NCBI RefSeq assembly: GCF_900091575.1
Contig: NZ_FMCR01000001.1
Coordinates: forward strand, 558,001-622,000
Source of the DNA: Micromonospora saelicesensis
GTDB lineage: Bacteria > Actinomycetota > Actinomycetes > Mycobacteriales > Micromonosporaceae
Length of the DNA: 64,000 nt
Direction: 5' to 3'
The translations under genes and the position numbers were made by a program. Below the pieces are notes generated by a model, which had not been told where the DNA came from, made no database searches, and worked only from the letters and a program-made list of their open reading frames with translations. Shown piece by piece: positions 1 to 64,000 of this stretch (positions are counted from its first letter, which is position 1; every line of letters begins with the position of its first letter).

Positions 1-6
1 TAGTGG

Positions 7-867
7 TCAGCAGGCCGGGTTGGCGGCGGCGCACATCCGTCGGGCGGCGACAGCCGCCAGCCGACGCAGGTCCAGCTCGGTGCCGGTCTGTCCCAGATTA
101 AGCACGGTGATCAGGTCGCCCACCCGGACCACGGCGGTGGTGCTCGGCCGGGGTGGCGCGCCGATGGGCTCGCCCGTCTTCTGGTCAACGGGCTGCGAAC
201 CGGTGTGTCGCAGCAGCGCAGCCCCGTCGCCGGCGAAGTCCCGCTGGACCACCGCCCAGCGGTGCGTCGCCGACCCGGTGCCCGTTGCGCCCCCCACCTT
301 GTACCCGCCGATGCTGTTCCACTCGGCGCACGGGGCGACCAGGTCGTCCATAGTGGCGAGAAGCTGGATGGCCGCGTCCGGGGTCAGCCGGTAGAGATCC
401 TGCGTGAGCAGACCGTCGGACTGGGTGAGGATTGCCGCAGCACGCTTCGGCACCAGGGTCTGCGAGCGGGACAGGATCGAATACTGCCGGCCATCCGATC
501 GCCCCTGGCTCGTCCGGCAGGCGTCGAGCATGTGGTCCAGCAGGACCGGCTCACCCAGCCCCGATTGGCTGAGCTGCACATCGACCTGCTGCGGCAGGTC
601 GGCTGGCTGCAACAGGGCGTCGGTGGTGATCTCGTGCCGGGTCGGCGAGGCGGAGGGCGCGGCGGCCGGCAGGACCGGCGGTGGAGACTTCCTCGGGGCG
701 GCGACCGCCACGGCGGAGACCCCGGCGAGGGCCAGCACGACGGTGGCCACCACGACCTTGCGCTGGCTGCGGCGGCGCGCCCGGGAGCGAATCTCCTCCG
801 GGCCGAGCCACCGCACGTCCCGCAGGTCCCGCTGGATCTGTTCGACGAACGTCGGGTCGTCACGCAT
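7..867 (-). CDS. Membrane-anchored protein, probable partner (anti-sigma-like) of the adjacent ECF sigma factor
   Basis: The protein has 286 residues. A charged cytoplasmic N-terminus of about 33 residues precedes one membrane segment (residues about 34-54, rich in V, A and L), followed by a Pro/Ala-rich linker and an extracytoplasmic domain of about 200 residues with several Cys. I chose the ATG at 865-867 because GGAGGAGG lies just upstream and the start overlaps the sigma-factor stop by 8 bases, which implies translational coupling. No ZAS (HxxxCxxC) motif is visible. Topology and coupling suggest a membrane sensor that binds or follows the sigma factor, but I do not recognise the family; the role is inference from position. 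Confidence 0.7.
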   Translation of the reverse strand: MRDDPTFVEQIQRDLRDVRWLGPEEIRSRARRRSQRKVVVATVVLALAGVSAVAVAAPRKSPPPVLPAAAPSASPTRHEITTDALLQPADLPQQVDVQLSQSGLGEPVLLDHMLDACRTSQGRSDGRQYSILSRSQTLVPKRAAAILTQSDGLLTQDLYRLTPDAAIQLLATMDDLVAPCAEWNSIGGYKVGGATGTGSATHRWAVVQRDFAGDGAALLRHTGSQPVDQKTGEPIGAPPRPSTTAVVRVGDLITVLNLGQTGTELDLRRLAAVAARRMCAAANPAC

Positions 868-1360
868 CGGTGGCCTCCTCCAGATCAGAGACGGCGAGCA
901 GACCGGCGAGCGCGGCACGCCCCCGGGAGAGACGGGCCTTGACGGTGCCCACCGGGGCCGCGGTCTCCCGCGCGACCTCGGCGACCGGCATGCCTACCAG
1001 GTAGTACAGGGCGATGGCGACGCGTTGCTCCTCGGGCAGCCGACGCAGGGCGGCGACCACCGCGACGGTGTCGGTGCCCGGCCCGGGAACGGTCTCGGTG
1101 GCCCCGTGTCGCAGGTAGGCGCGGGCGCGGCTACGCAGGCTGCGCCACCGGCTGACGGCGATCCGGCTGGCCACCACCCGCACCCACGCCTCCGGGTCGT
1201 CGTACGCGCTGACCGTCGACCAGCGCTGCCACGCCCGGACGTACGCCTCCTGCACGGCGTCCTGCGCCTCACCCCGATCGCCGGTGAGGGCGTAGACGAA
1301 CCCGAGAAGTCGTTGCCGACTCCCCCGGTAGAACTCGTCGAACCCGTCGACGTCCGGCAC
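860..1360 (-). CDS. SigE-family ECF RNA polymerase sigma factor
   Basis: The protein has 166 residues, normal for a two-domain ECF sigma factor. Region 2 is seen at residues about 5-75 (FDEFYRGSRQRLLGFVYALT, then AEDAVQEAYVRAWQRW-like sequence). Region 4 is at about 105-155 (LPEEQRVAIALYYLVGMPVAEVA, then a recognition helix GTVKARLSRGRAAL). It would direct RNA polymerase to a small set of promoters. GTG start 1360 has GGGGAGGT upstream. It is the first gene of a two-gene operon with an overlapping membrane protein, the common layout for an ECF factor and its regulator. Confidence 0.9.
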   Translation of the reverse strand: MPDVDGFDEFYRGSRQRLLGFVYALTGDRGEAQDAVQEAYVRAWQRWSTVSAYDDPEAWVRVVASRIAVSRWRSLRSRARAYLRHGATETVPGPGTDTVAVVAALRRLPEEQRVAIALYYLVGMPVAEVARETAAPVGTVKARLSRGRAALAGLLAVSDLEEATDA

Positions 1361-1422
1361 CCGCTACCTCCCCGTGTCGGTCGCTGGGAACACGCACCGG
1401 GCGGGGTCGTCGGTTGCCCCGG

Positions 1423-2406
1423 TCAGGCGATCATCTTTTGCAATTCAGTGAGCGGGAACGCCCCGGCCCCGATCCGCTCCCGGACCGCCCGGCGTACGGC
1501 CCGCTGCACGGCGACGTTGACCGGTGTCGGTACGCCGTGCAACCGGCCGAGCAGCGCGATCTCGCCGTTGAGGTGGTCGACCTCGGTCGAGCCGGTGCCC
1601 CGGGCCAGGCTCTGCCAGGTGGAGCCGCCGGAGCGGGCCTCGCCGTCGACCGGGCGCTGCCCCACCAGGTCGCCGCGTTCGACCTTCTCCTCCTCTGGCG
1701 AGGTGTGCGCGATGCCGGCGGCGGCGAGCGCGGCGACGCCCTCGGCGCGTACCCGTTCGACCAGCGCGTCCGGGATGTCCCGGCCGAGCAACGCCTGGAG
1801 GCCGTTGCCGAGGTTGCTGAGCAGCTTGCCGTACTTCCAGCGCAGCACGTCGGTGCGGACCGGGGCGACGAAGCCGGCGGCGGTCAGGTCGGCGGCGATC
1901 GCCCGGTCGGTGTCGTCGGCGCCTGCGGGGTACCGCCCGATGTGGAGCATTCCGGGATGCGGGTACCCGTTGGCGACCACCACACCCGGGTCCAGGTGGG
2001 TGGCCGGCAGCCAGACGCAGACCGGGTGCACGTCGGCGAAGAGGCGCAGCGCGGCCCGCTCGTTGGCCACCCCGTTCTGCGCGGTCACCAGCGGCAGACG
2101 TTCGCCAGCCGTACCGCCGCCGACCACCGGCGCGTCCACCCAGGCGGCCAACGCGCCGGCGGTGTCCTGCGACTTCACGGTGAGGATCAGCACGGTGTCC
2201 GCCGGCAGCGGCTCGTCCGTGGGCCGGTCCACCGCCGCGAGCCGGGCGGTGACCTCACCCTCGGGCTGCCGCACTGTCAGACCCCGCCCGCGGATCGCGT
2301 CCAGGTGAGCGCCGCGGGCCACCACTGTCACGTCCCGGTCGGCCTGGGCCAGCCGTACGCCGATGGTCCCGCCGACCGCACCCGCGCCGATGATCACGTA
2401 TCGCAT
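1423..2406 (-). CDS. 2-dehydropantoate 2-reductase (ketopantoate reductase, PanE/ApbA) family protein
   Basis: The protein has 327 residues. The N-terminal Rossmann motif GAGAVGG (residues about 7-13) is the NADP-binding site, and the C-terminal all-alpha domain fits the ApbA family. A Lys near residue 190 in a RWKYGKLLSNLGN stretch matches the family pattern K..N..N. Family members reduce ketopantoate to pantoate for CoA synthesis, but many actinobacterial paralogues act on other 2-keto or 2-hydroxy acids, so the substrate is not assured. It stands alone, with a tandem repeat between it and the M50 gene upstream. Confidence 0.85.
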   Translation of the reverse strand: MRYVIIGAGAVGGTIGVRLAQADRDVTVVARGAHLDAIRGRGLTVRQPEGEVTARLAAVDRPTDEPLPADTVLILTVKSQDTAGALAAWVDAPVVGGGTAGERLPLVTAQNGVANERAALRLFADVHPVCVWLPATHLDPGVVVANGYPHPGMLHIGRYPAGADDTDRAIAADLTAAGFVAPVRTDVLRWKYGKLLSNLGNGLQALLGRDIPDALVERVRAEGVAALAAAGIAHTSPEEEKVERGDLVGQRPVDGEARSGGSTWQSLARGTGSTEVDHLNGEIALLGRLHGVPTPVNVAVQRAVRRAVRERIGAGAFPLTELQKMIA

Positions 2407-2434
2407 GGCCTCATTCTGCCCGCCCGTGCCTCTC

Positions 2435-2503
2435 CAGCCCGTGCGCCTTCCGCCCGTGCGGCTTCCGCCCGTGCGGCTTCCGCCCGTGCGGCTTCCGCCC
2501 GTC
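2435..2503. repeat. 15-bp tandem repeat, about 4.5 copies
   Basis: The unit CCGCCCGTGCGGCTT recurs at 2450-2464, 2465-2479 and 2480-2494, with a degenerate copy before (2435-2449) and a partial one after. It starts directly downstream of the M50 stop codon. The unit is a multiple of three and reads as a Lys-Pro-His-Gly-Arg repeat in one minus-strand frame, but no gene is supported there. It may be a polymorphic minisatellite. Confidence 0.85.
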
Positions 2504-2505
2504 GG

Positions 2506-3249
2506 TCAGCTGGTCAGGCCGGCGTCGGTGAGGATCGGGCCGGCGAGCAGGAGCGCGCCGGCGACCAGCGCCGCCAGGTTGACGAGGGCGAAGACGCCGA
2601 CCCAGAAGAGCGGCGGGAACGGGGTGAGCCCGGCGAGCTGGTCGGCGTCGGAGGCGGGCATCCGGCCGCGCGAACGCAACCGTTGCAGCTCGACCACCGG
2701 CCGCACCCCACCGAGCAGCAGAAACCACACCCCGGTGTACGCGAACGCGGCCTGGACCTGCGGCGTCGCGTACCACGAGACGGCGAACACCAGCGCCCCG
2801 GTGATCAGCAACGACACGACGCCGAAGACGTTGCGGATCATGACGAGCATGGCCAGCAGCAGCGCCACGGCCACCCAGAGCAGCAGGGTGATCCGGTTAC
2901 CACCGAGCAGCCAGGCGCCGGCCAGCCCGACCAGCGGCGGTGCGACATATCCGGCGAGCAGGGTGAGGATCATGCCCGGCCCGGTGGGACGGCCTGCGGA
3001 GAGCGTCAGCCCGGACGTGTCCGAGTGCAGCCGGATGCCGCGCAGCTTACGGCCGGTGAGCAGGGCGACCAGGGCGTGCCCGCCCTCGTGCGCGATGGTG
3101 ATGGCGTTACGGGCGATCCGCCACGGCAGCCGGGTGGAGACCACCACCAGCGCGACGACCCCGGTGATCAGCACCAGCAGCGCGGGCGGGTCCGGCTGCG
3201 CGCCGAACAGCGTGTCCCACAGGTCGCCCAGCCCGTCGATCGACATCAT
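2506..3249 (-). CDS. M50-family membrane metallopeptidase
   Basis: About 247 residues from the ATG at 3249 (3246 is also possible). The zinc-binding motif HEGGH (HExxH type) sits at about residues 54-58 after a first membrane segment, and five or so further hydrophobic segments follow, including GPGMILTLLAGYVAPPLVGLAG, a usual second conserved region of the M50B group. Such proteins cut substrates within or near the membrane; the substrate is unknown. TAGGCT lies 9-14 bases before the start, so the mRNA may be leaderless. It is divergent from the Uma2-type gene. Confidence 0.8.
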   Translation of the reverse strand: MMSIDGLGDLWDTLFGAQPDPPALLVLITGVVALVVVSTRLPWRIARNAITIAHEGGHALVALLTGRKLRGIRLHSDTSGLTLSAGRPTGPGMILTLLAGYVAPPLVGLAGAWLLGGNRITLLLWVAVALLLAMLVMIRNVFGVVSLLITGALVFAVSWYATPQVQAAFAYTGVWFLLLGGVRPVVELQRLRSRGRMPASDADQLAGLTPFPPLFWVGVFALVNLAALVAGALLLAGPILTDAGLTS

Positions 3250-3350
3250 GGGGCGCGAGCCTACCGGCGTCGTTCCGTGTCGCTCCCGAGGCACCGGCTC
3301 GTATCCTGTGAAACTGATCGGGTGGCGAGTCGAGCGGGAGGTGAACGCGG

Positions 3351-3902
3351 GTGAGCGCAGCGCCCCTGGAGCCGCACATCGGCCTGTGGACCGAGGCCGA
3401 CTACTTCGCCTTGGGTGAAACCCCGGACCGGATCGAGCTGCTCGACGGGAGCCTGCTGGTGAGCCCTGCCCCGAGCCGACGGCACCAGCGGGTGTCGCGC
3501 CGACTGGCGAACAGCATCGAAGCAGCGGCAGACTTCCACGGCCTGTCGGTCTATGACGCGATCAACGTCCGGCTCGGCATCGATCGAGTCGTCACTCCGG
3601 ACCTCGTTGTGACCGATGTCGATGACGACGGCACCTTCCTCGACCCCGACCGGGTGGTCCTCGTCGGCGAGATCGTCTCGCCCGGCAACGCAGCCGCCGA
3701 CCGGCTGGTCAAGATGCAGCTCTACGCCATCGCGCGAATCCCCTGGTATCTGCTGGTCGAGCAGGACGGCGACGGTCACCCGCTGCGGCTCTACCGGCTC
3801 GACGGCGAGCACTACGTCGAGGACCAGGTTGCCAAGGCGGGCGAGACCATGACCATCGTCGAGCCGTTCCGCTGGCAGCTCGACCCGGCCGCCCTGGGCT
3901 GA
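3351..3902 (+). CDS. Uma2-family (DUF820) putative restriction-endonuclease-fold protein
   Basis: The protein has 183 residues, the usual length of Uma2-type proteins. The PD-(D/E)xK-like core can be followed: an ELLDG strand near residue 30, TPDLVV near 83, then GEIVSP near 105 and a Lys in RLVKMQLYA near 118. The fold is that of nucleases, but the cellular role of the family is largely unknown; members are often scattered through genomes without an operon partner. GTG start 3351 has GGGAGGTG upstream. Confidence 0.82.
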
Positions 3903-3967
3903 TCCGTTCCACTTCAGCCACCGGGGCGACTCAGTCCCGTCGATGAAGCTTTTTTCCGGTCGCCCTT

Positions 3968-3981
3968 GTGATCTAGGGCAC
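3968..3981 (+). promoter_or_regulatory. Possible Crp-type site upstream of the lysozyme gene
   Basis: GTGATCTAGGGCAC fits the GTG-N6-GNCAC pattern described, as I recall, for Streptomyces Crp, and lies 49-62 bases before the lysozyme start. The pattern fixes only seven bases and will occur by chance several times in a window of this size, so the call is weak. Confidence 0.3.
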
Positions 3982-3984
3982 TTA

Positions 3985-4024
3985 CCTCCAAAGATGAATG
4001 TCGATAGAACGACGTCCTTGGAGG
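3985..4024 (+). promoter_or_regulatory. Hairpin that could sequester the ribosome binding site of the GH25 gene
   Basis: CCTCCAA (3985-3991) is an exact complement of TTGGAGG (4018-4024), which contains the Shine-Dalgarno sequence of the lysozyme gene at 4030. A second, inner helix ATGTCG/CGACGT (3998-4003 with 4010-4015, one G-U pair) closes a 6-nt loop. Together they form one elongated hairpin that would hide the GGAGG. Confidence 0.5.
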
Positions 4025-4029
4025 CACTC

Positions 4030-4782
4030 ATGGCCCGTACCCGATCATCGCTGCGCCGCGCGCTCGCGGCCGGCCTCACCGTCCTCGCCACCGCGGCGGC
4101 GGCCCTGGTCGCGACCGCCGGACCGGCGGCCGCCGCCACCACACCCGGTGTCGACGTCTCCCGCTACCAGGGCACCATCAACTGGACCAGCGTCCGCAAC
4201 GCGGGCATCCAGTTCGCCTTCATCAAGGCGACCGAGGGCACCAGCTACAAGGACCCGAACTTCAACGCCAACTACGTCAACTCGTACAACGCCGGGGTGA
4301 TCCGCGGGGCGTACCACTTCGCCCGGCCGAACATCTCCGCCGGCTCCACCCAGGCCAACTACCTGGCCTCCAACGGAGGCGCCTGGTCGGCGGACAGCCG
4401 CACCCTGCCGGCCGCACTGGACATCGAGGGCAACCCGTACGCAGGCGGCTACTGCTACGGGCTCAGCACGACCGGGATGCGCAACTGGGTGCAGGACTTC
4501 CTGAACACCTACCGGTCCCGCACCGGCCGGTACGCCGTCATCTACACCACCACGAGCTGGTGGAACCAGTGCACCGGCAGCTGGACCGGCCCCTGGGCGA
4601 ACCACCCGCTCTGGCTGGCCCGCTGGTCGAGCACGCCCGGCGCCCTGCCGGCCGGCGCGTCGGTGTGGAGCTTCTGGCAGTACACCAGCACCGGCGCGGT
4701 CTCCGGGATCAGCGGCAACGTGGACCGCAACTACTGGAACGGCGACCGGAGCCGCCTGATCGCGTTGGCCAACAACACCTGA
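4030..4782 (+). CDS. Secreted GH25 lysozyme (N-acetylmuramidase)
   Basis: The protein has 250 residues. A signal peptide (residues 1 to about 36, RTRSSLRR then a long Ala/Leu/Val stretch ending in AAA) precedes one GH25 domain that fills the rest. Catalytic-site motifs are visible: GVDVSRYQG at the domain start, FIKATEG, YHFARP and ALDIEGN, where the Asp and Glu of DIE are the expected acid/base pair. It would cut the beta-1,4 bond between MurNAc and GlcNAc outside the cell. No cell-wall binding repeat is present. I chose 4030 over upstream in-frame ATGs because of the GGAGG at 4020-4024 and the signal peptide. The possible RBS hairpin and Crp-like site lie just upstream. Confidence 0.92.
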   Translation: MARTRSSLRRALAAGLTVLATAAAALVATAGPAAAATTPGVDVSRYQGTINWTSVRNAGIQFAFIKATEGTSYKDPNFNANYVNSYNAGVIRGAYHFARPNISAGSTQANYLASNGGAWSADSRTLPAALDIEGNPYAGGYCYGLSTTGMRNWVQDFLNTYRSRTGRYAVIYTTTSWWNQCTGSWTGPWANHPLWLARWSSTPGALPAGASVWSFWQYTSTGAVSGISGNVDRNYWNGDRSRLIALANNT

Positions 4783-4791
4783 CCGGGCCGT

Positions 4792-4848
4792 TGGCGGCAG
4801 CGGGATCGACGGTCACCACACGGTCGACAATCGGTCCGGCTGCCGCCA
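4792..4848. terminator. Hairpin between convergent genes, probable bidirectional terminator
   Basis: TGGCGGCAGC (4792-4801) pairs with GCTGCCGCCA (4839-4848). The internal part contains a further GTCGAC-type self-complementary segment. It lies between the lysozyme (+) and the small membrane protein (-). Confidence 0.6.
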
Positions 4849-4864
4849 CACCACCGGGTACGGG

Positions 4865-5092
4865 TCAGACCCGCCGTCGGCTCAACACCGGCACCACAGC
4901 ATCCTCACTAGCCAGCGCGCCCCGGCGGGTCAACCGCCAGGCGGCAACGCCAAAGCCGGCAACGATCACGACGCCGAGCAGTGCGATGAGCACCGAAACC
5001 CCCGCGCTGACCAGCAGCAGGATCGCGTCGCCGAGCGCCACGAGCATCCACAGTGCCAGCCGGGGCCGAGTGTCCCTCCGTCGGTAACCCAT
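4865..5092 (-). CDS. Small two-helix membrane protein, unknown function
   Basis: The protein has 75 residues. A basic N-terminus (GYRRRDTRPR) precedes two hydrophobic helices (about residues 13-32 and 34-55), and the C-terminus is basic. Start 5092 is supported by AAGGAGG six bases upstream, better than the in-frame ATG at 5122. I do not recognise a family. The next gene upstream on the strand is the Ser/Thr kinase, which ends at 5158, but there is no evidence that the two are cotranscribed. Confidence 0.7.
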   Translation of the reverse strand: MGYRRRDTRPRLALWMLVALGDAILLLVSAGVSVLIALLGVVIVAGFGVAAWRLTRRGALASEDAVVPVLSRRRV

Positions 5093-5157
5093 GTCGTGCC
5101 TCCTTCCGTCGTCGAAGGTCAATTACCCACGACGACGCAAGGTCATGCGAATGAGTT

Positions 5158-7182
5158 TCAGTCCTGACGGTCGGGCACGAAACCCTTGGCGATCCGGTCG
5201 AAGTCCGGCAGCTTGGCCTGCCAGTCCTTGTCGGCGACCTCCCACCGCAGGGCGTAACCGCGGTCCTTGGCCGTCACGAACCCCCGGTTACGGACGTGGA
5301 TCCGGGTGTTGTCACGGGTCTCCAGCCACTCCCAGTCCGCGCAGGTCCGCCCGACATTGCAGCGCTCGATGCTGAGGTACTGATAGTTGATGACTTCGTT
5401 TTTGCGGTCGCCCTCGATGCTCTTCCAGTCGGCGTAGGCGTCCTTCTTCGGCGTGCTGGTCCACTGCACGAGCAACTCGCCCGGGCCATTGGACTGGTCG
5501 AAGACGACGGTGTTGCGACCCGCGTTGCGCCGTACCCAACCGTCGGGAATCGGCAGGGCGAAGCCCTCCGGGTCCCGGTGCAGCTTCCAGCCCGCCGGCA
5601 ACACGTTCGGGTCGACCGAGGGGGTGGCCGAGGCGGACGGACTCGGGGCACCGCTGGTGGGCGGCGGAGGCGCCGCAGCGGTGGTCGGTGCGGGCGCCGA
5701 GGTCGCGGCAGCACCGGTCGGGTTGGCCTGTGGGCTCTTGCCGTCGCCCTTGGTGAGCATCGGCACGACCACCACGAGGCCGATCAGCAGCAGGGCGACC
5801 ACGGCCCCGATCAGCAGGTTACGTCGGGTGTTGTTCGGCTTCGTGCCATCCGAGGGTGGCACCGCCGCGCGACCGGCCGGACTCACCGGCGGCATGAGCG
5901 ACGTCGGCGTGGTCGGCTTGCGCTGCTCCGGAGCCACCGGCGGACCGTCGACGACAGTCGGCTCGTCGTCGACGTTCGTCGTACCGTCGTCGCTCGTGTC
6001 GGGCGCGGCCGTGACCTTTGCGGTCGGCTCGGCCTCGGTCGGCTCGGCCTCGGACGGGCGGTCGATCGGGGCGGTCGGCTCGGCCGGCGCCTCTGCGGTC
6101 GACTCGCCCGACACCAGGGCGGTCGGGTCGGCGGCCTTGGTGTCGGAGGAGACGACGGCCGTCGGCGTGGCATCGGCGGCCGGAGTCGCGGCGGCAGCGG
6201 AGGTGGCGGCGGAGGTCGTCGGGGCGGCGGCCGGCGGCGGTGACACCGGCCGGTCGACACTCTCGGCCGGTCGCGGGGCCGGCACCACCGGCAGGCGCGG
6301 CTCGCGCGGACCGTTCGGCCCAGGCCGGCGTACGCCATCAAGCAGTGAGATCCCGCGCGACCGCTTGCCGGCGGCGCGGCGCAGCAAGCGCTCGGCCACC
6401 TCGGCGGTGATCCGCTCGTTCGGGTCCTTGCGCAACAGCCCGTTGAGGACGGCCTTGAGCGGACCGGCGTTCTTCGGCGGCGGAATCGGCTCGGTGGCCA
6501 GCGCGGCCAGGGTGCCGATCGCCGACGGCCGGGCGTACGGCGACTTGCCCTCGACCGCCGCGTAGAGCGTCGCGCCCAACGACCACAGGTCGGCCTCCGG
6601 ACCGGCCGTGCCGTCCCGAGCGCGCTCCGGCGAGATGTACGCGGGCGAGCCGAGCACCATGCCGGTGCGGGTCACATTGGGGTCACCGGGGATCGTGGCG
6701 AGACCGAAATCGGTCAGCACCACCCGGCCGTCGTCGCCGAGCAACACGTTGCCGGGCTTCACGTCGCGGTGCATGACACCCGCCTTGTGCGCGGCGCTGA
6801 GCGCACCCAGCACACCCAGGCCGATCTCCACCGTGCGGGCCACCGAGACCGGGCCGTCCTCGGCGAGAGTGTCCTGCAACGACTTCGACGCCACGTACTC
6901 CATGACGATCCACGGATCGCCGTCGGTGCGCAGCACGTCGAAGATGCGGACGACGTTGGCGTGGTTGAGCCGGGCGATGGCCCGCGCCTCCCGCAACGAG
7001 CGCTCGCGCATCTCGCGGCGCTCCTCATCGGTGAGACCAGGCGGCGGCACCAACTCCTTGATGGCGACGTCCCGATGCAGCACCTCGTCGCGCGCCTTCC
7101 ACACCCGGCCCATGCCGCCCTGGCCGAGCGGCGACAGGAGCCGGTATCGGTCAGCGACGAGTTGGGGAAGCGCGTTCGACAT
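5158..7182 (-). CDS. Transmembrane serine/threonine protein kinase with extracellular sensor-like domain
   Basis: The protein has 674 residues. The kinase domain spans about 10-270: glycine loop GQGGMG (20-25), catalytic Lys42 in VAIK, HRDVKPGN with Asp140, and DFG at 158-160. A Thr/Ala/Pro-rich juxtamembrane linker (about 280-450) leads to one membrane helix (about 454-476) and an extracellular domain of about 150 residues after a Pro/Ser linker. That domain has two Cys (RCNVGRTC) and replaces the PASTA repeats of PknB. It resembles the outer domain of the second kinase at 38.5 kb. TACCGT ends 8 bases before the ATG, with no Shine-Dalgarno sequence, so the mRNA is probably leaderless. It is divergent from accE, 90 bases away. 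Confidence 0.93.
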   Translation of the reverse strand: MSNALPQLVADRYRLLSPLGQGGMGRVWKARDEVLHRDVAIKELVPPPGLTDEERREMRERSLREARAIARLNHANVVRIFDVLRTDGDPWIVMEYVASKSLQDTLAEDGPVSVARTVEIGLGVLGALSAAHKAGVMHRDVKPGNVLLGDDGRVVLTDFGLATIPGDPNVTRTGMVLGSPAYISPERARDGTAGPEADLWSLGATLYAAVEGKSPYARPSAIGTLAALATEPIPPPKNAGPLKAVLNGLLRKDPNERITAEVAERLLRRAAGKRSRGISLLDGVRRPGPNGPREPRLPVVPAPRPAESVDRPVSPPPAAAPTTSAATSAAAATPAADATPTAVVSSDTKAADPTALVSGESTAEAPAEPTAPIDRPSEAEPTEAEPTAKVTAAPDTSDDGTTNVDDEPTVVDGPPVAPEQRKPTTPTSLMPPVSPAGRAAVPPSDGTKPNNTRRNLLIGAVVALLLIGLVVVVPMLTKGDGKSPQANPTGAAATSAPAPTTAAAPPPPTSGAPSPSASATPSVDPNVLPAGWKLHRDPEGFALPIPDGWVRRNAGRNTVVFDQSNGPGELLVQWTSTPKKDAYADWKSIEGDRKNEVINYQYLSIERCNVGRTCADWEWLETRDNTRIHVRNRGFVTAKDRGYALRWEVADKDWQAKLPDFDRIAKGFVPDRQD

Positions 7183-7272
7183 CGGTGAGACGGTACCCGG
7201 ACCGGCTGACGCTCACACCGCCGGCACGCCACTGTGCGCTTCGCGTTACTTCGCGCCGCGTACCCTGTCGGC

Positions 7273-7467
7273 ATGTCTGCCGAAGAGCCCCTGTTCCGGG
7301 TCGTCCGCGGCGTGCCCACCGCCGAGGAGTTGGCCGCTCTGGTGGGGGCGATCATCGTCCGAACCCGTCCGGCCGCCGCCCCCGTTCCGGCGACGATCTC
7401 CGCCTGGGCGCGCAGCGGTCGACCCGGCGGCTCCCGCGGGTGGCGCGCCGCCGGCCTGCCCCGCTAA
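7273..7467 (+). CDS. accE: Acyl-CoA carboxylase epsilon subunit
   Basis: The protein has 64 residues. The pattern LFRVVRGVPTAEELAALVGAI followed by ISAWARSGRP and a terminal WRAAGLPR is that of the small epsilon subunit which binds and activates actinobacterial acyl-CoA (acetyl/propionyl) carboxylase beta subunits. TACCCT lies 7-12 bases before the ATG, fitting a leaderless mRNA. In many actinobacteria the gene follows the beta (carboxyltransferase) gene and precedes maf. Here no beta gene is in the window, and three type VII-like genes separate accE from maf; the alpha subunit lies at 14.7 kb. Confidence 0.85.
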   Translation: MSAEEPLFRVVRGVPTAEELAALVGAIIVRTRPAAAPVPATISAWARSGRPGGSRGWRAAGLPR

Positions 7468-7557
7468 CCCGAGACCTGCCGCGCGGGGGCTGCCACGGTG
7501 GCGTTGAGCCGTTAACCTCACTCAGGGAAACGGTGCCGCTACGGGTAGGGAGGATCC

Positions 7558-8016
7558 ATGATCCCCGAAGAGGACCGGCCAGCACCCTGGCTACGCGGTT
7601 ACGGCGGCATCGAAGCCGACATCAGCCAGCTCAGAGAGTTCGCCGACCGGCTCGCCGCCGAGGTCGAGAGCAACTACGCGCCGCACCTGTCGTACATCGC
7701 CGAAGACATGTCCGCGAAGCTGCCCAACCCCTGCGACGCCTTCATCGAACTGGTCACCTTCCTGCACGCACACCACGAGACGCAGCAGGCCACCGCCGAC
7801 ATGGTGTACGCCGTCCGAGGCGCCACCGGCCACCTGGCCGCCGCCGCCGATCAGGTCGCCACCCACTACGCCGACAGCGACGCCTTCACCGCCGCCCGAG
7901 TGGTGGACGTGCAACGAGCCCTCGCCAACCCGGCCAGCGTCCTCCCCGGCGGCCCGACGCCAACCCTGACCGACCCGACCAGCCCCGACGCCGCAGGACC
8001 GGTGGTGCTGCCGTGA
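7558..8016 (+). CDS. Type VII secretion cassette protein 1, small helical protein of unknown function
   Basis: The protein has 152 residues and is mostly helical up to about residue 125 (heptad-like Ala/Leu pattern), followed by a Pro/Thr-rich C-terminus. It resembles small helical ESX-associated proteins, but no WXG motif is present. GGAGG lies six bases before ATG 7558. Its stop overlaps the start of the next gene (GTGA), and that gene in turn overlaps the mycosin gene, so the three form one translationally coupled operon. The role is inferred from this context only. Confidence 0.65.
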   Translation: MIPEEDRPAPWLRGYGGIEADISQLREFADRLAAEVESNYAPHLSYIAEDMSAKLPNPCDAFIELVTFLHAHHETQQATADMVYAVRGATGHLAAAADQVATHYADSDAFTAARVVDVQRALANPASVLPGGPTPTLTDPTSPDAAGPVVLP

Positions 8017-9398
8017 TCGAACGGGGCACCGGCCGCACCTCCGGCCTCACCGACTGGCACCTCATGGACGTCAACAGCATGTGGGCCTGCCTCCAGGACC
8101 ACGACACCGCCAACCACTGGAAGCAGGTCGCCGGCTGGCGCAAGGTTTGCGACCTGGCGCAAACCCACCTCGGCCGTCTTCAGCAGTACCGACGCGGACT
8201 CGCCGAGGCATGGCCCCCCGAAACAAGCGCCGCCTCCCGCACCTACCTCGCCGAACTCGACGAACTCATCGACCAGGTGCGGCGCACCCACGACGCCGCC
8301 GCCGCGAACTACACCGCGCTGTCCGCCGCAACCCAGGCCATCGGCACCACCCGCGCCGCACTCCGCAAGATCTACGAGGAGTACGCGACCAAGTTCCAAC
8401 AGAAGCAGGCGTACGAGTCGATGGTCGCCGACCCGAAAGCGGTGATGGGCAACCGGGCCACTACGCCGCCTGTTGCTGATGGGGAGCTGGAACGGCTCAA
8501 CGTGCAGGCCCGATCCATGATGTTCAACCTGAGCGGTGAACTCCAACAAGCCCAAGCAACCCTCCAAAAACCACCCCCTCGGCCCGCTCCTCGCGTCGAC
8601 GAAGAAGGGGCTGCCACGACAGCAGCCACAGCACCCATTATTCCCCCTATTGTTCCGGTTCCCATTCGATCAACCGCGCGAGTTCCGTCATCCGGCGGCC
8701 CTTCCGCTAACTCACCCGCCAGCCGCATGCCGATTACAGGGGGAGTTGGTCCTGTTCTTGGCGGGGCAACAGCAATGCCATTCCCCACAGTTCAAGACTT
8801 GCCACGCAGCCAACAGGTAGGGCCCGTCAACCAGCCACCTGGTATGGGACAGACCCCTACCCTCGGGGGCATTCCTAACGCGTCAAAGATCCTCCGACCG
8901 CCAACTGAGCAGCGCGGGTCGATGGGGCTGCCATTACCCAAGGAGCCGAGAACCAACGGGGCTAATTCGCCTCCAGCCCCTCGGGCAATGCCACCAAGTG
9001 GCTTGATCGGTGGAGCACCCGGCCTTGGTATTGGTCAACCCAACAACGGCCCGGCCGCGCCGCGCCGGGTCAATCCGATTGGAGGTGTCATCGGCGGTGG
9101 TAGCGCTGGGACAGCGCCAACGGGAGGGGCAGGATCGCGACCAAGCGCTCCGCGCGCTTCAGGGAGCGTCGGCGGCATGTCGCCCATTGGCGGCGCCCCG
9201 GCCACCGGACCCCATTGGCACGCCGGTACCTCACCTACCCGTCTTGGCCGGTGGGTTCACGGCGGCGGTGACGGCGAGTCCGACCGATGGGACCCGGACC
9301 ATCCGTGGAGGACCGAGCAAGGAGTCGCACCTGTGGTACTCCCTCCCGACGAGGACGGCCCAATCGACCCGGGCCCCGCTCTCGGCCTTCCTCGGTGA
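8013..9398 (+). CDS. WXG100/PPE-like type VII secretion substrate with long Pro/Gly-rich tail
   Basis: The protein has 461 residues. Residues about 1-185 are helical and carry a WxG-like turn (AEAWPPETSAAS, near 65-75) between two long helices, the layout of WXG100/PPE helical hairpins. From about residue 190 the chain is low-complexity, rich in Pro, Gly, Ser and Thr, with repeated GG(V/A)xG segments, and ends in an acidic WDPDHPWR-containing tail. The GTG at 8013 overlaps the previous stop by four bases (GTGA). A secreted or cell-surface protein handled by the linked mycosin is the likely role, by analogy. The tail-coding part is less G+C rich (about 60% in sampled lines) than the flanks. 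Confidence 0.65.
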   Translation: MIERGTGRTSGLTDWHLMDVNSMWACLQDHDTANHWKQVAGWRKVCDLAQTHLGRLQQYRRGLAEAWPPETSAASRTYLAELDELIDQVRRTHDAAAANYTALSAATQAIGTTRAALRKIYEEYATKFQQKQAYESMVADPKAVMGNRATTPPVADGELERLNVQARSMMFNLSGELQQAQATLQKPPPRPAPRVDEEGAATTAATAPIIPPIVPVPIRSTARVPSSGGPSANSPASRMPITGGVGPVLGGATAMPFPTVQDLPRSQQVGPVNQPPGMGQTPTLGGIPNASKILRPPTEQRGSMGLPLPKEPRTNGANSPPAPRAMPPSGLIGGAPGLGIGQPNNGPAAPRRVNPIGGVIGGGSAGTAPTGGAGSRPSAPRASGSVGGMSPIGGAPATGPHWHAGTSPTRLGRWVHGGGDGESDRWDPDHPWRTEQGVAPVVLPPDEDGPIDPGPALGLPR

Positions 9399-10528
9399 GG
9401 TATTACCTCGCTTTCCCACTCCTGTTGGCGTTGAGCCTTCCGGGAGCAATTCCAGAGCCCGCATTCCAAGCACACGTTAATCACGCCCAGACCGAGCAAT
9501 GGCATCTTAACTTTCTAAAAGTCACCGACGCGCATAAGACGAGCCAAGGCGATGGGGTAGTTGTTGCACTTCCCGACAGTGGCGTAGATCAACATCCGGA
9601 CTTAAAGGGCAACCTGCTTCCCGGCAAGGACGTAATCGCTGGAGGCGGTGGTGACGGGTTGACCGACGAAGACGGCCACGGCACGGGGATGGCAGGTCTA
9701 ATCGCAGCCCACGGCGACGAAAGTTCAGGTGCGCTCGGCATCGCACCAAAAGCCAAAATTCTGCCAATATTCTGTTCACCACCGGGCAAGGCAGGCGATT
9801 CGGAATCGTTGGCAGCGGCAATAGAGTATGCAATCAGCGCCGGCGCTGATGTTATCAGCATTTCAATCGCCGGCGGGGTTAGCGCTCGGCTACAACAGGC
9901 AGTCAGAATGGCCTTGCAAGCTGACATCATAGTTGTTGCCGCCGCCGGCAATGCGCCTTGGACGCAAATGGTGGGTTATCCCGCACGCTACCCGGAAGTT
10001 GTCGCTGTGGGTGGAATCGGCCGAGACGGAAAGCGTACCGCCGTCTCGGTCACTGGGCCGGAGATTGACGTGGTTGCGCCCGCGGTCGACATCTACAGCA
10101 CCAGCATCGACGGCAAGTACCGCAAAGGCACCGGCACCTCTGACGCGACGGCGATCGTGGCGGGCGCGGCTGCATTGATCAGGTCCAAGTACCCATACCT
10201 GCCGGCTCGGGAGGTGGCGCACCGGCTCACGGCCACCGCCGTCGACAAGGGACCCCCTGGGCGTGACGACGAGTACGGCTATGGAGTGATCGATCTTGTG
10301 GCGGCACTGACGGCAGACGTACCGCCGCTGGGGTTTGAATCGGTGAGCGCTCCGGCCGGTGCTGGCCCGACCACGACGGCTGGCGCTCAGTCCGATGACG
10401 CAAGCGATAGTGCGACCGCTCGCGGCCTGGCCACTCTCGGGGTGCTCGTGGCTGCCGGGGTCGGGTGGGCCGTAATAGCACGGCGACGCCGGCGTGGCGA
10501 TGATCCGCCGCCCAGAATCAGTCGCTGA
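9395..10528 (+). CDS. Type VII secretion-associated subtilisin-like serine protease (mycosin)
   Basis: The protein has 377 residues. A signal sequence (RYYLAFPLLLALSLPGAIPEP) is followed by an S8 domain with the triad visible: Asp in ALPDSGVD, His in DGHGTGMAG, Ser in GTGTSDATA, plus the oxyanion Asn in AAAGN. A C-terminal membrane helix (GLATLGVLVAAGVGWAVIA) ending in RRRRRG anchors it with the catalytic domain outside. This is the mycosin architecture. Start GTG 9395 overlaps the previous stop (GTGA). The first half of the gene is only 50-58% G+C in the lines I counted, against about 70% around it, which suggests acquisition. No EccB, C, D or E core gene is in the window. Confidence 0.85.
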   Translation: MRYYLAFPLLLALSLPGAIPEPAFQAHVNHAQTEQWHLNFLKVTDAHKTSQGDGVVVALPDSGVDQHPDLKGNLLPGKDVIAGGGGDGLTDEDGHGTGMAGLIAAHGDESSGALGIAPKAKILPIFCSPPGKAGDSESLAAAIEYAISAGADVISISIAGGVSARLQQAVRMALQADIIVVAAAGNAPWTQMVGYPARYPEVVAVGGIGRDGKRTAVSVTGPEIDVVAPAVDIYSTSIDGKYRKGTGTSDATAIVAGAAALIRSKYPYLPAREVAHRLTATAVDKGPPGRDDEYGYGVIDLVAALTADVPPLGFESVSAPAGAGPTTTAGAQSDDASDSATARGLATLGVLVAAGVGWAVIARRRRRGDDPPPRISR

Positions 10529-10545
10529 TCGATCAACGAAGCGGT

Positions 10546-10620
10546 GATCCACTCGGCTTTCAGGAAACTGCGGTGTCCGGGGCGAGGGGATACCGCGTTT
10601 TCCTGAAAGTCGAGTGGATC
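10546..10620. repeat. Long intergenic palindrome (member of a dispersed set)
   Basis: The 22-base arms at 10546-10567 and 10599-10620 match with a single G-U mismatch (left arm begins GATCCACTCGGCTTTC). An inner helix GCGGTGTCC/GGATACCGC continues nearly to the loop. It sits between the mycosin and maf, and could end mycosin transcription. Confidence 0.85.
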
Positions 10621-10708
10621 AAGGCCGCCCGACCACCCGGCGGCCGGACAGGTGGGTGCTGGGCGGGGTGTCGGTCTTGGTGGAGGGTTGGGCGGTAACG
10701 TCGGGCTG

Positions 10709-11377
10709 GTGTCTGAGACTTTGCCGCTTCGCCTCGTGCTCGCATCGGCGAGCCCTGCCCGTCGTAAGTTGCTCCAGGCTGCCGGCGTCGAGCCGGAGGT
10801 GCTGGTCAGTGGGGTGGACGAGTCCCTGGTGGTGACCGAGCGGGCCGAGGAGCTGTGCCTGGAATTGGCTCGTCTGAAGGCGCAGGCGGTGTTGACCCGA
10901 CTGAACCCGAACGCCGATCAGCGGACGTTGGTAATCGGCTGCGACTCGGTGCTCGCCTTCGACGGGGAGATCCTCGGCAAGCCGGCGGATGCGGCTGACG
11001 CGACCCGGCGGTGGCTGCGGATGCGGGGACGCAGCGGCGTTCTACACAGCGGGCACTGCCTGGTCGACGTTACTGCCGGCCGGCGGGCGGAGGCGGTCGC
11101 GTCGACCACGGTCCACTTCGCCGACATCAGTGACGACGAGATCGCCGCGTACGTGGCCACGGGTGAGCCGCTGGCGGTGGCCGGTGCGTTCACGATCGAC
11201 GGGCTGGGTGGGCCGTTCGTGGAACGGATCGAGGGTGACCCGGGGACGGTGGTCGGGCTGTCGATGCCGCTGCTGCGCCGGCTCCTCGCCGAGCTGGATC
11301 TGCGGATCACCGACCTGTGGACGAAGGTCGCGCCGGGCGGCCAAACAGTCGAGCCGCTCGGTAACGTCCGGTCATGA
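10709..11377 (+). CDS. maf: Maf-family nucleoside triphosphate pyrophosphatase
   Basis: The protein has 222 residues. The family signature LVLASASPARRKLL opens the protein, GVDES follows, and IGCDSVLAFDGEILGKP and TIDGLGGPFVERIEGDPGTVVGL are the conserved active-site blocks. It hydrolyses non-canonical or excess NTPs to NMP and is linked to septum formation in bacteria. I chose GTG 10709: TAACGT lies 8-13 bases upstream without a Shine-Dalgarno sequence (leaderless), and the N-terminus aligns with the family. It overlaps the methyltransferase start by four bases (ATGA), so the two are coupled. Confidence 0.92.
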   Translation: MSETLPLRLVLASASPARRKLLQAAGVEPEVLVSGVDESLVVTERAEELCLELARLKAQAVLTRLNPNADQRTLVIGCDSVLAFDGEILGKPADAADATRRWLRMRGRSGVLHSGHCLVDVTAGRRAEAVASTTVHFADISDDEIAAYVATGEPLAVAGAFTIDGLGGPFVERIEGDPGTVVGLSMPLLRRLLAELDLRITDLWTKVAPGGQTVEPLGNVRS

Positions 11378-12027
11378 CCACCAAGTCGATCCCGCTCACC
11401 AACGAGCTGCACGCCTATCTGGTCGCACACGGCTCCCCGCCGGACGAGATCATCCGTGACCTGGCCGAGGAGACCCGGTCGGTGCTGCCCGAGCACGCCA
11501 CCATGCAGGTGGCTCCGGAGCAGGCCGCGTTCCTGACGTTCCTCACCCGGCTGCTCGACGTGCGGCAGGCCGTCGAGGTTGGCACGTTCACCGGGCTCTC
11601 GTCGCTGGCGATCGCCCGTGGGTTGCCCGAGGGTGGGCGACTGACCTGCTTCGACATCTCCGAGGAGTTCACCGGCATCGCCCGGCGCTACTGGGCGCGG
11701 GCCGGCGTGCAGGATCTGATCGACCTGCGCATTGGCCCGGCCGCGGACGGGCTGCGGGAGTTGCCGCACGAGCGGCACCTGGACTTCGCGTTCATCGACG
11801 CGGACAAGACCGGCTACCCGATCTACTGGGCGGAGCTGGTGCCCCGGATGCGTCCGGGTGGGGTGATCGCCGTCGACAACGTGTTGCGTGGCGGGCGGGT
11901 CATCGCCCCGCAGGACGCTGGTGACCGGGCCATCGCCGCGTTCAACGACGAGGTCCTCGCGGACGTGCGGGTGGACCCGGTGATGCTGCCGATCGCGGAC
12001 GGCCTCACCCTCGCCCGGGTCCGCTGA
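11374..12027 (+). CDS. Class I SAM-dependent O-methyltransferase (caffeoyl-CoA/COMT type)
   Basis: The protein has 217 residues, full family length. The SAM-binding block EVGTFTGLSSLAIARGLP is at about 69-86, the metal/substrate motif FIDADKTGYPIYW at about 135-147, and VIAVDNVLRGGRV at about 165-177. Family members methylate catechol-type hydroxyls with a divalent metal; the natural substrate here is unknown. It is translationally coupled to maf and followed by a strong hairpin terminator. Confidence 0.88.
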   Translation: MTTKSIPLTNELHAYLVAHGSPPDEIIRDLAEETRSVLPEHATMQVAPEQAAFLTFLTRLLDVRQAVEVGTFTGLSSLAIARGLPEGGRLTCFDISEEFTGIARRYWARAGVQDLIDLRIGPAADGLRELPHERHLDFAFIDADKTGYPIYWAELVPRMRPGGVIAVDNVLRGGRVIAPQDAGDRAIAAFNDEVLADVRVDPVMLPIADGLTLARVR

Positions 12028-12069
12028 CCGACCGACAATCGCCGACCGTCGGCAACCGCCGAATACGAC

Positions 12070-12101
12070 ATTGGGGTGTCCCCACCAGGGGACACCCCAA
12101 T
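12070..12101. terminator. Perfect 14-bp hairpin between convergent genes
   Basis: ATTGGGGTGTCCCC and its exact complement flank the 4-nt loop ACCA. It lies between the methyltransferase (+) and the ABC permease (-), so it probably stops transcription from both sides. There is no U-run, as is usual in actinobacteria. Confidence 0.88.
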
Positions 12102-12125
12102 ATCAAGTAACAGCGAAGGCCGGCG

Positions 12126-12881
12126 TCAGCGGACGCTGCGGGCGAACTGGCGGGCGGCCCAGTAGACGCCCAGCGCGGCGAGGACCGCGGTGATGCTGAG
12201 GCCCTGCCAGACCTTGTCGCTGCCCAGGTCACCGGCGAACAGTGCCCGGGTGCCGTCGACCGCCCAGGAGAACGGGTTCCAGTTGGCGATGCCCTGCAAC
12301 CAGCCGGGTGCGAAGGTCAGCGGCAGCAGGATGCCGGAGAGCAGCAGCACCGGCTGCGCCACGGTGTTCATTAGCGGGGCCAGTGCGTCCTCGCTCTTGA
12401 CCTTGAGGGCGACGCCGTAGGAGACGGCCGAGGTCATGAGGGCGATCAGGGCGAGCATCAGGTACGCCAGAAGCAGGTCCCCGATGAACACCCGCAGGTC
12501 GAAGATGAGCGCCAGGAGCGTGATGATGACCGCCTGCACCATGAGCGAGACCACGTCGCGCAGCGAGCGGCCGAGCAGCAGGGCGAGCCGGCTGATCGGG
12601 GTGACCCGGGAGCGTTCGATGACGCCGGCTCGCAGCTCGGCGATCAGGCCGAAGCCCTGGAAGAGGCCACCGAAGATGGCCAGCAGCACCAGCAGGCCCG
12701 GTACGAAGATCTTGTAGGCGGCGGCCTGGGTGGGCGCGTTCAGTGCGGGCTTGAGCAGCGGGGCGAAGAGCAGCAGGTACATGACCGGCTGGAACACGCC
12801 GACGAAGACCCAGACCGGGTTGCGTAGCAGGAGTTGGGTCTGGCGCTGGAAGATCAGCCACGTGTCACGGGCGAATTTCAT
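12126..12881 (-). CDS. ABC-2 type exporter permease (DrrB-like)
   Basis: The protein has 251 residues with six membrane segments and the ABC-2 pattern: a cytoplasmic N-terminus (FARDTWLIFQRQTQLLLRNP), AIFGGLFQGFGLIAELRAGVIERSRVTPISR in the coupling region, then GILLPLTFAPGWLQGIANWNPFSWAVDGTRALF. It would pair with the ATPase 18 bases upstream in a DrrAB-type efflux pump, probably for a hydrophobic drug or lipid. The operon is controlled by the PadR gene upstream, judging from shared operators. Confidence 0.9.
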   Translation of the reverse strand: MKFARDTWLIFQRQTQLLLRNPVWVFVGVFQPVMYLLLFAPLLKPALNAPTQAAAYKIFVPGLLVLLAIFGGLFQGFGLIAELRAGVIERSRVTPISRLALLLGRSLRDVVSLMVQAVIITLLALIFDLRVFIGDLLLAYLMLALIALMTSAVSYGVALKVKSEDALAPLMNTVAQPVLLLSGILLPLTFAPGWLQGIANWNPFSWAVDGTRALFAGDLGSDKVWQGLSITAVLAALGVYWAARQFARSVR

Positions 12882-12899
12882 GGGAGTCGTCTCCGGTGG

Positions 12900-13859
12900 T
12901 CAGGACTCGCGCAGCGAGCGGCCGGTCTTGGTGAGGAAGACGTCGTCCAGGCTGGGTCGGTGCAGCTCGATCGAGCGCAGCTCCAGCCCGGCGTGGTCGA
13001 GTCGGCGCAGCACCTGCGGAATCGCGGTGGCACCCTCGTCGACGTAGAGGCGCAGGCCGCCCTCGTCGACCGTCTCCAGCTTGTTGACGTACGGCTCGCC
13101 GTCGAGCGTCTGGGCGGCCTGCGGGGTGGCGGCCAGGTCGAGACCGACCAGCACCACGTCGCCGGAGATCTCCCGCTTGAGCTCGGTCGGCGTGCCCTCG
13201 GCAACCACCTCGCCGTTGTCCATGATCGCGATCCGGTCGCAGAGCGCGTCGGCCTCGTCCAGGTAGTGCGTGGTGATGAAGACGGTCATCCCGTCGGCGC
13301 GGAGCCGACGGATCTCGTCCCACATGTGGGCGCGGCTCTGCGGGTCGAGGCCGGTGGTCGGCTCGTCCAGGAAGACGATCTTCGGCTCGTGGATGATGCC
13401 GAGGGCGATCTCCACCCGGCGACGCTGGCCGCCGGAGTAGGTCTTGCACGTGCGGTCGGCGTACTCGGTGAGCTGGAAGGCGTCCAGGGCACGGGCGGCA
13501 CGCCGCTGCGCGTCGGCCTTGCTGATGCCGTACATCCGGGCGTGCAGCACCAGCTCTTCGCGGGCGGTGGACTCGTCCCAGGTGCTGCCGCCCTGCGGGA
13601 CGTACCCGATGCGGCGGCGCACCTCGGCCGGGTCCTTGCGCAGGTCGGCACCCGCGATGGTGGCCTCGCCGCCGTCCGGCTCGATCAGCGTGGCGAGCAT
13701 CCGCAGCGTGGTGGTCTTGCCGGCGCCGTTCGGGCCGAGGAAGCCGAAGATCTCGCCCTTGGCAACGTCAAGGTCGACGCCCCGCACGGCGTCCACCGTC
13801 TTCGTCTCTCGACCCGCGCGGGAGCGGAACGACTTCCGCAGCCCCCTGGTCTCGATCAT
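12900..13859 (-). CDS. ABC exporter ATP-binding protein (DrrA-like)
   Basis: The protein has 319 residues. Walker A GPNGAGKTT is near residue 40, the signature YSGGQRRR near 140, Walker B IVFLDEPTTGLDP near 160, and the H-loop TTHYLDEAD near 197. The C-terminal extension of about 80 residues is the DrrA-type regulatory domain. It energises the downstream permease. Its promoter region (13860-13985) has TTGACT and TAGCCT separated by 18 bases on the minus strand, with the first hexamer inside the proposed PadR operator. Confidence 0.92.
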   Translation of the reverse strand: MIETRGLRKSFRSRAGRETKTVDAVRGVDLDVAKGEIFGFLGPNGAGKTTTLRMLATLIEPDGGEATIAGADLRKDPAEVRRRIGYVPQGGSTWDESTAREELVLHARMYGISKADAQRRAARALDAFQLTEYADRTCKTYSGGQRRRVEIALGIIHEPKIVFLDEPTTGLDPQSRAHMWDEIRRLRADGMTVFITTHYLDEADALCDRIAIMDNGEVVAEGTPTELKREISGDVVLVGLDLAATPQAAQTLDGEPYVNKLETVDEGGLRLYVDEGATAIPQVLRRLDHAGLELRSIELHRPSLDDVFLTKTGRSLRES

Positions 13860-13965
13860 TTCTGCTCCTGGTCGTTCGGGCCGGTCGGGCCGGCCGTCGG
13901 GTGGGACGGCGCCGGACGGCGCACTCCCCCGCTGTGCCGCCAGCAGGCTAACGCGATATAGCTTT

Positions 13966-13985
13966 TTTAGTCAACGTTGATTATT
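13966..13985. promoter_or_regulatory. PadR operator, site 1 (drrAB-like promoter)
   Basis: TTTAGTCAACGTTGATTATT has a dyad TTAGTCAA-CG-TTGATTAT. It covers the -35-like TTGACT of the ABC operon and overlaps the last codons of the PadR gene. The same sequence, with changes only in the spacer and one arm, is found at 14619-14638. Confidence 0.65.
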
Positions 13986-14607
13986 CCGCGTTGGTGTCGA
14001 GCGGCTCCACGCCGTCCCGCCACCCCGACCAACCCTGCGCTTCATCCAGCTCAGCAGGCAGGTACGACACTCCGGAATCGATCCGCTCGGCGATCCGCTC
14101 GCACCAGGTCATCTCCGCCTCCGCCCGCGCCGACCACAGCTCGAACATCCAGCCGACGTGCGCCGGCTTGCGGTTGCGCACCCAGTCCGACTCCAGCGAG
14201 GCGCGCATGGACTCGACGCCGGCGCGCAGCAGGTTGGCCCGGTTACGCAGGGCGGCTGCCGCCTCGGCGCGCGGCATGGCCGGCAGAAAGGAGAAGGCCG
14301 CCACGAACGGGTCGGCGGGCTCGCTGATGGTCCACCAGGAGTTGCGCAGCAGCGTCTCGAACTCGTCCTCCCCCTTGACCGTCACCTCGTACGTGGTCCG
14401 CGCCGGACGGGCGCCCACCTGCTCGGTCGCGACGGCGCGGAGCAGCCCTTCCTCGGTGAGTTTGCGCAGGGCGTGATAGATCGACCCGGGCTGTATGTTC
14501 GCCCACTTGTCGGCGCTCCAGCTCAGCAGCTCACGGCGCACGTCGTAGCCGTGCACGGGCTGCATCCACCGCACCAGACCGAGAATCATCATCCGAGTCG
14601 AAGACAC
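13981..14607 (-). CDS. PadR-family transcriptional repressor of the adjacent ABC exporter
   Basis: About 208 residues from the GTG at 14607. The winged-helix domain is at about 6-85 (MILGLVRWMQPVHGYDVRREL, then PGSIYHALRKLTEEGLL, the PadR recognition helix), and a C-terminal helical dimerisation region follows to the end. TACGCT lies 7-12 bases before the GTG, suggesting a leaderless mRNA; ATG codons at 14592 and 14589 are alternatives. It lies directly upstream of the ABC genes on the same strand, separated by 121 bases, and operator-like dyads occur at both promoters. Autoregulation and ligand-released control of efflux are inferred. Confidence 0.88.
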   Translation of the reverse strand: MSSTRMMILGLVRWMQPVHGYDVRRELLSWSADKWANIQPGSIYHALRKLTEEGLLRAVATEQVGARPARTTYEVTVKGEDEFETLLRNSWWTISEPADPFVAAFSFLPAMPRAEAAAALRNRANLLRAGVESMRASLESDWVRNRKPAHVGWMFELWSARAEAEMTWCERIAERIDSGVSYLPAELDEAQGWSGWRDGVEPLDTNAE

Positions 14608-14618
14608 CCGATAAGCGT

Positions 14619-14638
14619 AATAGCCAAGTTTGACTAAA
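14619..14638. promoter_or_regulatory. PadR operator, site 2 (autoregulatory)
   Basis: Read on the minus strand this is TTTAGTCAAACTTGGCTATT. It matches site 1 at 15 of 20 positions and sits between the -35 and -10 positions of the leaderless padR promoter, where a bound repressor would block polymerase. Confidence 0.65.
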
Positions 14639-14742
14639 CCGTGGCGGGTGCAGTGCGGCATCCCACACTGAGCGATCGTTAGGGCCGCCGAGGGCGGCCG
14701 ATACACTCCCCGTCAGTAACCTGCCCGGGAGGAGCCACGAAG

Positions 14743-16494
14743 GTGCGCAAGGTACTTATCGCCAACCGCGGCGAAATCGCCGTCCGGGTGATCCGCGCGT
14801 GCCGCGACGCCGGCCTGGGCAGCGTCGCCGTGTACGCGGACTCCGACCGCGACGCCCTGCACGCCACCCTCGCGGACGAGGCGTACGCGCTCGGCGGGGA
14901 CAGCGCTACCGAGACCTACCTGCGCATCGACAAGCTGCTCGACGTCGCCGCTCGGGCCGGCGCCGACGCCGTACACCCGGGTTACGGCTTCCTCAGCGAG
15001 AACGCCGACTTCGCCCAGGCGGTCATCGACGCCAGGCTGACCTGGATCGGCCCCACCCCGCAGGCGATCCGCGACCTGGGCGACAAGGTCACCGCCCGGC
15101 ACATCGCCCAGCGGGCCGGCGCACCGCTGGTCCCCGGCACCCCGGACCCGGTGGCCAGCCCGGACGAGGTGATGGCGTTCGCCGTCGATCACGGCCTGCC
15201 GGTAGCCATCAAGGCCGCCTTCGGTGGCGGCGGGCGCGGCCTCAAGGTCGCCCGCACCATGGAGGAGATCCCCCAGCTGTTCGAGTCGGCCACCCGGGAG
15301 GCGGTCGCGGCGTTCGGTCGGGGCGAGTGCTTCGTCGAGCGGTACCTCGACCAGCCCCGGCACGTCGAGGCGCAGGTCCTCGCCGACCAGCACGGCAACG
15401 TGATCGTGGTGGGCACCCGGGACTGCTCGTTGCAGCGACGTCACCAGAAGCTCGTCGAGGAGGCGCCCGCGCCGTTCCTCACCGACGCCCAGCGCGCGCA
15501 GATTCACGAGAGCGCCAAGGCCATCTGCCGCGAGGCCGGCTACCACGGCGCCGGCACTGTGGAATACCTGGTCGGCGTCGACGGCACCATCTCCTTCCTG
15601 GAGGTCAACACCCGGCTTCAGGTCGAGCACCCGGTCACCGAGGAGACCGCCGGCATCGACCTGGTCCGCGAGCAGTTCCGGATCGCCGACGGCGAGAAGC
15701 TGCGGATCACCGAGGACCCGACGCCGCGCGGGCACGCGATCGAGTTCCGGATCAACGGCGAGGACCCGGGCCGCAACTTCCTGCCCGCCCCCGGCACTGT
15801 CACCGCGCTGCGCCTGCCCAGCGGGCCGGGTGTGCGGGTCGACACCGGCATCTCGGCCGGCGACGTGATCGGCGGCAACTTCGACTCACTGCTCGCCAAG
15901 GTGATCATCACGGGTGAGACGCGGACCGAGGCGCTGGAGCGCGCCCGCCGTGCGCTGGACGAGATGGTCCTCGACGGGATGGCCACCGCGCTGCCGTTCC
16001 ACCGGCTCGTCGTGCGGGACGAGGCGTTCACCGCCGAGCCGTTCACAGTGCACACCCGGTGGATCGAGACCGAGTTCCACAACACCGTGCCGCCGTTCAC
16101 CGCCGCCGCCGGCGCCGCCGAAGCGCCGGCCGAGCGCGACACCGTCGTGGTCGAGGTGGGCGGCAAGCGCCTCGAGGTCAGCCTCCCCGCCGGCTTCGGC
16201 GGGAGTACGACCACCGCGGCACCCGCCGCCCGCAAGCCGACCCGGCGTGGCGGCGGCGCCAAGGCCGGTGCTCCGGTCGGCGGCGACGCGCTCACCTCGC
16301 CGATGCAGGGCACCATCGTCAAGATCGCGGTGGCGGACGGGGACACCGTGGCCGAGGGCGACCTGGTCGTGGTGTTGGAGGCGATGAAGATGGAGCAACC
16401 GCTGCACGCGCACAAGGCGGGTACGGTCAGCGGTCTCAGCGCCGAGGTCGGCGCCGTGATCACCGCTGGCGCCTCCATCTGCACCATCGCCTGA
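14743..16494 (+). CDS. Acyl-CoA (acetyl/propionyl-CoA) carboxylase alpha subunit: biotin carboxylase plus BCCP
   Basis: The protein has 583 residues. The biotin carboxylase part (1 to about 450) shows [20 protein letters not shown], the ATP-grasp glycine loop [13 protein letters not shown], and [16 protein letters not shown] linker of about 60 residues leads to the biotinyl domain with EAMKMEQ (biotin Lys549). It carboxylates biotin and hands it to a beta subunit to make malonyl- or methylmalonyl-CoA. GTG 14743 has GGGAGGAG upstream. The beta subunit is not in the window; the epsilon subunit is at 7.3 kb. Confidence 0.95.
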
Positions 16495-16510
16495 GCCGTC
16501 CGGCGGGCAG

Positions 16511-17404
16511 TCAGCGCAGGGTTTCGGTGGCGACCGCGCGGACGGCGGCGGTCAGGGCGTTCAGCACGTCGGACTCCAGCCGCCAGTGCTGCCAGTACAG
16601 CGGGACGTCCAGGTGTCGACCCGGCGCGAGGTCGACACAGCGACCGCCGCCCAGGTCGGCCGCGGCGATCTGTTCCGGCACCAGGCCCCAGCCCAACCCG
16701 AGCCGGATCGCCGCACTGAAGGCCGGCACCGACGGCACGTAGTGCACCGGCGGGTCGAGCGGCCGGCCTGTCACCACCCGGATGAAGCGGTGTTGCACCC
16801 GGTCCTTCCGGTCGAAGACGATCAGCGGCGCGCCCGCCAGCGCGGACGCGGTGAGTCCCTCGCCGAAGTGGGACGCCGCGAATTCCGGCGTAGCGAGCGC
16901 GCGGTAGCGCATGGCTCCGAGCCCCAGCACCCGGCAGCCCTGCACGGCCTCCCGCTGGGCGGTGACGGCCGCCGTCACCGAACCGTCGCGGAGCAGCTCG
17001 GCGGTGTGGTCCTGATCGTCCTGCCGCAGGTCGAACGAGAGCCCGGCCCGCTGCGGCAACCGGGCCAGCGCGGCGGGGAACCAGGTGGCCAGCGAGTCCG
17101 CATTGACCACCACGGCGACCCGGGTCAGGCCACCGCCGGCCAGCGGGCCGCGAGCATCGGCCAGCGCCTCCCGTTCGAGCAGGGCGAGCTGGCCGGCCAG
17201 GCGTAGCAGCGGACGGCCCGCGTCGGTTGCCACGCAGGGTCGGGCACGGCGGACCAGCACCTGGCCGACGATCTCCTCCAACGCCTTGATCCGTTGGCTC
17301 ACCGCCGACGGCGTGACGTGCAGCAACCGGGCCGCCGCGTCGAAGCTGCCCTCCGCCACCACCGCCGCGAGCGTCCGCAGCTGCGCCGAGTCGAGACCAT
17401 CCAT
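16511..17404 (-). CDS. lysG: LysR-type regulator of lysine/arginine export (LysG/ArgP)
   Basis: The protein has 297 residues. An N-terminal winged helix (LRTLAAVVAEGSFDAAARLLHVTPSAVSQRIKALE) is followed by a LysR effector domain; the family is ArgP/LysG/IciA. In Corynebacterium, LysG activates lysE when basic amino acids accumulate. The divergent lysE, 70 bases away, makes the assignment firm. TAACTT lies 7-12 bases before the ATG and no Shine-Dalgarno sequence is seen, so translation is probably leaderless. Confidence 0.92.
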   Translation of the reverse strand: MDGLDSAQLRTLAAVVAEGSFDAAARLLHVTPSAVSQRIKALEEIVGQVLVRRARPCVATDAGRPLLRLAGQLALLEREALADARGPLAGGGLTRVAVVVNADSLATWFPAALARLPQRAGLSFDLRQDDQDHTAELLRDGSVTAAVTAQREAVQGCRVLGLGAMRYRALATPEFAASHFGEGLTASALAGAPLIVFDRKDRVQHRFIRVVTGRPLDPPVHYVPSVPAFSAAIRLGLGWGLVPEQIAAADLGGGRCVDLAPGRHLDVPLYWQHWRLESDVLNALTAAVRAVATETLR

Positions 17405-17474
17405 TAGCTGAGCTTAAGTTACGTCAGGATCTTTAGTTGGACTGGCGGCTGTCGGCAGCCCTAGCGTCAAGTCC
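17405..17474. promoter_or_regulatory. Divergent lysG-lysE control region
   Basis: Two back-to-back leaderless promoters fit here: TAACTT before lysG (minus strand) and TAGCGT 8-13 bases before the lysE GTG. CTTAAG (near 17412) and TTTAG mark T/A-rich half sites of the T-N11-A type used by LysR regulators, but I cannot fix the exact LysG box. Confidence 0.5.
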
Positions 17475-19671
<2,197 letters not shown>

Positions 19672-19687
19672 CCCCACCGCCCACCCT

Positions 19688-19750
19688 CGTTGATCATGAA
19701 GTTATTGCTTCCGGCATCGGCGTGTCATGGCAATAACTTCATGATCAACG
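19688..19750. repeat. Perfect 21-bp intergenic palindrome (dispersed set)
   Basis: The arms at 19688-19708 and 19730-19750 are exact complements (left arm begins CGTTGATCATGAAGTTATTG). They enclose a 21-nt loop. The element lies between guaB1 (+) and the TetR gene (-), so it could act as a bidirectional terminator. The GATCATG core recurs at 47346-47406. Confidence 0.9.
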
Positions 19751-19787
19751 GAGGAAGGGCGGGTTGGCGGGGGCGGGAGGGGCGGGG

Positions 19788-20348
19788 TTAGGTCGAGAGT
19801 CGGCGTAGCACGGCGCGGGCTGCCTCGCGGGGGTTGTCGCCCACGCGGTCGGGCAGTGCGCCGGCCAGCCAGAGGGTGGCGAAGCCGTGCGCGATCGACC
19901 AGGCCGCGAGCGAGTCCCGGTCGGTGTCGGCGGGCGCGCCGCCGCTGGACAGCGCCGCCACCCCGGAGCGGAGCGCGCCGCCGGCCCGGCCCCGCGCCGC
20001 GATCAGCTCGGCGTCGTCGGCCCGGTAGAGCTCCGGCCGGAACATCACCTCGAAGTACGCCCGGTGCGTGACGGCGAAGTCGACGTACGCGACGCCGGCC
20101 TCCAACAGGTCGTCATCCGCCTCGGCCAACGTCTGGGCCAGAAGGTCGAAGCCCTGCGCGGCGAGTGCGGTGAGCAGGCCCGCCTTGTCGCCGAAGTGGT
20201 GTGCGGGCGCGGCGTGCGAGACACCGGCCCGGCGGGCCAGGTCGCGCAGGCTCAGCGCGGCGGGTCCGACCTCGCCGACGGCCTCCAGTGCCGCGGCGAG
20301 CAGAGCACGGCGCAGGTCGCCGTGGTGGTAGGCGCGGGTGTCGGTCAT
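19788..20348 (-). CDS. TetR-family repressor
   Basis: The protein has 186 residues. The helix-turn-helix is SLRDLARRAGVSHAAPAHHFGDKAGLL (about 33-59), with the usual H-F before the DK. The C-terminal ligand domain is of the TetR_C type found with small membrane proteins. It is divergent from a DoxX-like gene, and two matching operators lie between them, so it probably represses both promoters. The ligand is unknown. Confidence 0.9.
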   Translation of the reverse strand: MTDTRAYHHGDLRRALLAAALEAVGEVGPAALSLRDLARRAGVSHAAPAHHFGDKAGLLTALAAQGFDLLAQTLAEADDDLLEAGVAYVDFAVTHRAYFEVMFRPELYRADDAELIAARGRAGGALRSGVAALSSGGAPADTDRDSLAAWSIAHGFATLWLAGALPDRVGDNPREAARAVLRRLST

Positions 20349-20359
20349 GAGCGAATCCT

Positions 20360-20378
20360 ATCTTGCCATTGACAAGAT
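20360..20378. promoter_or_regulatory. TetR operator, site 1
   Basis: ATCTTGCCATTGACAAGAT is a 19-bp palindrome broken at one pair (C/A). It is 12 bases before the tetR start and shares its sequence with site 2. Confidence 0.7.
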
Positions 20379-20394
20379 GCGCCAGTGACGCGCA

Positions 20395-20413
20395 ATCTTG
20401 TCACCGGCAAGTT
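20395..20413. promoter_or_regulatory. TetR operator, site 2
   Basis: ATCTTGTCACCGGCAAGTT is a second, less perfect copy. The two centres are 35 bp apart. It lies just upstream of the GAGGAGG ribosome binding site of the DoxX-like gene. Confidence 0.65.
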
Positions 20414-20431
20414 TCACAGAGGAGGATTCCG

Positions 20432-20878
20432 ATGGCACCCCTGATCGCCCTGATCGTCGGCACCGCGCTGGCCCGAATCGCCGGCCTGGCCGGCGTCTCC
20501 GCACTGGACGGCTGGCATCCCGCGTTGCGCGTCGGGCTGGCCGTGATGTTCACGCTCACCGCCGTCGCGCACTTCGTCGGCCAGCGCCGCGCCGACCTGA
20601 TCGCGATGGTCCCGCCCCGACTGCCCCGTCCGAACCTGCTGGTCACCGTGACCGGCGTACTGGAGCTGGTCGGCGCGGTCGGCCTCCTGGTGCCGGCGAC
20701 CGCCCGGGTCGCGGCGGCCGGGCTCGGCCTGCTCATGCTCGCCATGTTCCCGGCCAACGTCTCGGCCGCCCGGCGCAGACTGACCCTCGCCGGCCGCCCG
20801 GTCACCCCGCTCGCACAGCGAACCGCCCTACAGATCGTGTTCGTGGCCACCGCTGCGGCAATTTCGTTTGGCCCCTGA
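20432..20878 (+). CDS. DoxX-like small integral membrane protein
   Basis: The protein has 148 residues with four membrane segments. The pattern GLAVMFTLTAVAHFVGQRRADLIAMVPP followed by VTGVLELVGAVGLLVP is typical of DoxX-like proteins (often a quinone- or redox-linked membrane partner). The exact role is not known. GAGGAGG precedes ATG 20432. It is controlled by the divergent TetR gene, judging from the operators. Confidence 0.8.
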   Translation: MAPLIALIVGTALARIAGLAGVSALDGWHPALRVGLAVMFTLTAVAHFVGQRRADLIAMVPPRLPRPNLLVTVTGVLELVGAVGLLVPATARVAAAGLGLLMLAMFPANVSAARRRLTLAGRPVTPLAQRTALQIVFVATAAAISFGP

Positions 20879-20903
20879 CTATCAGGGGGCTAACCTACCG
20901 TTC

Positions 20904-21386
20904 GTGGAACTCGTGACCCTTCAGGACGTGCCGCTCGGCCGGCTGCTGGTGGTGGCCGGGCACCTGGTCGGGCAGCGGTGGAACCGCTACCTCGCCGAGG
21001 AGCACGGCCTCACCCAGGCCGGCATGATCACTCTGATGACGCTCGCCCGACACGGCGAGTTGCCGCACCGGGCGGTCGCCGAGAAGGGGTTCGTCCGGCC
21101 GGCGACCCTGACCGGCATCGTCGACACGCTTGAGCGCGACGGCCTGGTCGAGCGGCAGCGCGACGACAACGACCGACGCAGCATCCGACTCGCCATCACC
21201 CCCGCCGGGCGGGAACGGGTGGCCGCGCTCGGCGCGCTCATGCACTCCGGACGGCCCCTCACCTCGGTCGACGCCGACCCGGCGAAGGCCCAGGTGATCC
21301 GGGAGTTCCTGCTTGAGGTCATCGGCAGCGGAGACGACCCGCGGATGACCGGACGCCCTACCGAAACGAAGGACCCGGCGTGCTGA
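20904..21386 (+). CDS. MarR-family regulator of the downstream ABC exporter
   Basis: About 160 residues from GTG 20904. The winged helix spans about 25-110 (LTQAGMITLMTLARHG, KGFVRPATLTGIVDTLERDGLVERQRDDNDRRSIRLAITPAG). TAACCT lies 8-13 bases before the GTG with no Shine-Dalgarno sequence, so it is probably leaderless; a TTG at 20868 is a weaker choice. Its stop overlaps the next start by seven bases, so it leads a three-gene operon with two ABC half-transporters, a common layout in which the MarR protein senses the exported compound. Confidence 0.9.
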   Translation: MELVTLQDVPLGRLLVVAGHLVGQRWNRYLAEEHGLTQAGMITLMTLARHGELPHRAVAEKGFVRPATLTGIVDTLERDGLVERQRDDNDRRSIRLAITPAGRERVAALGALMHSGRPLTSVDADPAKAQVIREFLLEVIGSGDDPRMTGRPTETKDPAC

Positions 21387-23113
21387 TCCGACTCCTGCGC
21401 GGCCAACTGCGCACCTATCAGAGACCGTTGCTGGCGGTCGTGCTGCTCCAGTTCGTGGGCACCATGGCCTCGCTCTACCTGCCCAGCCTCAACGCGGACA
21501 TCATCGACCAGGGTGTGGCCCGGGGCGACACCGACTACATCGTGCGCACCGGCGGCTGGATGCTGCTGGTCAGCCTCATCCAGATCGTCTGCTCGATCGC
21601 GGCGGTCTACCTGGGCGCCCGGGTCGCGATGGGCTTCGGCCGCGACGTACGCGCCGAACTGTTCGGGCACGTCAACCGCTTCTCCGCCCGCGAGGTGGCC
21701 CGGTTCGGGGCACCGTCGCTGATCACCCGCAACACCAACGACGTCCAGCAGGTGCAGATGCTCGTGCTGATGAGCTGCACGATGCTCGTCGCCGCACCGA
21801 TCATGAGCGTCGGCGGCGTGTTCATGGCGTTGCGTGAGGACGTCGGGCTCTCCTGGCTGATGCTGGTCAGCGTGCCGGTGCTGGCCATCGCCCTCGGCGC
21901 GATCATCCGTCGGATGGTGCCGGGCTTCCGGCTGATGCAGACCCGCATCGACACGGTCAACCGGGTGCTGCGGGAGCAGATCACCGGCATCCGGGTGGTC
22001 CGTGCGTTCGTCCGAGAGCCGTACGAGACGGACCGCTTCGCCGTCGCGAACGCCGACCTGACCGCGACCGCGCTGCGTACCGGTCGGTTGCTGGCGTTGA
22101 TCTTCCCGGTGGTCATGCTGGTGCTGAACGTCTCCAGCGTCGCGGTGCTCTGGTTCGGCGCGCAGCGGGTGGACGCCGGCGCGATCCAGGTCGGCGCGCT
22201 CACCGCGTTCCTGCAGTACCTGATGCAGATCCTGATGGCGGTCATGATGGCCACCTTCATGCTGATGATGGTGCCGAGGGCGGCGGTCTGCGCCGAGCGG
22301 ATCGTCGAGGTGCTGGACACCGACTCCTCGGTGGTCCCGGCCGCCGCGCCGGTCACCGAACTGCCCACCCGAGCCGAGTTGGAGCTGCGCCGGGTGCGCT
22401 TCCAGTACCCGGGCGCTGTGGAGCCGGTGCTGCGCGACATCTCCTTCCGGGCGACCCCGGGCACCACCACAGCGATCATCGGCAGCACCGGCGCGGGCAA
22501 GACGACGCTGCTGTCGCTGATTCCCCGCCTGGTCGACGTCACCGACGGCGCGGTGCTGGTCGACGGGGTGGACGTGCGGGAGTTGGCGCCGGACGAGCTG
22601 TGGCGACGCATCGGCCTGGTGCCGCAGCGGCCGTACCTGTTCACCGGGACGGTCGCCAGCAACCTGCGCTACGGCAACCCGGACGCCACCGACGAGGAGC
22701 TGTGGACGGCGCTGGAGATCGCCCAGGCCCGGGACTTCGTGGCCCAGATGCCCGGCGGGCTGGACGCCCCGATCGCGCAGGGCGGCACCACAGTCTCCGG
22801 TGGGCAGCGGCAGCGCCTGGCCATCGCCCGAGCCCTGGTCCGGCAACCGGAGATCTACCTCTTCGACGACTCGTTCTCCGCGCTCGACCTGGGCACCGAC
22901 GCGCGGCTGCGAGCGGCCCTGCGGCCGGTAACCGCGCAGGCGGCGGTGGTGATCGTGGCCCAGCGGGTCTCCACGATCATCGACGCCGATCAGATCATCG
23001 TCCTGGAAAACGGAGGGGTCGTCGGAGTGGGACGACATGCGGAGTTGTTGGACACCTGCCCGACGTACGCCGAGATCGTGGCCTCGCAGCAGACCACGGA
23101 GGTGGCGGCATGA
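21380..23113 (+). CDS. Heterodimeric ABC multidrug exporter, subunit 1 (membrane domain fused to ATPase)
   Basis: The protein has 577 residues. Six membrane helices (1 to about 315) precede the nucleotide-binding domain with Walker [10 protein letters not shown], signature VSGGQRQR and Walker [13 protein letters not shown]. The residue after Walker B is Asp rather than the catalytic Glu (LFDDS), so its ATP site may be degenerate, as in many heterodimeric exporters. It overlaps the next subunit by four bases (ATGA). GTG start 21380. Confidence 0.92.
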
Positions 23114-25239
23114 GCGAGCGTGACGAGCCGCGCACCGCGGCCGTACCCAGTCAGAAGCCGGCCGGCGACGGACGGACGCCCGACGAGACCGCGCAGCAAC
23201 CCGGCGGGGAATCCACGCCGGAGGCCGGCAGTGGATCCGCGCCGGAGACCGGCAGTGGCGCGCCGACGCCGAAGCGGCTTCCGCCCGGCCGTCAGGGCGG
23301 CGGCCCGGGATGGATGAGCGCCGGGATGCCCGCCGAGAAGTCGATGAACTTCGGACCGTCGGCCCGACGCCTGCTCGGCCGGCTGCGCTCGCACCGACTG
23401 CACCTGGCCGCGATCATCACGTTGGCTGTGGTGAGCGTCGGGTTCAGCGTGGCCGGGCCGAAGATCCTCGGGCACGCCACCGACCTGATCTTCACTGGGG
23501 TGATCGGTCGGCAACTGCCCGCCGGCACCACCGCCGAGCAGGCCGTCGCGGCGGCCCGGGCCAGCGGCAACGACAGCTTCGCCGACATGCTGGCCCGGAT
23601 GGACGTGGTGCCCGGGGTGGGCATCGACTTCAGCGCCCTGAGTCGGGTGCTGCTGCTGGCGCTGGGGCTCTACCTCGCGGCGAGCCTGCTGTCCTGGTGG
23701 CAGGGTTGGCTGCTCAACGGGGTGGTCCAGCGCACCGTGCTGCGGTTGCGCGCCGAGGTGGAGGAGAAGCTCAACCGGCTGCCGCTGCCCTACTTCGACC
23801 GGCAGCCGCGCGGTGAGTTGCTCAGCCGGGTCACCAACGACATCGACAACATCTCCACCAGCCTCCAGCAGACCCTCAGCCAGCTGCTCACCTCGCTGCT
23901 GACAGTCGTCGGCGTGCTGGCCGTGATGTTCTGGATCTCGCCGGTGCTGGCCCTGGTGGCCCTGGTCGCGGTGCCGTTGTCGGTGTTGGTCACCCAGCGC
24001 ATCGCCAAGCGCTCGCAGAAGCAGTTCATCGCCCAGTGGACGCACACCGGCGAGTTGAACGGCCAGATCGAGGAGGCGTACACCGGTCATGAGCTGGTGA
24101 AGGTCTTCGGCCGTCAGCGTGAGGTCGAGGCCGCGTTCCACGCGAAGAACGAGGAGCTGTTCCGGGCCAGCTTCGGGGCACAGTTCATCTCCGGGATCAT
24201 CATGCCGTCGATGATGTTCATCGGAAACCTGAGCTACGTGGCGATCGCCGTGGTCGGCGGGCTGCGGGTCGCCTCCGGCACGATGAGCCTCGGTGACGTG
24301 CAGGCGTTCATCCAGTACTCCCGCCAGTTCACCCAGCCGCTCACCCAACTCGCCTCGATGGCCAACCTGCTCCAGTCCGGGGTGGCCTCGGCCGAGCGGG
24401 TCTTCGCGGTGCTCGACGCGGACGAGCAGACCCCCGACCCGGTCGCGCCGGCCCGGGTCACCGACCCGCACGGTCGGGTCGAGTTCGAGCACGTCTCGTT
24501 CCGCTACGAGCCGGACAAGCCCCTGATCGACGACCTGTCGCTGGTCGCCGAGCCCGGGCACACGGTGGCCATCGTCGGCCCGACCGGCGCCGGCAAGACC
24601 ACGCTGGTCAACCTGGTGATGCGGTTCTACGAGCTGGACGCCGGCCGGATCACGCTCGACGGGGTGGACATCACCACGATGCGCCGCGACGACCTGCGCG
24701 GCCGTATCGGCATGGTGCTCCAGGACACCTGGCTGTTCGGCGGCACCATCCGGGACAACATCGCCTACGGGCGGCCGGACGCGACCGAGGAGGAGATTCT
24801 CGCCGCCGCCCGGGCCACCTTCGTGGACCGGTTCGTACGCAGCCTGCCCGACGGCTACGACACCGTCATCGACGAGGAGGGCAGCAACGTCAGCGCCGGC
24901 GAGAAGCAGCTCATCACCATCGCGCGGGCCTTCCTCGCCGAGCCGTCACTGCTGATCCTCGACGAGGCCACCAGCTCGGTGGACACCCGCACCGAGGTGC
25001 TGCTGCAACGGGCGATGGCCGCGCTGCGCTCGGACCGGACCAGCTTCGTGATCGCGCACCGGCTCTCCACCATCCGCGACGCCGACCTGATCCTGATGAT
25101 GGAGGACGGTCGGATCGTCGAGCAGGGCACCCACGAGCAGTTGCTCGCCGCCCAGGGCGCGTACCACCGGCTCTACCGCTCACAGTTCACCGGCGCGGTG
25201 GTCGACGAGGAACCGGCCGCCCAACCGGCGTCGGTCTGA
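23110..25239 (+). CDS. Heterodimeric ABC multidrug exporter, subunit 2, with long disordered N-terminus
   Basis: The protein has 709 residues. Residues 1 to about 75 are a hydrophilic extension rich in Pro, Gly, Ser and Glu ([20 protein letters not shown]), absent from subunit 1. Six membrane helices follow, then an ATPase with Walker [10 protein letters not shown], signature VSAGEKQL and canonical Walker [11 protein letters not shown]. The Glu after Walker B makes this the site likely to hydrolyse ATP. It converges with the ThrRS-like gene. Confidence 0.92.
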
Positions 25240-25278
25240 GGTCGGGCGGCCGTGCGCGCGAGACGATCGGTGGGCGTG

Positions 25279-26496
25279 TCAGTCCGACGGCAGCAGGTCG
25301 GTCGCGCGGGTGGCGACCTGCCCGCCGATCAGGGCGAGAGCCGCGTCGGCGGGCATCGGGGCCAGGGCGCGGCCGCCGCGCAGGCGCAGCGCGAGGTGCC
25401 CGTCGGCCACCTCCCGGGCACCCAGCACCCCGAGGTACGGGACGCGGCGGCGGGCCGCGTCCCGGACCCGGGCGCCCAGCGACCCGGCGGCGTCGACCTC
25501 GACCCGCAGGCCGGCATCGCCCGCCCGTCGAGCCAGGTCGGCCGCCGCGTCGACCTGACCGTCGTCGACCGGCAGCAGCACCAACTGGACGGGCGCGTAC
25601 CAGGCCGGGAAGGCCCCCTCGTGCACCTCGATGAGGTACGCGAACAGCCGCTCCATGCTGCCGACCAGGCTGCGGTGCACCATGACCGGCCGACGCCGGC
25701 TGCCGTCCGAGTCGGTGTACGACAGGTCGAACCGTTCCGGCTTGTCGAAGTCCAGTTGGATGGTGGAGATGGTCGACTCCCGCCCAGCCGCGTCGACGAT
25801 CTGAATGTCGATCTTCGGACCGTAGAAGGCAGCCTCCCCCGGCGCCTCGACGTACTCCACCCCGGCCAGCGCCTCCCGGAGCAACTCCTCGGCGTGGGCC
25901 CACTGGGCGTCGTCGCCGACGTACTTCTCGCCCGGCCCCCGCAGCGACAGCCGGAACCCGGCCGGCCGGACACCGAGCGCGGCGTGCGCGGCACGGATCA
26001 GCCCGAGGATCTCGACGACCTCCGCGCCGACCTGCTCGGGGGCGCAGAAGGTGTGCGCGTCGTTGAGCGAGATGGCGCGTACCCGGGACAACCCGCCGAG
26101 CACACCGGAGCGCTCCGAGCGGTACATCCCGCCCAGCTCGGCGATGCGCAACGGCAACTCCCGGTAGGAACGGCCCCGCGCCCGGAAGACCAACGCGTGG
26201 TGCGGGCAGAGCGCCGGCCGCAGCACGAACTCGTCGTCGGCGCTCAGCCGCATCGGCGGAAACATGTCGTCGGCGAAGTAGCCGAGATGGCCGGAGAGTT
26301 CGAAGAGTTCCCGCTTGCCCAGCGGCGGCGAGTAGACGTGCTGGTGACCGGAGCGGCGCTCCAACTCCCGGACGTACTCCTCGACGGCGTGCCGGGCTGC
26401 GGCACCGGCCGGCAGCCAGATCGGCAGGCCGGCACCGGCCAGCGGATCGGAGACGAAGAGGTCCAGCTCGCGGCCGAGCCTACGGTGGTCGATCAT
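25279..26496 (-). CDS. Truncated threonyl-tRNA synthetase paralogue (catalytic and anticodon domains only)
   Basis: The protein has 405 residues, against about 640-690 for housekeeping ThrRS. The TGS and N2 editing domains are absent. The class II core is intact: DHRRLGRELDLF at the start, the zinc ligands Cys (RPALCPHH) and two His (NDAHTFC, VMVHRS), motif 2 RSERSGVLGGLSRVRAI, and the motif 3 region GSMERL. The anticodon-binding domain follows (APVQLVLLPV to the end). ATG 26496 has AGGAG six bases upstream, better than the ATG 42 codons earlier. It may be an antibiotic-resistant or stress-specific ThrRS; it could charge non-tRNA substrates. The function is open. Confidence 0.85.
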   Translation of the reverse strand: MIDHRRLGRELDLFVSDPLAGAGLPIWLPAGAAARHAVEEYVRELERRSGHQHVYSPPLGKRELFELSGHLGYFADDMFPPMRLSADDEFVLRPALCPHHALVFRARGRSYRELPLRIAELGGMYRSERSGVLGGLSRVRAISLNDAHTFCAPEQVGAEVVEILGLIRAAHAALGVRPAGFRLSLRGPGEKYVGDDAQWAHAEELLREALAGVEYVEAPGEAAFYGPKIDIQIVDAAGRESTISTIQLDFDKPERFDLSYTDSDGSRRRPVMVHRSLVGSMERLFAYLIEVHEGAFPAWYAPVQLVLLPVDDGQVDAAADLARRAGDAGLRVEVDAAGSLGARVRDAARRRVPYLGVLGAREVADGHLALRLRGGRALAPMPADAALALIGGQVATRATDLLPSD

Positions 26497-27004
26497 GTCG
26501 GGCTCCTGGATCGGGTACGACCCGGAGGCGACCTGAGCTCCGAACGGCGCGCTGCCCTCGGGGGCGGATCGCCCCGGGGCCTGGTCGACGGTGGTTACGT
26601 CAGAGCGGCGCGCCGGGGGCACCCGGCGTCGTGGTCATCACTACCGCGCTGCGCATACGGCGACCGTACCCGCGCGACGTTCGGGGATGCACCCGGATTT
26701 GTGGCGGAGGGGTGGGCCGCCGGCGCGGGACCCGCCGGCGGCCCTGGCGGCCGAATCGTCAGGAACGGGGGACCCGACGGGCGTGGCCGCGCCGACAACG
26801 GTACGCCGACGAGCGCCGTTCTGCCGCCCGCCTCAAACGGGTGCAAGAGCCTCCGAACCCGTCACCCGGCAGCGATCGGCCTCGTTGTAGCTGGGTGGCC
26901 CAGTCGTGTCGACGGTCACGACGGGCCGGGGCCGTCCACCGTGACGCCGGACACGACGTCAGGCTCAAGACACCCAATCGGCCGCATCCGGCGAGGTGGC
27001 AGGC
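26497..27004. other. 508-bp intergenic region between divergent genes
   Basis: It holds the promoters of the ThrRS-like gene (-) and the DedA-like gene (+). I find no convincing gene; reading frames here have no homologous pattern. The one clear structure is the 12-bp hairpin at 26714-26744. I looked for T-box features in the minus-strand leader and did not find the conserved antiterminator sequence. Confidence 0.6.
26714..26744. other. Perfect 12-bp G+C hairpin upstream of the ThrRS-like gene
   Basis: GGGCCGCCGGCG and its exact complement flank a 7-nt loop. It is 218-248 bases before the ThrRS-like start on the minus strand. It could be an attenuator in that leader or a structural DNA element. 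Confidence 0.55.
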
Positions 27005-27634
27005 GTGCCCGAACTTCTGACTGACGTCGCGTCGCCGACGTGGGCGTACCTGGTGCTGCTCGCGCTGCTGATCGCGGACGCCTTCGTGCCGGTGATTCCC
27101 ACCCAGATCGTCATGATCACCAGTGGTGCGCTCACCGTCTACGGCGGGCTCAGCCTGCCGGTCACCATCGCCGTCGGCGCGCTCGGCGTATTCGCCGGCG
27201 ACCTGGCCTGCTACCTGCTCGGGCGCAGCGCACCGGACCGGCGGCCACCCCGGCACGCCGAGCTGAGCCGCGCCCGCCGGGTGGCCAGCCGGGTCACCCA
27301 GGGGCTGCGACAACCCGGGCCGCTGGTCATCCTGCTCTGCCGGTTCGTGCCCGGCGGCCGGATGGCGGCCTGCTTCTCGGCCGGGCGCAGCCGCTACCCG
27401 TACCGCCTGTTCGTGCTCTACGAGGCCGTCGCCGCGCTGGGCTGGGCCACCTACGGCGCGCTGGTCGGGCACCTGGGCGGCACCGCTCTGACCGAGTCGG
27501 CCTGGCGGCTGGCCATCATCGCCACCGCCGCGGCGGCCGGCTTCGCCGCGGCCGGGTGGGCGATGACAGTGGTCAGCGCCCGCCACGCCCGCGCCGCCGC
27601 CGCTGTCACCGCCGTCGACGTCCCCATCGACTGA
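27005..27634 (+). CDS. DedA/SNARE-associated-family membrane protein
   Basis: About 209 residues from GTG 27005 (GAGGTGG upstream); GTG 26996 would add three residues. The DedA pattern is visible: a re-entrant helix region ADAFVPVIPTQIVMITSGAL, GDLACYLLGR, and the conserved arginine block LVILLCRFVPGGRMAACFSAG. Four to five membrane helices. DedA-family proteins are thought to act as lipid (undecaprenyl-phosphate or phospholipid) flippases and affect membrane homeostasis; the role here is inferred from family. Confidence 0.85.
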   Translation: MPELLTDVASPTWAYLVLLALLIADAFVPVIPTQIVMITSGALTVYGGLSLPVTIAVGALGVFAGDLACYLLGRSAPDRRPPRHAELSRARRVASRVTQGLRQPGPLVILLCRFVPGGRMAACFSAGRSRYPYRLFVLYEAVAALGWATYGALVGHLGGTALTESAWRLAIIATAAAAGFAAAGWAMTVVSARHARAAAAVTAVDVPID

Positions 27635-27651
27635 GTGCCGCGCCCCAGCCT

Positions 27652-27727
27652 CCGCGATCTTGCACTTACCGTCCCGGCAAAATGGGGCATGCCGCACATA
27701 CGAACGACCGAAAATGCAAGATCGCGG
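27652..27727. repeat. Intergenic palindrome with AAGATC core (dispersed set)
   Basis: CCGCGATCTTGCA (27652-27664) and its exact complement (27715-27727) form the base; two more T-A pairs follow a mismatch, and an inner CGGCA/TGCCG helix lies near the middle. The element starts 18 bases after the DedA-like stop. Confidence 0.88.
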
Positions 27728-27821
27728 CGGGTTGCCGGAAGGCCTCTAGGGGTGGTCCCGGGGGTCGATTTCGGTGGCTGTCCCGGATTCGGCTGGGGTG
27801 TCTGCGGCGACAGGCTGAGGC

Positions 27822-28448
27822 ATGCCTGTTACCCGGAGTACCGGCCTGCTGGCCCTGGGCGGGATCGCCCTGGCGGCGCTGCTCACCGTGATCGGCCACC
27901 TCGAAGTCAACGACGACCTCAACCCCTGGGCGTTGACCATCAGCGACTTCGCGGTCTCCGACCGCGGCGGCGTCATCGACATCGCCATGGTGGTGCTCGC
28001 GCTCGCCACCGTGGCGTTGCTGTACGGACTGCGCCGCGCCAGCCCACCCCGGTCGCGCTCCGGTCGAACGGCCGAGCTGCTGCTCGGCGCATGGGTGGGT
28101 GGGCTGCTGCTGGCCGCCGTGGTGCCGACGAACGAGCCGGGAACCGCCATGACCACCGCCGCCTACCTGCACCGGTACGCGTCGGTGATCGCCTTCCTGG
28201 CGTTGCCGGTCGGCGGCTGGCTGCTCGCCCGACGGGACCAGCTGACCCCGGCCGCCCGATGGCTGCGCGGGCTGGCGGTGGCCAGTCTCGTCCTGGCCGC
28301 GGCCATGGTGTGGTCGGCCTATCCGGGAGACCGTGTGTTGCTCGGACTGGCCGAGCGCCTGCTCATCCTCACCGAGGTCGGTGTGCTCACCGTGGTGGCA
28401 CTCGTCCTCGCCCGCTCCGGATCATCGACCCGAGTCGTCGCCGTTTAA
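27822..28448 (+). CDS. DUF998-family integral membrane protein
   Basis: The protein has 208 residues with six membrane segments. The order (GLLALGGIALAALLTVIGHL, NPWALTISDFAVSDRGG, VVLALATVALLYGLRR, HRYASVIAFLALPVGGWLLARR) is that of DUF998 proteins, with the conserved S-D-F after the first helix. No biochemical function is established. A weak GAGG precedes ATG 27822. It converges with the flavoprotein gene. Confidence 0.8.
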   Translation: MPVTRSTGLLALGGIALAALLTVIGHLEVNDDLNPWALTISDFAVSDRGGVIDIAMVVLALATVALLYGLRRASPPRSRSGRTAELLLGAWVGGLLLAAVVPTNEPGTAMTTAAYLHRYASVIAFLALPVGGWLLARRDQLTPAARWLRGLAVASLVLAAAMVWSAYPGDRVLLGLAERLLILTEVGVLTVVALVLARSGSSTRVVAV

Positions 28449-28491
28449 GCTCCCACCCCGAGACGACGAAGGGACTGAGCGCCCGCCGCCG

Positions 28492-29895
28492 TCACTCCAG
28501 CTCGTGCAGCATGAGCTGGCGGGCCGCCTCGGTGATGGAGCCGGACAGCGACGGGTAGATGGTGATGGTCTGGGCCAGCTCGTTGACGGTGAGGTTGTTC
28601 TCCACCGCCATGGTGATGGGCAGGATCAGCTCGCTGGCCTTCGGAGCGACCACCACACCGCCGATCACCTGGCCGCTCGCGGGACGGCAGAACAGCTTCA
28701 CGAAACCGTCGGAGAGGTCGTCCATCTTGGCCCGGGCGTTGCCGGACAGCGGCAGCATCACCTGCCGGGCCGGCACCTTGCCCGCGTCCACCTCGTCCTG
28801 CGAGACACCCACGGTGGCCAGCTCCGGGTCGGTGAAGACGTTCGCCGCGACGGTACGCAGCCGCAGCGGGCGGACCGCCTCACCGAGCGCGTGCCACATG
28901 GCGATCCGGCCCTGCATGGCGGCGACGCTGGCCAGCAGCAGCACGCCCGTGCAGTCGCCGGCGGCGTAGATGCCGGGCACGTTGGTCCGGGAAGCCCGGT
29001 CGACCGTCAGGTAGCCGCCCCGGCCCAGCTCCACCCCGTACTCGGTCAGACCCAGGTTGGCGGTGTTCGGGATAGAACCGACGGTGATCAGCGCGTGTGA
29101 GCCGGTCACCTTGCGGCCGTCGGAGAGCTCCACCTCGACGCCGTCGGCGGTACGCCGGACCGCGTCGGCCCGGGAGTTGTTGAGGATCTCCATGCCCCGG
29201 TTGCGGAACACCCGCTCGATGGCGGAGGCGGCGTCGGCGTCCTCGTGCGGCATCACCCGGTCCCGGCTGGAGACCAGGGTCACCTCGACCCCCATCGCCA
29301 GGTACGCGCTGGCGAACTCCGCGCCGGTCACACCGGACCCGACCACGATCAGGTGCTCGGGCAGCTCCGGCAGGTCGTACACCTGTCGCCAGGTCAGGAT
29401 GCGCTCACCGTCCGGTACGGCGGTGGGCAGCTGGCGGGGCGTCGAGCCGGTGGCCACCAGCACGGTGGACGCGTCGATCGAGTACTCCTCGCCGCCGTCG
29501 GCGGGGGTGACGACGACCCGGTGGGTGTGCCCGAGGGAGTCCTCGCCGAGCCGGGCGGTGCCGGCCACGAAGGTGACCCCCGCCTTCAGCAGCTTGGCGT
29601 GGATGTCCGCGGACTGCGCCAGGGCCAGCCGCTTGACCCGCCCGTGCACCGCCCGCGCGTCGACGGTGACCGCCTCCAGGCCGTCCGAGTGCACCCCGAA
29701 CTCCTCGGTGTCGCGGTAGCCGGTGACCACCTGCGAGCTGGCGATGAAGGTCTTCGACGGTACGCAGTCGGAGAGCACGCAGGCACCTCCCGCACCGTCG
29801 GCCTCCACCACTGTGACATCGGCGTCCAGCTGGGCGGCGACCAGTGCCGCCTCGTACCCGGCCGGCCCCCCGCCGATGATCACGATCCGGCTCAC
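28492..29895 (-). CDS. lpdA: NAD(P)H-quinone dehydrogenase / LpdA-type flavoprotein disulfide reductase
   Basis: About 467 residues from the GTG at 29895 (RIVIIGGGPAGYEAALVAAQL opens the FAD domain). The FAD motif GGGPAG, a CVLSDC pair in the redox-disulfide position, the NAD-binding GSGVTGAEFA and the second FAD motif IYAAGDCTG are all visible; the C-terminal dimerisation domain is complete. Homologues in Mycobacterium (LpdA) reduce quinones. The M. tuberculosis protein, as I recall, lacks one of the two redox Cys, while here both are present. A true dihydrolipoamide or other disulfide reductase activity is therefore possible. Confidence 0.87.
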   Translation of the reverse strand: MSRIVIIGGGPAGYEAALVAAQLDADVTVVEADGAGGACVLSDCVPSKTFIASSQVVTGYRDTEEFGVHSDGLEAVTVDARAVHGRVKRLALAQSADIHAKLLKAGVTFVAGTARLGEDSLGHTHRVVVTPADGGEEYSIDASTVLVATGSTPRQLPTAVPDGERILTWRQVYDLPELPEHLIVVGSGVTGAEFASAYLAMGVEVTLVSSRDRVMPHEDADAASAIERVFRNRGMEILNNSRADAVRRTADGVEVELSDGRKVTGSHALITVGSIPNTANLGLTEYGVELGRGGYLTVDRASRTNVPGIYAAGDCTGVLLLASVAAMQGRIAMWHALGEAVRPLRLRTVAANVFTDPELATVGVSQDEVDAGKVPARQVMLPLSGNARAKMDDLSDGFVKLFCRPASGQVIGGVVVAPKASELILPITMAVENNLTVNELAQTITIYPSLSGSITEAARQLMLHELE

Positions 29896-30001
29896 AGCAT
29901 TCGCCCTTCGTCCATGCTCACAGTGACTTTCTTCTCCCGAGCGCATTCGACACGCACTGTCGTATTCTCCCCCACCCGTCGGCCGGGCTATCGTCATCGC
30001 C

Positions 30002-30457
30002 GTGCGTCATCACGCCGCCTACGGCTCAAATCTCGATCCCGCCCGGATGCGCGCCTACTGTCCGCATTCGCCGATGGTGGGAACCGGCTGGCTGGAGGGC
30101 TGGCGGCTCACCTTCGCCGGGGCGGACGTGATCGGCTGGGAGGGTGCGGTGAGCACCCTCGTCGAGTCTCCGGGTGACCGGGTCTTCGTGGCGCTCTACG
30201 ACATCCACCCCTACGACGCGGGCCAACTCGACGAGATCGAGGGAGTGACCGCCGGCACGTACCGCAAGCTGCACGTGCGGGTCTCCACCCTCGACGGCGA
30301 CGTGACCGCGTGGATCTACGTCTTCAACGGGTACGAGGGTGGCCTGCCGACCTCGTGGTATCTGTCGGAGATCGCGAACGCCGCCGAGAAGGCGGGCGCC
30401 CCGGACGACTACGTCACCGAGTTGCGGGCCCGCCCCACCGGCACCGCCTCGCCGTAG
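30002..30457 (+). CDS. Gamma-glutamylcyclotransferase (GGCT)-fold protein
   Basis: The protein has 151 residues, the normal length of the GGCT family. The substrate loop AAYGSNLDPARM is at residues about 5-16 and the catalytic Glu lies in LDEIEGV (about 79-85). Family members turn gamma-glutamyl amines or dipeptides into 5-oxoproline, or process related amide groups. The substrate is not predictable. TATCGT lies 8-13 bases before GTG 30002, so the gene is probably leaderless. It is divergent from lpdA. Confidence 0.87.
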   Translation: MRHHAAYGSNLDPARMRAYCPHSPMVGTGWLEGWRLTFAGADVIGWEGAVSTLVESPGDRVFVALYDIHPYDAGQLDEIEGVTAGTYRKLHVRVSTLDGDVTAWIYVFNGYEGGLPTSWYLSEIANAAEKAGAPDDYVTELRARPTGTASP

Positions 30458-30532
30458 CAGCGCGTATCGCACCCCTCCAGTCTGCTACCGCTGTCGAGCG
30501 GAGCGCCGACCGGGCCGGGCCGGGGTCGTCAA

Positions 30533-31492
30533 TCACACACCGGCCGCCGGAACGGAAAGTTCGTACATGTCGGTCCACTGGGTCTCCCGCAGGCCCACCG
30601 ACCGGTACAGCGACAGCGGGGCGGTCGGGTTGGTGAGGTCGACGCCCAGGCCGACCGCCCGCCGCCCCTTCTCGGCGTAGCGGGCGAAGGCGCGGCGCAG
30701 CAACGCCGCACCCACTCCCCTGCGCCGGTACGCGGACAGCACCGACAGACTCTTCACCCAACCCGACTGCTGATCGAGCGCCTGGTCCGAGGACTGCAAC
30801 GCGCCGACCGGCACCCCGTCCACCTCGGCGACGAACCACTCGTCCCAGGCGGTCAGGTCGCCGATCCGGGCCCGCCACCGCTCGTACGACAGCGGCTCGT
30901 GATCCGGGGTGTCGCCGAAGGCGGCCTCGTAGATCCGGTGGAACTCCACCAGGTCGGCCTCGTCGTCCGGGCGGACCGGCCGCACCGTCACGGCCGATGG
31001 ACCGGCCGGCTCGTCGGGCAGGTCGTCCAACGGTCGGCTCATCCGGACGTACCGCTTGACGAGGGTGAACCCGAGCCCGCGCAGGGCGTGTTCCCAGTCA
31101 CGTTCCGGGGCGAAGACCGCGCAGCGGACGGTGAGCGACGGCAGCCCCCGCTCGGCGGCGCGCTCGGCGACCCGGTCCAGTTGGCGGAGCAGCAACGGCG
31201 CGCGGACGACGGCGGCCCGTACCGGATCGACGTAGACCTCCACGAACTCCCGGCCCACAGCGGTCGGGTTGTCCACCGTCGCCCAGCCGACCACTGTGTC
31301 GTCCGGGTCGATGGCCAGCCAGGAGTCCCGGGTCGGGTCGAAGTGGGGGGCGGTCAGCGACGCCGCGACGTCCTCGGCGTCGAAGTCGGGATGGCCGATG
31401 GCGAAGGTGTCGGCGGCGTGCACCACCGCGAGGATCGCCGGCACGTCGTCGAGGGTGGGTCGGCGCGTCGTCCAACCAGCGGGAAGGGTCAC
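30533..31492 (-). CDS. Double-domain GNAT N-acetyltransferase (mycothiol-synthase-like architecture)
   Basis: The protein has 319 residues. Two GNAT folds are seen. The N-terminal one (about 5-150) lacks a clear acetyl-CoA loop and looks degenerate. The C-terminal one (about 165-315) keeps VKSLSVLSAYRRRGVGAALLRRAF, the acetyl-CoA pyrophosphate loop. The layout recalls MshD, but no mycothiol-specific features can be claimed. GTG 31492 was chosen because the first domain starts with TTRRPTLDDVPAI. Substrate unknown. Confidence 0.85.
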   Translation of the reverse strand: MTLPAGWTTRRPTLDDVPAILAVVHAADTFAIGHPDFDAEDVAASLTAPHFDPTRDSWLAIDPDDTVVGWATVDNPTAVGREFVEVYVDPVRAAVVRAPLLLRQLDRVAERAAERGLPSLTVRCAVFAPERDWEHALRGLGFTLVKRYVRMSRPLDDLPDEPAGPSAVTVRPVRPDDEADLVEFHRIYEAAFGDTPDHEPLSYERWRARIGDLTAWDEWFVAEVDGVPVGALQSSDQALDQQSGWVKSLSVLSAYRRRGVGAALLRRAFARYAEKGRRAVGLGVDLTNPTAPLSLYRSVGLRETQWTDMYELSVPAAGV

Positions 31493-31554
31493 GGCAGGAC
31501 ATCCTGGCAGTCGCTCGGCTGCGGCGCCGCCCATTTTTCCGGCCGACGGGAGGC

Positions 31555-32289
31555 TCAGCCGAGGTCTACCCGGGTGCGGTGCAGCAGCTCCACCAACTCC
31601 GCGCCGTCGGCGGGGCCGAGGGCCGTGAACGCCGGCGCGGCCAGCCGGTTGGTCACCGCCTCCGCCCACAGTCGGCGGCGCACCAGCGGCCCGATCGGCG
31701 GGTACGGCGGCGGCCAGCCACAGGCCACCGCCCCGGCCTCGCCCTCCGGCCCGGCCAGCACGGCCTCCAACGGGGTCATCCCGGCGGCGCGTACCGCCAG
31801 CAGGTAGGCGCCGGTGAAGTGTTCCCGGAGCAGCCGCAGCCCGGCGGCGCTGCGAGCCCCGGGCGAGAGGTCCGGAAGCGGCATGGCCCGCCACGCGGCG
31901 AAGAGCGGCATCCCGCTGGCCTCCGCCGCCACCACGGCCCGCTCGACGAGCGCCGACAGGCGCTCGGTGCCGGGCAGGGGGCCGAGCTGCTGCGCCCCCC
32001 ACCGACAGCATTCGGCGAGGCTCGCGGCGGCCACCTCGAACGGCGGAACGACGCGGGCGGCGGCGTCCCAACCGTCGGCGACCGCGTCCGGGGCGATGAA
32101 CCCGAGGGCGGCGGCGGCCGTCTCGGCCCGCACACCGCCGAGCGCGCCGGCCCGGCCGCTGATGTAGAAGGCCCAGCCGGAGATGCCGAGCAGTCGGGCC
32201 CGGCGCAACGTCGTCGGGTCCCGGCTGAAGGCGTCGCCCAGGTCGAGCACGACGGGCTTACTGGCGGCCGCGACCTGCTCCGGAGTCAC
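31555..32289 (-). CDS. SCO6745-like helical protein, unknown function
   Basis: About 244 residues from the GTG at 32289. It is almost entirely helical, Ala-rich, with a short Cys pair (AECCRWG, near 95) and a C-terminal block PPPYPPIGPLVRRRLWAEAVTNRLAAPAF. It resembles a Streptomyces protein family often named after SCO6745; no enzymatic motif is evident. It lies between the GNAT gene and a coiled-coil protein on the same strand. Confidence 0.6.
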   Translation of the reverse strand: MTPEQVAAASKPVVLDLGDAFSRDPTTLRRARLLGISGWAFYISGRAGALGGVRAETAAAALGFIAPDAVADGWDAAARVVPPFEVAAASLAECCRWGAQQLGPLPGTERLSALVERAVVAAEASGMPLFAAWRAMPLPDLSPGARSAAGLRLLREHFTGAYLLAVRAAGMTPLEAVLAGPEGEAGAVACGWPPPYPPIGPLVRRRLWAEAVTNRLAAPAFTALGPADGAELVELLHRTRVDLG

Positions 32290-32387
32290 CGCGCCGCCCC
32301 GCCCGGGCAACCCGACCCGGCGACCACGCACCGACCCGGGGCCACTCGCCGTGTACGGCCCGCACACTCGTCGTCGTCCATCGATGG

Positions 32388-33371
32388 TCAGTCTGCCGCG
32401 CCACCGCCCGCGTCCGCATCCCCCTCTTCGGCCGCCAGTGCCTCGACCGCCGCCTCGACCTCACCGGCGCGCCGCCGGGCCACTGTGACCGCCCGCTCGG
32501 CGGCACGCCGGGCGAGCTTGGCCCGGCTGAGGTCCTGCTCGGCGACCGCGCGCCGCCGCTCCAGCTCGGCCAGCTCGGCCTCAAGACGATCGAGTACGGC
32601 CACACCGTCGCGCTCCTGCCCGGTCGCCTCGGTCAGCTCGGTCTCGGCCCGCTCCTGGTCGGCCTGAGCCTTCGCCAACTCCCGGTCCAGGGCGCGGCGC
32701 TGCCGGGCCCGCTCGGCTCGGGCCGCCCGCTGTGCGGCCCGTTCGGCCTGCTCGGCACGCTCGGCCGCGCGATCCGGACGGGGTGCCGCCTCGGGACGGC
32801 CCCGTTGGGGGCCGGGTCGGCGGGCCGGGCGCTCCTCCTCGCGCTCCTCGTCATCGCCGGTGACCAGCCGCAGTTGCGGCCGGGGCACCTCACCGAAGCC
32901 GGCGTAGCTGGCCGCCCGCAGCAGGCGGCCCGCCCGCACCTGCTCGGCGACCTCGACGTCGGAGAACGCCGCGTTCAGCGTCGCCTCCACCTCGGCCAGG
33001 GGCAGCCGGCTCGCCGGTGGCGCGTCCGGCTCGGCGGCGGCGAGCTTGCGAACCTCGGCGACCAGGGCGCCGACCACCGCCCGGCGCTGCGCGGACAGCT
33101 CCCGCAGTCGGGGCCCACGCAACTCCCGCTGGGCGACTCGCAGGGCGTCGGCGAGCTGCACCAGATCGGCGACCAGCTCCGGGCGTCGGATGGCGAGCAG
33201 GTTCACCAACCAGGCGGCCACCGTCGGGCGACGCAGCCGGGCCAGTTGCCGGGCGGTGGTCGGGTCGCCGGCCCGGCGGGCCTCGGCCACAGCGGCGTCC
33301 CGGGCGGCCACGAACCGGTCCGGTGGGGTGCGGTAGAGCTGCTGCACCAGCTCCTCGGAGAGGCCGGGCAT
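32388..33371 (-). CDS. Coiled-coil, Ala/Arg/Glu-rich protein of unknown function
   Basis: The protein has 327 residues. The first 165 or so are helical and globular-looking, with RLRRPTVAAWLVNLLA as the best ordered block. A charged linker (DDEEREEERPARR) is followed by a long highly charged coiled coil (about 205-315) rich in Arg, Ala and Glu. ATG 33371 lies four bases after the MBL-fold gene stop, so the two are probably coupled. Members occur widely in Micromonospora-like genomes, as far as I can tell, without a known role. Confidence 0.72.
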   Translation of the reverse strand: MPGLSEELVQQLYRTPPDRFVAARDAAVAEARRAGDPTTARQLARLRRPTVAAWLVNLLAIRRPELVADLVQLADALRVAQRELRGPRLRELSAQRRAVVGALVAEVRKLAAAEPDAPPASRLPLAEVEATLNAAFSDVEVAEQVRAGRLLRAASYAGFGEVPRPQLRLVTGDDEEREEERPARRPGPQRGRPEAAPRPDRAAERAEQAERAAQRAARAERARQRRALDRELAKAQADQERAETELTEATGQERDGVAVLDRLEAELAELERRRAVAEQDLSRAKLARRAAERAVTVARRRAGEVEAAVEALAAEEGDADAGGGAAD

Positions 33372-33375
33372 CGGG

Positions 33376-34008
33376 TCAGACGTCCACCCGGCTACCGGGC
33401 TCCAGTCGCTGGTATTCGGTGCCGGACATCGCGGTGTACTGCCGGTCGAGCACGCCCAGCCCGTTGTCGTTGAGCAACGCGTCGTGCAGGGCGTACGCGC
33501 GCCGCGGTGCGACCGCGCGGATGAAGTCGACCACCTCGGAGAACTTCGACCAGGGCGCGTGGATCGGCGCGAAGAGCGTGTCGACGGGTGTCTCGTCGGG
33601 CACCACCAGTGAGTCTCCCGGGTGGTAGACCACGTCGTTGATCAGGTAACCGAGGTTGTCGATCACCGGAATGTCTGGGTGGATCACGGCGTGCCGCCCC
33701 CCGTACGCGCGCACCGCGACCCCGGCGGCGGTGAACGACTCACCGACGCTGACCGGGCGCAGCACGTCGGCCGCGTCGCCCAGGGCCTCGCCGAGTGAGG
33801 CGGGCCCGTGGATCGGGAAGGGCTGTCGGTCGAGTTGGAGGCGCACCGCCGCCAGGTCGAGGTGGTCAGGGTGTTCGTGGGTGATCAGCACCGCGTCCGC
33901 ACCGTCCAGCGCCGCCGCGGCGTCGCTGAACACCCCGGGGTCGACGACGAGCACTCCCCCGTCGTGTTCCACCCGAAGGCAGGAGTGGGCGTACTTGGTG
34001 AGCCGCAT
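33376..34008 (-). CDS. MBL-fold metallohydrolase (UlaG-like)
   Basis: The protein has 210 residues. The metal motif THEHPDHLD (about 43-51) is complete, with a downstream GGRHAVIHPD, YHPGDSLVVP and LFAPIHAPW that supply the other metal ligands. Such proteins hydrolyse lactones or phosphodiesters, or act as beta-lactamase-like enzymes; the substrate is unknown. GAGGAG lies before ATG 34008. The next gene on the strand follows after four bases. Confidence 0.88.
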   Translation of the reverse strand: MRLTKYAHSCLRVEHDGGVLVVDPGVFSDAAAALDGADAVLITHEHPDHLDLAAVRLQLDRQPFPIHGPASLGEALGDAADVLRPVSVGESFTAAGVAVRAYGGRHAVIHPDIPVIDNLGYLINDVVYHPGDSLVVPDETPVDTLFAPIHAPWSKFSEVVDFIRAVAPRRAYALHDALLNDNGLGVLDRQYTAMSGTEYQRLEPGSRVDV

Positions 34009-34122
34009 CGTGACTCCTCGATTATCGAATCGTGACGTCCTCAGCGCAGTCTGCCGGAACCAGCCGGTGTGCGCGTCGCGTCCGAGCTATCGCCACACCG
34101 GTTGACGACGATGGGAGCGGGG

Positions 34123-35067
34123 ATGGACGGACAGGTGGGACGACGCCGCAGTGCGCTGCTGGCGACGACGACACTGGCGGCGGCTCTGGCGCTGACGGGG
34201 TGCGGTGCCGGCGACAGCGGGGCGCAGGACACCGCGGGCAAGGCGGCCGAGGCGCCGGCGGCCAACGGCGGCGAGGCGGGCCGGGACGCCGCCGCAGGCG
34301 CGCCGGAGGGGGCCGGCGCCGGCGCACCGGACCTGCGGGTCGACCAGCGGGCGATCATCTACACCGGAACGATGCGGGTGCAGGTGGACGATGTGGACTC
34401 GGCCGCCCGCGAGGCCACCGCCGTGGTCACCCGGGCCGGTGGCTTCGTCGGCGGCGACCAGCGGCGCAGTGCCGACGACGACGACGCGGTGGCGGAGCTG
34501 GAGCTACGGGTGCCGGCGGCGAAGTTCACCGACGTGGTGGAGGAGATGGCGAAGCTCGGTCGGCAGCAGAGCCGGCAGATCGACACTCAGGACGTCACCG
34601 AGGAGACCGTCGACCTGGAGGCCCGGATCACCAGTCAGCGCGCCCGGGTGGAGAGCGCCCGTCGGTTGCTGGCCCGGGCTTCCTCGATCACCGACCTGGT
34701 GTCGCTGGAGAACGAGTTGGGTCGACGGGAGGCCGACCTGGCCTCGCTGGAGGCCAAGAAGCGGCGCCTGGCCGACCTGACCGCCCTCTCCACGATCACC
34801 GTGTCGCTGGCCGGGCCGGCGGCGAAGGACGCCGAGGAGAAGGCCGAGACGGGCTTCCTGGTCGGGCTCAGGGGCGGCTGGAAGGCGTTCGTCGTCTCGA
34901 TGACCGTCCTGCTCACGGTGCTGGGCGCGTTGCTGCCCTGGCTGGTGGCGCTCGGCGTACCGCTGGCGGCGCTGCTGGTGATGCTGCGCCGACGGCGCAA
35001 GTCCCCGGCTCTGGTCGCGCCGGTCAGCGCGCCGCCGCCAGTGCCCGCAACGCGGTCTGCACCATGA
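34123..35067 (+). CDS. DUF4349-family lipoprotein with coiled coil and C-terminal membrane helix
   Basis: About 314 residues from ATG 34123 (GGGAG upstream). A lipoprotein signal ends at LALTGC (Cys near residue 28). An Ala/Gly-rich linker leads to the DUF4349 domain (DQRAIIYTGTMRVQVDDVDSAAREATAVV...), a coiled coil (SQRARVESARRLLARASSITDLVSLENELGRREADLASLEAKKRRLADL) and one helix near the C-terminus (VVSMTVLLTVLGALLPWLVALG) ending in RRRRK. So it is anchored at both ends. A role in cell-envelope sensing is suspected for the family but not shown. The last 44 bases overlap the convergent M20 gene. Confidence 0.83.
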   Translation: MDGQVGRRRSALLATTTLAAALALTGCGAGDSGAQDTAGKAAEAPAANGGEAGRDAAAGAPEGAGAGAPDLRVDQRAIIYTGTMRVQVDDVDSAAREATAVVTRAGGFVGGDQRRSADDDDAVAELELRVPAAKFTDVVEEMAKLGRQQSRQIDTQDVTEETVDLEARITSQRARVESARRLLARASSITDLVSLENELGRREADLASLEAKKRRLADLTALSTITVSLAGPAAKDAEEKAETGFLVGLRGGWKAFVVSMTVLLTVLGALLPWLVALGVPLAALLVMLRRRRKSPALVAPVSAPPPVPATRSAP

Positions 35068-36283
35068 CGCGGACGCCGACCGCGATGGACCGCTCGTCCA
35101 CGTCGAAGCTCGCCCGGTGCAGGTCGACGTTGGGGCCGGCGCGACCCACACCGAGCCGGGCGAGGGCGCCGGGGACGTACTCCAGGTACCAGGAGAAATC
35201 CTCGCCGCCCATGCTCTGCGGTGTCTCGGCGAGCCCGTCCGGGCCGAGGGCGGCGGCGGTGGCGGCGGTCAGCACCTGGATGGCGCGGGCGTCGTTGCAC
35301 ACCGGCGGTCGGCCGCGCAGGTATTCCAGGTCGACCGTGGCACCGGTCGGCGCGATCACGTCCCGCACCACCTGAGCGACGATCTTGGGAGCCTGCTCCC
35401 AGGTGTCGCGGTCCATCACCCGGAGGGTGCCGGACGCGCTCGCCTCGGACGGGATGACGTTGTAGCGGGTGCCGGCCGAGGCATGGCCGAAGACCAGCAG
35501 CAGGCCGCTGTTGGCCGGCACCCGGCGACTGACCAGGGCCGGCACCTCGGTGATCAGCCGACCGAGCGCGTCGACCATGTCGACGGTCAGGTGCGGGCGG
35601 GCGGTGTGCCCGCCCGGGCCGGAGAGTCGGACGGTCACGTTGTCGGCGGCCGCGGTGATCGGGCCGACGCGCAGGCCGACCTGGCCCACCGGCAGGTTCG
35701 GGTCGCAGTGCAGCGCGAAGATCTGCACCACGTCGTCCAGGCCGCCGGCCTCGATGACCTCCAGCGAACCGCAGGGCAGGATCTCCTCGGCCGGCTGGAA
35801 GATGAGCCGGACCCGACCGTCCAGCTCACCGAGGTCGGCGAGCTGGGCCAGCAGCATGCCGACGCCGAGCAGGACCGTGGTGTGCACGTCGTGCCCGCAG
35901 GCGTGGCAGACGCCCTCCACGGTCGACCGGTACGGGACGTCCTTGGGATCGTCCAGCGGCAGTGCGTCGATGTCGGCGCGCAGCGCCACGACCGGGCCGT
36001 CCGGCCTGCCGTTGACGTCGCAGATCACGCCGTTGCCCTTGGGCAGCAGGCGCGGGTTCAGCCCGGCCAACGACAGCTCCCGGGCGATCAGCGCGGCCGT
36101 CTCGAACTCGTTGCCGGAAAGCTCCGGGTGCGAGTGGAGGTGACGGCGCGTAGCGATCAGCCCCGGTACCCGGAGCGCGAGAAGGTGGTCCAGCTCGCGC
36201 GGCAGGGGCTGGGATCCCGTTGGCGTCTCCAGCCAGGACGACGCCAGCTGGCCGCTTGTGGGCAGCGTCAACGCACTCGTCAC
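35024..36283 (-). CDS. M20D-family amidohydrolase (aminoacylase/hippurate hydrolase-like)
   Basis: About 419 residues from GTG 36283. The M20D motifs are present: RRHLHSHPELSGNE, LRADIDALPL, CHACGHDVHTT (metal ligands), IFQPAEE and GGEDFSWYLEYVPGALARLGVG. It would remove an acyl group from an N-acyl amino acid. ATG 36466, 61 codons upstream in frame, has GGAGGTGAGGGG just before it, so a longer form (or leader peptide) is possible. Those 61 codons lack the third-position G+C bias of real genes here. The 3' end overlaps the convergent DUF4349 gene. Confidence 0.87.
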   Translation of the reverse strand: MTSALTLPTSGQLASSWLETPTGSQPLPRELDHLLALRVPGLIATRRHLHSHPELSGNEFETAALIARELSLAGLNPRLLPKGNGVICDVNGRPDGPVVALRADIDALPLDDPKDVPYRSTVEGVCHACGHDVHTTVLLGVGMLLAQLADLGELDGRVRLIFQPAEEILPCGSLEVIEAGGLDDVVQIFALHCDPNLPVGQVGLRVGPITAAADNVTVRLSGPGGHTARPHLTVDMVDALGRLITEVPALVSRRVPANSGLLLVFGHASAGTRYNVIPSEASASGTLRVMDRDTWEQAPKIVAQVVRDVIAPTGATVDLEYLRGRPPVCNDARAIQVLTAATAAALGPDGLAETPQSMGGEDFSWYLEYVPGALARLGVGRAGPNVDLHRASFDVDERSIAVGVRVMVQTALRALAAAR

Positions 36284-36739
36284 GTCGAATTCTCGATCAC
36301 TAGGAATGGATGGATCATCGGGGACAGCAGACAGCCTAGACCTCCGACGGTGACGCTGCGCAACCTCGTTACGGTAATGATCGGACCGCACAGAGTCACG
36401 TATGCCCTGCTGGGGGCGCTCCTCAAGGCGGGGGACAGCAGGTAGATCACGGTCAAACGCCGTCATCAGCCCCTCACCTCCTACAACGCGTAACCGATCG
36501 CGGCGGTCACGAATCCCGGCGCCAGCCGGAGACCCGTTGCCAAATTGTCGCATTAGTCGGGGTGATGAACTGACACTCCGACAATTGGCCGACCACACGC
36601 CGCAACGAGCCGGACAAGGACGCTCACACGCACCCACCCACCGTGGGCGCACACGGTGTGCGTCCCGGCTCAACCGACCGGATACCCGCTGAGAACGCCG
36701 GACACACCGCGCCCCGAGGCCGCGGTCGCGGCCCGGCGC
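36284..36739. other. 456-bp leader and intergenic region upstream of the M20 gene
   Basis: The half nearest the M20 gene is read as a possible in-frame extension from ATG 36466, preceded by a strong GGAGGTGAGGGG. Beyond it lies a dyad (36540-36588). The remainder, up to the mutase stop at 36740, shows no gene or structure that I can support. Confidence 0.55.
36540..36588. promoter_or_regulatory. Inverted repeat upstream of the M20 gene, possible operator
   Basis: CCAAATTGTCG (36540-36550) and CGACAATTGG (36579-36588) are complementary over AATTGTCG/CGACAATT plus outer CC/GG, with a 28-base gap. It is unusually A+T rich for this DNA. It could be a repressor site or a structured leader element. 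Confidence 0.4.
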
Positions 36740-38323
<1,584 letters not shown>

Positions 38324-38490
38324 CCCCGGATGGTAGGACGCCTGGCCACGTCGTCGGGTGAGGGATACCGCACAGTGCGTCCCGACCGGTCGACACCAGG
38401 TGAACGACAGGGCACGTTCTGTCGACTTCGACAAACGTCCGTCGCGTCGGCTTTCGCATCGGGCGTCGGAACCAGCAAGATAGGGGGGTT

Positions 38491-40596
38491 GTGTCCCAGC
38501 CCCCCTCGATTTCCCCCGGTGGCTTTTCTGTGACTCAGATCCCGACGTGGAGCGGCGGACCAGTTAGTCCCGCCAACGGACGAGCGGCGCCCGGCACCAC
38601 CATTGGTGGCCGGTACTCGCTGCGGTCCTCGGTGGGCAACGGCGGCATGGGCACGGTGTGGCGCGCCACAGACACCCTGCTGCGCCGTGACGTGGCGGTG
38701 AAGGAGGTCGTCCTGCCCCCGGGGCTGGCCCCCAGCGACCGCGACGCGATGTACGAACGCACCCTGCGGGAGGCCCGCGCCGCCGCCGCCATCCAGCACC
38801 CCGCTGTGGTGCAGGTGTACGACGTGGTCACCGAGGCCGGCCGGCCGTGGATCGTGATGGAGCTGCTGGACGCCCGCAGCCTCGCCGACATGGTGATCGA
38901 GGACGGGCCGGTCGCGCCCCGTGCCGTCGCCAAGATCGGCATCGCGCTGCTCGGCGCGTTGGAGGTCGCGCACGCGATCGGCGTGCTGCACCGCGACGTC
39001 AAGCCCGCAAACGTGCTGATCTGCACCGACGGGCGCTGCGTGCTGACCGACTTCGGGGTCGCCCGGATGCCCACCGACGTGCAGCTCACCACCCCCGGCA
39101 TGGTGCTCGGCTCGCCGCACTTCATCTCGCCCGAGCGGGCCATGGGCCAGGAGTTCGGCCCGCCCAGTGACCTCTTCTCGCTGGGTGTGACGCTCTACAC
39201 CGCGGTCGAGGGGCGGCCCCCGTTCGACAAGGGCGACCCGATCGAGACCATGCACGCCGTGGTGGAGGACCCACCCGCCCCACCGCAGCGCAGCGGCCCG
39301 CTGACCCGGGTGCTGATGGGTCTGCTCGAGAAGGACCCGGCGCGCCGACTCGACGTGCACACCTCCCGGGCCATGCTGCGCGAGCTGCTCGCCGGCCCCC
39401 TGGGCAGCACGGCGACGGCTGTGCACTCGGTCACCGACCCGTACGCAGTGGTGCCGGTGCAGCAGCGCCCCATCCCCGTCCTCCCGCCGGCCCAGCCGGA
39501 GCCGAAGCCGGACAGCCAGATCGGTGGCAAGGCGATGCTGGCCCCGGGCGAGTCCCTGACCGACCGGCTGGCCTCGCTGCGCCGGGGCGAGCGCCCCCAG
39601 GCAGCTTCCGCGGCCGGCACCACCGGTGGGCTCGACGAGACCAGCGCCGACGCGTTGGCCGGCCCGCTGCACACGCCGACCGGCGCGATGCCGACTCCCG
39701 GCCGACCGGCGGCCGGGCGCACCTACGGCGGCAACGCGGACGCCACCCAGCGGGTGGACGCCGGCGGGCACCCCGACGCCACCCAGCGGGTCAGCTACGG
39801 CAGCCCGGCCGATGCCACCCAGCAGGTCGGGTACGGCGGCGCAGCACCGGAGGCCACCCAGCGCGTCGGCGGCACCTACGGCGGCGGCAACCAGTGGTCG
39901 GTGCCGGGCACCGGCCAGCCCTGGGCCACCACGCCCGCCGCTTCGGGCGGCAGCGCGCTGGACAAGGTCCGGGCCACCGGTGGTCAGCTCGTCACCACGG
40001 TCAAGGGCTGGCCGCGCAAGGTCCAGCTCGCCGCGGCCGGCGGGTTGGTCGTCGTGCTGCTCATCACCGCTGTGGCGCTCTCCGGCGGCGAAGACCCCCC
40101 GCCGAGCACCCCGGCCGCACAGCCCACCACGTCCGCCCCGGCGGCCCCCACTGTCGAGATGCAGGAGCACACCGCCCGCGGAATCCAGGTCATGGTGCCG
40201 AAGGGCTGGAAAAAGGCCACCGGCGGCTCGTACACCGACTACATCGACCCGGCGGACAGCGGCCGCAAGGTCCGCATCATCACCGAGAAGTGGAGCAGCA
40301 GCTCCACCCGGTGGGCCGAGACTGCCGAGAACGGCCTCAAGACCCGGAGCACCTCCTGCGTCAAGCCGTACAACCAGATCTCCTCCACCGAGACCGAGCT
40401 GGCGAGCAAGCCGGCAGCGGAATTCGAGTACACCTGCGGTGAGGGTGACGCGATGCGGCACGGCGTCTGGCGGGGCGTGGCGCAGGACGGCAAGGCGTAC
40501 TCGTTCTACCTCACCGCCACGGACGCCAAGTTCGCGGAGAGCAAGCCGATCTTCGACGAGATGACGCGGACGTTCCAGCTCACCGGAAACGGCTGA
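38491..40596 (+). CDS. Transmembrane serine/threonine protein kinase with TQ-repeat linker and extracellular domain
   Basis: About 701 residues from GTG 38491 (GGGGGG upstream; GTG 38530 is an alternative). The kinase domain spans about 41-300: GNGGMG loop, Lys71 in [15 protein letters not shown]. The linker contains four related segments ([24 protein letters not shown]; residues about 416-460). A single membrane helix (about 510-532) precedes an extracellular domain of about 140 residues with two Cys (TSC and FEYTCG). That domain resembles the one in the kinase at 5.2-7.2 kb. No PASTA repeats. Its direct neighbours give no clue to the substrate. Confidence 0.93.
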
Positions 40597-40644
40597 GCCG
40601 GAGGGAACCCACAGGGGTGATCCGCCGCCGTGCTATCAAGGGGC

Positions 40645-42312
40645 ATGGCGGCGGACACCACTGACATCGACGACATTCGCGAGCAAGCCCGGCGCTGGCT
40701 GGCCGACGACCCCGACCCGGCCAGCCGGGACGAGCTGACGGCGGTGCTCGACGGGCTGCCGGCGAGCGCCCCGGAGCTGGCCGACCGGTTCGCCGGCCCC
40801 CTGACCTTCGGCACGGCGGGCCTGCGCGGCCCGCTGCGCGCCGGCCCGAACGGCATGAACCTCGCCGTGGTCACCCAGGCCGCTGCCGGCCTGGTCACCT
40901 GGCTCGCCGCCCAGGGCGGCAACGGCCCGCTGGTGATCGGGTACGACGCCCGGCACGGCTCCCGGCAGTTCGCGGAGCGCACCGCACAGGTGGCCACCGG
41001 TGCGGGCCGCCCGGCGCTGCTGCTGCCCCACCCGCTGCCCACCCCGGTGCTGGCGTACGCCGTGCGGCACCTCGGCGGTGTCGCCGGAGTGATGGTCACG
41101 GCCAGCCACAACCCGCCGCAGGACAACGGCTACAAGGTCTACCTCGGCGCGGAGCTGGGCGGCGAGTTGGGCGCCGGCGCGCAGATCGTGCCACCCGCCG
41201 ACGCCGGTATCGAGGCCGCCATCCGATCGGTCGGGCCGCTGGCCCAGGTGCCGTTGGGCGAGCCCGGTCAGGTGCTCGGCGACGACCTGGTCGCCTCGTA
41301 CGTCGAACGGGCCACCGCGGTGATCGACCCGGACGGGCCACGGGACCTGACGGTGGCATACACCCCGCTGCACGGGGTGGGCGCAGCGGTGCTCACCGCC
41401 GCCTTCGCCCGCGCGGGCTTCCCGACCCCCGGGGTGGTGCCCGACCAGGCCGAGCCGGACCCGGCGTTCCCCACCGTGTCATTCCCCAACCCGGAGGAGC
41501 CGGGCGCGGTGGACCGGCTGATCGCCCTGGCCGACTCCACCGGCGCGGACCTCGCCATCGCCAACGACCCGGACGCCGACCGTTGCGCTGTGGTCGTCCG
41601 GGACGACCGCGACGGCTGGCGGATGCTGCGGGGCGACGAGGTGGGCGTCCTGCTCGCCGACCACCTGATGCGCCGGGGGGTGACCGGGCTCTACGCCACC
41701 ACCATCGTGTCGTCGTCACTGCTGCGGGCGATGTGCGCGGCCCGGGGTCTGCCCTACGACGAGACGCTGACCGGCTTCAAGTGGATCGTGCGGGCTGGCG
41801 GCGGAAGCGCGCCCCTGGTCTTCGGCTACGAGGAGGCGCTCGGCTACTGCGTCGCCCCGGAACACGTCCGAGACAAGGACGGCATCACCGCCGCGCTGAC
41901 AGTGGCCGAGTTGGCCGCCGGCCTGAAGTCGCAGGGTCGTACGCTGACCGACCGGCTGGACGAGCTGGCCGCCGAGTTCGGCGTGCACCACACCGACCAG
42001 CTCTCGGCCCGGGTGGACGACCTGCGGGTCATCGCCGACGCGATGGCCCGGATCCGGGCGGACACCCCGGCCACCCTGCTCGGGCAGCCGGTGGACAGCG
42101 TCCGGGACCTGCTGCCCGAGTCGGACGTGGTGATCCTGCGGACCGCGGTGGCCCGGGTGGTGATCCGCCCGTCCGGGACCGAGCCGAAGCTCAAGGCGTA
42201 CCTCGAGGTGGTGGAACCGGTCGTGGACGGTGACGTCCGGACGGCCCGCAGCAGGGCGGCGCAGGCGGTCGCCGCCCTGCGTGGCGAGATCGCCGCAGCT
42301 CTGGGGCTCTGA
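40645..42312 (+). CDS. Phosphohexomutase (phosphoglucomutase/phosphomannomutase)
   Basis: About 555 residues from ATG 40645. GTAGLRG (about 46-52), the phosphoserine loop TASHNPPQDNGYK (Ser near 154), metal loop DPDADR and the sugar loop GYEEALGY are all present, and the C-terminal VIRPSGTEPKLKAYLE is the phosphate-binding loop. It interconverts hexose 1- and 6-phosphates, feeding glycogen, cell-wall and nucleotide-sugar synthesis. GTG 40630 with AGGGG upstream would add five residues; I prefer 40645 from the family N-terminus. Length of about 555 fits the actinobacterial type. Confidence 0.93.
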   Translation: MAADTTDIDDIREQARRWLADDPDPASRDELTAVLDGLPASAPELADRFAGPLTFGTAGLRGPLRAGPNGMNLAVVTQAAAGLVTWLAAQGGNGPLVIGYDARHGSRQFAERTAQVATGAGRPALLLPHPLPTPVLAYAVRHLGGVAGVMVTASHNPPQDNGYKVYLGAELGGELGAGAQIVPPADAGIEAAIRSVGPLAQVPLGEPGQVLGDDLVASYVERATAVIDPDGPRDLTVAYTPLHGVGAAVLTAAFARAGFPTPGVVPDQAEPDPAFPTVSFPNPEEPGAVDRLIALADSTGADLAIANDPDADRCAVVVRDDRDGWRMLRGDEVGVLLADHLMRRGVTGLYATTIVSSSLLRAMCAARGLPYDETLTGFKWIVRAGGGSAPLVFGYEEALGYCVAPEHVRDKDGITAALTVAELAAGLKSQGRTLTDRLDELAAEFGVHHTDQLSARVDDLRVIADAMARIRADTPATLLGQPVDSVRDLLPESDVVILRTAVARVVIRPSGTEPKLKAYLEVVEPVVDGDVRTARSRAAQAVAALRGEIAAALGL

Positions 42313-42325
42313 CCGGCGCCTTGGG

Positions 42326-43003
42326 TCAGCGGCGCGGGCCGAGGGCCTGGTCGACGGCCCTGGCCAGGGCGGCGACGACCAAGCCGACCGACGGGCGGAC
42401 CACCGAGTCGTCGGTGCTCACCTCGCCGGAGAACCCGGCGCCGGTGGCGATCTCCGTCAACCGGCGGCGGGCATCGGCGGCGGCCTCGCCGCTCACCCCG
42501 AGCGCGGACTCCATCCGGAGCACCACGACCAGGGTGGCCAGCGCGGCGGTCCGCTCGTCCGGGGCTGCCGCGCCGGTCAGCGCCTCGGCCAGCCGCTGGC
42601 GGGTCTCCGCCTCGACGGAGGTGTCCACGACCGGGTAACGGTGCACGTGGATGAAGCCCAGCTCGGTCTCGTCGACGTCCCGGACGACGCCCTGCCGGCA
42701 CAGGTCGGCGAGGATCCGGTCGCGCAGGCCGTGCCGCAGACGCTGCACCCAGGACGCCGGGGTGTGCGGGGTGTCGGCGGCGATCCGGCTGAGGACATCG
42801 TCGCTGAACGGCTCGCCGGTCGGCGTCGGATCGATCACCGCCAGGGACCCGTCGGCGTACGCGATCCGGCCGGCCAGAGCCAGCTCGACCAGCACCGCGG
42901 CGGCCATGCCCAGGTCCAGGCTGATCCGTGGCATGGTCGCCTTGCCGGTCGTGTCGTCGTAGGCGAGGAGCAGCAACTCCTCGGCGAGCGCAACACCAGT
43001 CAT
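42326..43003 (-). CDS. GPP34 (Golgi phosphoprotein 3)-family protein
   Basis: The protein has 225 residues, mostly helical, and matches the GPP34 pattern: LAEELLLLAYDDTTGK at the start and LDLGMAAAVLVELALAGRIA. The eukaryotic homologue binds PI4P; bacterial members are common in actinobacteria and may associate with membranes, but their function is not known. TACCGT lies 9-14 bases before ATG 43003, so it is probably leaderless. It converges with the phosphohexomutase. Confidence 0.87.
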   Translation of the reverse strand: MTGVALAEELLLLAYDDTTGKATMPRISLDLGMAAAVLVELALAGRIAYADGSLAVIDPTPTGEPFSDDVLSRIAADTPHTPASWVQRLRHGLRDRILADLCRQGVVRDVDETELGFIHVHRYPVVDTSVEAETRQRLAEALTGAAAPDERTAALATLVVVLRMESALGVSGEAAADARRRLTEIATGAGFSGEVSTDDSVVRPSVGLVVAALARAVDQALGPRR

Positions 43004-43075
43004 GGCCGGAGACGGTAGCGGGTCCGGGCACCCCGCGCACGGACCCGCCGGACCCGGCACCGACCGGGTATCGCC

Positions 43076-43708
43076 TCAGAAGCGGGGCATGCCACCGAAC
43101 TGGCGGTCGCCGGCGTCACCGAGGCCGGGGACGATGAACATGCTGTCGTTGAGCCCCTCGTCGATCGAGGCCGTGACCAGGCGCAACGGCAGGCCGGAGC
43201 GCTCCAGCCGCTCGATGCCGACCGGGGCGGCGAGCACACAGAGCACTGTGATGTCGGTGCAGCCCCGATCGGCCAGCAGCCGACACGAGTGCTCCAGCGA
43301 ACCGCCGGTGGCCAGCATCGGGTCCAGCACCAGCACCGGCAGCCCGGCCAAGTCGCGTGGCAGTGACTCCATGTACGCGCGGGGCTCGTAGGTCACCTCG
43401 TCGCGGGCCAGGCCCACGAAACCCATCGACGACTCGGGCAGCAGGCCCAACGCGGCGTCCGCCATGCCCAGCCCGGCGCGCAGCACCGGGACCAGCAGCG
43501 GCGGGTTGGCCAGCCGGGTGCCCTCGGTGCCGGTGACCGGCGTCTGCACCGGGTACCGCTCGACGGGGAAGGTGCGTGCCGCCTCGTACACCAGCATGGT
43601 GGTCAGTTCGTGCAGCGCCGCCCGGAACGTCGAGGAATCGGTGCGCGCGTCCCGCATGGCAGTCAACCTGGACTGGGCCAGCGGGTGGTCAATGACGTGT
43701 ACGTCCAC
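43076..43708 (-). CDS. upp: Uracil phosphoribosyltransferase
   Basis: The protein has 210 residues, full family length. The PRPP loop [18 protein letters not shown] (about 124-141) and the C-terminal uracil-binding [15 protein letters not shown] are intact. It converts uracil and PRPP to UMP in pyrimidine salvage. It is divergent from deoC, which also serves nucleoside catabolism. TAGGTT is placed for a leaderless GTG start at 43708. Confidence 0.95.
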
Positions 43709-43841
43709 GATCGCTCAACCTACCGGTCCGTACCGTGCGGCGGTGCGGGTGCGGTCGGACCAGGGACGCCGCTCACGTCGGCACGTCATGGAGCGGTCGT
43801 GAGCAAGATCACTCGGGGGTCTCGTGCGTAGACTTCTCGGC

Positions 43842-44801
43842 ATGACGGCGACAACGACGTCGGCCCGGTCGGAGCTCTCCGAGCTGGGACGATCCGAGAC
43901 CGCTCTGCGGACCTTCCTGCACGGCCTGCCCGGCGTGGACCAGGTCGGCGCGGAGCAGCGGGCGGCACAGCTCGGCACCCGCTCCATCAAGACCACCGCC
44001 AAGGCCCAGGCGATCGACCTGGCGATCCGGATGGTCGACCTGACCACCCTGGAGGGGGCGGACACCCCGGGCAAGGTGCGCGCGCTCGCCGCGAAGGCCC
44101 TGCGTCCGGACCCGGCCGACCCGTCCTGCCCGCACGTCGGCGCGGTCTGCGTCTACCCGGCGATGGTCCCCTACGTGGCGGAGGTGCTGCGCGGCTCCGC
44201 CGTGCACCTGGCCAGCGTGGCGACCGCGTTCCCGTCGGGTCAGGCGCCGTTGGAGATCAAGCTGGCCGACACCCGGGCCGCCGTCGCGGCCGGCGCCGAC
44301 GAGATCGACATGGTGATCAACCGGGGTGCGTTCCTGGCCGGGCGGTACAAGGAGGTCTACGACGAGATCGTGGCCACCAAGGAGGCCTCCGGGGACGCCC
44401 ACCTCAAGGTGATCCTGGAGACCGGCGAGCTGGCCACCTACGACAACGTCCGGCGGGCCTCCTGGCTGGCCATGCTGGCTGGCGGCGACTTCATCAAGAC
44501 CTCCACCGGCAAGGTCCCGATCGCGGCGACGATGCCGGTGAGCCTGGTGATGCTGGAAGCGGTGCGTGACTTCCGCGAGGCGACCGGGCGGCAGGTGGGC
44601 GTGAAGCCCGCCGGTGGCATCAAGACCACCAAGGACGCGATCAAGTACCTGGTGATGGTCAACGAGACCGTCGGCCCGGACTGGCTCGACCCGGACTGGT
44701 TCCGCTTCGGCGCGTCCAGCCTGCTCAACGACCTGCTGATGCAGCGCACCAAGCTGACGACCGGCACTTACTCCGGTCCCGACTACTTCACCCTGGACTG
44801 A
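43842..44801 (+). CDS. deoC: Deoxyribose-phosphate aldolase
   Basis: About 319 residues from ATG 43842 (TAGACT lies 8-13 bases upstream, no Shine-Dalgarno). The Schiff-base Lys lies in DFIKTSTGK and the second Lys in GVKPAGGIKTTKDA; VASVATAFPSGQ and EIDMVIN complete the barrel. It splits 2-deoxyribose 5-phosphate into acetaldehyde and glyceraldehyde 3-phosphate. The aldehyde dehydrogenase six bases downstream could oxidise the acetaldehyde. The N-terminus of about 60 residues is longer than in E. coli DeoC, as is common in actinobacteria. Confidence 0.94.
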   Translation: MTATTTSARSELSELGRSETALRTFLHGLPGVDQVGAEQRAAQLGTRSIKTTAKAQAIDLAIRMVDLTTLEGADTPGKVRALAAKALRPDPADPSCPHVGAVCVYPAMVPYVAEVLRGSAVHLASVATAFPSGQAPLEIKLADTRAAVAAGADEIDMVINRGAFLAGRYKEVYDEIVATKEASGDAHLKVILETGELATYDNVRRASWLAMLAGGDFIKTSTGKVPIAATMPVSLVMLEAVRDFREATGRQVGVKPAGGIKTTKDAIKYLVMVNETVGPDWLDPDWFRFGASSLLNDLLMQRTKLTTGTYSGPDYFTLD

Positions 44802-44807
44802 TAGCCG

Positions 44808-46238
44808 ATGTTCGAATACGCCCCCGCCCCCGAGTCCCGCTCGGTGGTGGACCTCAAACCCTCGTACGGGCTGTTCATCGACGGCACGTTCGTCGACCCG
44901 ACCGACGGTGGCAGCTTCAAGTCGATCAACCCCGCCTCCGAGGAGGTGCTGGCCGAGGTCGCCGAGGCCGGCGCCCAGGACGTGGAACGCGCGGTGCGCG
45001 CCGCCCGCAAGGCGTACGACAAGGTCTGGGGCCCGATGCCGGGCCGGGACCGGGCGAAGTACCTGTACCGGATCGCCCGGCTCATCCAGGAGCGCTCCCG
45101 CGAGCTGGCCGTCCTGGAATCGCTGGACAACGGCAAGCCGATCCGCGAGTCCCGCGACGTCGACCTGCCGCTGGTCGCCGCGCACTTCTTCTATTACGCG
45201 GGCTGGGCCGACAAGCTGGAGCACGCCGGCTTCGGCCCGAATCCGCGGCCCATCGGCGTGGCGGCGCAGGTCATCCCGTGGAACTTCCCGCTGCTCATGC
45301 TGGCCTGGAAGATCGCCCCGGCGCTGGCCGCGGGCAACACGGTGGTGCTGAAGCCGGCCGAGACCACCCCGCTGACAGCGCTGCTCTTCGCCGAGATCTG
45401 CCAGCAGGCCGACCTGCCGGCCGGTGTGGTCAACATCCTCACCGGCGCCGGAGACACCGGCCGCGCGCTGGTCGAGCACCCCGGCGTGGACAAGGTCGCC
45501 TTCACCGGCTCCACCGACGTGGGCCGGGCCATCGCCCGGTCGGTCGCCGGCACCCGCAAGAAGCTCACCCTGGAACTGGGCGGCAAGGCCGCCAACATCG
45601 TCTTCGACGACGCACCCATCGACCAGGCGGTCGAGGGCATCGTCAACGGCATCTTCTTCAACCAGGGGCACGTCTGCTGCGCCGGCTCCCGACTGCTGGT
45701 CCAGGAGAACGTGGCCGAGCGGGTGCTGGAGTCGCTGAAGCGACGGATGGCTCAGCTCCGGGTCGGCGACCCACTGGACAAGAACACCGACGTCGGCGCG
45801 ATCAACTCCGCCGCCCAGCTGGAGCGGATCCGCGAGCTGTCCGACGCCGGCTCGGCCGAGGGCGCCGAACGCTGGTCACCGCCGTGCGACCTGCCCGACC
45901 GGGGCTTCTGGTTCGCGCCGACCATCTTCACCGGCGTCACCCAGGCACACCGGATCGCCCGCGAGGAGATCTTCGGCCCGGTGCTGTCGGTGCTCACCTT
46001 CCGCACCCCGGCCGAGGCCGTGGAGAAGGCCAACAACACGCCGTACGGGCTGTCGGCCGGGATCTGGACCGACAAGGGTTCCCGGATCCTGTGGATGGCC
46101 GACCGGCTGCGCGCCGGCGTGGTCTGGGCCAACACCTTCAACAAGTTCGACCCCACCTCGCCGTTCGGTGGTTACAAGGAGTCGGGCTACGGTCGCGAGG
46201 GCGGCCGGCACGGGCTGGAGGGCTACCTCAATGTCTGA
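44808..46238 (+). CDS. NAD-dependent aldehyde dehydrogenase
   Basis: The protein has 476 residues, full family length. The Asn in PWNFPLLM, the catalytic Glu in TLELGGKAANIV and the catalytic Cys in NQGHVCCAGSR are all present, as is the NAD-binding GFTGSTDVGRA-like loop (AFTGSTDVGR). It starts six bases after deoC and overlaps the next gene by eight bases, so it lies in an operon that probably takes the acetaldehyde released from deoxyribose 5-phosphate to acetate. The specificity is inferred from context. Confidence 0.92.
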   Translation: MFEYAPAPESRSVVDLKPSYGLFIDGTFVDPTDGGSFKSINPASEEVLAEVAEAGAQDVERAVRAARKAYDKVWGPMPGRDRAKYLYRIARLIQERSRELAVLESLDNGKPIRESRDVDLPLVAAHFFYYAGWADKLEHAGFGPNPRPIGVAAQVIPWNFPLLMLAWKIAPALAAGNTVVLKPAETTPLTALLFAEICQQADLPAGVVNILTGAGDTGRALVEHPGVDKVAFTGSTDVGRAIARSVAGTRKKLTLELGGKAANIVFDDAPIDQAVEGIVNGIFFNQGHVCCAGSRLLVQENVAERVLESLKRRMAQLRVGDPLDKNTDVGAINSAAQLERIRELSDAGSAEGAERWSPPCDLPDRGFWFAPTIFTGVTQAHRIAREEIFGPVLSVLTFRTPAEAVEKANNTPYGLSAGIWTDKGSRILWMADRLRAGVVWANTFNKFDPTSPFGGYKESGYGREGGRHGLEGYLNV

Positions 46239-47055
46239 GCGGGTCGCGGTACGCAAGACGTACAAGCTCTTCATCGGCGGGAAGTTCCCGCGCAGCGAGT
46301 CGGGACGGTCGTATCTCGTGCAGTCCTCGAATGTGTCACTGGCCTCCCGCAAGGACGCCCGGGACGCGGTGGTCGCCGCCCGCGCCGCCGTCAAGGGCTG
46401 GGCCGGCGCGACCGCGTACAACCGGGGTCAGATCCTCTACCGGGCCGCCGAGATGCTGGAGGGCCGCCGCGAGCAGTTCGTCGCCCTGGGCATCCCCGGC
46501 GACGAGGTGGACGCCGCGGTCGACCGCTGGGTCTGGTACGCCGGCTGGGCCGACAAGCTGGCCCAGGTGTACGGCGGCGCCAACCCGGTCGCCGGCCCGT
46601 ACTTCAACATCTCCGCGCCCGAACCGACCGGCGTGGTCGCGGTGGTCGCCCCGGAACGCCCGGCGCTGCTCGGCCTGGTCAGCGTGATCGCCCCGGCGAT
46701 CGTCAGCGGCAACACAGTGGTGGTGGCGGCCTCGGCGACCGAGCCGCTGGCGGCGGTGACGCTGGCCGAGGTGCTGGCCACGTCCGACCTGCCCGGCGGT
46801 GTGGTCAACATCCTCACCGGCGCGATCACCGAGACCGCGCCGACGCTGGCCGCGCACATGGACGTCAACGCGATCGACCTGACCGGGGTCACCGACGCCG
46901 CGCTCGCCACCGACCTGGAGGTCAAGGCGGCGGAGAACCTCAAGCGGGTGCTCCGACCGGCCCCGGCCGACCACGACTGGTCGGTCGACCCGGGCCTGGA
47001 TCGGATGACGGCGCTGTTGGAGACGAAGACGGTGTGGCACCCGAAGGGGGTGTGA
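46231..47055 (+). CDS. Half-length aldehyde dehydrogenase-like protein without catalytic Glu or Cys
   Basis: The protein has 274 residues and corresponds to the N-terminal part of an ALDH: KTYKLFIGGKFPRSESG, RWVWYAGWADKLAQVYGG, an ISAPEPTGVVAVVAPERPALLGLV block in place of PWNFP, and VVNILTGA. It stops before the ELGGK Glu and the Cys loop, ending in a short unrelated tail (RMTALLETKTVWHPKGV). No frameshift is apparent: downstream DNA is the palindrome region and has no lost ALDH half. It overlaps the complete enzyme by 8 bases. A pseudoenzyme or regulatory subunit of the upstream ALDH is likely. Confidence 0.85.
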   Translation: MSERVAVRKTYKLFIGGKFPRSESGRSYLVQSSNVSLASRKDARDAVVAARAAVKGWAGATAYNRGQILYRAAEMLEGRREQFVALGIPGDEVDAAVDRWVWYAGWADKLAQVYGGANPVAGPYFNISAPEPTGVVAVVAPERPALLGLVSVIAPAIVSGNTVVVAASATEPLAAVTLAEVLATSDLPGGVVNILTGAITETAPTLAAHMDVNAIDLTGVTDAALATDLEVKAAENLKRVLRPAPADHDWSVDPGLDRMTALLETKTVWHPKGV

Positions 47056-47075
47056 TCGTCTTTGCTCGGCCTTTT

Positions 47076-47151
47076 GGGTTTTCGGGGGAGCCCCACCCGC
47101 TCCGGGCGGTCAGGCTTGATCCCTCCGCGGGTGGGGCTCCCCCGAAAACCC
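47076..47151. terminator. Perfect 25-bp palindrome, likely strong terminator of the deoC-ALDH operon
   Basis: The arms at 47076-47100 and 47127-47151 are exact complements (left arm begins GGGTTTTCGGGGGAGC) around a 26-nt loop. It begins 21 bases after the half-length ALDH stop. Confidence 0.9.
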
Positions 47152-47243
47152 TGACGTGGGCCGGGTTCGTCGGGTGGGTCAGCTCGGGGGTACTGCCTCG
47201 GGTTGGGTTGCCGGTCAGCGGGCGTCGGCCGTCGGCCCCGCGT

Positions 47244-47323
47244 CAAGATCCGCGCAACTTCAGGGTTGTTGCTGCCTCCCGCGCGCCTGAGGCAGCAACA
47301 ACCCTTTTCTTGTCCGGATCTTG
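47244..47323. repeat. Nested palindrome with AAGATC ends (dispersed set)
   Basis: Outer arms CAAGATCCG/CGGATCTTG (47244-47252, 47315-47323) enclose perfect 17-bp inner arms at 47262-47278 and 47289-47305 (AGGGTTGTTGCTGCCTC). The outer AAGATC core recurs at 27.7 and 49.0 kb. Confidence 0.88.
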
Positions 47324-47345
47324 GCCGGCGCCGCCGATCCTGGCT

Positions 47346-47406
47346 GGTGATCATGGAGTTGGCGGGGTGTTTGATCTCCGTCAAGCCGGTCAACCTCATG
47401 ATCACC
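47346..47406. repeat. Imperfect palindrome with GATCATG core (dispersed set)
   Basis: GGTGATCATG (47346-47355) is the exact complement of CATGATCACC (47397-47406); the inner GAGTTGGC and GTCAACCT are partly complementary. The core matches the palindrome at 19688-19750. Confidence 0.8.
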
Positions 47407-47459
47407 GCTCGCGTGGGGTGGGGCGGGGCAGGGACGGCCTGGTGGGGTCGGTGGGGGTC

Positions 47460-47476
47460 TACTACCGGGGGTAGGA
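47460..47476. promoter_or_regulatory. BlaI-type operator over the blaI promoter
   Basis: TACTACC-GGG-GGTAGGA is a 7-3-7 dyad, the same layout as TACTACG-TGG-CGTAGTA upstream of cydA. The -10 hexamer TAGGAT (47472-47477) lies inside it, exactly 7-12 bases before the leaderless GTG of blaI, so a bound repressor would block its own promoter. Confidence 0.6.
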
Positions 47477-47483
47477 TTGGCTC

Positions 47484-47957
47484 GTGACTCGGTTGGGCGA
47501 TCTTGAGCGTGCGGTGATGGACGTGCTGTGGGACGTGGTTCCCGGCACGTCGGACGGCGTGACCGTCCGCGAGGTGGCCGACGCGCTCGATGGCCGTGAG
47601 CTGGCGTACACCACCGTGATGACCGTGCTGGACCGGCTCGCCGGCAAGGGCATGGTGCAACGGGAGCGGGAGGGTCGGGCCTGGCGGTACCGTCCGGCGG
47701 CCAGCCGCGAGGCGCACATCGCTCAACTCATGCTCGATGCCCTCGACCTGGGTGGCAGCCGGGACGCCGCGCTGGTGCGCTTCGCCCGCTCGGTGACCGG
47801 CACCGAGGCCGAGGTGCTGCGAGCGGCCCTCGGCAGCGAGGCCGGCCTGACCGGGCCGGGCTCCACCGGCGGCGACGCGGGCGGGGCCGACGCCCTGACC
47901 GACCGGGTGGACGGGCCGGCGGGCCGCCGACCCGCCGGCGAGGCAGCGGAGCGGTAG
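47484..47957 (+). CDS. BlaI/MecI-family transcriptional repressor
   Basis: The protein has 157 residues. The winged helix (about 1-80) begins RLGDLERAVMDVLWD and contains VTVREVADAL and LAYTTVMTVLDRLAGKGMVQRERE, the BlaI recognition helix. The C-terminal tail is hydrophilic and longer than in MecI. It forms a two-gene unit with the M56 protease 10 bases downstream, which in characterised systems inactivates the repressor by proteolysis. No beta-lactamase gene is near; the next operon is cydABDC, which carries matching dyads upstream. Confidence 0.92.
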   Translation: MTRLGDLERAVMDVLWDVVPGTSDGVTVREVADALDGRELAYTTVMTVLDRLAGKGMVQREREGRAWRYRPAASREAHIAQLMLDALDLGGSRDAALVRFARSVTGTEAEVLRAALGSEAGLTGPGSTGGDAGGADALTDRVDGPAGRRPAGEAAER

Positions 47958-47967
47958 GGCGCGCGCC

Positions 47968-48873
47968 ATGGCCTACGCCGTGCACTTCGCCGCCACCATG
48001 CTGGCCTGCTATCTGACCGCCCAGGTGTTGGCCCGTTCCACCTGGACGTGGCGCAGCCCCCGGGTGGCGATCGTCTGCTGGCAGGCCGTCGGGCTGGCGT
48101 TGGGCCTCTCGGCGATGGGCCTGCCGATGGCGCTCGGGTTGAGCGCGTACGACCGGTCGACCGGTAGCGCGCTGCTCGCCCTGGCCAACGACCTCGCCCA
48201 CGGCGCCCTGCCGATCGGGGTGGGCACGTTCCACCTGGCCGGCGTCGGCGTGGGCTTCGGCATCGGAGCGGTGCTGGTCACGACGACCGTGCGCAGCATC
48301 CACGGCACCGTACGCGCCCAGCGTCGCCACCGTGACCTGCTCTCCCTGGTCGCCCGGAACGACCCGGCCGCGCCGGGCGCGCTGGTGCTGGATCATCCGA
48401 GCGCCGCCGCGTACTGCCTGCCGGGGGTGAAGCCGCAGGTCGTGGTCAGCGCCGGCACACTGAGCCTGCTGGACCGGGCCGAGCTGGCCGCGGTTCTCAG
48501 CCACGAGCGTGCGCACGCCCACGAGCGGCACGACCTGGTGCTGCTCCCGTTCACCGCGCTGTGCCGGGCGCTGCCGTGGTTCGGCTGGGTGCGCGACGCG
48601 CACGAGCGGGTCGCCCTGCTGGTCGAGATGCGCGCCGACGACAAGGCCCGTGAGTTGCACGCCGAGGCCCCGCTGGCGGGTGCGCTGCGCCGCTTCGCCG
48701 CCGCCGGGCACCGGATCACCCCGGCCGGCGCGCTCGGCATGGGCGACCGGGATCTCGACGTACGGGTGCAGCGGCTGCTGGTCAGCGACCGGCCGCCCCG
48801 GGTTCTCGGCGCCACCGCCCTCGCGGTCGCCACCACCCTTGTCGCCCTCCCGGTCACCCTCTTCCTGAGCTGA
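47968..48873 (+). CDS. M56-family (BlaR1/MecR1-type) membrane metalloprotease, without sensor domain
   Basis: The protein has 301 residues. Helices at the start, the zinc motif SHERAHAHERHD (HExxH near 169) and helices after it form the M56 protease core. BlaR1 has an extra C-terminal penicillin-binding sensor of about 250 residues which is missing here; the protein ends shortly after its last helix. So it responds to some other signal or to a partner. It is translated from ATG 47968, 10 bases after blaI, and probably relieves BlaI repression. Confidence 0.88.
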   Translation: MAYAVHFAATMLACYLTAQVLARSTWTWRSPRVAIVCWQAVGLALGLSAMGLPMALGLSAYDRSTGSALLALANDLAHGALPIGVGTFHLAGVGVGFGIGAVLVTTTVRSIHGTVRAQRRHRDLLSLVARNDPAAPGALVLDHPSAAAYCLPGVKPQVVVSAGTLSLLDRAELAAVLSHERAHAHERHDLVLLPFTALCRALPWFGWVRDAHERVALLVEMRADDKARELHAEAPLAGALRRFAAAGHRITPAGALGMGDRDLDVRVQRLLVSDRPPRVLGATALAVATTLVALPVTLFLS

Positions 48874-49002
48874 CGCCCACAAGGCACCACTGAGCCCACG
48901 CGGCAGAACCACGCGGAGGGCGCTGCCCCGCGCCACGCCCGCGCACCTCGCGCGCCAGCCCTTGCACGTCTGCGCCCGCACTGCGCCCGGCACCCCCTCG
49001 CA

Positions 49003-49076
49003 AGATCGCGCTCGATCCAGGATCGAGGGGCATCCCGGGGCCGCGAGACCACTACATCCAGGATCGAGCGCGATCT
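49003..49076. repeat. Intergenic palindrome with AGATCGCG ends (dispersed set)
   Basis: AGATCGCGCTCGATCC (49003-49018) and its exact complement (49061-49076) form 16-bp arms; four further pairs follow after one mismatch. The left arm overlaps a smaller palindrome CTCGATCC-A-GGATCGAG, so two alternative hairpins are possible. Confidence 0.87.
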
Positions 49077-49084
49077 CCCCCATG

Positions 49085-49101
49085 TACTACGTGGCGTAGT
49101 A
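49085..49101. promoter_or_regulatory. BlaI-type operator 1 upstream of cydA
   Basis: TACTACG-TGG-CGTAGTA is a perfect 7-bp dyad with a 3-nt spacer. It is the best site in the window and 95 bases before the cydA start. The same 7-3-7 layout is seen at blaI. Confidence 0.65.
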
Positions 49102-49108
49102 GAGTTTC

Positions 49109-49124
49109 CTACGACAGGGCGTAG
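49109..49124. promoter_or_regulatory. BlaI-type operator 2 upstream of cydA
   Basis: CTACG-ACAGGG-CGTAG, with 5-bp arms and a 6-nt spacer, lies eight bases downstream of operator 1 and is followed by another TAG-containing half site. Confidence 0.5.
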
Positions 49125-49145
49125 TAGTTCTTACCAGTAGGCAAA

Positions 49146-49165
49146 CTACGTGTAGGGTGGCTACG
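49146..49165. promoter_or_regulatory. BlaI-type half sites 3 and cydA promoter -10
   Basis: CTAC-GT-GTAG (49146-49155) overlaps the possible -10 TAGGGT, and a third CTACG half site follows at 49161-49165. GTAG at 49137-49140 adds a further half site just upstream. Confidence 0.45.
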
Positions 49166-49196
49166 ACAAGGCAGCCAACGCTATGGAGGGCTGGTC

Positions 49197-50450
49197 ATGG
49201 ACACCCTGCTCCTCGCCCGCCTGCAGTTCGCCACCACCACCTCGATCCATTTCCTGTTCGTGGTCGTCACGCTCGGGCTGGTCACCCTGCTGGTCGGCAT
49301 GCAGACCGCCTGGGTGCTCACCGGCAACCCGAAGTGGGAGCGACTGACCCGCTACTGGGGCCAGCTCTACGTGATCAACTACGTGCTCGGCATCGCCACC
49401 GGGATCGTGATGGAGTTCCAGTTCGGGCTGAACTGGAGCGGCCTGTCGCGCTACGTCGGCAACGTCTTCGGCGCACCGCTGGCCATCGAGACGCTTGTGG
49501 CGTTCTTCCTGGAGTCCACGTTCCTCGGGATGTGGATCTTCGGCTGGCACCGGCTCGGCAAGGGCGTCCACCTCGCGTTGCTCTGGGGCGTGGCGATCAC
49601 CGCGTACGCCTCGGCGTTCTGGATCATGGTGGCCAACTCCTGGCTCCAGAATCCGGTCGGCTACGAGGTCCGCGACGGGATCGCCCACCTCACCGACTTC
49701 GGCGCGCTGCTCACCAACCCCAGCCTCGGCATGGCCTTCGGGCACGTGGTCTCGGCGGCGCTGCTGGTCGGCGGGATGCTGATGGCGGCGGTCAGCGCCG
49801 GGCACCTGATCCGGCGTACCCCGGACTTCGCGCTCTTCCGCACCTCGCTGCGGATCGGCCTGGTCACCGCGGCACTGGCCATCACGATGGTGCAGGGCTT
49901 CGGTTTCGCCCAGTTCGGCCCGGTGGGCGCGGTGCAGCCGACCAAGTTCGGCGGCGACGGCCCGGAGAGCCAGGCGCTGATCGCCGAGTGGACCACGCGG
50001 TTCGGCCCCGGCGACTACACCCCGCCGGTGCTGGCCAGCGTCGGGTTGGGCTTCATGATCCTGATCGGTTTCACCCTCGGCTGCGTCTGGCTCCTGCTGC
50101 CCCTGCTCTTCCGGGACTGGGTCATCCGACTGCGCTTCCCGCTCTGGCTGATCCTGCTCGGACTGCCGCTGCCGTTCATCGCGGTGATCCTCGGCTGGAT
50201 CTCCCGGGAGGTCGGCCGTCAACCCTGGGTGGCGTACGGGCTGCTCCCCACCGAGCAGGCCGTCTCCCCGGTCAGCGCACCGCTGATGCTCACCTCGCTG
50301 ATCGGGTTCAGCCTGCTGCTGGGCACCCTCGCCGTCACCAACTGGGTGCTGCTCGCCCGGCACGCCAGGCGCGGTGCGGCCGACCCGGCGCTCGGCCGTC
50401 CGCCGGCACCGCCCAGCGAGCCGGCCCACCCCGAACCCGCCCTCCTCTGA
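49197..50450 (+). CDS. cydA: Cytochrome bd ubiquinol/menaquinol oxidase subunit I
   Basis: The protein has 417 residues, the short-Q-loop form common in actinobacteria (E. coli has 522). The first heme-ligand His is in TTSIHFLFVV, and the GRQPW block (REVGRQPWVAYGLL) is the family signature. It carries the three hemes of the bd oxidase and reduces oxygen to water without proton pumping, giving a high-affinity respiratory branch. GGAGG is nine bases before ATG 49197. It leads cydABDC. BlaI-type dyads lie upstream; I see no Rex-type operator (TTGTGAA-N4-TTCACAA) between 48874 and 49196. Confidence 0.96.
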   Translation: MDTLLLARLQFATTTSIHFLFVVVTLGLVTLLVGMQTAWVLTGNPKWERLTRYWGQLYVINYVLGIATGIVMEFQFGLNWSGLSRYVGNVFGAPLAIETLVAFFLESTFLGMWIFGWHRLGKGVHLALLWGVAITAYASAFWIMVANSWLQNPVGYEVRDGIAHLTDFGALLTNPSLGMAFGHVVSAALLVGGMLMAAVSAGHLIRRTPDFALFRTSLRIGLVTAALAITMVQGFGFAQFGPVGAVQPTKFGGDGPESQALIAEWTTRFGPGDYTPPVLASVGLGFMILIGFTLGCVWLLLPLLFRDWVIRLRFPLWLILLGLPLPFIAVILGWISREVGRQPWVAYGLLPTEQAVSPVSAPLMLTSLIGFSLLLGTLAVTNWVLLARHARRGAADPALGRPPAPPSEPAHPEPALL

Positions 50451-50460
50451 GGAGTAGACC

Positions 50461-51468
50461 GTGGACCTCGCCTGGTACGCCCTGCTCGGCCTCTTCTTCG
50501 CCAGCTACCTGGTGCTCGCCGGCTACGACTACGGCGTCGGGCTGCTGCTCGCCCGCGGCGTCGGCTCGGCTGGGCGGCGGGAGGCGCTCACCGCGCTCGG
50601 CCCGTTCTTCCTCGGCAACGAGGTCTGGCTGGTGGCCGCCGTGGGCATCCTCTTCGGCGCGTTCCCCCTGCTGGAGGGCGAGTTGCTCGCCGGCTGCTAT
50701 CCGGTCGTCGCCGGTGCCCTGGTCGGCGTCATCCTGGTCACCGTCGGCGTACAACTGCGCAGCCGACCCGACGACGAGCGGATCCGGGCCCGCTGGGACC
50801 GCGTCGTGATGATCGGCAGCGCCCTCGCCGCGCTGGGCTGGGGTGCGCTGCTCGCCGCGCTGTTGCAGGGCGTACCCCTCCAGGCCGATGGGCACGTCGC
50901 CGGTGTGACACACCTGGCCACCCCGTTCGCGGCCGCCGCCGGGCTGGCCATGGTCGCCCTGGTAGCGGTGCACGGAGCGACCTTCCTCACCCTGCGACTG
51001 TCGGCCGAGGCCGCCGCCGTGGTCGGTCGTACGGCCCGCCGGCTGGTGCCGGTGGCGCTCACCACTGTCGCCCTGGCCACCGTCGTGGGCCTGCTCTCCG
51101 CCCGGGTACGCGACGCCGTGCAGCGGCCGGCGGTGGCCGTACTCCTGCCGGTGCTGCTCGTGGCGGCGCTGCTGGCGGCCCGCGCGGCGCTGACCCGGCG
51201 GCGACCGGGGTGGGCTCTGGTCGCCACCGGCGCGGCCCTGGCGCTGCCGGTGGTGCTGGTCGGGGCCGCTCTCTGGCCCTACGTGCTGGTGTCCACGACC
51301 GACCCGGACGCCTCGCTGCGGGTGGCCGACGCCGCCGCCAGCGCGCCGACACTGCGGCTGCTGGGCTGGGTGGCGCTGCCGCTACTTCCGGCCCTACTAG
51401 GCTTCCAGGCGATGTGCTGGTGGGTTTTCCGAGGACGGACCGACGGTAGGGCACCGGTGTACTGGTGA
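50461..51468 (+). CDS. cydB: Cytochrome bd oxidase subunit II
   Basis: The protein has 335 residues with about nine membrane helices. DLAWYALLGLFFASYLVLAGYDYGVG at the start and ALGPFFLGNEVWLVAAVGILFGAFP are the CydB signature. It lacks the catalytic hemes but is needed for oxidase assembly. GTG 50461 has GAGGAG upstream. The stop overlaps the cydD start (GTGA), so translation of oxidase and exporter is coupled. Confidence 0.95.
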   Translation: MDLAWYALLGLFFASYLVLAGYDYGVGLLLARGVGSAGRREALTALGPFFLGNEVWLVAAVGILFGAFPLLEGELLAGCYPVVAGALVGVILVTVGVQLRSRPDDERIRARWDRVVMIGSALAALGWGALLAALLQGVPLQADGHVAGVTHLATPFAAAAGLAMVALVAVHGATFLTLRLSAEAAAVVGRTARRLVPVALTTVALATVVGLLSARVRDAVQRPAVAVLLPVLLVAALLAARAALTRRRPGWALVATGAALALPVVLVGAALWPYVLVSTTDPDASLRVADAAASAPTLRLLGWVALPLLPALLGFQAMCWWVFRGRTDGRAPVYW

Positions 51469-53141
51469 GCCGCCGTCCGTTCGACCCGCGTCTGCTGCGC
51501 CGGGTCCCTGCGGCCCGGGGCGACCTTGCCGTGCTCGCGCTCCTGGGGGTGCTGGCCGCCGGGTTGATCGTGGCGCAGGCCACCGCGCTCGCGTCGCTGC
51601 TGGCCACCGCGATCGACGGTCGGCTGGATCGACCGGCGCTGGCCGGCTTCGTGGTCGCGGTCGCCGCCCGCTCGGCCCTGGTCTGGGCGCAGGGCACGGT
51701 CTCGGCGCGGGTGGCAGCCACGGTCAAGGCCACGCTGCGGGCCGACCTGCTCGGCGCGGTGGGCCGGCACGGGCCCGGCTGGGTGGCCGGGCAACGGGCC
51801 GGTGAGATCGCCACCCTGGCCGGGCGTGGGCTGGACGCGCTGGACGCGTACTTCACCGGGTACCTGCCGCAACTGGTGCTCAGCGTGACGGTGCCCCTGG
51901 CGGTGCTGGCCCGGGTCGTCTTCGCCGACTGGAGTTCGGCGGTGATCATCGCGGTGACCCTGCCGCTGATTCCGGTCTTCGGTGCGCTGCTCGGCTGGCA
52001 GGCGCAGGCCGCCACCGAACGGCAGTGGCGGCGGCTCGCGCTGCTCGGCGGGCACTTCCTCGACATGGTCGCCGGGCTGCCCACGCTGCGCGCGTTCGGG
52101 CGGGCCCGGGCGCAGACCGACGTGGTGCGCCGGATGGCCGACGGTCACCGCGTCGCCACAATGAAGACGCTGCGGATCGCGTTCCTCTCCGCGCTGGTCC
52201 TCGAGTTGGTCGCCACCCTCTCGGTGGCGCTGGTCGCGGTGCCGGTCGGCATCCGCCTGCTCGGCGGCGGGCTGGCCCTGCAGACCGCGCTGCTGGTGCT
52301 GCTGCTGACCCCGGAGGCGTACCTGCCGCTACGCGCCGCCGGTAGCCGCTTCCACGCCAGCATGGAGGGGCTGGCCGCGCTGGACGAGGCGTTGACGGTC
52401 TCCGCCGCACCCACCGCGCCCCGGGCCGCCGAGGGCGCCTCGGTCCCGGACGCTCGGGCCGAGATCCGGTTCGAGGGGGTGACCGTGGCGTACGAGCGGA
52501 CCACCGCCCTGCGCGACGTGACACTGACCATCCGGCCCGGCGAGCGGATCGCCATCATCGGGCCCAGCGGAGCCGGCAAGAGCACGCTGCTCGGCCTGCT
52601 GCTGGGCTTCGTGGTGCCGACCAGCGGCCGGATCACGGTGGACGGGGTCGACCTCGCCACCGCCGACCCGGACGCCTGGCGCCGGCAGCTCGCCTGGGTG
52701 CCGCAGCGGGCGCACCTCTTCGCCGCCTCGCTGGCCGACAACATCCGCCTCGGCGCGCCGGACACCCCGGCCGAGGTACTCACCGCCGCGGTGCACGACG
52801 CCGCCCTGGACGACGTGGTGGCCGGTCTGCCCGACGGCCTGGACACCCTGCTCGGTGAGCGCGGTCATGGGCTGTCCAGTGGGCAGCGGCAGCGGGTGGC
52901 ACTGGCCCGGGCGTTCCTGCGCGCCGCCCCGGTGGTGCTGCTCGACGAACCCACCGCCCGACTCGACACGGCGGCCGAGGCGGTGGTGCTCGACGCCACC
53001 CGTCGCCTGGTCGCCGGGCGGACGGCGCTGCTGGTGGCGCACCGACCGGCGTTGCTGGCCGACGCCGACCGGATCCTGCGCATCGAGGACGGTCGGGTCA
53101 CCGAGTTGACGCCCGAACCGACCGGGAAGGCCGCCCGATGA
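51465..53141 (+). CDS. cydD: Thiol reductant ABC exporter subunit CydD
   Basis: The protein has 558 residues. Six membrane helices (about 1-310) and an ATPase domain with Walker A GPSGAGKST, signature LSSGQRQR and Walker B VVLLDEPTARLD. With CydC it exports glutathione or cysteine in E. coli, needed to assemble bd oxidase; actinobacteria lack glutathione, so cysteine or mycothiol-related thiols are likelier. GTG start overlaps cydB; the stop overlaps cydC by four bases (ATGA). Confidence 0.94.
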   Translation: MSRRPFDPRLLRRVPAARGDLAVLALLGVLAAGLIVAQATALASLLATAIDGRLDRPALAGFVVAVAARSALVWAQGTVSARVAATVKATLRADLLGAVGRHGPGWVAGQRAGEIATLAGRGLDALDAYFTGYLPQLVLSVTVPLAVLARVVFADWSSAVIIAVTLPLIPVFGALLGWQAQAATERQWRRLALLGGHFLDMVAGLPTLRAFGRARAQTDVVRRMADGHRVATMKTLRIAFLSALVLELVATLSVALVAVPVGIRLLGGGLALQTALLVLLLTPEAYLPLRAAGSRFHASMEGLAALDEALTVSAAPTAPRAAEGASVPDARAEIRFEGVTVAYERTTALRDVTLTIRPGERIAIIGPSGAGKSTLLGLLLGFVVPTSGRITVDGVDLATADPDAWRRQLAWVPQRAHLFAASLADNIRLGAPDTPAEVLTAAVHDAALDDVVAGLPDGLDTLLGERGHGLSSGQRQRVALARAFLRAAPVVLLDEPTARLDTAAEAVVLDATRRLVAGRTALLVAHRPALLADADRILRIEDGRVTELTPEPTGKAAR

Positions 53142-54928
53142 CCGCCGAACACGGGCCGGCGGTGGTGGCCGACGCGGCACCGGCCGGGCGGGCCGCCGCC
53201 GAGCGGGCCGTGCTGCGACTGGCCCGGCCGTACCTGGGCCGACTGGTCGGAGCCGGGCTGCTCGCGGCCGCCACCGAGTTCGCCGGGCTGGCCCTGATGG
53301 CCACCGCCACCTGGCTGCTGATGAGCGCCGCCGGTCAGCCTCCACTGGACCGCCTCACCGTGGCGATCGTCGCGGTCCGGGCGCTGGCGATCAGCCGGGG
53401 CGTGTTCCGCTACACCGAACGGCTCGCCGGGCACGACGCGGTGCTCCGCATGATCACCGACGTCCGGGCCCGGGTCTTCGCCACCCTGGCGGCCCGCCGT
53501 GGCACGGCGCACCGCTCGGGGGACGTGCTGAGCCGACTGGTCTCCGACGTGGAGGCCGTCCAGGACCTGTTGCTGCGGGTGCTGGTGCCCGCTTCGGCGG
53601 CGGCGGTGGTCGGTGTGTCGGCGGTCGCCGTGGCGGCGCTGATCTCGCCACCGGCCGCCGGCGCGCTCGCCGTCGGGCTGCTGGTCGCCGGGGTGGCGCT
53701 GCCCGCGTTGGCCACCGCGGTCACCCGCCGCAGCGCGGCCGAGGTGGCCCCCCTGCGGGGTGCGCTGGCCACCGACGCGATCGACCTCACCCACGGCGCG
53801 GCCGACCTGGCCGCGTTCGGGGCGACCGACGTCACGCTGCGCGCCGCCGAGCAGCGCGCCCACCGGCTGGCCCGGCTGGAACGTCGGCTGGCGGCCACCG
53901 GGTTCGCGGTGGACGCGGCCGGCGTGCTGGCCGCCGGCGTGACCGCCGCAGCGGTGGTGCTGGTCGCGCTCGCCGCCGACGTGCCGGGGGTGCTGGTGGG
54001 CGTCCTGGCCGTCGGCACACTGGCCGCCGTCGAGGTGACGCTGGCGTTGGTCGCAGCGGCCCGACAGTGGACGCAGTTGCGGCAGGGCCTGACCCGGGTG
54101 GCCGACCTGCTCGACACCGACCCGCCGACCCCGTCGCCCGCGACCGGTCCAACGGACCTGAGCGGCCCGCACGACCTGCGCTTCGTCGACGTGACAGTGC
54201 GGTACCGGGCCGGCGCGGCACCCGCCCTGGACGGGGTCAGCCTGGACCTGCCGGCGGGACGCCGGATCGCTGTCGTCGGCCCGAGCGGCGCCGGCAAGAG
54301 CACCCTGGCCGCCGTGCTGACCGGCACCGTCCGGCCGGCGTCCGGCCGGGTCACCCTGGACGGTCACGACCTCTCGGCGTACGCCGAGGAGGCGCTGCCG
54401 CGCGCGGTCGGCGGGCTGTTGGCCGAGGCGTACGTCTTCCATGCCACGGTGCGGGAGAACCTGCTGCTCGGGCGGGCCGGCGCGGGCGAGGAGGAGCTGA
54501 CCGCCGCCACCGCCGCCGCCGGCCTGCTGGACTGGGTCCGCGCTCAGCCTGCGGGCTGGGACACACTGGTCGGCGAGGAGGGCGGGCAGCTCTCCGGTGG
54601 GCAGCGGCAGCGGCTGGCGCTCGCCCGGGCCCTGCTCGCCGCGCCGCCGGTGCTGGTGCTCGACGAGCCCACCGAAGGTCTGGACCCGACCGCCGCGGAC
54701 GCGGTGCTCGCGTCCGCCCTCGCCGCCACCCCCGCCGGGCACTCGGTGCTGCTGATCAGCCACCGGCTCAGCGGGCTGGCCGAGCTGGACGAGATCGTGG
54801 TCCTGGACGGCGGCCGGGTGATCCAGCGCGGTCGGCACGCCGAGTTGGTCGCGGCCCCGGGCTGGTACCGGGACCAGTGGCTGCTCCAGGCCGCGGCCGA
54901 ACGGGGTTACCTGGCGCTCGCCCCCTGA
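53138..54928 (+). CDS. cydC: Thiol reductant ABC exporter subunit CydC
   Basis: The protein has 596 residues. Membrane helices (about 30-330), then Walker A GPSGAGKST, signature LSGGQRQR and Walker B VLVLDEPTEGLD. It pairs with CydD in a heterodimeric exporter in the inner membrane. It is the last gene of the cydABDC operon; after its stop no strong terminator is seen, though a short hairpin-free spacer leads to the next gene at 55018. Confidence 0.94.
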   Translation: MTAEHGPAVVADAAPAGRAAAERAVLRLARPYLGRLVGAGLLAAATEFAGLALMATATWLLMSAAGQPPLDRLTVAIVAVRALAISRGVFRYTERLAGHDAVLRMITDVRARVFATLAARRGTAHRSGDVLSRLVSDVEAVQDLLLRVLVPASAAAVVGVSAVAVAALISPPAAGALAVGLLVAGVALPALATAVTRRSAAEVAPLRGALATDAIDLTHGAADLAAFGATDVTLRAAEQRAHRLARLERRLAATGFAVDAAGVLAAGVTAAAVVLVALAADVPGVLVGVLAVGTLAAVEVTLALVAAARQWTQLRQGLTRVADLLDTDPPTPSPATGPTDLSGPHDLRFVDVTVRYRAGAAPALDGVSLDLPAGRRIAVVGPSGAGKSTLAAVLTGTVRPASGRVTLDGHDLSAYAEEALPRAVGGLLAEAYVFHATVRENLLLGRAGAGEEELTAATAAAGLLDWVRAQPAGWDTLVGEEGGQLSGGQRQRLALARALLAAPPVLVLDEPTEGLDPTAADAVLASALAATPAGHSVLLISHRLSGLAELDEIVVLDGGRVIQRGRHAELVAAPGWYRDQWLLQAAAERGYLALAP

Positions 54929-55017
54929 CCCGACTCGGGGGCGGACCAGGGTTCTCCCGGACGTCGACCGGCCGGAGTCCATGGCAGTGTGGTGCCATGG
55001 GGCGCGGTGAGGACGTG

Positions 55018-55671
55018 ATGGTCGACGAGCACCTGCGGGAGCTGGCCGCTCGACTGCAGGGGCCGGCGCGACTCAAGTCCGACCTGCTGACCGAGGCCCG
55101 GCACGGCTTGCTGGACGCCGTCGAGGCGTACCGCGAGAGCGGGGTGCCACCCACCGAGGCGCAGCGCCGGGCGGTGGTGGAGTTCGGCTCACCGGCACAG
55201 CTGCTCCCGTCCTGGCAGGCCGAGCTGGCGGTGGGCGCCCTGCGTGGGCTCTCCCTGCGGATGCTGGCGATCGCCGGGGTGGGGGTGGTCGCCGGTGATC
55301 TGACCTGGCGGGGGTCGAGCTGGAGTGGCGGGCCGCCCCCTCCGGCCGGCTACCGGTTGCTCGCCGCCTCGGTCGACTGGATCTGGATGAGTGCGCTGCT
55401 GCTCGCGGTGGCAGGTCTGCTGGTGGTCTGGGCGAGCGCGCGGGCGTCCCGGCCGGGCCTGGCTCTGGCCCAGCGCGCGGTGGGCGCCGCCCTGACCGGC
55501 GTGCTGGTCCTCGGCATAGTGGCCGGCAGCGCCCTCTTCACCTGGTCACTCAACCTCTGGGACGCGGCGGCGCACTGGCCACCGATGATCATCGGAGTGG
55601 TGTTGGTGGGCGGCGGATACTTCTCGCTGACTCGAGCGGCACGCGGCTGGCTGCTGGCCACCACTCGCTGA
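55018..55671 (+). CDS. Permease-prefix-domain membrane protein, probable PadR-linked partner
   Basis: About 217 residues from ATG 55018 (GGTGAGGA upstream; ATG 54997 lacks one). Residues 1-75 form the cytoplasmic permease prefix domain 1 pattern (DEHLRELAARLQGPARLKSDLLTEARHGLLDAVEAY, then FGSPAQLLPSWQAELA). Four membrane helices follow. In other genomes this domain often accompanies a PadR regulator, and the convergent gene here is a PadR gene. Function unknown. Confidence 0.78.
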   Translation: MVDEHLRELAARLQGPARLKSDLLTEARHGLLDAVEAYRESGVPPTEAQRRAVVEFGSPAQLLPSWQAELAVGALRGLSLRMLAIAGVGVVAGDLTWRGSSWSGGPPPPAGYRLLAASVDWIWMSALLLAVAGLLVVWASARASRPGLALAQRAVGAALTGVLVLGIVAGSALFTWSLNLWDAAAHWPPMIIGVVLVGGGYFSLTRAARGWLLATTR

Positions 55672-55692
55672 TCGGCGTCGGATCCGAGCGGG

Positions 55693-56031
55693 TCAGGCCG
55701 GGGTGGGCGGGCTGCCGGGATCGAGGAACCGGCCGACGGTCAGTTGGAACTCGCGCCAACCGGCGCGCTCCCCCGCCAGCGCCCGCCGGCCGGAGTCGGT
55801 GAGCTGGTACGTCCGCCGTTCCCGGCCGCTGACAGTGCTCCAGGTGCTCGCCACGTGGCCGGCGCGTTCCAGGCGACGGAGTGCCGGATAGATGGTGCCG
55901 GTGGGCAGATCCAGACTGCCGTCACTGCGGGCGCGCAGCGCCTCGATGATCGCGTAGCCGTGCAGCGCGCCCTGTTCGAGCACGGCGAGCAGCAGAGCGT
56001 CGAGATGGCCGTGCAGCGCCTGGGCCTTCAT
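55693..56031 (-). CDS. PadR-family regulator (short, subfamily 2)
   Basis: The protein has 112 residues, the length of the short PadR type. The winged helix (LDALLLAVLEQGALHGYAIIEAL, LPTGTIYPALRRLERAGHVAS) fills most of it; no C-terminal dimerisation domain. ATG 56031 is preceded directly by a 10-bp palindrome that could be its own operator. It converges with the permease-prefix gene. Confidence 0.9.
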   Translation of the reverse strand: MKAQALHGHLDALLLAVLEQGALHGYAIIEALRARSDGSLDLPTGTIYPALRRLERAGHVASTWSTVSGRERRTYQLTDSGRRALAGERAGWREFQLTVGRFLDPGSPPTPA

Positions 56032-56032
56032 A

Positions 56033-56042
56033 CGTAGCTACG
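56033..56042. promoter_or_regulatory. Palindrome CGTAGCTACG upstream of padR, possible operator
   Basis: A perfect 10-bp palindrome starting two bases upstream of the padR start, followed by a further GCTAC. Its CTAC/GTAG core resembles, but is not the same as, the BlaI-type sites. Confidence 0.4.
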
Positions 56043-56221
56043 CTACTTGTCGAACCGCTGCTTCGCCAGCGGTGACGACCAGCAGGTCGGACCCGTGCGC
56101 CAACCGGCCACCGGGGTGCGGGCATCGGTCACCCAGGGCTGCCGACTAGGGTATGTGCCCAGAGTCACTCGCCGGTCAGAGACCCCGGTGGGTGGGCAAC
56201 CCGAAGCACACGGAGGTCAGC

Positions 56222-57133
56222 GTGGCCCGCCAGTCGCCCCAACGGCCCGACGCCGACGAGCCCGAGCTCGACGACACCACCGGCGCGGCCGAGCCAGACG
56301 AGACCGAGCGCCCGTCGGCGTCGACCGACCGCTCACTCTGGGACGAGCTGCGCATCGACCCAGTGGAGATCGCCCTGCCCGCCGGCACCGGCTTCACGCT
56401 CCGGGCGTACCGGCCGGCCAGCTCGCTGACTCCCACCGATGTGACCGAGCGCGACCAGGACGACCCGTTCCTCGCCCGCCGCCAGGCGATCGAGGAGGAG
56501 GAGGACGACGAGACCGTCGTCATCCTCGACGAGGAGCTGGCCCAGGAGTTCGCCGACGAGGACGACGAGTCGACGCGCCGCCGGGACAGCGCCGCCACCG
56601 CCACCGACGACGAGTCGGACGAGGCCGTCACGGACGAGGCGGACGACGAGGAGGTGCCGGTCTTCCTCAGCCACCGAGGCAAGCTGCTGCTGTTCAAGAC
56701 CCCCGAGTCGCTTGTCAGTTTCATCCGATCCGGTGCGCCCAACGATCTGTCCCAACTGGACAGCTGGAATGAATTGTCCGAACGGGTGGAGCCGGCAGAT
56801 ATCGCTCCGCTCGACGAGGACACCTACGAGCTCGACCTGGTCGTGGAGAACCTGCGCGGCGGGCACGACACGTGGGATTCGACCCTGCTGATCGAGGCGG
56901 GCGAGGCCGCGCGTGACCTCTCGTACGCATTGCGGCTGCCTGCGGTACTCGACATGCTCTCCGCCGGCTCCAGCCTCGACGACCTGGACGAGGCGCTGCG
57001 TGGCACCGCCAACGGTGGGATCGGCGCGTTCATGGCTCGGCGACGGCTGAAGAAGATCGGCGCGCAGACCGCAAGTTTGGGTTGGCGCACCATTGTCGGC
57101 AAGATCTCTGCGGTGGTGGACTGGCGCGACTGA
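56222..57133 (+). CDS. Acidic protein of unknown function
   Basis: The protein has 303 residues from GTG 56222 (GGAGG six bases upstream). Residues 1-145 are strongly acidic and low-complexity (many Asp/Glu, including EEEEDDE and DEADDEE); from about 145 a compact domain begins (VPVFLSHRGKLLLFKTPESLVSFIRSGAPNDL) and ends LKKIGAQTASLGWRTIVGKISAVVDWRD. No catalytic or membrane motif is seen. Members recur in Micromonosporaceae as far as I know, and are sometimes labelled as primosomal or primase-like; I see nothing that supports this. It precedes the IS110-like gene by 63 bases, on the same strand. Confidence 0.72.
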   Translation: MARQSPQRPDADEPELDDTTGAAEPDETERPSASTDRSLWDELRIDPVEIALPAGTGFTLRAYRPASSLTPTDVTERDQDDPFLARRQAIEEEEDDETVVILDEELAQEFADEDDESTRRRDSAATATDDESDEAVTDEADDEEVPVFLSHRGKLLLFKTPESLVSFIRSGAPNDLSQLDSWNELSERVEPADIAPLDEDTYELDLVVENLRGGHDTWDSTLLIEAGEAARDLSYALRLPAVLDMLSAGSSLDDLDEALRGTANGGIGAFMARRRLKKIGAQTASLGWRTIVGKISAVVDWRD

Positions 57134-57196
57134 CCCGTACCGGGGAGCATCAGTTGCTGGCAGAGGAAAGACCTGTCCCGGGAGGAGGACGACGCC

Positions 57197-59617
57197 GTGG
57201 CGCTCGTGCGCGTTTACTGCGGTCTGGCCTCGGCGGATCCGGCTGACCGACCGGCCTCCGCCGGTTCGACGCTGACGTCCGCTGTGGTCGACGACGCAGG
57301 CCGTCTGCTGCATGTCTGCGAGATCAGCGATGACGCCGCTGGCTACGCCCAGCTCGTCGCGCTGCTCGTGGAGCGGTCGGGCGGGCCGAGCGGTGCGGCC
57401 ATCGCCGCCGACAGCGACGACCACACGGTCACCTCGCTGCTGAGCGCGGCGGGGCGACCCCTGGCGATCGCCGACGACGACTCGGTGGACGACTTCGCCG
57501 AGCGGTTCGCCGACGATGACTCCCTTGAGGAGATGCAGTCACCTCCGGCCGAACGGCAGGCGGTCGGCCTCGCCCGCGCGTTGCAGGCGGGGGCGCTCTC
57601 CGCCGTCACCCTGCCGGCGCCCCGGGATCTCGCCGGCTACAAGCAGGTGCTCTCCGCGCACGCCGCGCTGGCAAGTGGCCGACACTCCGCCGCCGTGGCG
57701 CTGCGCGAGGTTCTGCGTGAGCTCTACCCGGCGGCCCTGCGCGCATACCCGGACCCAGCCGAGCCGGTCTCCCTGGCCGTGCTGGACGCGCTGCCCGAGC
57801 CGGGCATGCTCGGCGGCACCGTGGCCCGGGGCCGCGAGGTGTCGGTCGCGGCGGATGCCATCGCCGCGCACCTCGCCGCCGACGGGGTCGCCGATGCCGA
57901 GGAGATCAACGAGGCGGTCACCGCCCTGCGGGTCGCCATCTCCGAGACACCCCGACGTGCCGCGGTCAACCGGGCGCTCACGTCCGCGGTGGCCGAGACG
58001 GTCCGCCAGGCCGTCGCCTCCGTACGGGCCTGCGACGCCGGCTGTGAGGCGCTGGTCAGCGCGCTCAGCTCACGGGTCAGCACGCCTGTCCAGGCACCCG
58101 GCCGCCGGGCCGCGGCCCGCCGTGGCGAGTCCGTCGGCGAGTTGACCGGCCTGGCCGGCACCAACGCCGGGTTGACCGGCCTGGCCGGCACCAACGCCGG
58201 GTTGCGGTCGGTCCGACCCACCCCGGCAGCCGCCGACCCGGCACCCGCTGTCGGGCGGCGCAGCCGTCCCGAGCCGGTCCCCGGTAACGCGCCGTTGGCG
58301 TCGCCCCGCCCGCTCGGGCCACCGCCGGTCGCCCCCGCGCCGGTCACGCCGCCGCCGGTCGCACCCGCGCCGATGACTCCGGCAGCGATGGCCGGCCCGC
58401 CGGCGTCCACGCTGCCCAGTCGCAGCGAGCCGCTTCCCAGCCGGATCGACGGCCCGACCAACCGGCCCGTCTCCTCGCCGCCGCCTCCGCCGCCCGGGAT
58501 CACCCCGATCGCGCCGGCGCAGCGCGGCATGGTGCCGCCGGCCGAGGCCGGTGAGCCGTTCCGGCCGACGCTGACCACTGCCGCGATCAACAACGCGCGG
58601 GCCGAGCGGCAGCGGACGGTCATTCCGCCCCGCCCCAAGACCAACGGCGAGCCCCGGCCGAGCCACCTGCAACGCCCGGTCGACGAGGCACCCACCGGCG
58701 GGTTCAGCGCCACCGATCTCAGCATTCCGGTGCCGACCCCCCGGCCGGGACAGGAGGCCGCACCGCCCGGCTCCCGTGCCAACTGGCCGCTGGTCAACAA
58801 CCCGGAAGACCCGTCCGACAGCTCACCGAACAACCCGGTGGCCTACTCGTACGGCGGCAGTCGCGGTGTCGACGCCCCGACCGACCCGGGTCGGGCCGAC
58901 GGTCGGGTCACCCCGCCGTGGTTGGCGGACGACCTGCCACCGGAGCCGCCGATGCTGCGGCTGGTGGAGCCGCCGCCGCTGGCCGACCGGGCGCTGCGCG
59001 AGGGGCTCAGCCCTCCCGCGGACCAGCACCTGGAGACGCCACCGCTGCGCCTTGTCGACCGCGAGCAGGCCGCTCGCAACGGTCGGGCGGCCGCCCGTAC
59101 CGAGCGCGCCGCCGAGCACCGGCCGTCGCCCCCGGTCGAGCACCGGCCACCGCCGATGGAGCACCGGCCGCCACCGGTCGCCGACGAGGGCGACGGCGAC
59201 CTGCTGATCTTCGCGCAGGCCAAGTCGGCCTGGTTCGTCGGGCAGCCCGAGGAGTCCGACCTGGACTGGTCGACCACGGCCGACACCGGCTGGCAGGCCG
59301 CGGAGCAGGCCGCCCGCCCGGCGGTGGGCGCCGAGACCAACGCCGGGCTGCCGAAGCGCGTGCCGCAGGCCAACCTGGTGCCGGGTTCGCCGCTGCGCGA
59401 GGAGCGCCCATTGCGGATAGTGCGTGATGCGGCAAGCCTCGCGGAGAACACGACCGGCTACTTCCGTGGCTGGCGTCGCGGCCAGGAGATCGGCGGTTTC
59501 GCGGTGGGTGGCCGGCCAGGTCGCGAGGCGGCCGGCGGTTGGGACTTCAGCCGCGACCACGGGGACCGCGACGACGACCGGGAGTACGAGTACCGCTCGG
59601 CGGGCTACCAGTCCTGA
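57197..59617 (+). CDS. IS110-transposase-like domain (catalytically dead) fused to a long disordered region with a conservon-kinase tail
   Basis: The protein has 806 residues. Residues 1-300 follow the IS110 transposase N-terminal order: a strand with CGLAS where IS110 has GIDV, then a SAVVDDAGRLLHVCEI strand, AAIAADSDDH in place of the catalytic Glu strand, a block RQAVGLARALQAGAL where TDRIDAEVLA-type sequence is expected, then YKQVLSAHAALASGRHSAAVALREVLRELYP and LAVLDALPEPGM. All expected Asp/Glu residues appear replaced. Residues about 300-660 are Pro/Arg/Gly-rich and disordered. The tail (about 668-770) matches that of the nearby conservon kinase: SAWF, W.T.AD.GW.AA, GLPKRVPQANLVPG, GYFRGWRRG. 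It is probably an exapted transposase domain working in conservon signalling. Confidence 0.7.
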   Translation: MALVRVYCGLASADPADRPASAGSTLTSAVVDDAGRLLHVCEISDDAAGYAQLVALLVERSGGPSGAAIAADSDDHTVTSLLSAAGRPLAIADDDSVDDFAERFADDDSLEEMQSPPAERQAVGLARALQAGALSAVTLPAPRDLAGYKQVLSAHAALASGRHSAAVALREVLRELYPAALRAYPDPAEPVSLAVLDALPEPGMLGGTVARGREVSVAADAIAAHLAADGVADAEEINEAVTALRVAISETPRRAAVNRALTSAVAETVRQAVASVRACDAGCEALVSALSSRVSTPVQAPGRRAAARRGESVGELTGLAGTNAGLTGLAGTNAGLRSVRPTPAAADPAPAVGRRSRPEPVPGNAPLASPRPLGPPPVAPAPVTPPPVAPAPMTPAAMAGPPASTLPSRSEPLPSRIDGPTNRPVSSPPPPPPGITPIAPAQRGMVPPAEAGEPFRPTLTTAAINNARAERQRTVIPPRPKTNGEPRPSHLQRPVDEAPTGGFSATDLSIPVPTPRPGQEAAPPGSRANWPLVNNPEDPSDSSPNNPVAYSYGGSRGVDAPTDPGRADGRVTPPWLADDLPPEPPMLRLVEPPPLADRALREGLSPPADQHLETPPLRLVDREQAARNGRAAARTERAAEHRPSPPVEHRPPPMEHRPPPVADEGDGDLLIFAQAKSAWFVGQPEESDLDWSTTADTGWQAAEQAARPAVGAETNAGLPKRVPQANLVPGSPLREERPLRIVRDAASLAENTTGYFRGWRRGQEIGGFAVGGRPGREAAGGWDFSRDHGDRDDDREYEYRSAGYQS
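58141..58200 (+). repeat. Exact 30-bp tandem duplication within the IS110-like gene
   Basis: 58141-58170 and 58171-58200 are identical, adding ten residues (LTGLAGTNAG) twice in frame. It lies at the edge of the disordered region and probably varies between strains. Confidence 0.95.
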
Positions 59618-59629
59618 TCCTCTTCTCAC

Positions 59630-59673
59630 ACGCGGAAGCGCCCCCAGCCAACTGGCTGGGGGCGCTTCCGCGT
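59630..59673. terminator. Perfect 21-bp palindrome after the IS110-like gene
   Basis: The arms at 59630-59650 and 59653-59673 are exact complements (left arm begins ACGCGGAAGCGCCCCCAGCC), separated by two bases, so the loop closes on a few central bases. It starts 12 bases after the stop and ends transcription of that gene; it may also protect the converging conservon. Confidence 0.92.
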
Positions 59674-59837
59674 CAGCAGGGCGATCCCCCGGGCACGCAG
59701 AAGCCGCCTCGCGAGGACCGTGGGCGGCCTTGCCCCGGGAAGGGGCTGACAGCTTCCAGGTCGTCAGGAGGCGGCTCGGCGGCGCGCTGGCTCGTCCGAG
59801 CGACGAACCGGCGCGGAGGCACTCACCGGGGCGGCTG

Positions 59838-59877
59838 GCAGCGCCCGGTGGCGGCCGGAGCCACCACCGGGGCGTGC
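59838..59877 (-). terminator. Hairpin after the conservon GTPase gene
   Basis: GCGCCCGGTGG (59841-59851) pairs with CCACCGGGGCG (59864-59874) with one bulged G, and outer GCA/TGC extends it. It lies 11 bases beyond the stop of the MglA-like gene on the minus strand. Confidence 0.6.
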
Positions 59878-59888
59878 AGCGTCCCGGA

Positions 59889-60482
59889 TCAGGCCGGGGC
59901 GACGGCGCGCGTACGGCGCATGGTCAGCACGTACTCGACCAGCGAGATCAGCACGTGCTTCGTCGACTCCCGGTTACGGGCGTCGCAGGCCACCACCGGC
60001 ACGTCGCTCGAGATCGCCAAGGCGTCCCGGACGTCCTGCGGGTCGTGGTACTGCATTCCGTCGAAGCAGTTGATCGCCACCAGGTACGGCAGGCGTCGGT
60101 GCTCGAAGAAGTCGATCGCCGCGAAGCAGTCGGCCAGCCGGCGGGTGTCCACCAGCACGACCGCACCGATCGCACCCCGCACCAGTTCGTCCCACATGAA
60201 CCAGAAACGGGTCTGACCCGGCGTACCGAACAGGTACAGAATCAGGTCACGGTCGATCGAGATCCGGCCGAAGTCCATGGCCACCGTGGTCGTCGTCTTG
60301 CCCGGCACCTGCCGGGTGTCGTCGACGCCCACGCCAGCGGAGGCCATGATGGCCTCGGTGGTCAGCGGCGTGATCTCCGAGACCGAGCCGACCAGCGTCG
60401 TCTTACCGACGCCGAATCCACCGGCGATAACGATCTTCGCCGACGTCACGCGGCCGCTCGGGTTCGGCGGGCGGTGCGACAT
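59889..60482 (-). CDS. Conservon MglA-like small GTPase (CvnD type)
   Basis: About 197 residues from ATG 60482. The P-loop GGFGVGKTTLVG is at about 21-32 and LYLFGTPGQTRFWFMWDELVRGAIGAVVLVDTRRL shows the G3 region with Thr in place of the usual Asp (GTPGQ). This is typical of conservon GTPases. The NKxD-like motif is INCFDG. In Streptomyces conservons this protein binds the membrane kinase complex with CvnB and CvnC, in a GPCR-like arrangement. It is the last gene of the operon, one base after the DUF742 gene. Confidence 0.92.
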   Translation of the reverse strand: MSHRPPNPSGRVTSAKIVIAGGFGVGKTTLVGSVSEITPLTTEAIMASAGVGVDDTRQVPGKTTTTVAMDFGRISIDRDLILYLFGTPGQTRFWFMWDELVRGAIGAVVLVDTRRLADCFAAIDFFEHRRLPYLVAINCFDGMQYHDPQDVRDALAISSDVPVVACDARNRESTKHVLISLVEYVLTMRRTRAVAPA

Positions 60483-60483
60483 G

Positions 60484-60861
60484 TCAGAGCCTGCGAAGTC
60501 CACTCAGCACCCTCTCCAGCAGTTCAGTGCCCACCGCGTCGTCGGAGTCGTCCAAAATGGTCGGCTCGTGGACCGCGACCAGGCCGTCCGTCGCCATGTC
60601 GGCGATGAGCACCCGGGCCACACCGAGCGGGAGCTGCATCCGCGCCGCGATCTCCGCGAGCGATTGCACGCGTCCGTCACACAGCGCGGCGATGTACTGG
60701 TGTTCGCGGCCCTGGCCGCCATTGCCATTGGCAAGGGCCCGGCCGCGCACCGTCGTCTCGACGAGCGCCTCCAGCGCGATGTCGAGCCGGGGACGGGTGC
60801 GACCACGGGTCACGGCGTATGGACGGACCAACGCTCCGGTTGGTTCGTCACGATCGGCCAT
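60484..60861 (-). CDS. Conservon DUF742 protein (CvnC type)
   Basis: The protein has 125 residues. The family begins with LVRPYAVTRGRTRP and carries the wHTH-like helices SLAEIAARMQLPLGVARVLIADMATDGLVAVHEP. I chose ATG 60861: AAGGAGGTGAG lies upstream, and the GTG at 60873 would fall inside the Shine-Dalgarno sequence. It links the roadblock protein to the GTPase in conservon models. It is followed by the GTPase gene after one base. Confidence 0.9.
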   Translation of the reverse strand: MADRDEPTGALVRPYAVTRGRTRPRLDIALEALVETTVRGRALANGNGGQGREHQYIAALCDGRVQSLAEIAARMQLPLGVARVLIADMATDGLVAVHEPTILDDSDDAVGTELLERVLSGLRRL

Positions 60862-60959
60862 CTCGCCGCTCACCTCCTTCGCACCCGTTACCGGCTCCCA
60901 CCGGTGAAACCCGTCGTTGTCGTTTTTGCAGTCGTGCCGACCTCACGATCGGCGAGACG

Positions 60960-61364
60960 TCAGCCCAGCATGCCCGCAGCCGCACGCGGCTGCGGGGTCA
61001 GTGCGTCGCCCACCCGGTCGACCAGCAGCGCCATCTCGTAGCCAACCTGGCCCACGTCGGAGCTGCGGGCTGCCAGCACGGCGAAGGACGAGCCGTCCGA
61101 GATGGACATCAGGAACAGGAAGCCATTGTCCATCTCCACGACGGTCTGCAACACCGCGCCTCCCTCGAAGCAGCGTGCTGCCCCCTGGGTCAGGCTGACC
61201 AGACCCGATGAGATCGCGGCGAGCTGGTCTGCCCGGTCGCGCGGCAGATCCCGTGACGACGCGAGGAGTAGGCCGTCCGCCGATACGGCGACCGCATGCG
61301 CGACGCCGGGTACCCGGTCGGCGAAGTTGGCCAGCAGCCAACCAAGATCCTGCGTAGTTGTCAT
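60960..61364 (-). CDS. Conservon roadblock/LC7 protein (CvnB type)
   Basis: The protein has 134 residues. The roadblock fold is visible: [34 protein letters not shown] at the start, then [48 protein letters not shown]. Roadblock proteins act as GTPase-activating or scaffold partners of MglA-like GTPases. The start overlaps the kinase stop (ATGA), so the two are coupled. Confidence 0.92.
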
Positions 61365-64000
61365 CCTTCTTGCTCCTTCTGCCCGCTCCCGGCCACCGGG
61401 CCTGAGCCAGACTGCGAGGATTGCCCTCCCGGAGTCGCCTCCGGGCTGGTCGGGTTGTCCGAGGTGCTACGCCCTCGCTGCACGCCCCGGTGGTAGGCGG
61501 AGAGCAGGCCACGGACCGCCTCCGGGGAGCGCCGCTGGACCGAGGTGGTGGGCTTCTCTACCGCACCGGGCACCAGCTGCGCCATCGGCTTGCGCTTCGG
61601 CAGACCGGTCGTGGTGGTCTCGCTCACCGGCGCCGCGCCGGCCGCCGCGGAAGCAGCACGCCAGCCGTCGTCGGCGGCGGTCTGCCAGCCGTTGCTCTGC
61701 GGTGGTTGGGGCCGGCGGTTCGGCAGGCTCTCGGCGAGGCTCGGGCGGGTGCCCTCGTTCGCTGTGGAGCCGTTGTCCCGCGGCGCTCCTCCGACCGTCG
61801 GAGTGTCTGCCATCGGTGTGTTACCTGTCGTCCCGGGTGGTGTCTTGTGGACTGCCCGACCGGTGGCCTCGACCGTGGCGAACTGCTGGGTCGCGGAGTC
61901 GCCGTTCGTCGCTGGCTGTGCGCCGGCCGCGGTCTCCTCGGAGCCCGGGCGACGGGTACGGAACCAGGCTGACTCGAGCTCCCGGAAGATCGGCAGCTCC
62001 ATCGTCTCATCCGCGTACCGCTGACGGTTCTGCGCCTGCGGCTGCTGCGGGGCCGGCCGAGTCTGCGGCGCTGGCCGAGTCTGCGGAGCCGGAGCCGGCG
62101 CTGCCGCCGGGGTCGCCGCAGGAGCCTGAGGCTGGGCTGCGGCCGGCTGCTCGCCGGGTCGCGGCACCCGCGGCAGCTCCGTCGTCATGTCCAGCGCGGC
62201 GGCGAGCCGCTCGGGCACCGGCGGGGTGGCCGTGTCGCGGTCGCTACCGGGCACCGGCGGCCAGGCCGGCGGCGCCGGGGCGTTGGGTGCCTGCGCGGGC
62301 GGGGCGGATCGGGGCGCGAAGCCGCTGAACGACTGACTGGAGGCCGGCGGCGCCGAGTACGGCTGGTTCGAGTACGGCTGACCGGACGCCGGCGAGGCCG
62401 AGACGGGCGACGCGGACACCGGTGGACCGGCGTACGGCTGCCCGGAGGCCGGAGCGGCGGACACTGGCGCGCCGCCGTACGGCGCACCCGAGTAGGGCTG
62501 CCCGGAGTACGGCTGACCGGAGGCCGGCGTGGCGGAGACCGGCGCACCGGAGTACGGCTGCGCGGAGACCGGCGGCGCCGAGTACGGGTGCGCCTCGGGG
62601 CTGCTCGGCAGCTGACGCGGAATGGACGGCTGCTGGCCGGTGGTCGGGGTCTCGTCCCCGGCCCGGCGCTGCGGCAGCGGGTCGGTGCCCTGGCCGTTGG
62701 CCGACCGGGGGGTGAAGCCGTCGCCGCCGTTGACGCCGTTCGTCCCGGCCGCGCCGGTCAGATCGGACCAGGCCGGCATCGACCGGTACGCGCCGCCGTT
62801 GGCGGGGGTGCCGGCACCGTTGCGCGTCGCGGGGTCGAACGGTCGACCGCCCAGGGTGACCTGGTTGCCGGACTCGCTCGGGCGAGGGCCGTTGCCCAGC
62901 GCGGGCAGCGCGCCGAAGACCGGCGCGGGCCCATTGGACTGCGGACCACCGAACTGCGGAGCACCGGCCGCCGGCAGCGCCGGAGGCTGCTGCACCCGAC
63001 CGGAGAGCGCCCGGGGCACCAGCACCGAGGTGGGCAGGGTCACGTCGGCGACCGTGCCGCGATCGTTGCCGGGGCGCAGCTCGACACGGACACCGTGTCG
63101 GGACGCCAGCCGGGCGACCACGACGAGGCCCATCATCCGGGACACTGCCACGTCCACCTGCGGCGGCGTCGCGAGCCGCTCGTTGAGGTCGTGCAACTGC
63201 TCGGCGCTGATGCCGATACCGCGGTCCTCGACGTACAGCGAGGAGCGGTCGCCGACACGCCGGGCCTCGACCATGACCTGCGAGTCGGGCGGGGAGAACG
63301 CGGTCGCGTTGTCGAACAGCTCCGCGACGAGGTGCACCAGGTCGTTGACCGCGTGCGCGGCGACCTCGATGTCGCGGTCGATGACACCGAACTCGATCCG
63401 GGTGTAGTGCTCGACCTCGGACTGCGCGGCGCGCAGCACGTCGATGAGGGCGGCCGGCTCACGCTGCACACGGGTGGAGTCGGCACCGGCGAGCACCAGC
63501 AGGTTCTCGTCGTTACGGCGCATCCGGGTGGCCAGGTGGTCGAGCTGGAACAGCTCGGCCAGCCGGTCCGGGTCCTCCTCGCCGCGCTCCAGCCGGTCGA
63601 GGTGCCCGATGAGGCGGTCGACCAGGATCTGGGAACGACGGGCCAGGTTGACGAACATGGTCGCGACGGAGGCACGCAGTGCCGCCTGCTCGGCGGCCGT
63701 ACGGACGGCTTCCAGGTGGACGGCGTTGAACGCCTCGGTCACCTGGCCGAACTCGTCCTTGCTGCGCACCGGCAGCGGTTCGGCGATCTGGTTGGCCAGC
63801 TGCACCGGGGAGAGCTGCCCGACGACCTGCGGGTCGCGCAGACGGGCCACCGCCTGTGGCAGGCCGTACTGGGCCACGGAGAGCGCGCCCTGCCGCAGCT
63901 CACGGAGTGAGCGGGCCATCGAGCGGGCCACCAGGTAGGCGAAGAGGATCGCCAGCAGCAGCATGCTGAGCAGCAGGCCGGTCTCCAGGAAGACCTGGCG
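61361..64000 (-). CDS. Conservon sensor histidine kinase (CvnA type), partial at the window edge
   Basis: The C-terminal 880 residues are in the window; the N-terminal sensor lies beyond base 64000. Visible: the end of a membrane helix ([23 protein letters not shown]), a HAMP domain, a helical dimerisation region ([27 protein letters not shown]) and an ATPase of the GHKL type with N box [20 protein letters not shown] and G box [11 protein letters not shown]. The last 450 residues or so are disordered, with PY-rich repeats (62.3-62.6 kb), and end in the conservon tail [35 protein letters not shown]. No phosphoacceptor His is obvious in the usual place, which is a known trait of this class. Confidence 0.9.

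What the first reader, a model, noticed from the sequence alone, without database searches (positions are those of the whole stretch)
7558..10528. Compact type VII-like cassette of lower G+C inserted between accE and maf
Three genes joined by GTGA overlaps encode a small helical protein, a WXG/PPE-like protein with a Pro/Gly tail, and a mycosin, without EccBCDE. Sampled lines in the mycosin are 50-58% G+C and in the substrate tail about 60%, against about 70% nearby. The neighbours accE and maf are often adjacent in other actinobacteria. This looks like an acquired secretion-substrate-plus-protease module that uses a core machine encoded elsewhere.
Basis: partly seen in the sequence, partly recalled or inferred. 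Interest (0 to 1): 0.6.

Follow-up and report, generated by a model that had tools for sequence, protein, structure and literature searches.

The report
Hypervariable secreted protein-protease pair in Micromonospora
A long-resident three-gene secretion cassette in soil bacteria carries a bounded patch, the tail of a probably secreted protein plus the working half of its protease, that is swapped as one unit between species and comes in very many versions, as if it marked identity.

Summary
The three genes are real: A (with the type VII signal YxxxD), B (PPE-like fold plus long Pro/Gly tail) and a catalytically complete mycosin. No EccB, EccC or EccD lies in the window; ESX core genes lie elsewhere in the genome. 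The reading "acquired insert between accE and maf" fails. accE-A-B-mycosin is in 96 of 96 Micromonospora loci examined (maf downstream in 94), and accE, A, B and maf in 40 of 40 chosen loci from 11 other genera of the family. The low GC3 is also family-wide and confined to the B tail and the first two thirds of the mycosin. That patch is the discovery. Between close species its synonymous sites differ by about 0.75, against 0.05-0.3 outside, while four other mycosins and a paralogous cassette in the same genomes are ordinary. It behaves as one haplotype: trees agree inside the block, agree between its two flanks, and clash across both edges. 50 of 61 closest species pairs carry different types; 92 genomes hold roughly 75-85 types. 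Most likely a secreted PE/PPE-like pair whose tail is processed by its co-inherited mycosin, kept diverse by selection, perhaps as a self-identity marker like the M. smegmatis mid locus. Haplotype exchange is shown; export, cleavage and recognition are inferred.

The parts
7273..7467 (+). accE, acyl-CoA carboxylase epsilon subunit (left neighbour)
   Evidence: PF13822 45.6 bits; a match left of A in 96 of 96 genus loci
7558..8016 (+). gene A, 152 aa, helical, PE-like partner (inferred)
   Evidence: Match at E below 1e-40 in 96 of 101 same-genus genomes, own included; AF2 model of low confidence, pLDDT 66
7867..7881 (+). YxxxD type VII export signal in A (Y104-D108), just after the long predicted helix 58-103
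   Evidence: Y and D/E kept in 91 of 92 genus rows and 39 of 39 rows of other genera; the motif's role is recalled knowledge
8013..9398 (+). gene B, 461 aa: PPE-like helical domain plus Pro/Gly tail
   Evidence: A/B overlap of 4 bases in 94 of 96 loci, B/M overlap of 4 in 79 of 96
8052..8582 (+). PPE-like domain of B (residues 14-190)
   Evidence: AF2 pLDDT 87; the six best structural rows are PPE proteins, Z 12.5-13.4 over 160-168 residues
8553..10174 (+). hypervariable low-GC3 block: B codon about 181 to mycosin codon about 220-260 (left edge sharp, right edge graded)
   Evidence: pS profile over 50 discordant close pairs; tree conflict at both edges; identity 0.59-0.65 against a mean of 0.94 outside for two of three relatives in the 64-kb comparison
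9063..9143 (+). conserved Gly-rich motif in the B tail (RRVNPIGGVIGGGSAGTAPTGGAGSRP)
   Evidence: alignment of 27 alleles
9288..9395 (+). conserved C-terminal motif of B (WDPDHPW...DPGPALGLPR)
   Evidence: alignment of 27 alleles
9395..10528 (+). gene M, mycosin (S8 protease); N-terminal and C-terminal hydrophobic stretches seen by eye
   Evidence: TIGR03921 over cut-off, PF00082 179 bits; catalytic D61 92/92, H95 92/92, S249 92/92, N186 91/92
10545..10621 (.). palindromic dispersed repeat between M and maf (not part of the block)
   Evidence: 40 matches in own genome; RNA fold -61.8 kcal/mol, z -9.6
10709..11377 (+). maf (right neighbour)
   Evidence: TIGR00172; match downstream in 94 of 96 genus loci, in L099 at only 41% identity, and in 40 of 40 chosen loci of other genera, 7 of them with 1.0-2.2 kb between M and maf

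Best explanation
A vertically inherited substrate pair (A with a T7S signal, B with a PPE-like fold) with its own mycosin, found at accE-maf through much of the family Micromonosporaceae. SHOWN: the B tail together with the first two thirds of the mycosin forms one low-GC3 haplotype block that is replaced as a unit between Micromonospora species, by exchange through conserved flanks that lie inside both genes, and exists in roughly 75-85 types among 92 genomes. INFERRED: A and B are exported as a dimer through an ESX machine encoded elsewhere; the membrane-anchored mycosin, outside the membrane, binds or cuts the B tail, as MycP1 cuts EspB; tail and protease specificity stay matched by staying in one block; the diversity is kept by selection for being different, most likely self/non-self recognition at the cell surface, as reported for the esx1 mid genes of M. 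smegmatis.
For: Synteny. Block: pS about 0.75 inside, 0.05-0.3 outside. 61 closest of 4186 pairs: 50 differ in both tail and protease half, 8 similar in both, 3 intermediate. Trees of 92 genomes: tail and protease half share 31 splits (of 55 and 57, support at least 0.8) but 3-5 with flanking genes; left and right flanks share 28 of 57 and 55; a 12-segment matrix shows both edges and no decay inside; partial Mantel r 0.46, 0 of 2000 permutations. Block data reject joining the window with L042, whose flanks are nearly identical, p-AU 3.4e-05. Controls: four other mycosins, overall pS 0.07-0.25; the paralogous cassette's B2 is 89-98% identical in five of six relatives; 64-kb comparison. Catalytic residues kept. 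Cleft-lining positions more variable, mean entropy 2.01 (12) against 1.27 (159), one-sided p 0.017. PPE-like fold. T7S signal. ESX core genes elsewhere.
Against: No direct evidence of export, cleavage or recognition. Tail and protease half are adjacent, so their shared history follows from linkage and does not by itself prove functional co-evolution. One genome per species was available: polymorphism within a species was not tested. A's PE fold is not confirmed (pLDDT 66, no usable structural match). Pfam has no PPE match for B. The cleft test is modest, uses a recalled list of cleft residues, and loops vary anyway. In the paper read, protease activity of MycP1 is not needed for secretion (PMC5082899, passages). 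L226 of another genus has B and maf without a mycosin match. Inside the block 16-17 splits of tail and protease half also conflict, about as many as the 15 between the two flanks.
Confidence: 0.5

Rival explanations
1. Same secreted substrate and protease, but the diversity is driven by enemies (phages, predators, other microbes) that bind the exposed tail or protease, not by self-recognition.
For: The block covers parts expected outside the membrane; low-G+C, hypervariable, exchanged loci are typical of surface antigens (general knowledge); many types per genus.
Against: The block includes the catalytic half of a protease whose Asp, His and Ser are kept in 92 of 92 rows and whose history tracks its substrate tail. 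A phage link was not looked for.
Confidence: 0.25
2. A neutral recombination hotspot or relaxed low-GC3 stretch: no selection for diversity, only frequent allelic exchange and weak constraint on a disordered tail.
For: Disordered tails tolerate change; GC3 0.58-0.59 in the block against 0.90-0.92 in A, B codons 1-140 and maf in 92 genomes.
Against: Exchange alone spreads alleles; it does not create saturated synonymous divergence between species whose neighbouring genes are nearly identical. The edges coincide with a domain end and a catalytic motif; the paralogous Gly-rich tail is not variable; conserved motifs persist in the tail.
Confidence: 0.15
3. Local hypermutation confined to the block.
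For: Saturated synonymous sites and shifted GC3.
Against: It would keep the block's branching order like that of its flanks; instead 45-53 of 55-57 splits on either side conflict between block parts and single flanks, against 15-17 between the two flanks or between the two block parts.
Confidence: 0.03
4. One reading: cassette acquired recently and inserted between accE and maf, low G+C reflecting the donor.
For: Low G+C.
Against: 96 of 96 genus loci and 40 of 40 chosen loci of other genera carry A and B at this place, with the same GC3 dip where tested; A and B codons 1-140 have GC3 0.91-0.92.
Confidence: 0.02
5. A polymorphic toxin system: the tail carries a toxin, the mycosin releases it.
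For: A mycosin-like protease near one T7SS toxin family is recorded in PMC3482391 (passages read).
Against: No toxin family matched B in Pfam, NCBIfam or PADLOC at E up to 1 (PHROGs not searched); no separate immunity gene in the cassette, the next gene is maf; the tail is Pro/Gly-rich.
Confidence: 0.05

Closest known systems
EspB and MycP1 of ESX-1 (mycobacteria)
   Same: PPE-fold substrate with a long tail and a mycosin; EspB was the only known mycosin substrate as of the 2016 paper PMC5082899 (passages); an EspB PE-PPE structure matches B at Z 9.6, no better than several unrelated helical proteins in the same list.
   Different: In EspB PE and PPE are one chain (recalled; entry titles say PE-PPE domains); here two genes, at an orphan site without core genes, and the tail plus protease half is hypervariable.
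mid genes Msmeg0069-0071 in the esx1 locus of M. smegmatis
   Same: Polymorphic block in a T7SS context with conserved flanks, a Pro-rich protein, and a last gene whose N-terminal two thirds vary; Msmeg0070 reported to set self-identity (PMC9040860, abstract, passages and section 17).
   Different: Msmeg0070 is said to resemble no other protein, mid lies inside esx1, and the term mycP does not occur in the main text; relatedness to A, B or M was not tested.
Sfla_1620 / Sfla_1621 of Streptomyces pratensis
   Same: A mycosin and a neighbour most similar to ESX-1 Ala/Pro-rich proteins are listed among highly divergent core genes within one species (PMC4239341, passages).
   Different: Part of an operon with bldB, not at accE-maf; no block structure or co-transfer is described in the passages seen.
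Type VII clusters of Micromonospora lupini
   Same: Paper lists fifteen T7SS genes in three clusters, with several mycP (PMC4182475, passages).
   Different: The accE-maf cassette and its variability are not described in the passages seen.

Membership tests
Mycosin (TIGR03921) | Score over curated cut-off | tested here: met
   287.6 bits against 278.75. Over 7 close genomes the mycosin of this locus is over the cut-off in 3 and under it in 4, so the family is met narrowly
Mycosin (TIGR03921) | Asp-His-Ser triad and oxyanion Asn | tested here: met
   D, H, S 92 of 92, N 91 of 92
Mycosin (TIGR03921) | Signal peptide and C-terminal membrane anchor | not tested
   Hydrophobic stretches seen by eye; no predictor was run. 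PMC10924467 (passages) describes mycosins as extracellular, tail-anchored, with signal peptide
Mycosin (TIGR03921) | Encoded with the ESX core genes | tested here: not met
   No EccB, EccC or EccD match in the window. Other mycosins of this genome over the cut-off are orphan too (L235, L236), so this does not exclude the protein family
PPE proteins | PPE helical fold | tested here: met
   Top six rows are PPE proteins, Z 12.5-13.4, next row 10.7; Foldseek's best E-value only 9.2e-03, and helical bundles score high easily
PPE proteins | Sequence family (Pfam PPE; Pro-Pro-Glu near the start, recalled) | tested here: not met
   No Pfam PPE match at E up to 1; B starts MIERG. Hence PPE-like fold, not filed as a PPE family member
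PE proteins | YxxxD/E export signal after the helical hairpin | tested here: met
   91 of 92 and 39 of 39
PE proteins | PE fold, pairing with PPE | tested here: inconclusive
   Model pLDDT 66, Foldseek gave 2 poor matches; no complex was modelled; no Pfam match for A
Self-identity system (M. smegmatis mid) | High polymorphism bounded by conserved sequence | tested here: met
   Between species only
Self-identity system (M. smegmatis mid) | Polymorphism within one species | not testable with these tools
   One genome per species held
Self-identity system (M. smegmatis mid) | Sets compatibility between cells | not testable with these tools
   Needs experiment
Polymorphic toxin systems | C-terminal toxin domain and adjacent immunity gene | tested here: inconclusive
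   No toxin family match in Pfam, NCBIfam, PADLOC; next gene is maf
Recently acquired island | Absent from the site in relatives | tested here: not met
   96 of 96 and 40 of 40 loci hold A and B; 96 of 101 genomes of the genus have gene A at E below 1e-40

The most novel reading that the evidence does not exclude
The block is a mating-type-like self-identity locus of Micromonosporaceae: each haplotype encodes a secreted tail and a mycosin that recognises only its own tail, neighbours read the processed tail or its absence, and rare types gain, so that dozens of ancient types are kept across a genus and exchanged whole.
Probability: 0.25. Interest if true: 0.9.

Novelty: new variant of a known kind. 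Interest (0 to 1): 0.72.

Why it matters
Mycosin substrates are almost unknown. A locus where nature has swapped a substrate tail and a protease half together across a genus gives ready-made matched and mismatched pairs, so substrate specificity can be tested directly. It also points to an unrecognised recognition or arms-race system in antibiotic-producing soil bacteria, and would extend the self-identity role reported for a type VII locus in mycobacteria to a second family with a different architecture.

Tried and rejected
Acquired insert: rejected by synteny. Silent cassettes for antigenic variation: B finds only itself in the own genome at E up to 1. Disordered tails always diverge: rejected by the paralogous cassette. 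Fast mycosins in general: rejected by four control mycosins. Visible import of blocks from other genera: not supported, genus alleles form one clade against 36 loci of other genera (support 0.951), though by raw distance the nearest row of one genus row (L071) is in another genus. PE fold of A: no usable match. Sequence search of the B domain against solved structures: two rows at E 0.6-1, taken as chance. PADLOC: only a general subtilase and weak IetS matches for M. Large allele groups shared by many species: not seen; clusters at the 0.25 cut have at most 3 members.

Results that cut against the reading or limit it. In one search the flank data also mildly reject window with L042 (p 0.047), do not reject window with L039 (p 0.22), L051 with L054 (0.07) or L044 with L045 (0.0501), so flank order among the closest species is unresolved; the contrast rests on the block side and on L042 with L049 (rejected by flanks, p 4e-4; supported by the block, 98). 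Raw pairwise distances of block and flanks are still moderately correlated (0.34-0.43 with A and the B domain). In other genera the contrast is weaker because the flanks are more diverged (its pair list was cut in the output and prints only pairs with B N-terminal pS under 0.6). In three of those loci (L203, L204, L214) B does not read as one frame. The 40 loci of other genera were chosen by hand among the stronger matches. In one search a few other 400-base bins are also below 0.80 identity (G002 4 of 155 outside bins, G074 2 of 154 aligned, G029 10 of 139 aligned). Four rows were dropped before the 92-genome analyses: L041 (contig ends before maf), L114 (no maf in the piece), L082 and L086 (mycosin not readable as one gene). 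In one search 36 of 39, 37 of 39 loci of other genera were used.

One search failed on an import and was redone. One search, a spaced pattern for the palindrome, found nothing; one search answered the question.
Full report
What is there. Between accE (7273-7467) and maf (10709-11377; TIGR00172) stand A (7558-8016), B (8013-9398) and M (9395-10528), each overlapping the next by GTGA. M passes the curated mycosin cut-off (287.6 against 278.75 bits). A and B match no Pfam or NCBIfam family above chance. The AF2 model of B residues 1-190 (pLDDT 87) is closest to PPE proteins: the top six rows of the structural comparison are PPE chains at Z 12.5-13.4 over 160-168 residues, against 10.7 for the next row; an EspB PE-PPE structure follows at 9.6 among unrelated helical proteins. 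Helical folds give high Z easily, and Foldseek's best E-value is only 9e-03, so I call B PPE-like by fold. A carries Y104-x-x-x-D108 right after its long predicted helix, kept in 91 of 92 genus rows and 39 of 39 rows from other genera; by established knowledge this is the general T7SS export signal carried by PE-type partners. A's own model is poor.

It is not an insert. Of 101 genomes of the genus (own included), 99 have a match to A, 96 of them at E below 1e-40. All 96 loci (95 fetched, plus the window) have matches to accE, A, B and M in this order, and 94 have maf downstream, in L099 at only 41% identity. The two exceptions are L041, whose contig ends there, and L114. Of 250 genomes of the family, 194 have the B domain at E up to 1e-10, in 32 of 44 genera. 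I chose 40 such loci of 11 other genera: 40 have accE, A, B and maf, 39 have the mycosin; in 7 there is 1.0-2.2 kb between mycosin and maf. At order level 24 of 200 genomes match, in two genera, both of this family. Five genomes of the genus lack an intact A. G083 has A and B run together with no mycosin match; G043, G062 and G015 keep little more than a stretch like the B tail before maf, which means loss; in G016 maf sits at a contig start.

The low G+C belongs to an inner block, not to the cassette. GC3 averages 0.91 in A, 0.92 in B codons 1-140 and 0.90 in maf, but 0.59 in the B tail, 0.58 in M codons 1-220 and 0.78 in the last 75 codons of M, over 92 genomes. Flank minus block is positive in 92 of 92, and in 37 of 37 loci of other genera tested.

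The block is hypervariable. Against 12 relatives whose A protein is 89-99% identical, 11 differ from the window in the B tail and M codons 1-170 with pS 0.59-0.90, while accE, A, B codons 1-140 and maf have 0.05-0.30 and the end of M 0.19-0.48; the twelfth, L039, has a related type (0.35-0.55 in the same parts). Over the 61 closest of 4186 species pairs, 50 differ in both tail and protease half, 8 are similar in both, 3 are intermediate; by the thresholds used none is different in one and similar in the other. Averaged over the 50 discordant pairs, pS goes from 0.29 and 0.18 at B codons 141-160 and 161-180 to 0.57 and 0.76 in the next two bins, stays at 0.65-0.82, and falls over M codons 201-280 from 0.58 to 0.28. 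The left edge is the end of the PPE-like domain; the right edge brackets the catalytic Ser249. In the 64-kb comparison with the complete genome G002, identity outside averages 0.94 over 155 of 155 bins (4 of them under 0.80), and is 0.59-0.65 in the three bins inside the block; G029 gives 0.59-0.62, and G074, which carries a related type, 0.80-0.86.

Controls. The four other mycosins of the same genome, compared with the same six relatives (five for one of them), have overall pS 0.07-0.25, and 0.00-0.36 when cut into fifths. A paralogous three-gene cassette on contig C1 (A2 146 aa, B2 509 aa with a Gly-rich tail, M2) has a B2 that is 89-98% identical from codon 55-61 to 509 in five relatives (the sixth, L155, gave only fragments) and GC3 0.82-0.92. 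So neither mycosins nor Gly-rich tails vary like this as a rule.

The block moves as a unit. FastTree trees of 92 genomes: tail and protease half share 31 splits of 55 and 57 at support of at least 0.8; the left flank (A, B codons 1-140) and right flank (M end, maf) share 28 of 57 and 55; block against flank shares 3-5. Conflicting splits number 15-17 within block or between flanks, and 45-53 between a block part and a single flank. Nearest rows agree in 42 of 92 (tail and protease half), 45 of 92 (two flanks) and 13-15 of 92 (block against flank). With twelve segments, B190-290 shares 14-18 splits with every other block segment, up to M150-220, but 3 with the adjacent B90-180, while M260-377 shares 11-14 with A and B1-180 across the block but 1-3 with block segments. 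Partial Mantel of tail on protease half given the flanks is 0.46, 0 of 2000 permutations reach it. In a 22-row test, block data reject window plus L042 (p-AU 3.4e-05) and support L042 plus L049 (98), which the flank data reject (p 4e-4); three other pairs supported by the block are not rejected by the flanks at 0.05. This is allelic replacement with crossovers in the conserved ends of B and M. Number of types: 75, 80, 82 and 85 clusters at protein-distance cuts of 0.35, 0.30, 0.25 and 0.20. Genus alleles form one clade against 36 loci of other genera, so the pool is genus-wide and old and not visibly fed from other genera.

How it most likely works. ESX loci elsewhere could export A-B: one with a WXG100 pair, EccB, EccC, EccD, an EccE match under its cut-off (71 against 108) and a mycosin (C2:876-894.5 kb), one with EccC, EccD and a mycosin (C8), and a further EccB on C7. 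M keeps its catalytic residues, so I infer a working protease that meets the exported B tail. In mycobacteria MycP1 processes EspB, the only known mycosin substrate in that 2016 paper, though activity is not needed for secretion (PMC5082899, start of abstract and passages). The twelve cleft-lining positions, mapped from the subtilisin alignment with a recalled list, are more variable than the rest of M 50-220 (one-sided p 0.017), which fits shifting specificity. Why keep so many types? The closest published precedent is the M. smegmatis mid locus: polymorphic genes in esx1, a Pro-rich protein that sets self-identity, next to a gene whose N-terminal two thirds vary (PMC9040860, abstract, passages, section 17). 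In Streptomyces pratensis a mycosin and its neighbour are among the highly divergent core genes within a species (PMC4239341, passages), so such divergence occurs at strain level in another family. Enemy-driven diversity is the main rival. Linkage alone explains why tail and protease half share a history, so matched specificity is a hypothesis to test, not a result.

Novelty. The searches listed no paper whose title or abstract start describes this locus, its variability, or co-transfer of a mycosin with a substrate tail; passages of six of the listed papers were read, most subscription papers are not held, and in two of those searches only 10-12 of hundreds of hits were listed. I rate it a new variant of a known kind: known parts (PPE-like fold, mycosin, T7S signal) in an arrangement and an evolutionary mode not described in what I could search.

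Noticed in passing
window 10545-10621: Near-perfect 77-base palindrome between M and maf; similar palindromes give 40 matches across the own genome (many on both strands of one place), a dispersed REP/MITE-like element.
   Followed up: partly
L236 (own genome C1:80000-96000), 7670-11028: Paralogous three-gene cassette: A-like 146 aa, B-like 509 aa with Gly-rich tail, mycosin 490 aa; not hypervariable. Used as a control.
   Followed up: yes
L235 (own genome C2:1024000-1040000), 7445-9827: Another orphan mycosin, convergent with two WXG100 genes; only 3 of the 15 ORFs picked in this stretch were scanned; no EccB, EccC or EccD match of the genome lies there.
   Followed up: partly
L133 (G083) 1224-2092; L322, L323, L324: Shrunken cassettes in genomes of 5.2-5.9 Mb: an A-B run-on gene without mycosin match, or little more than a B-tail remnant before maf.
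   Followed up: partly
L226 (another genus of the family): accE, A, B and maf present but no mycosin match in the piece, so B may exist without its own protease beside it.
   Followed up: no
window 48401-49200: Another divergent patch against G002 (identity 0.61-0.74), at the end of a gene for a membrane metalloprotease-like protein beside a BlaI-like regulator (names by eye).
   Followed up: no
window 1-400: Low identity (0.67-0.69) to all three compared relatives at the very start of the window.
   Followed up: no
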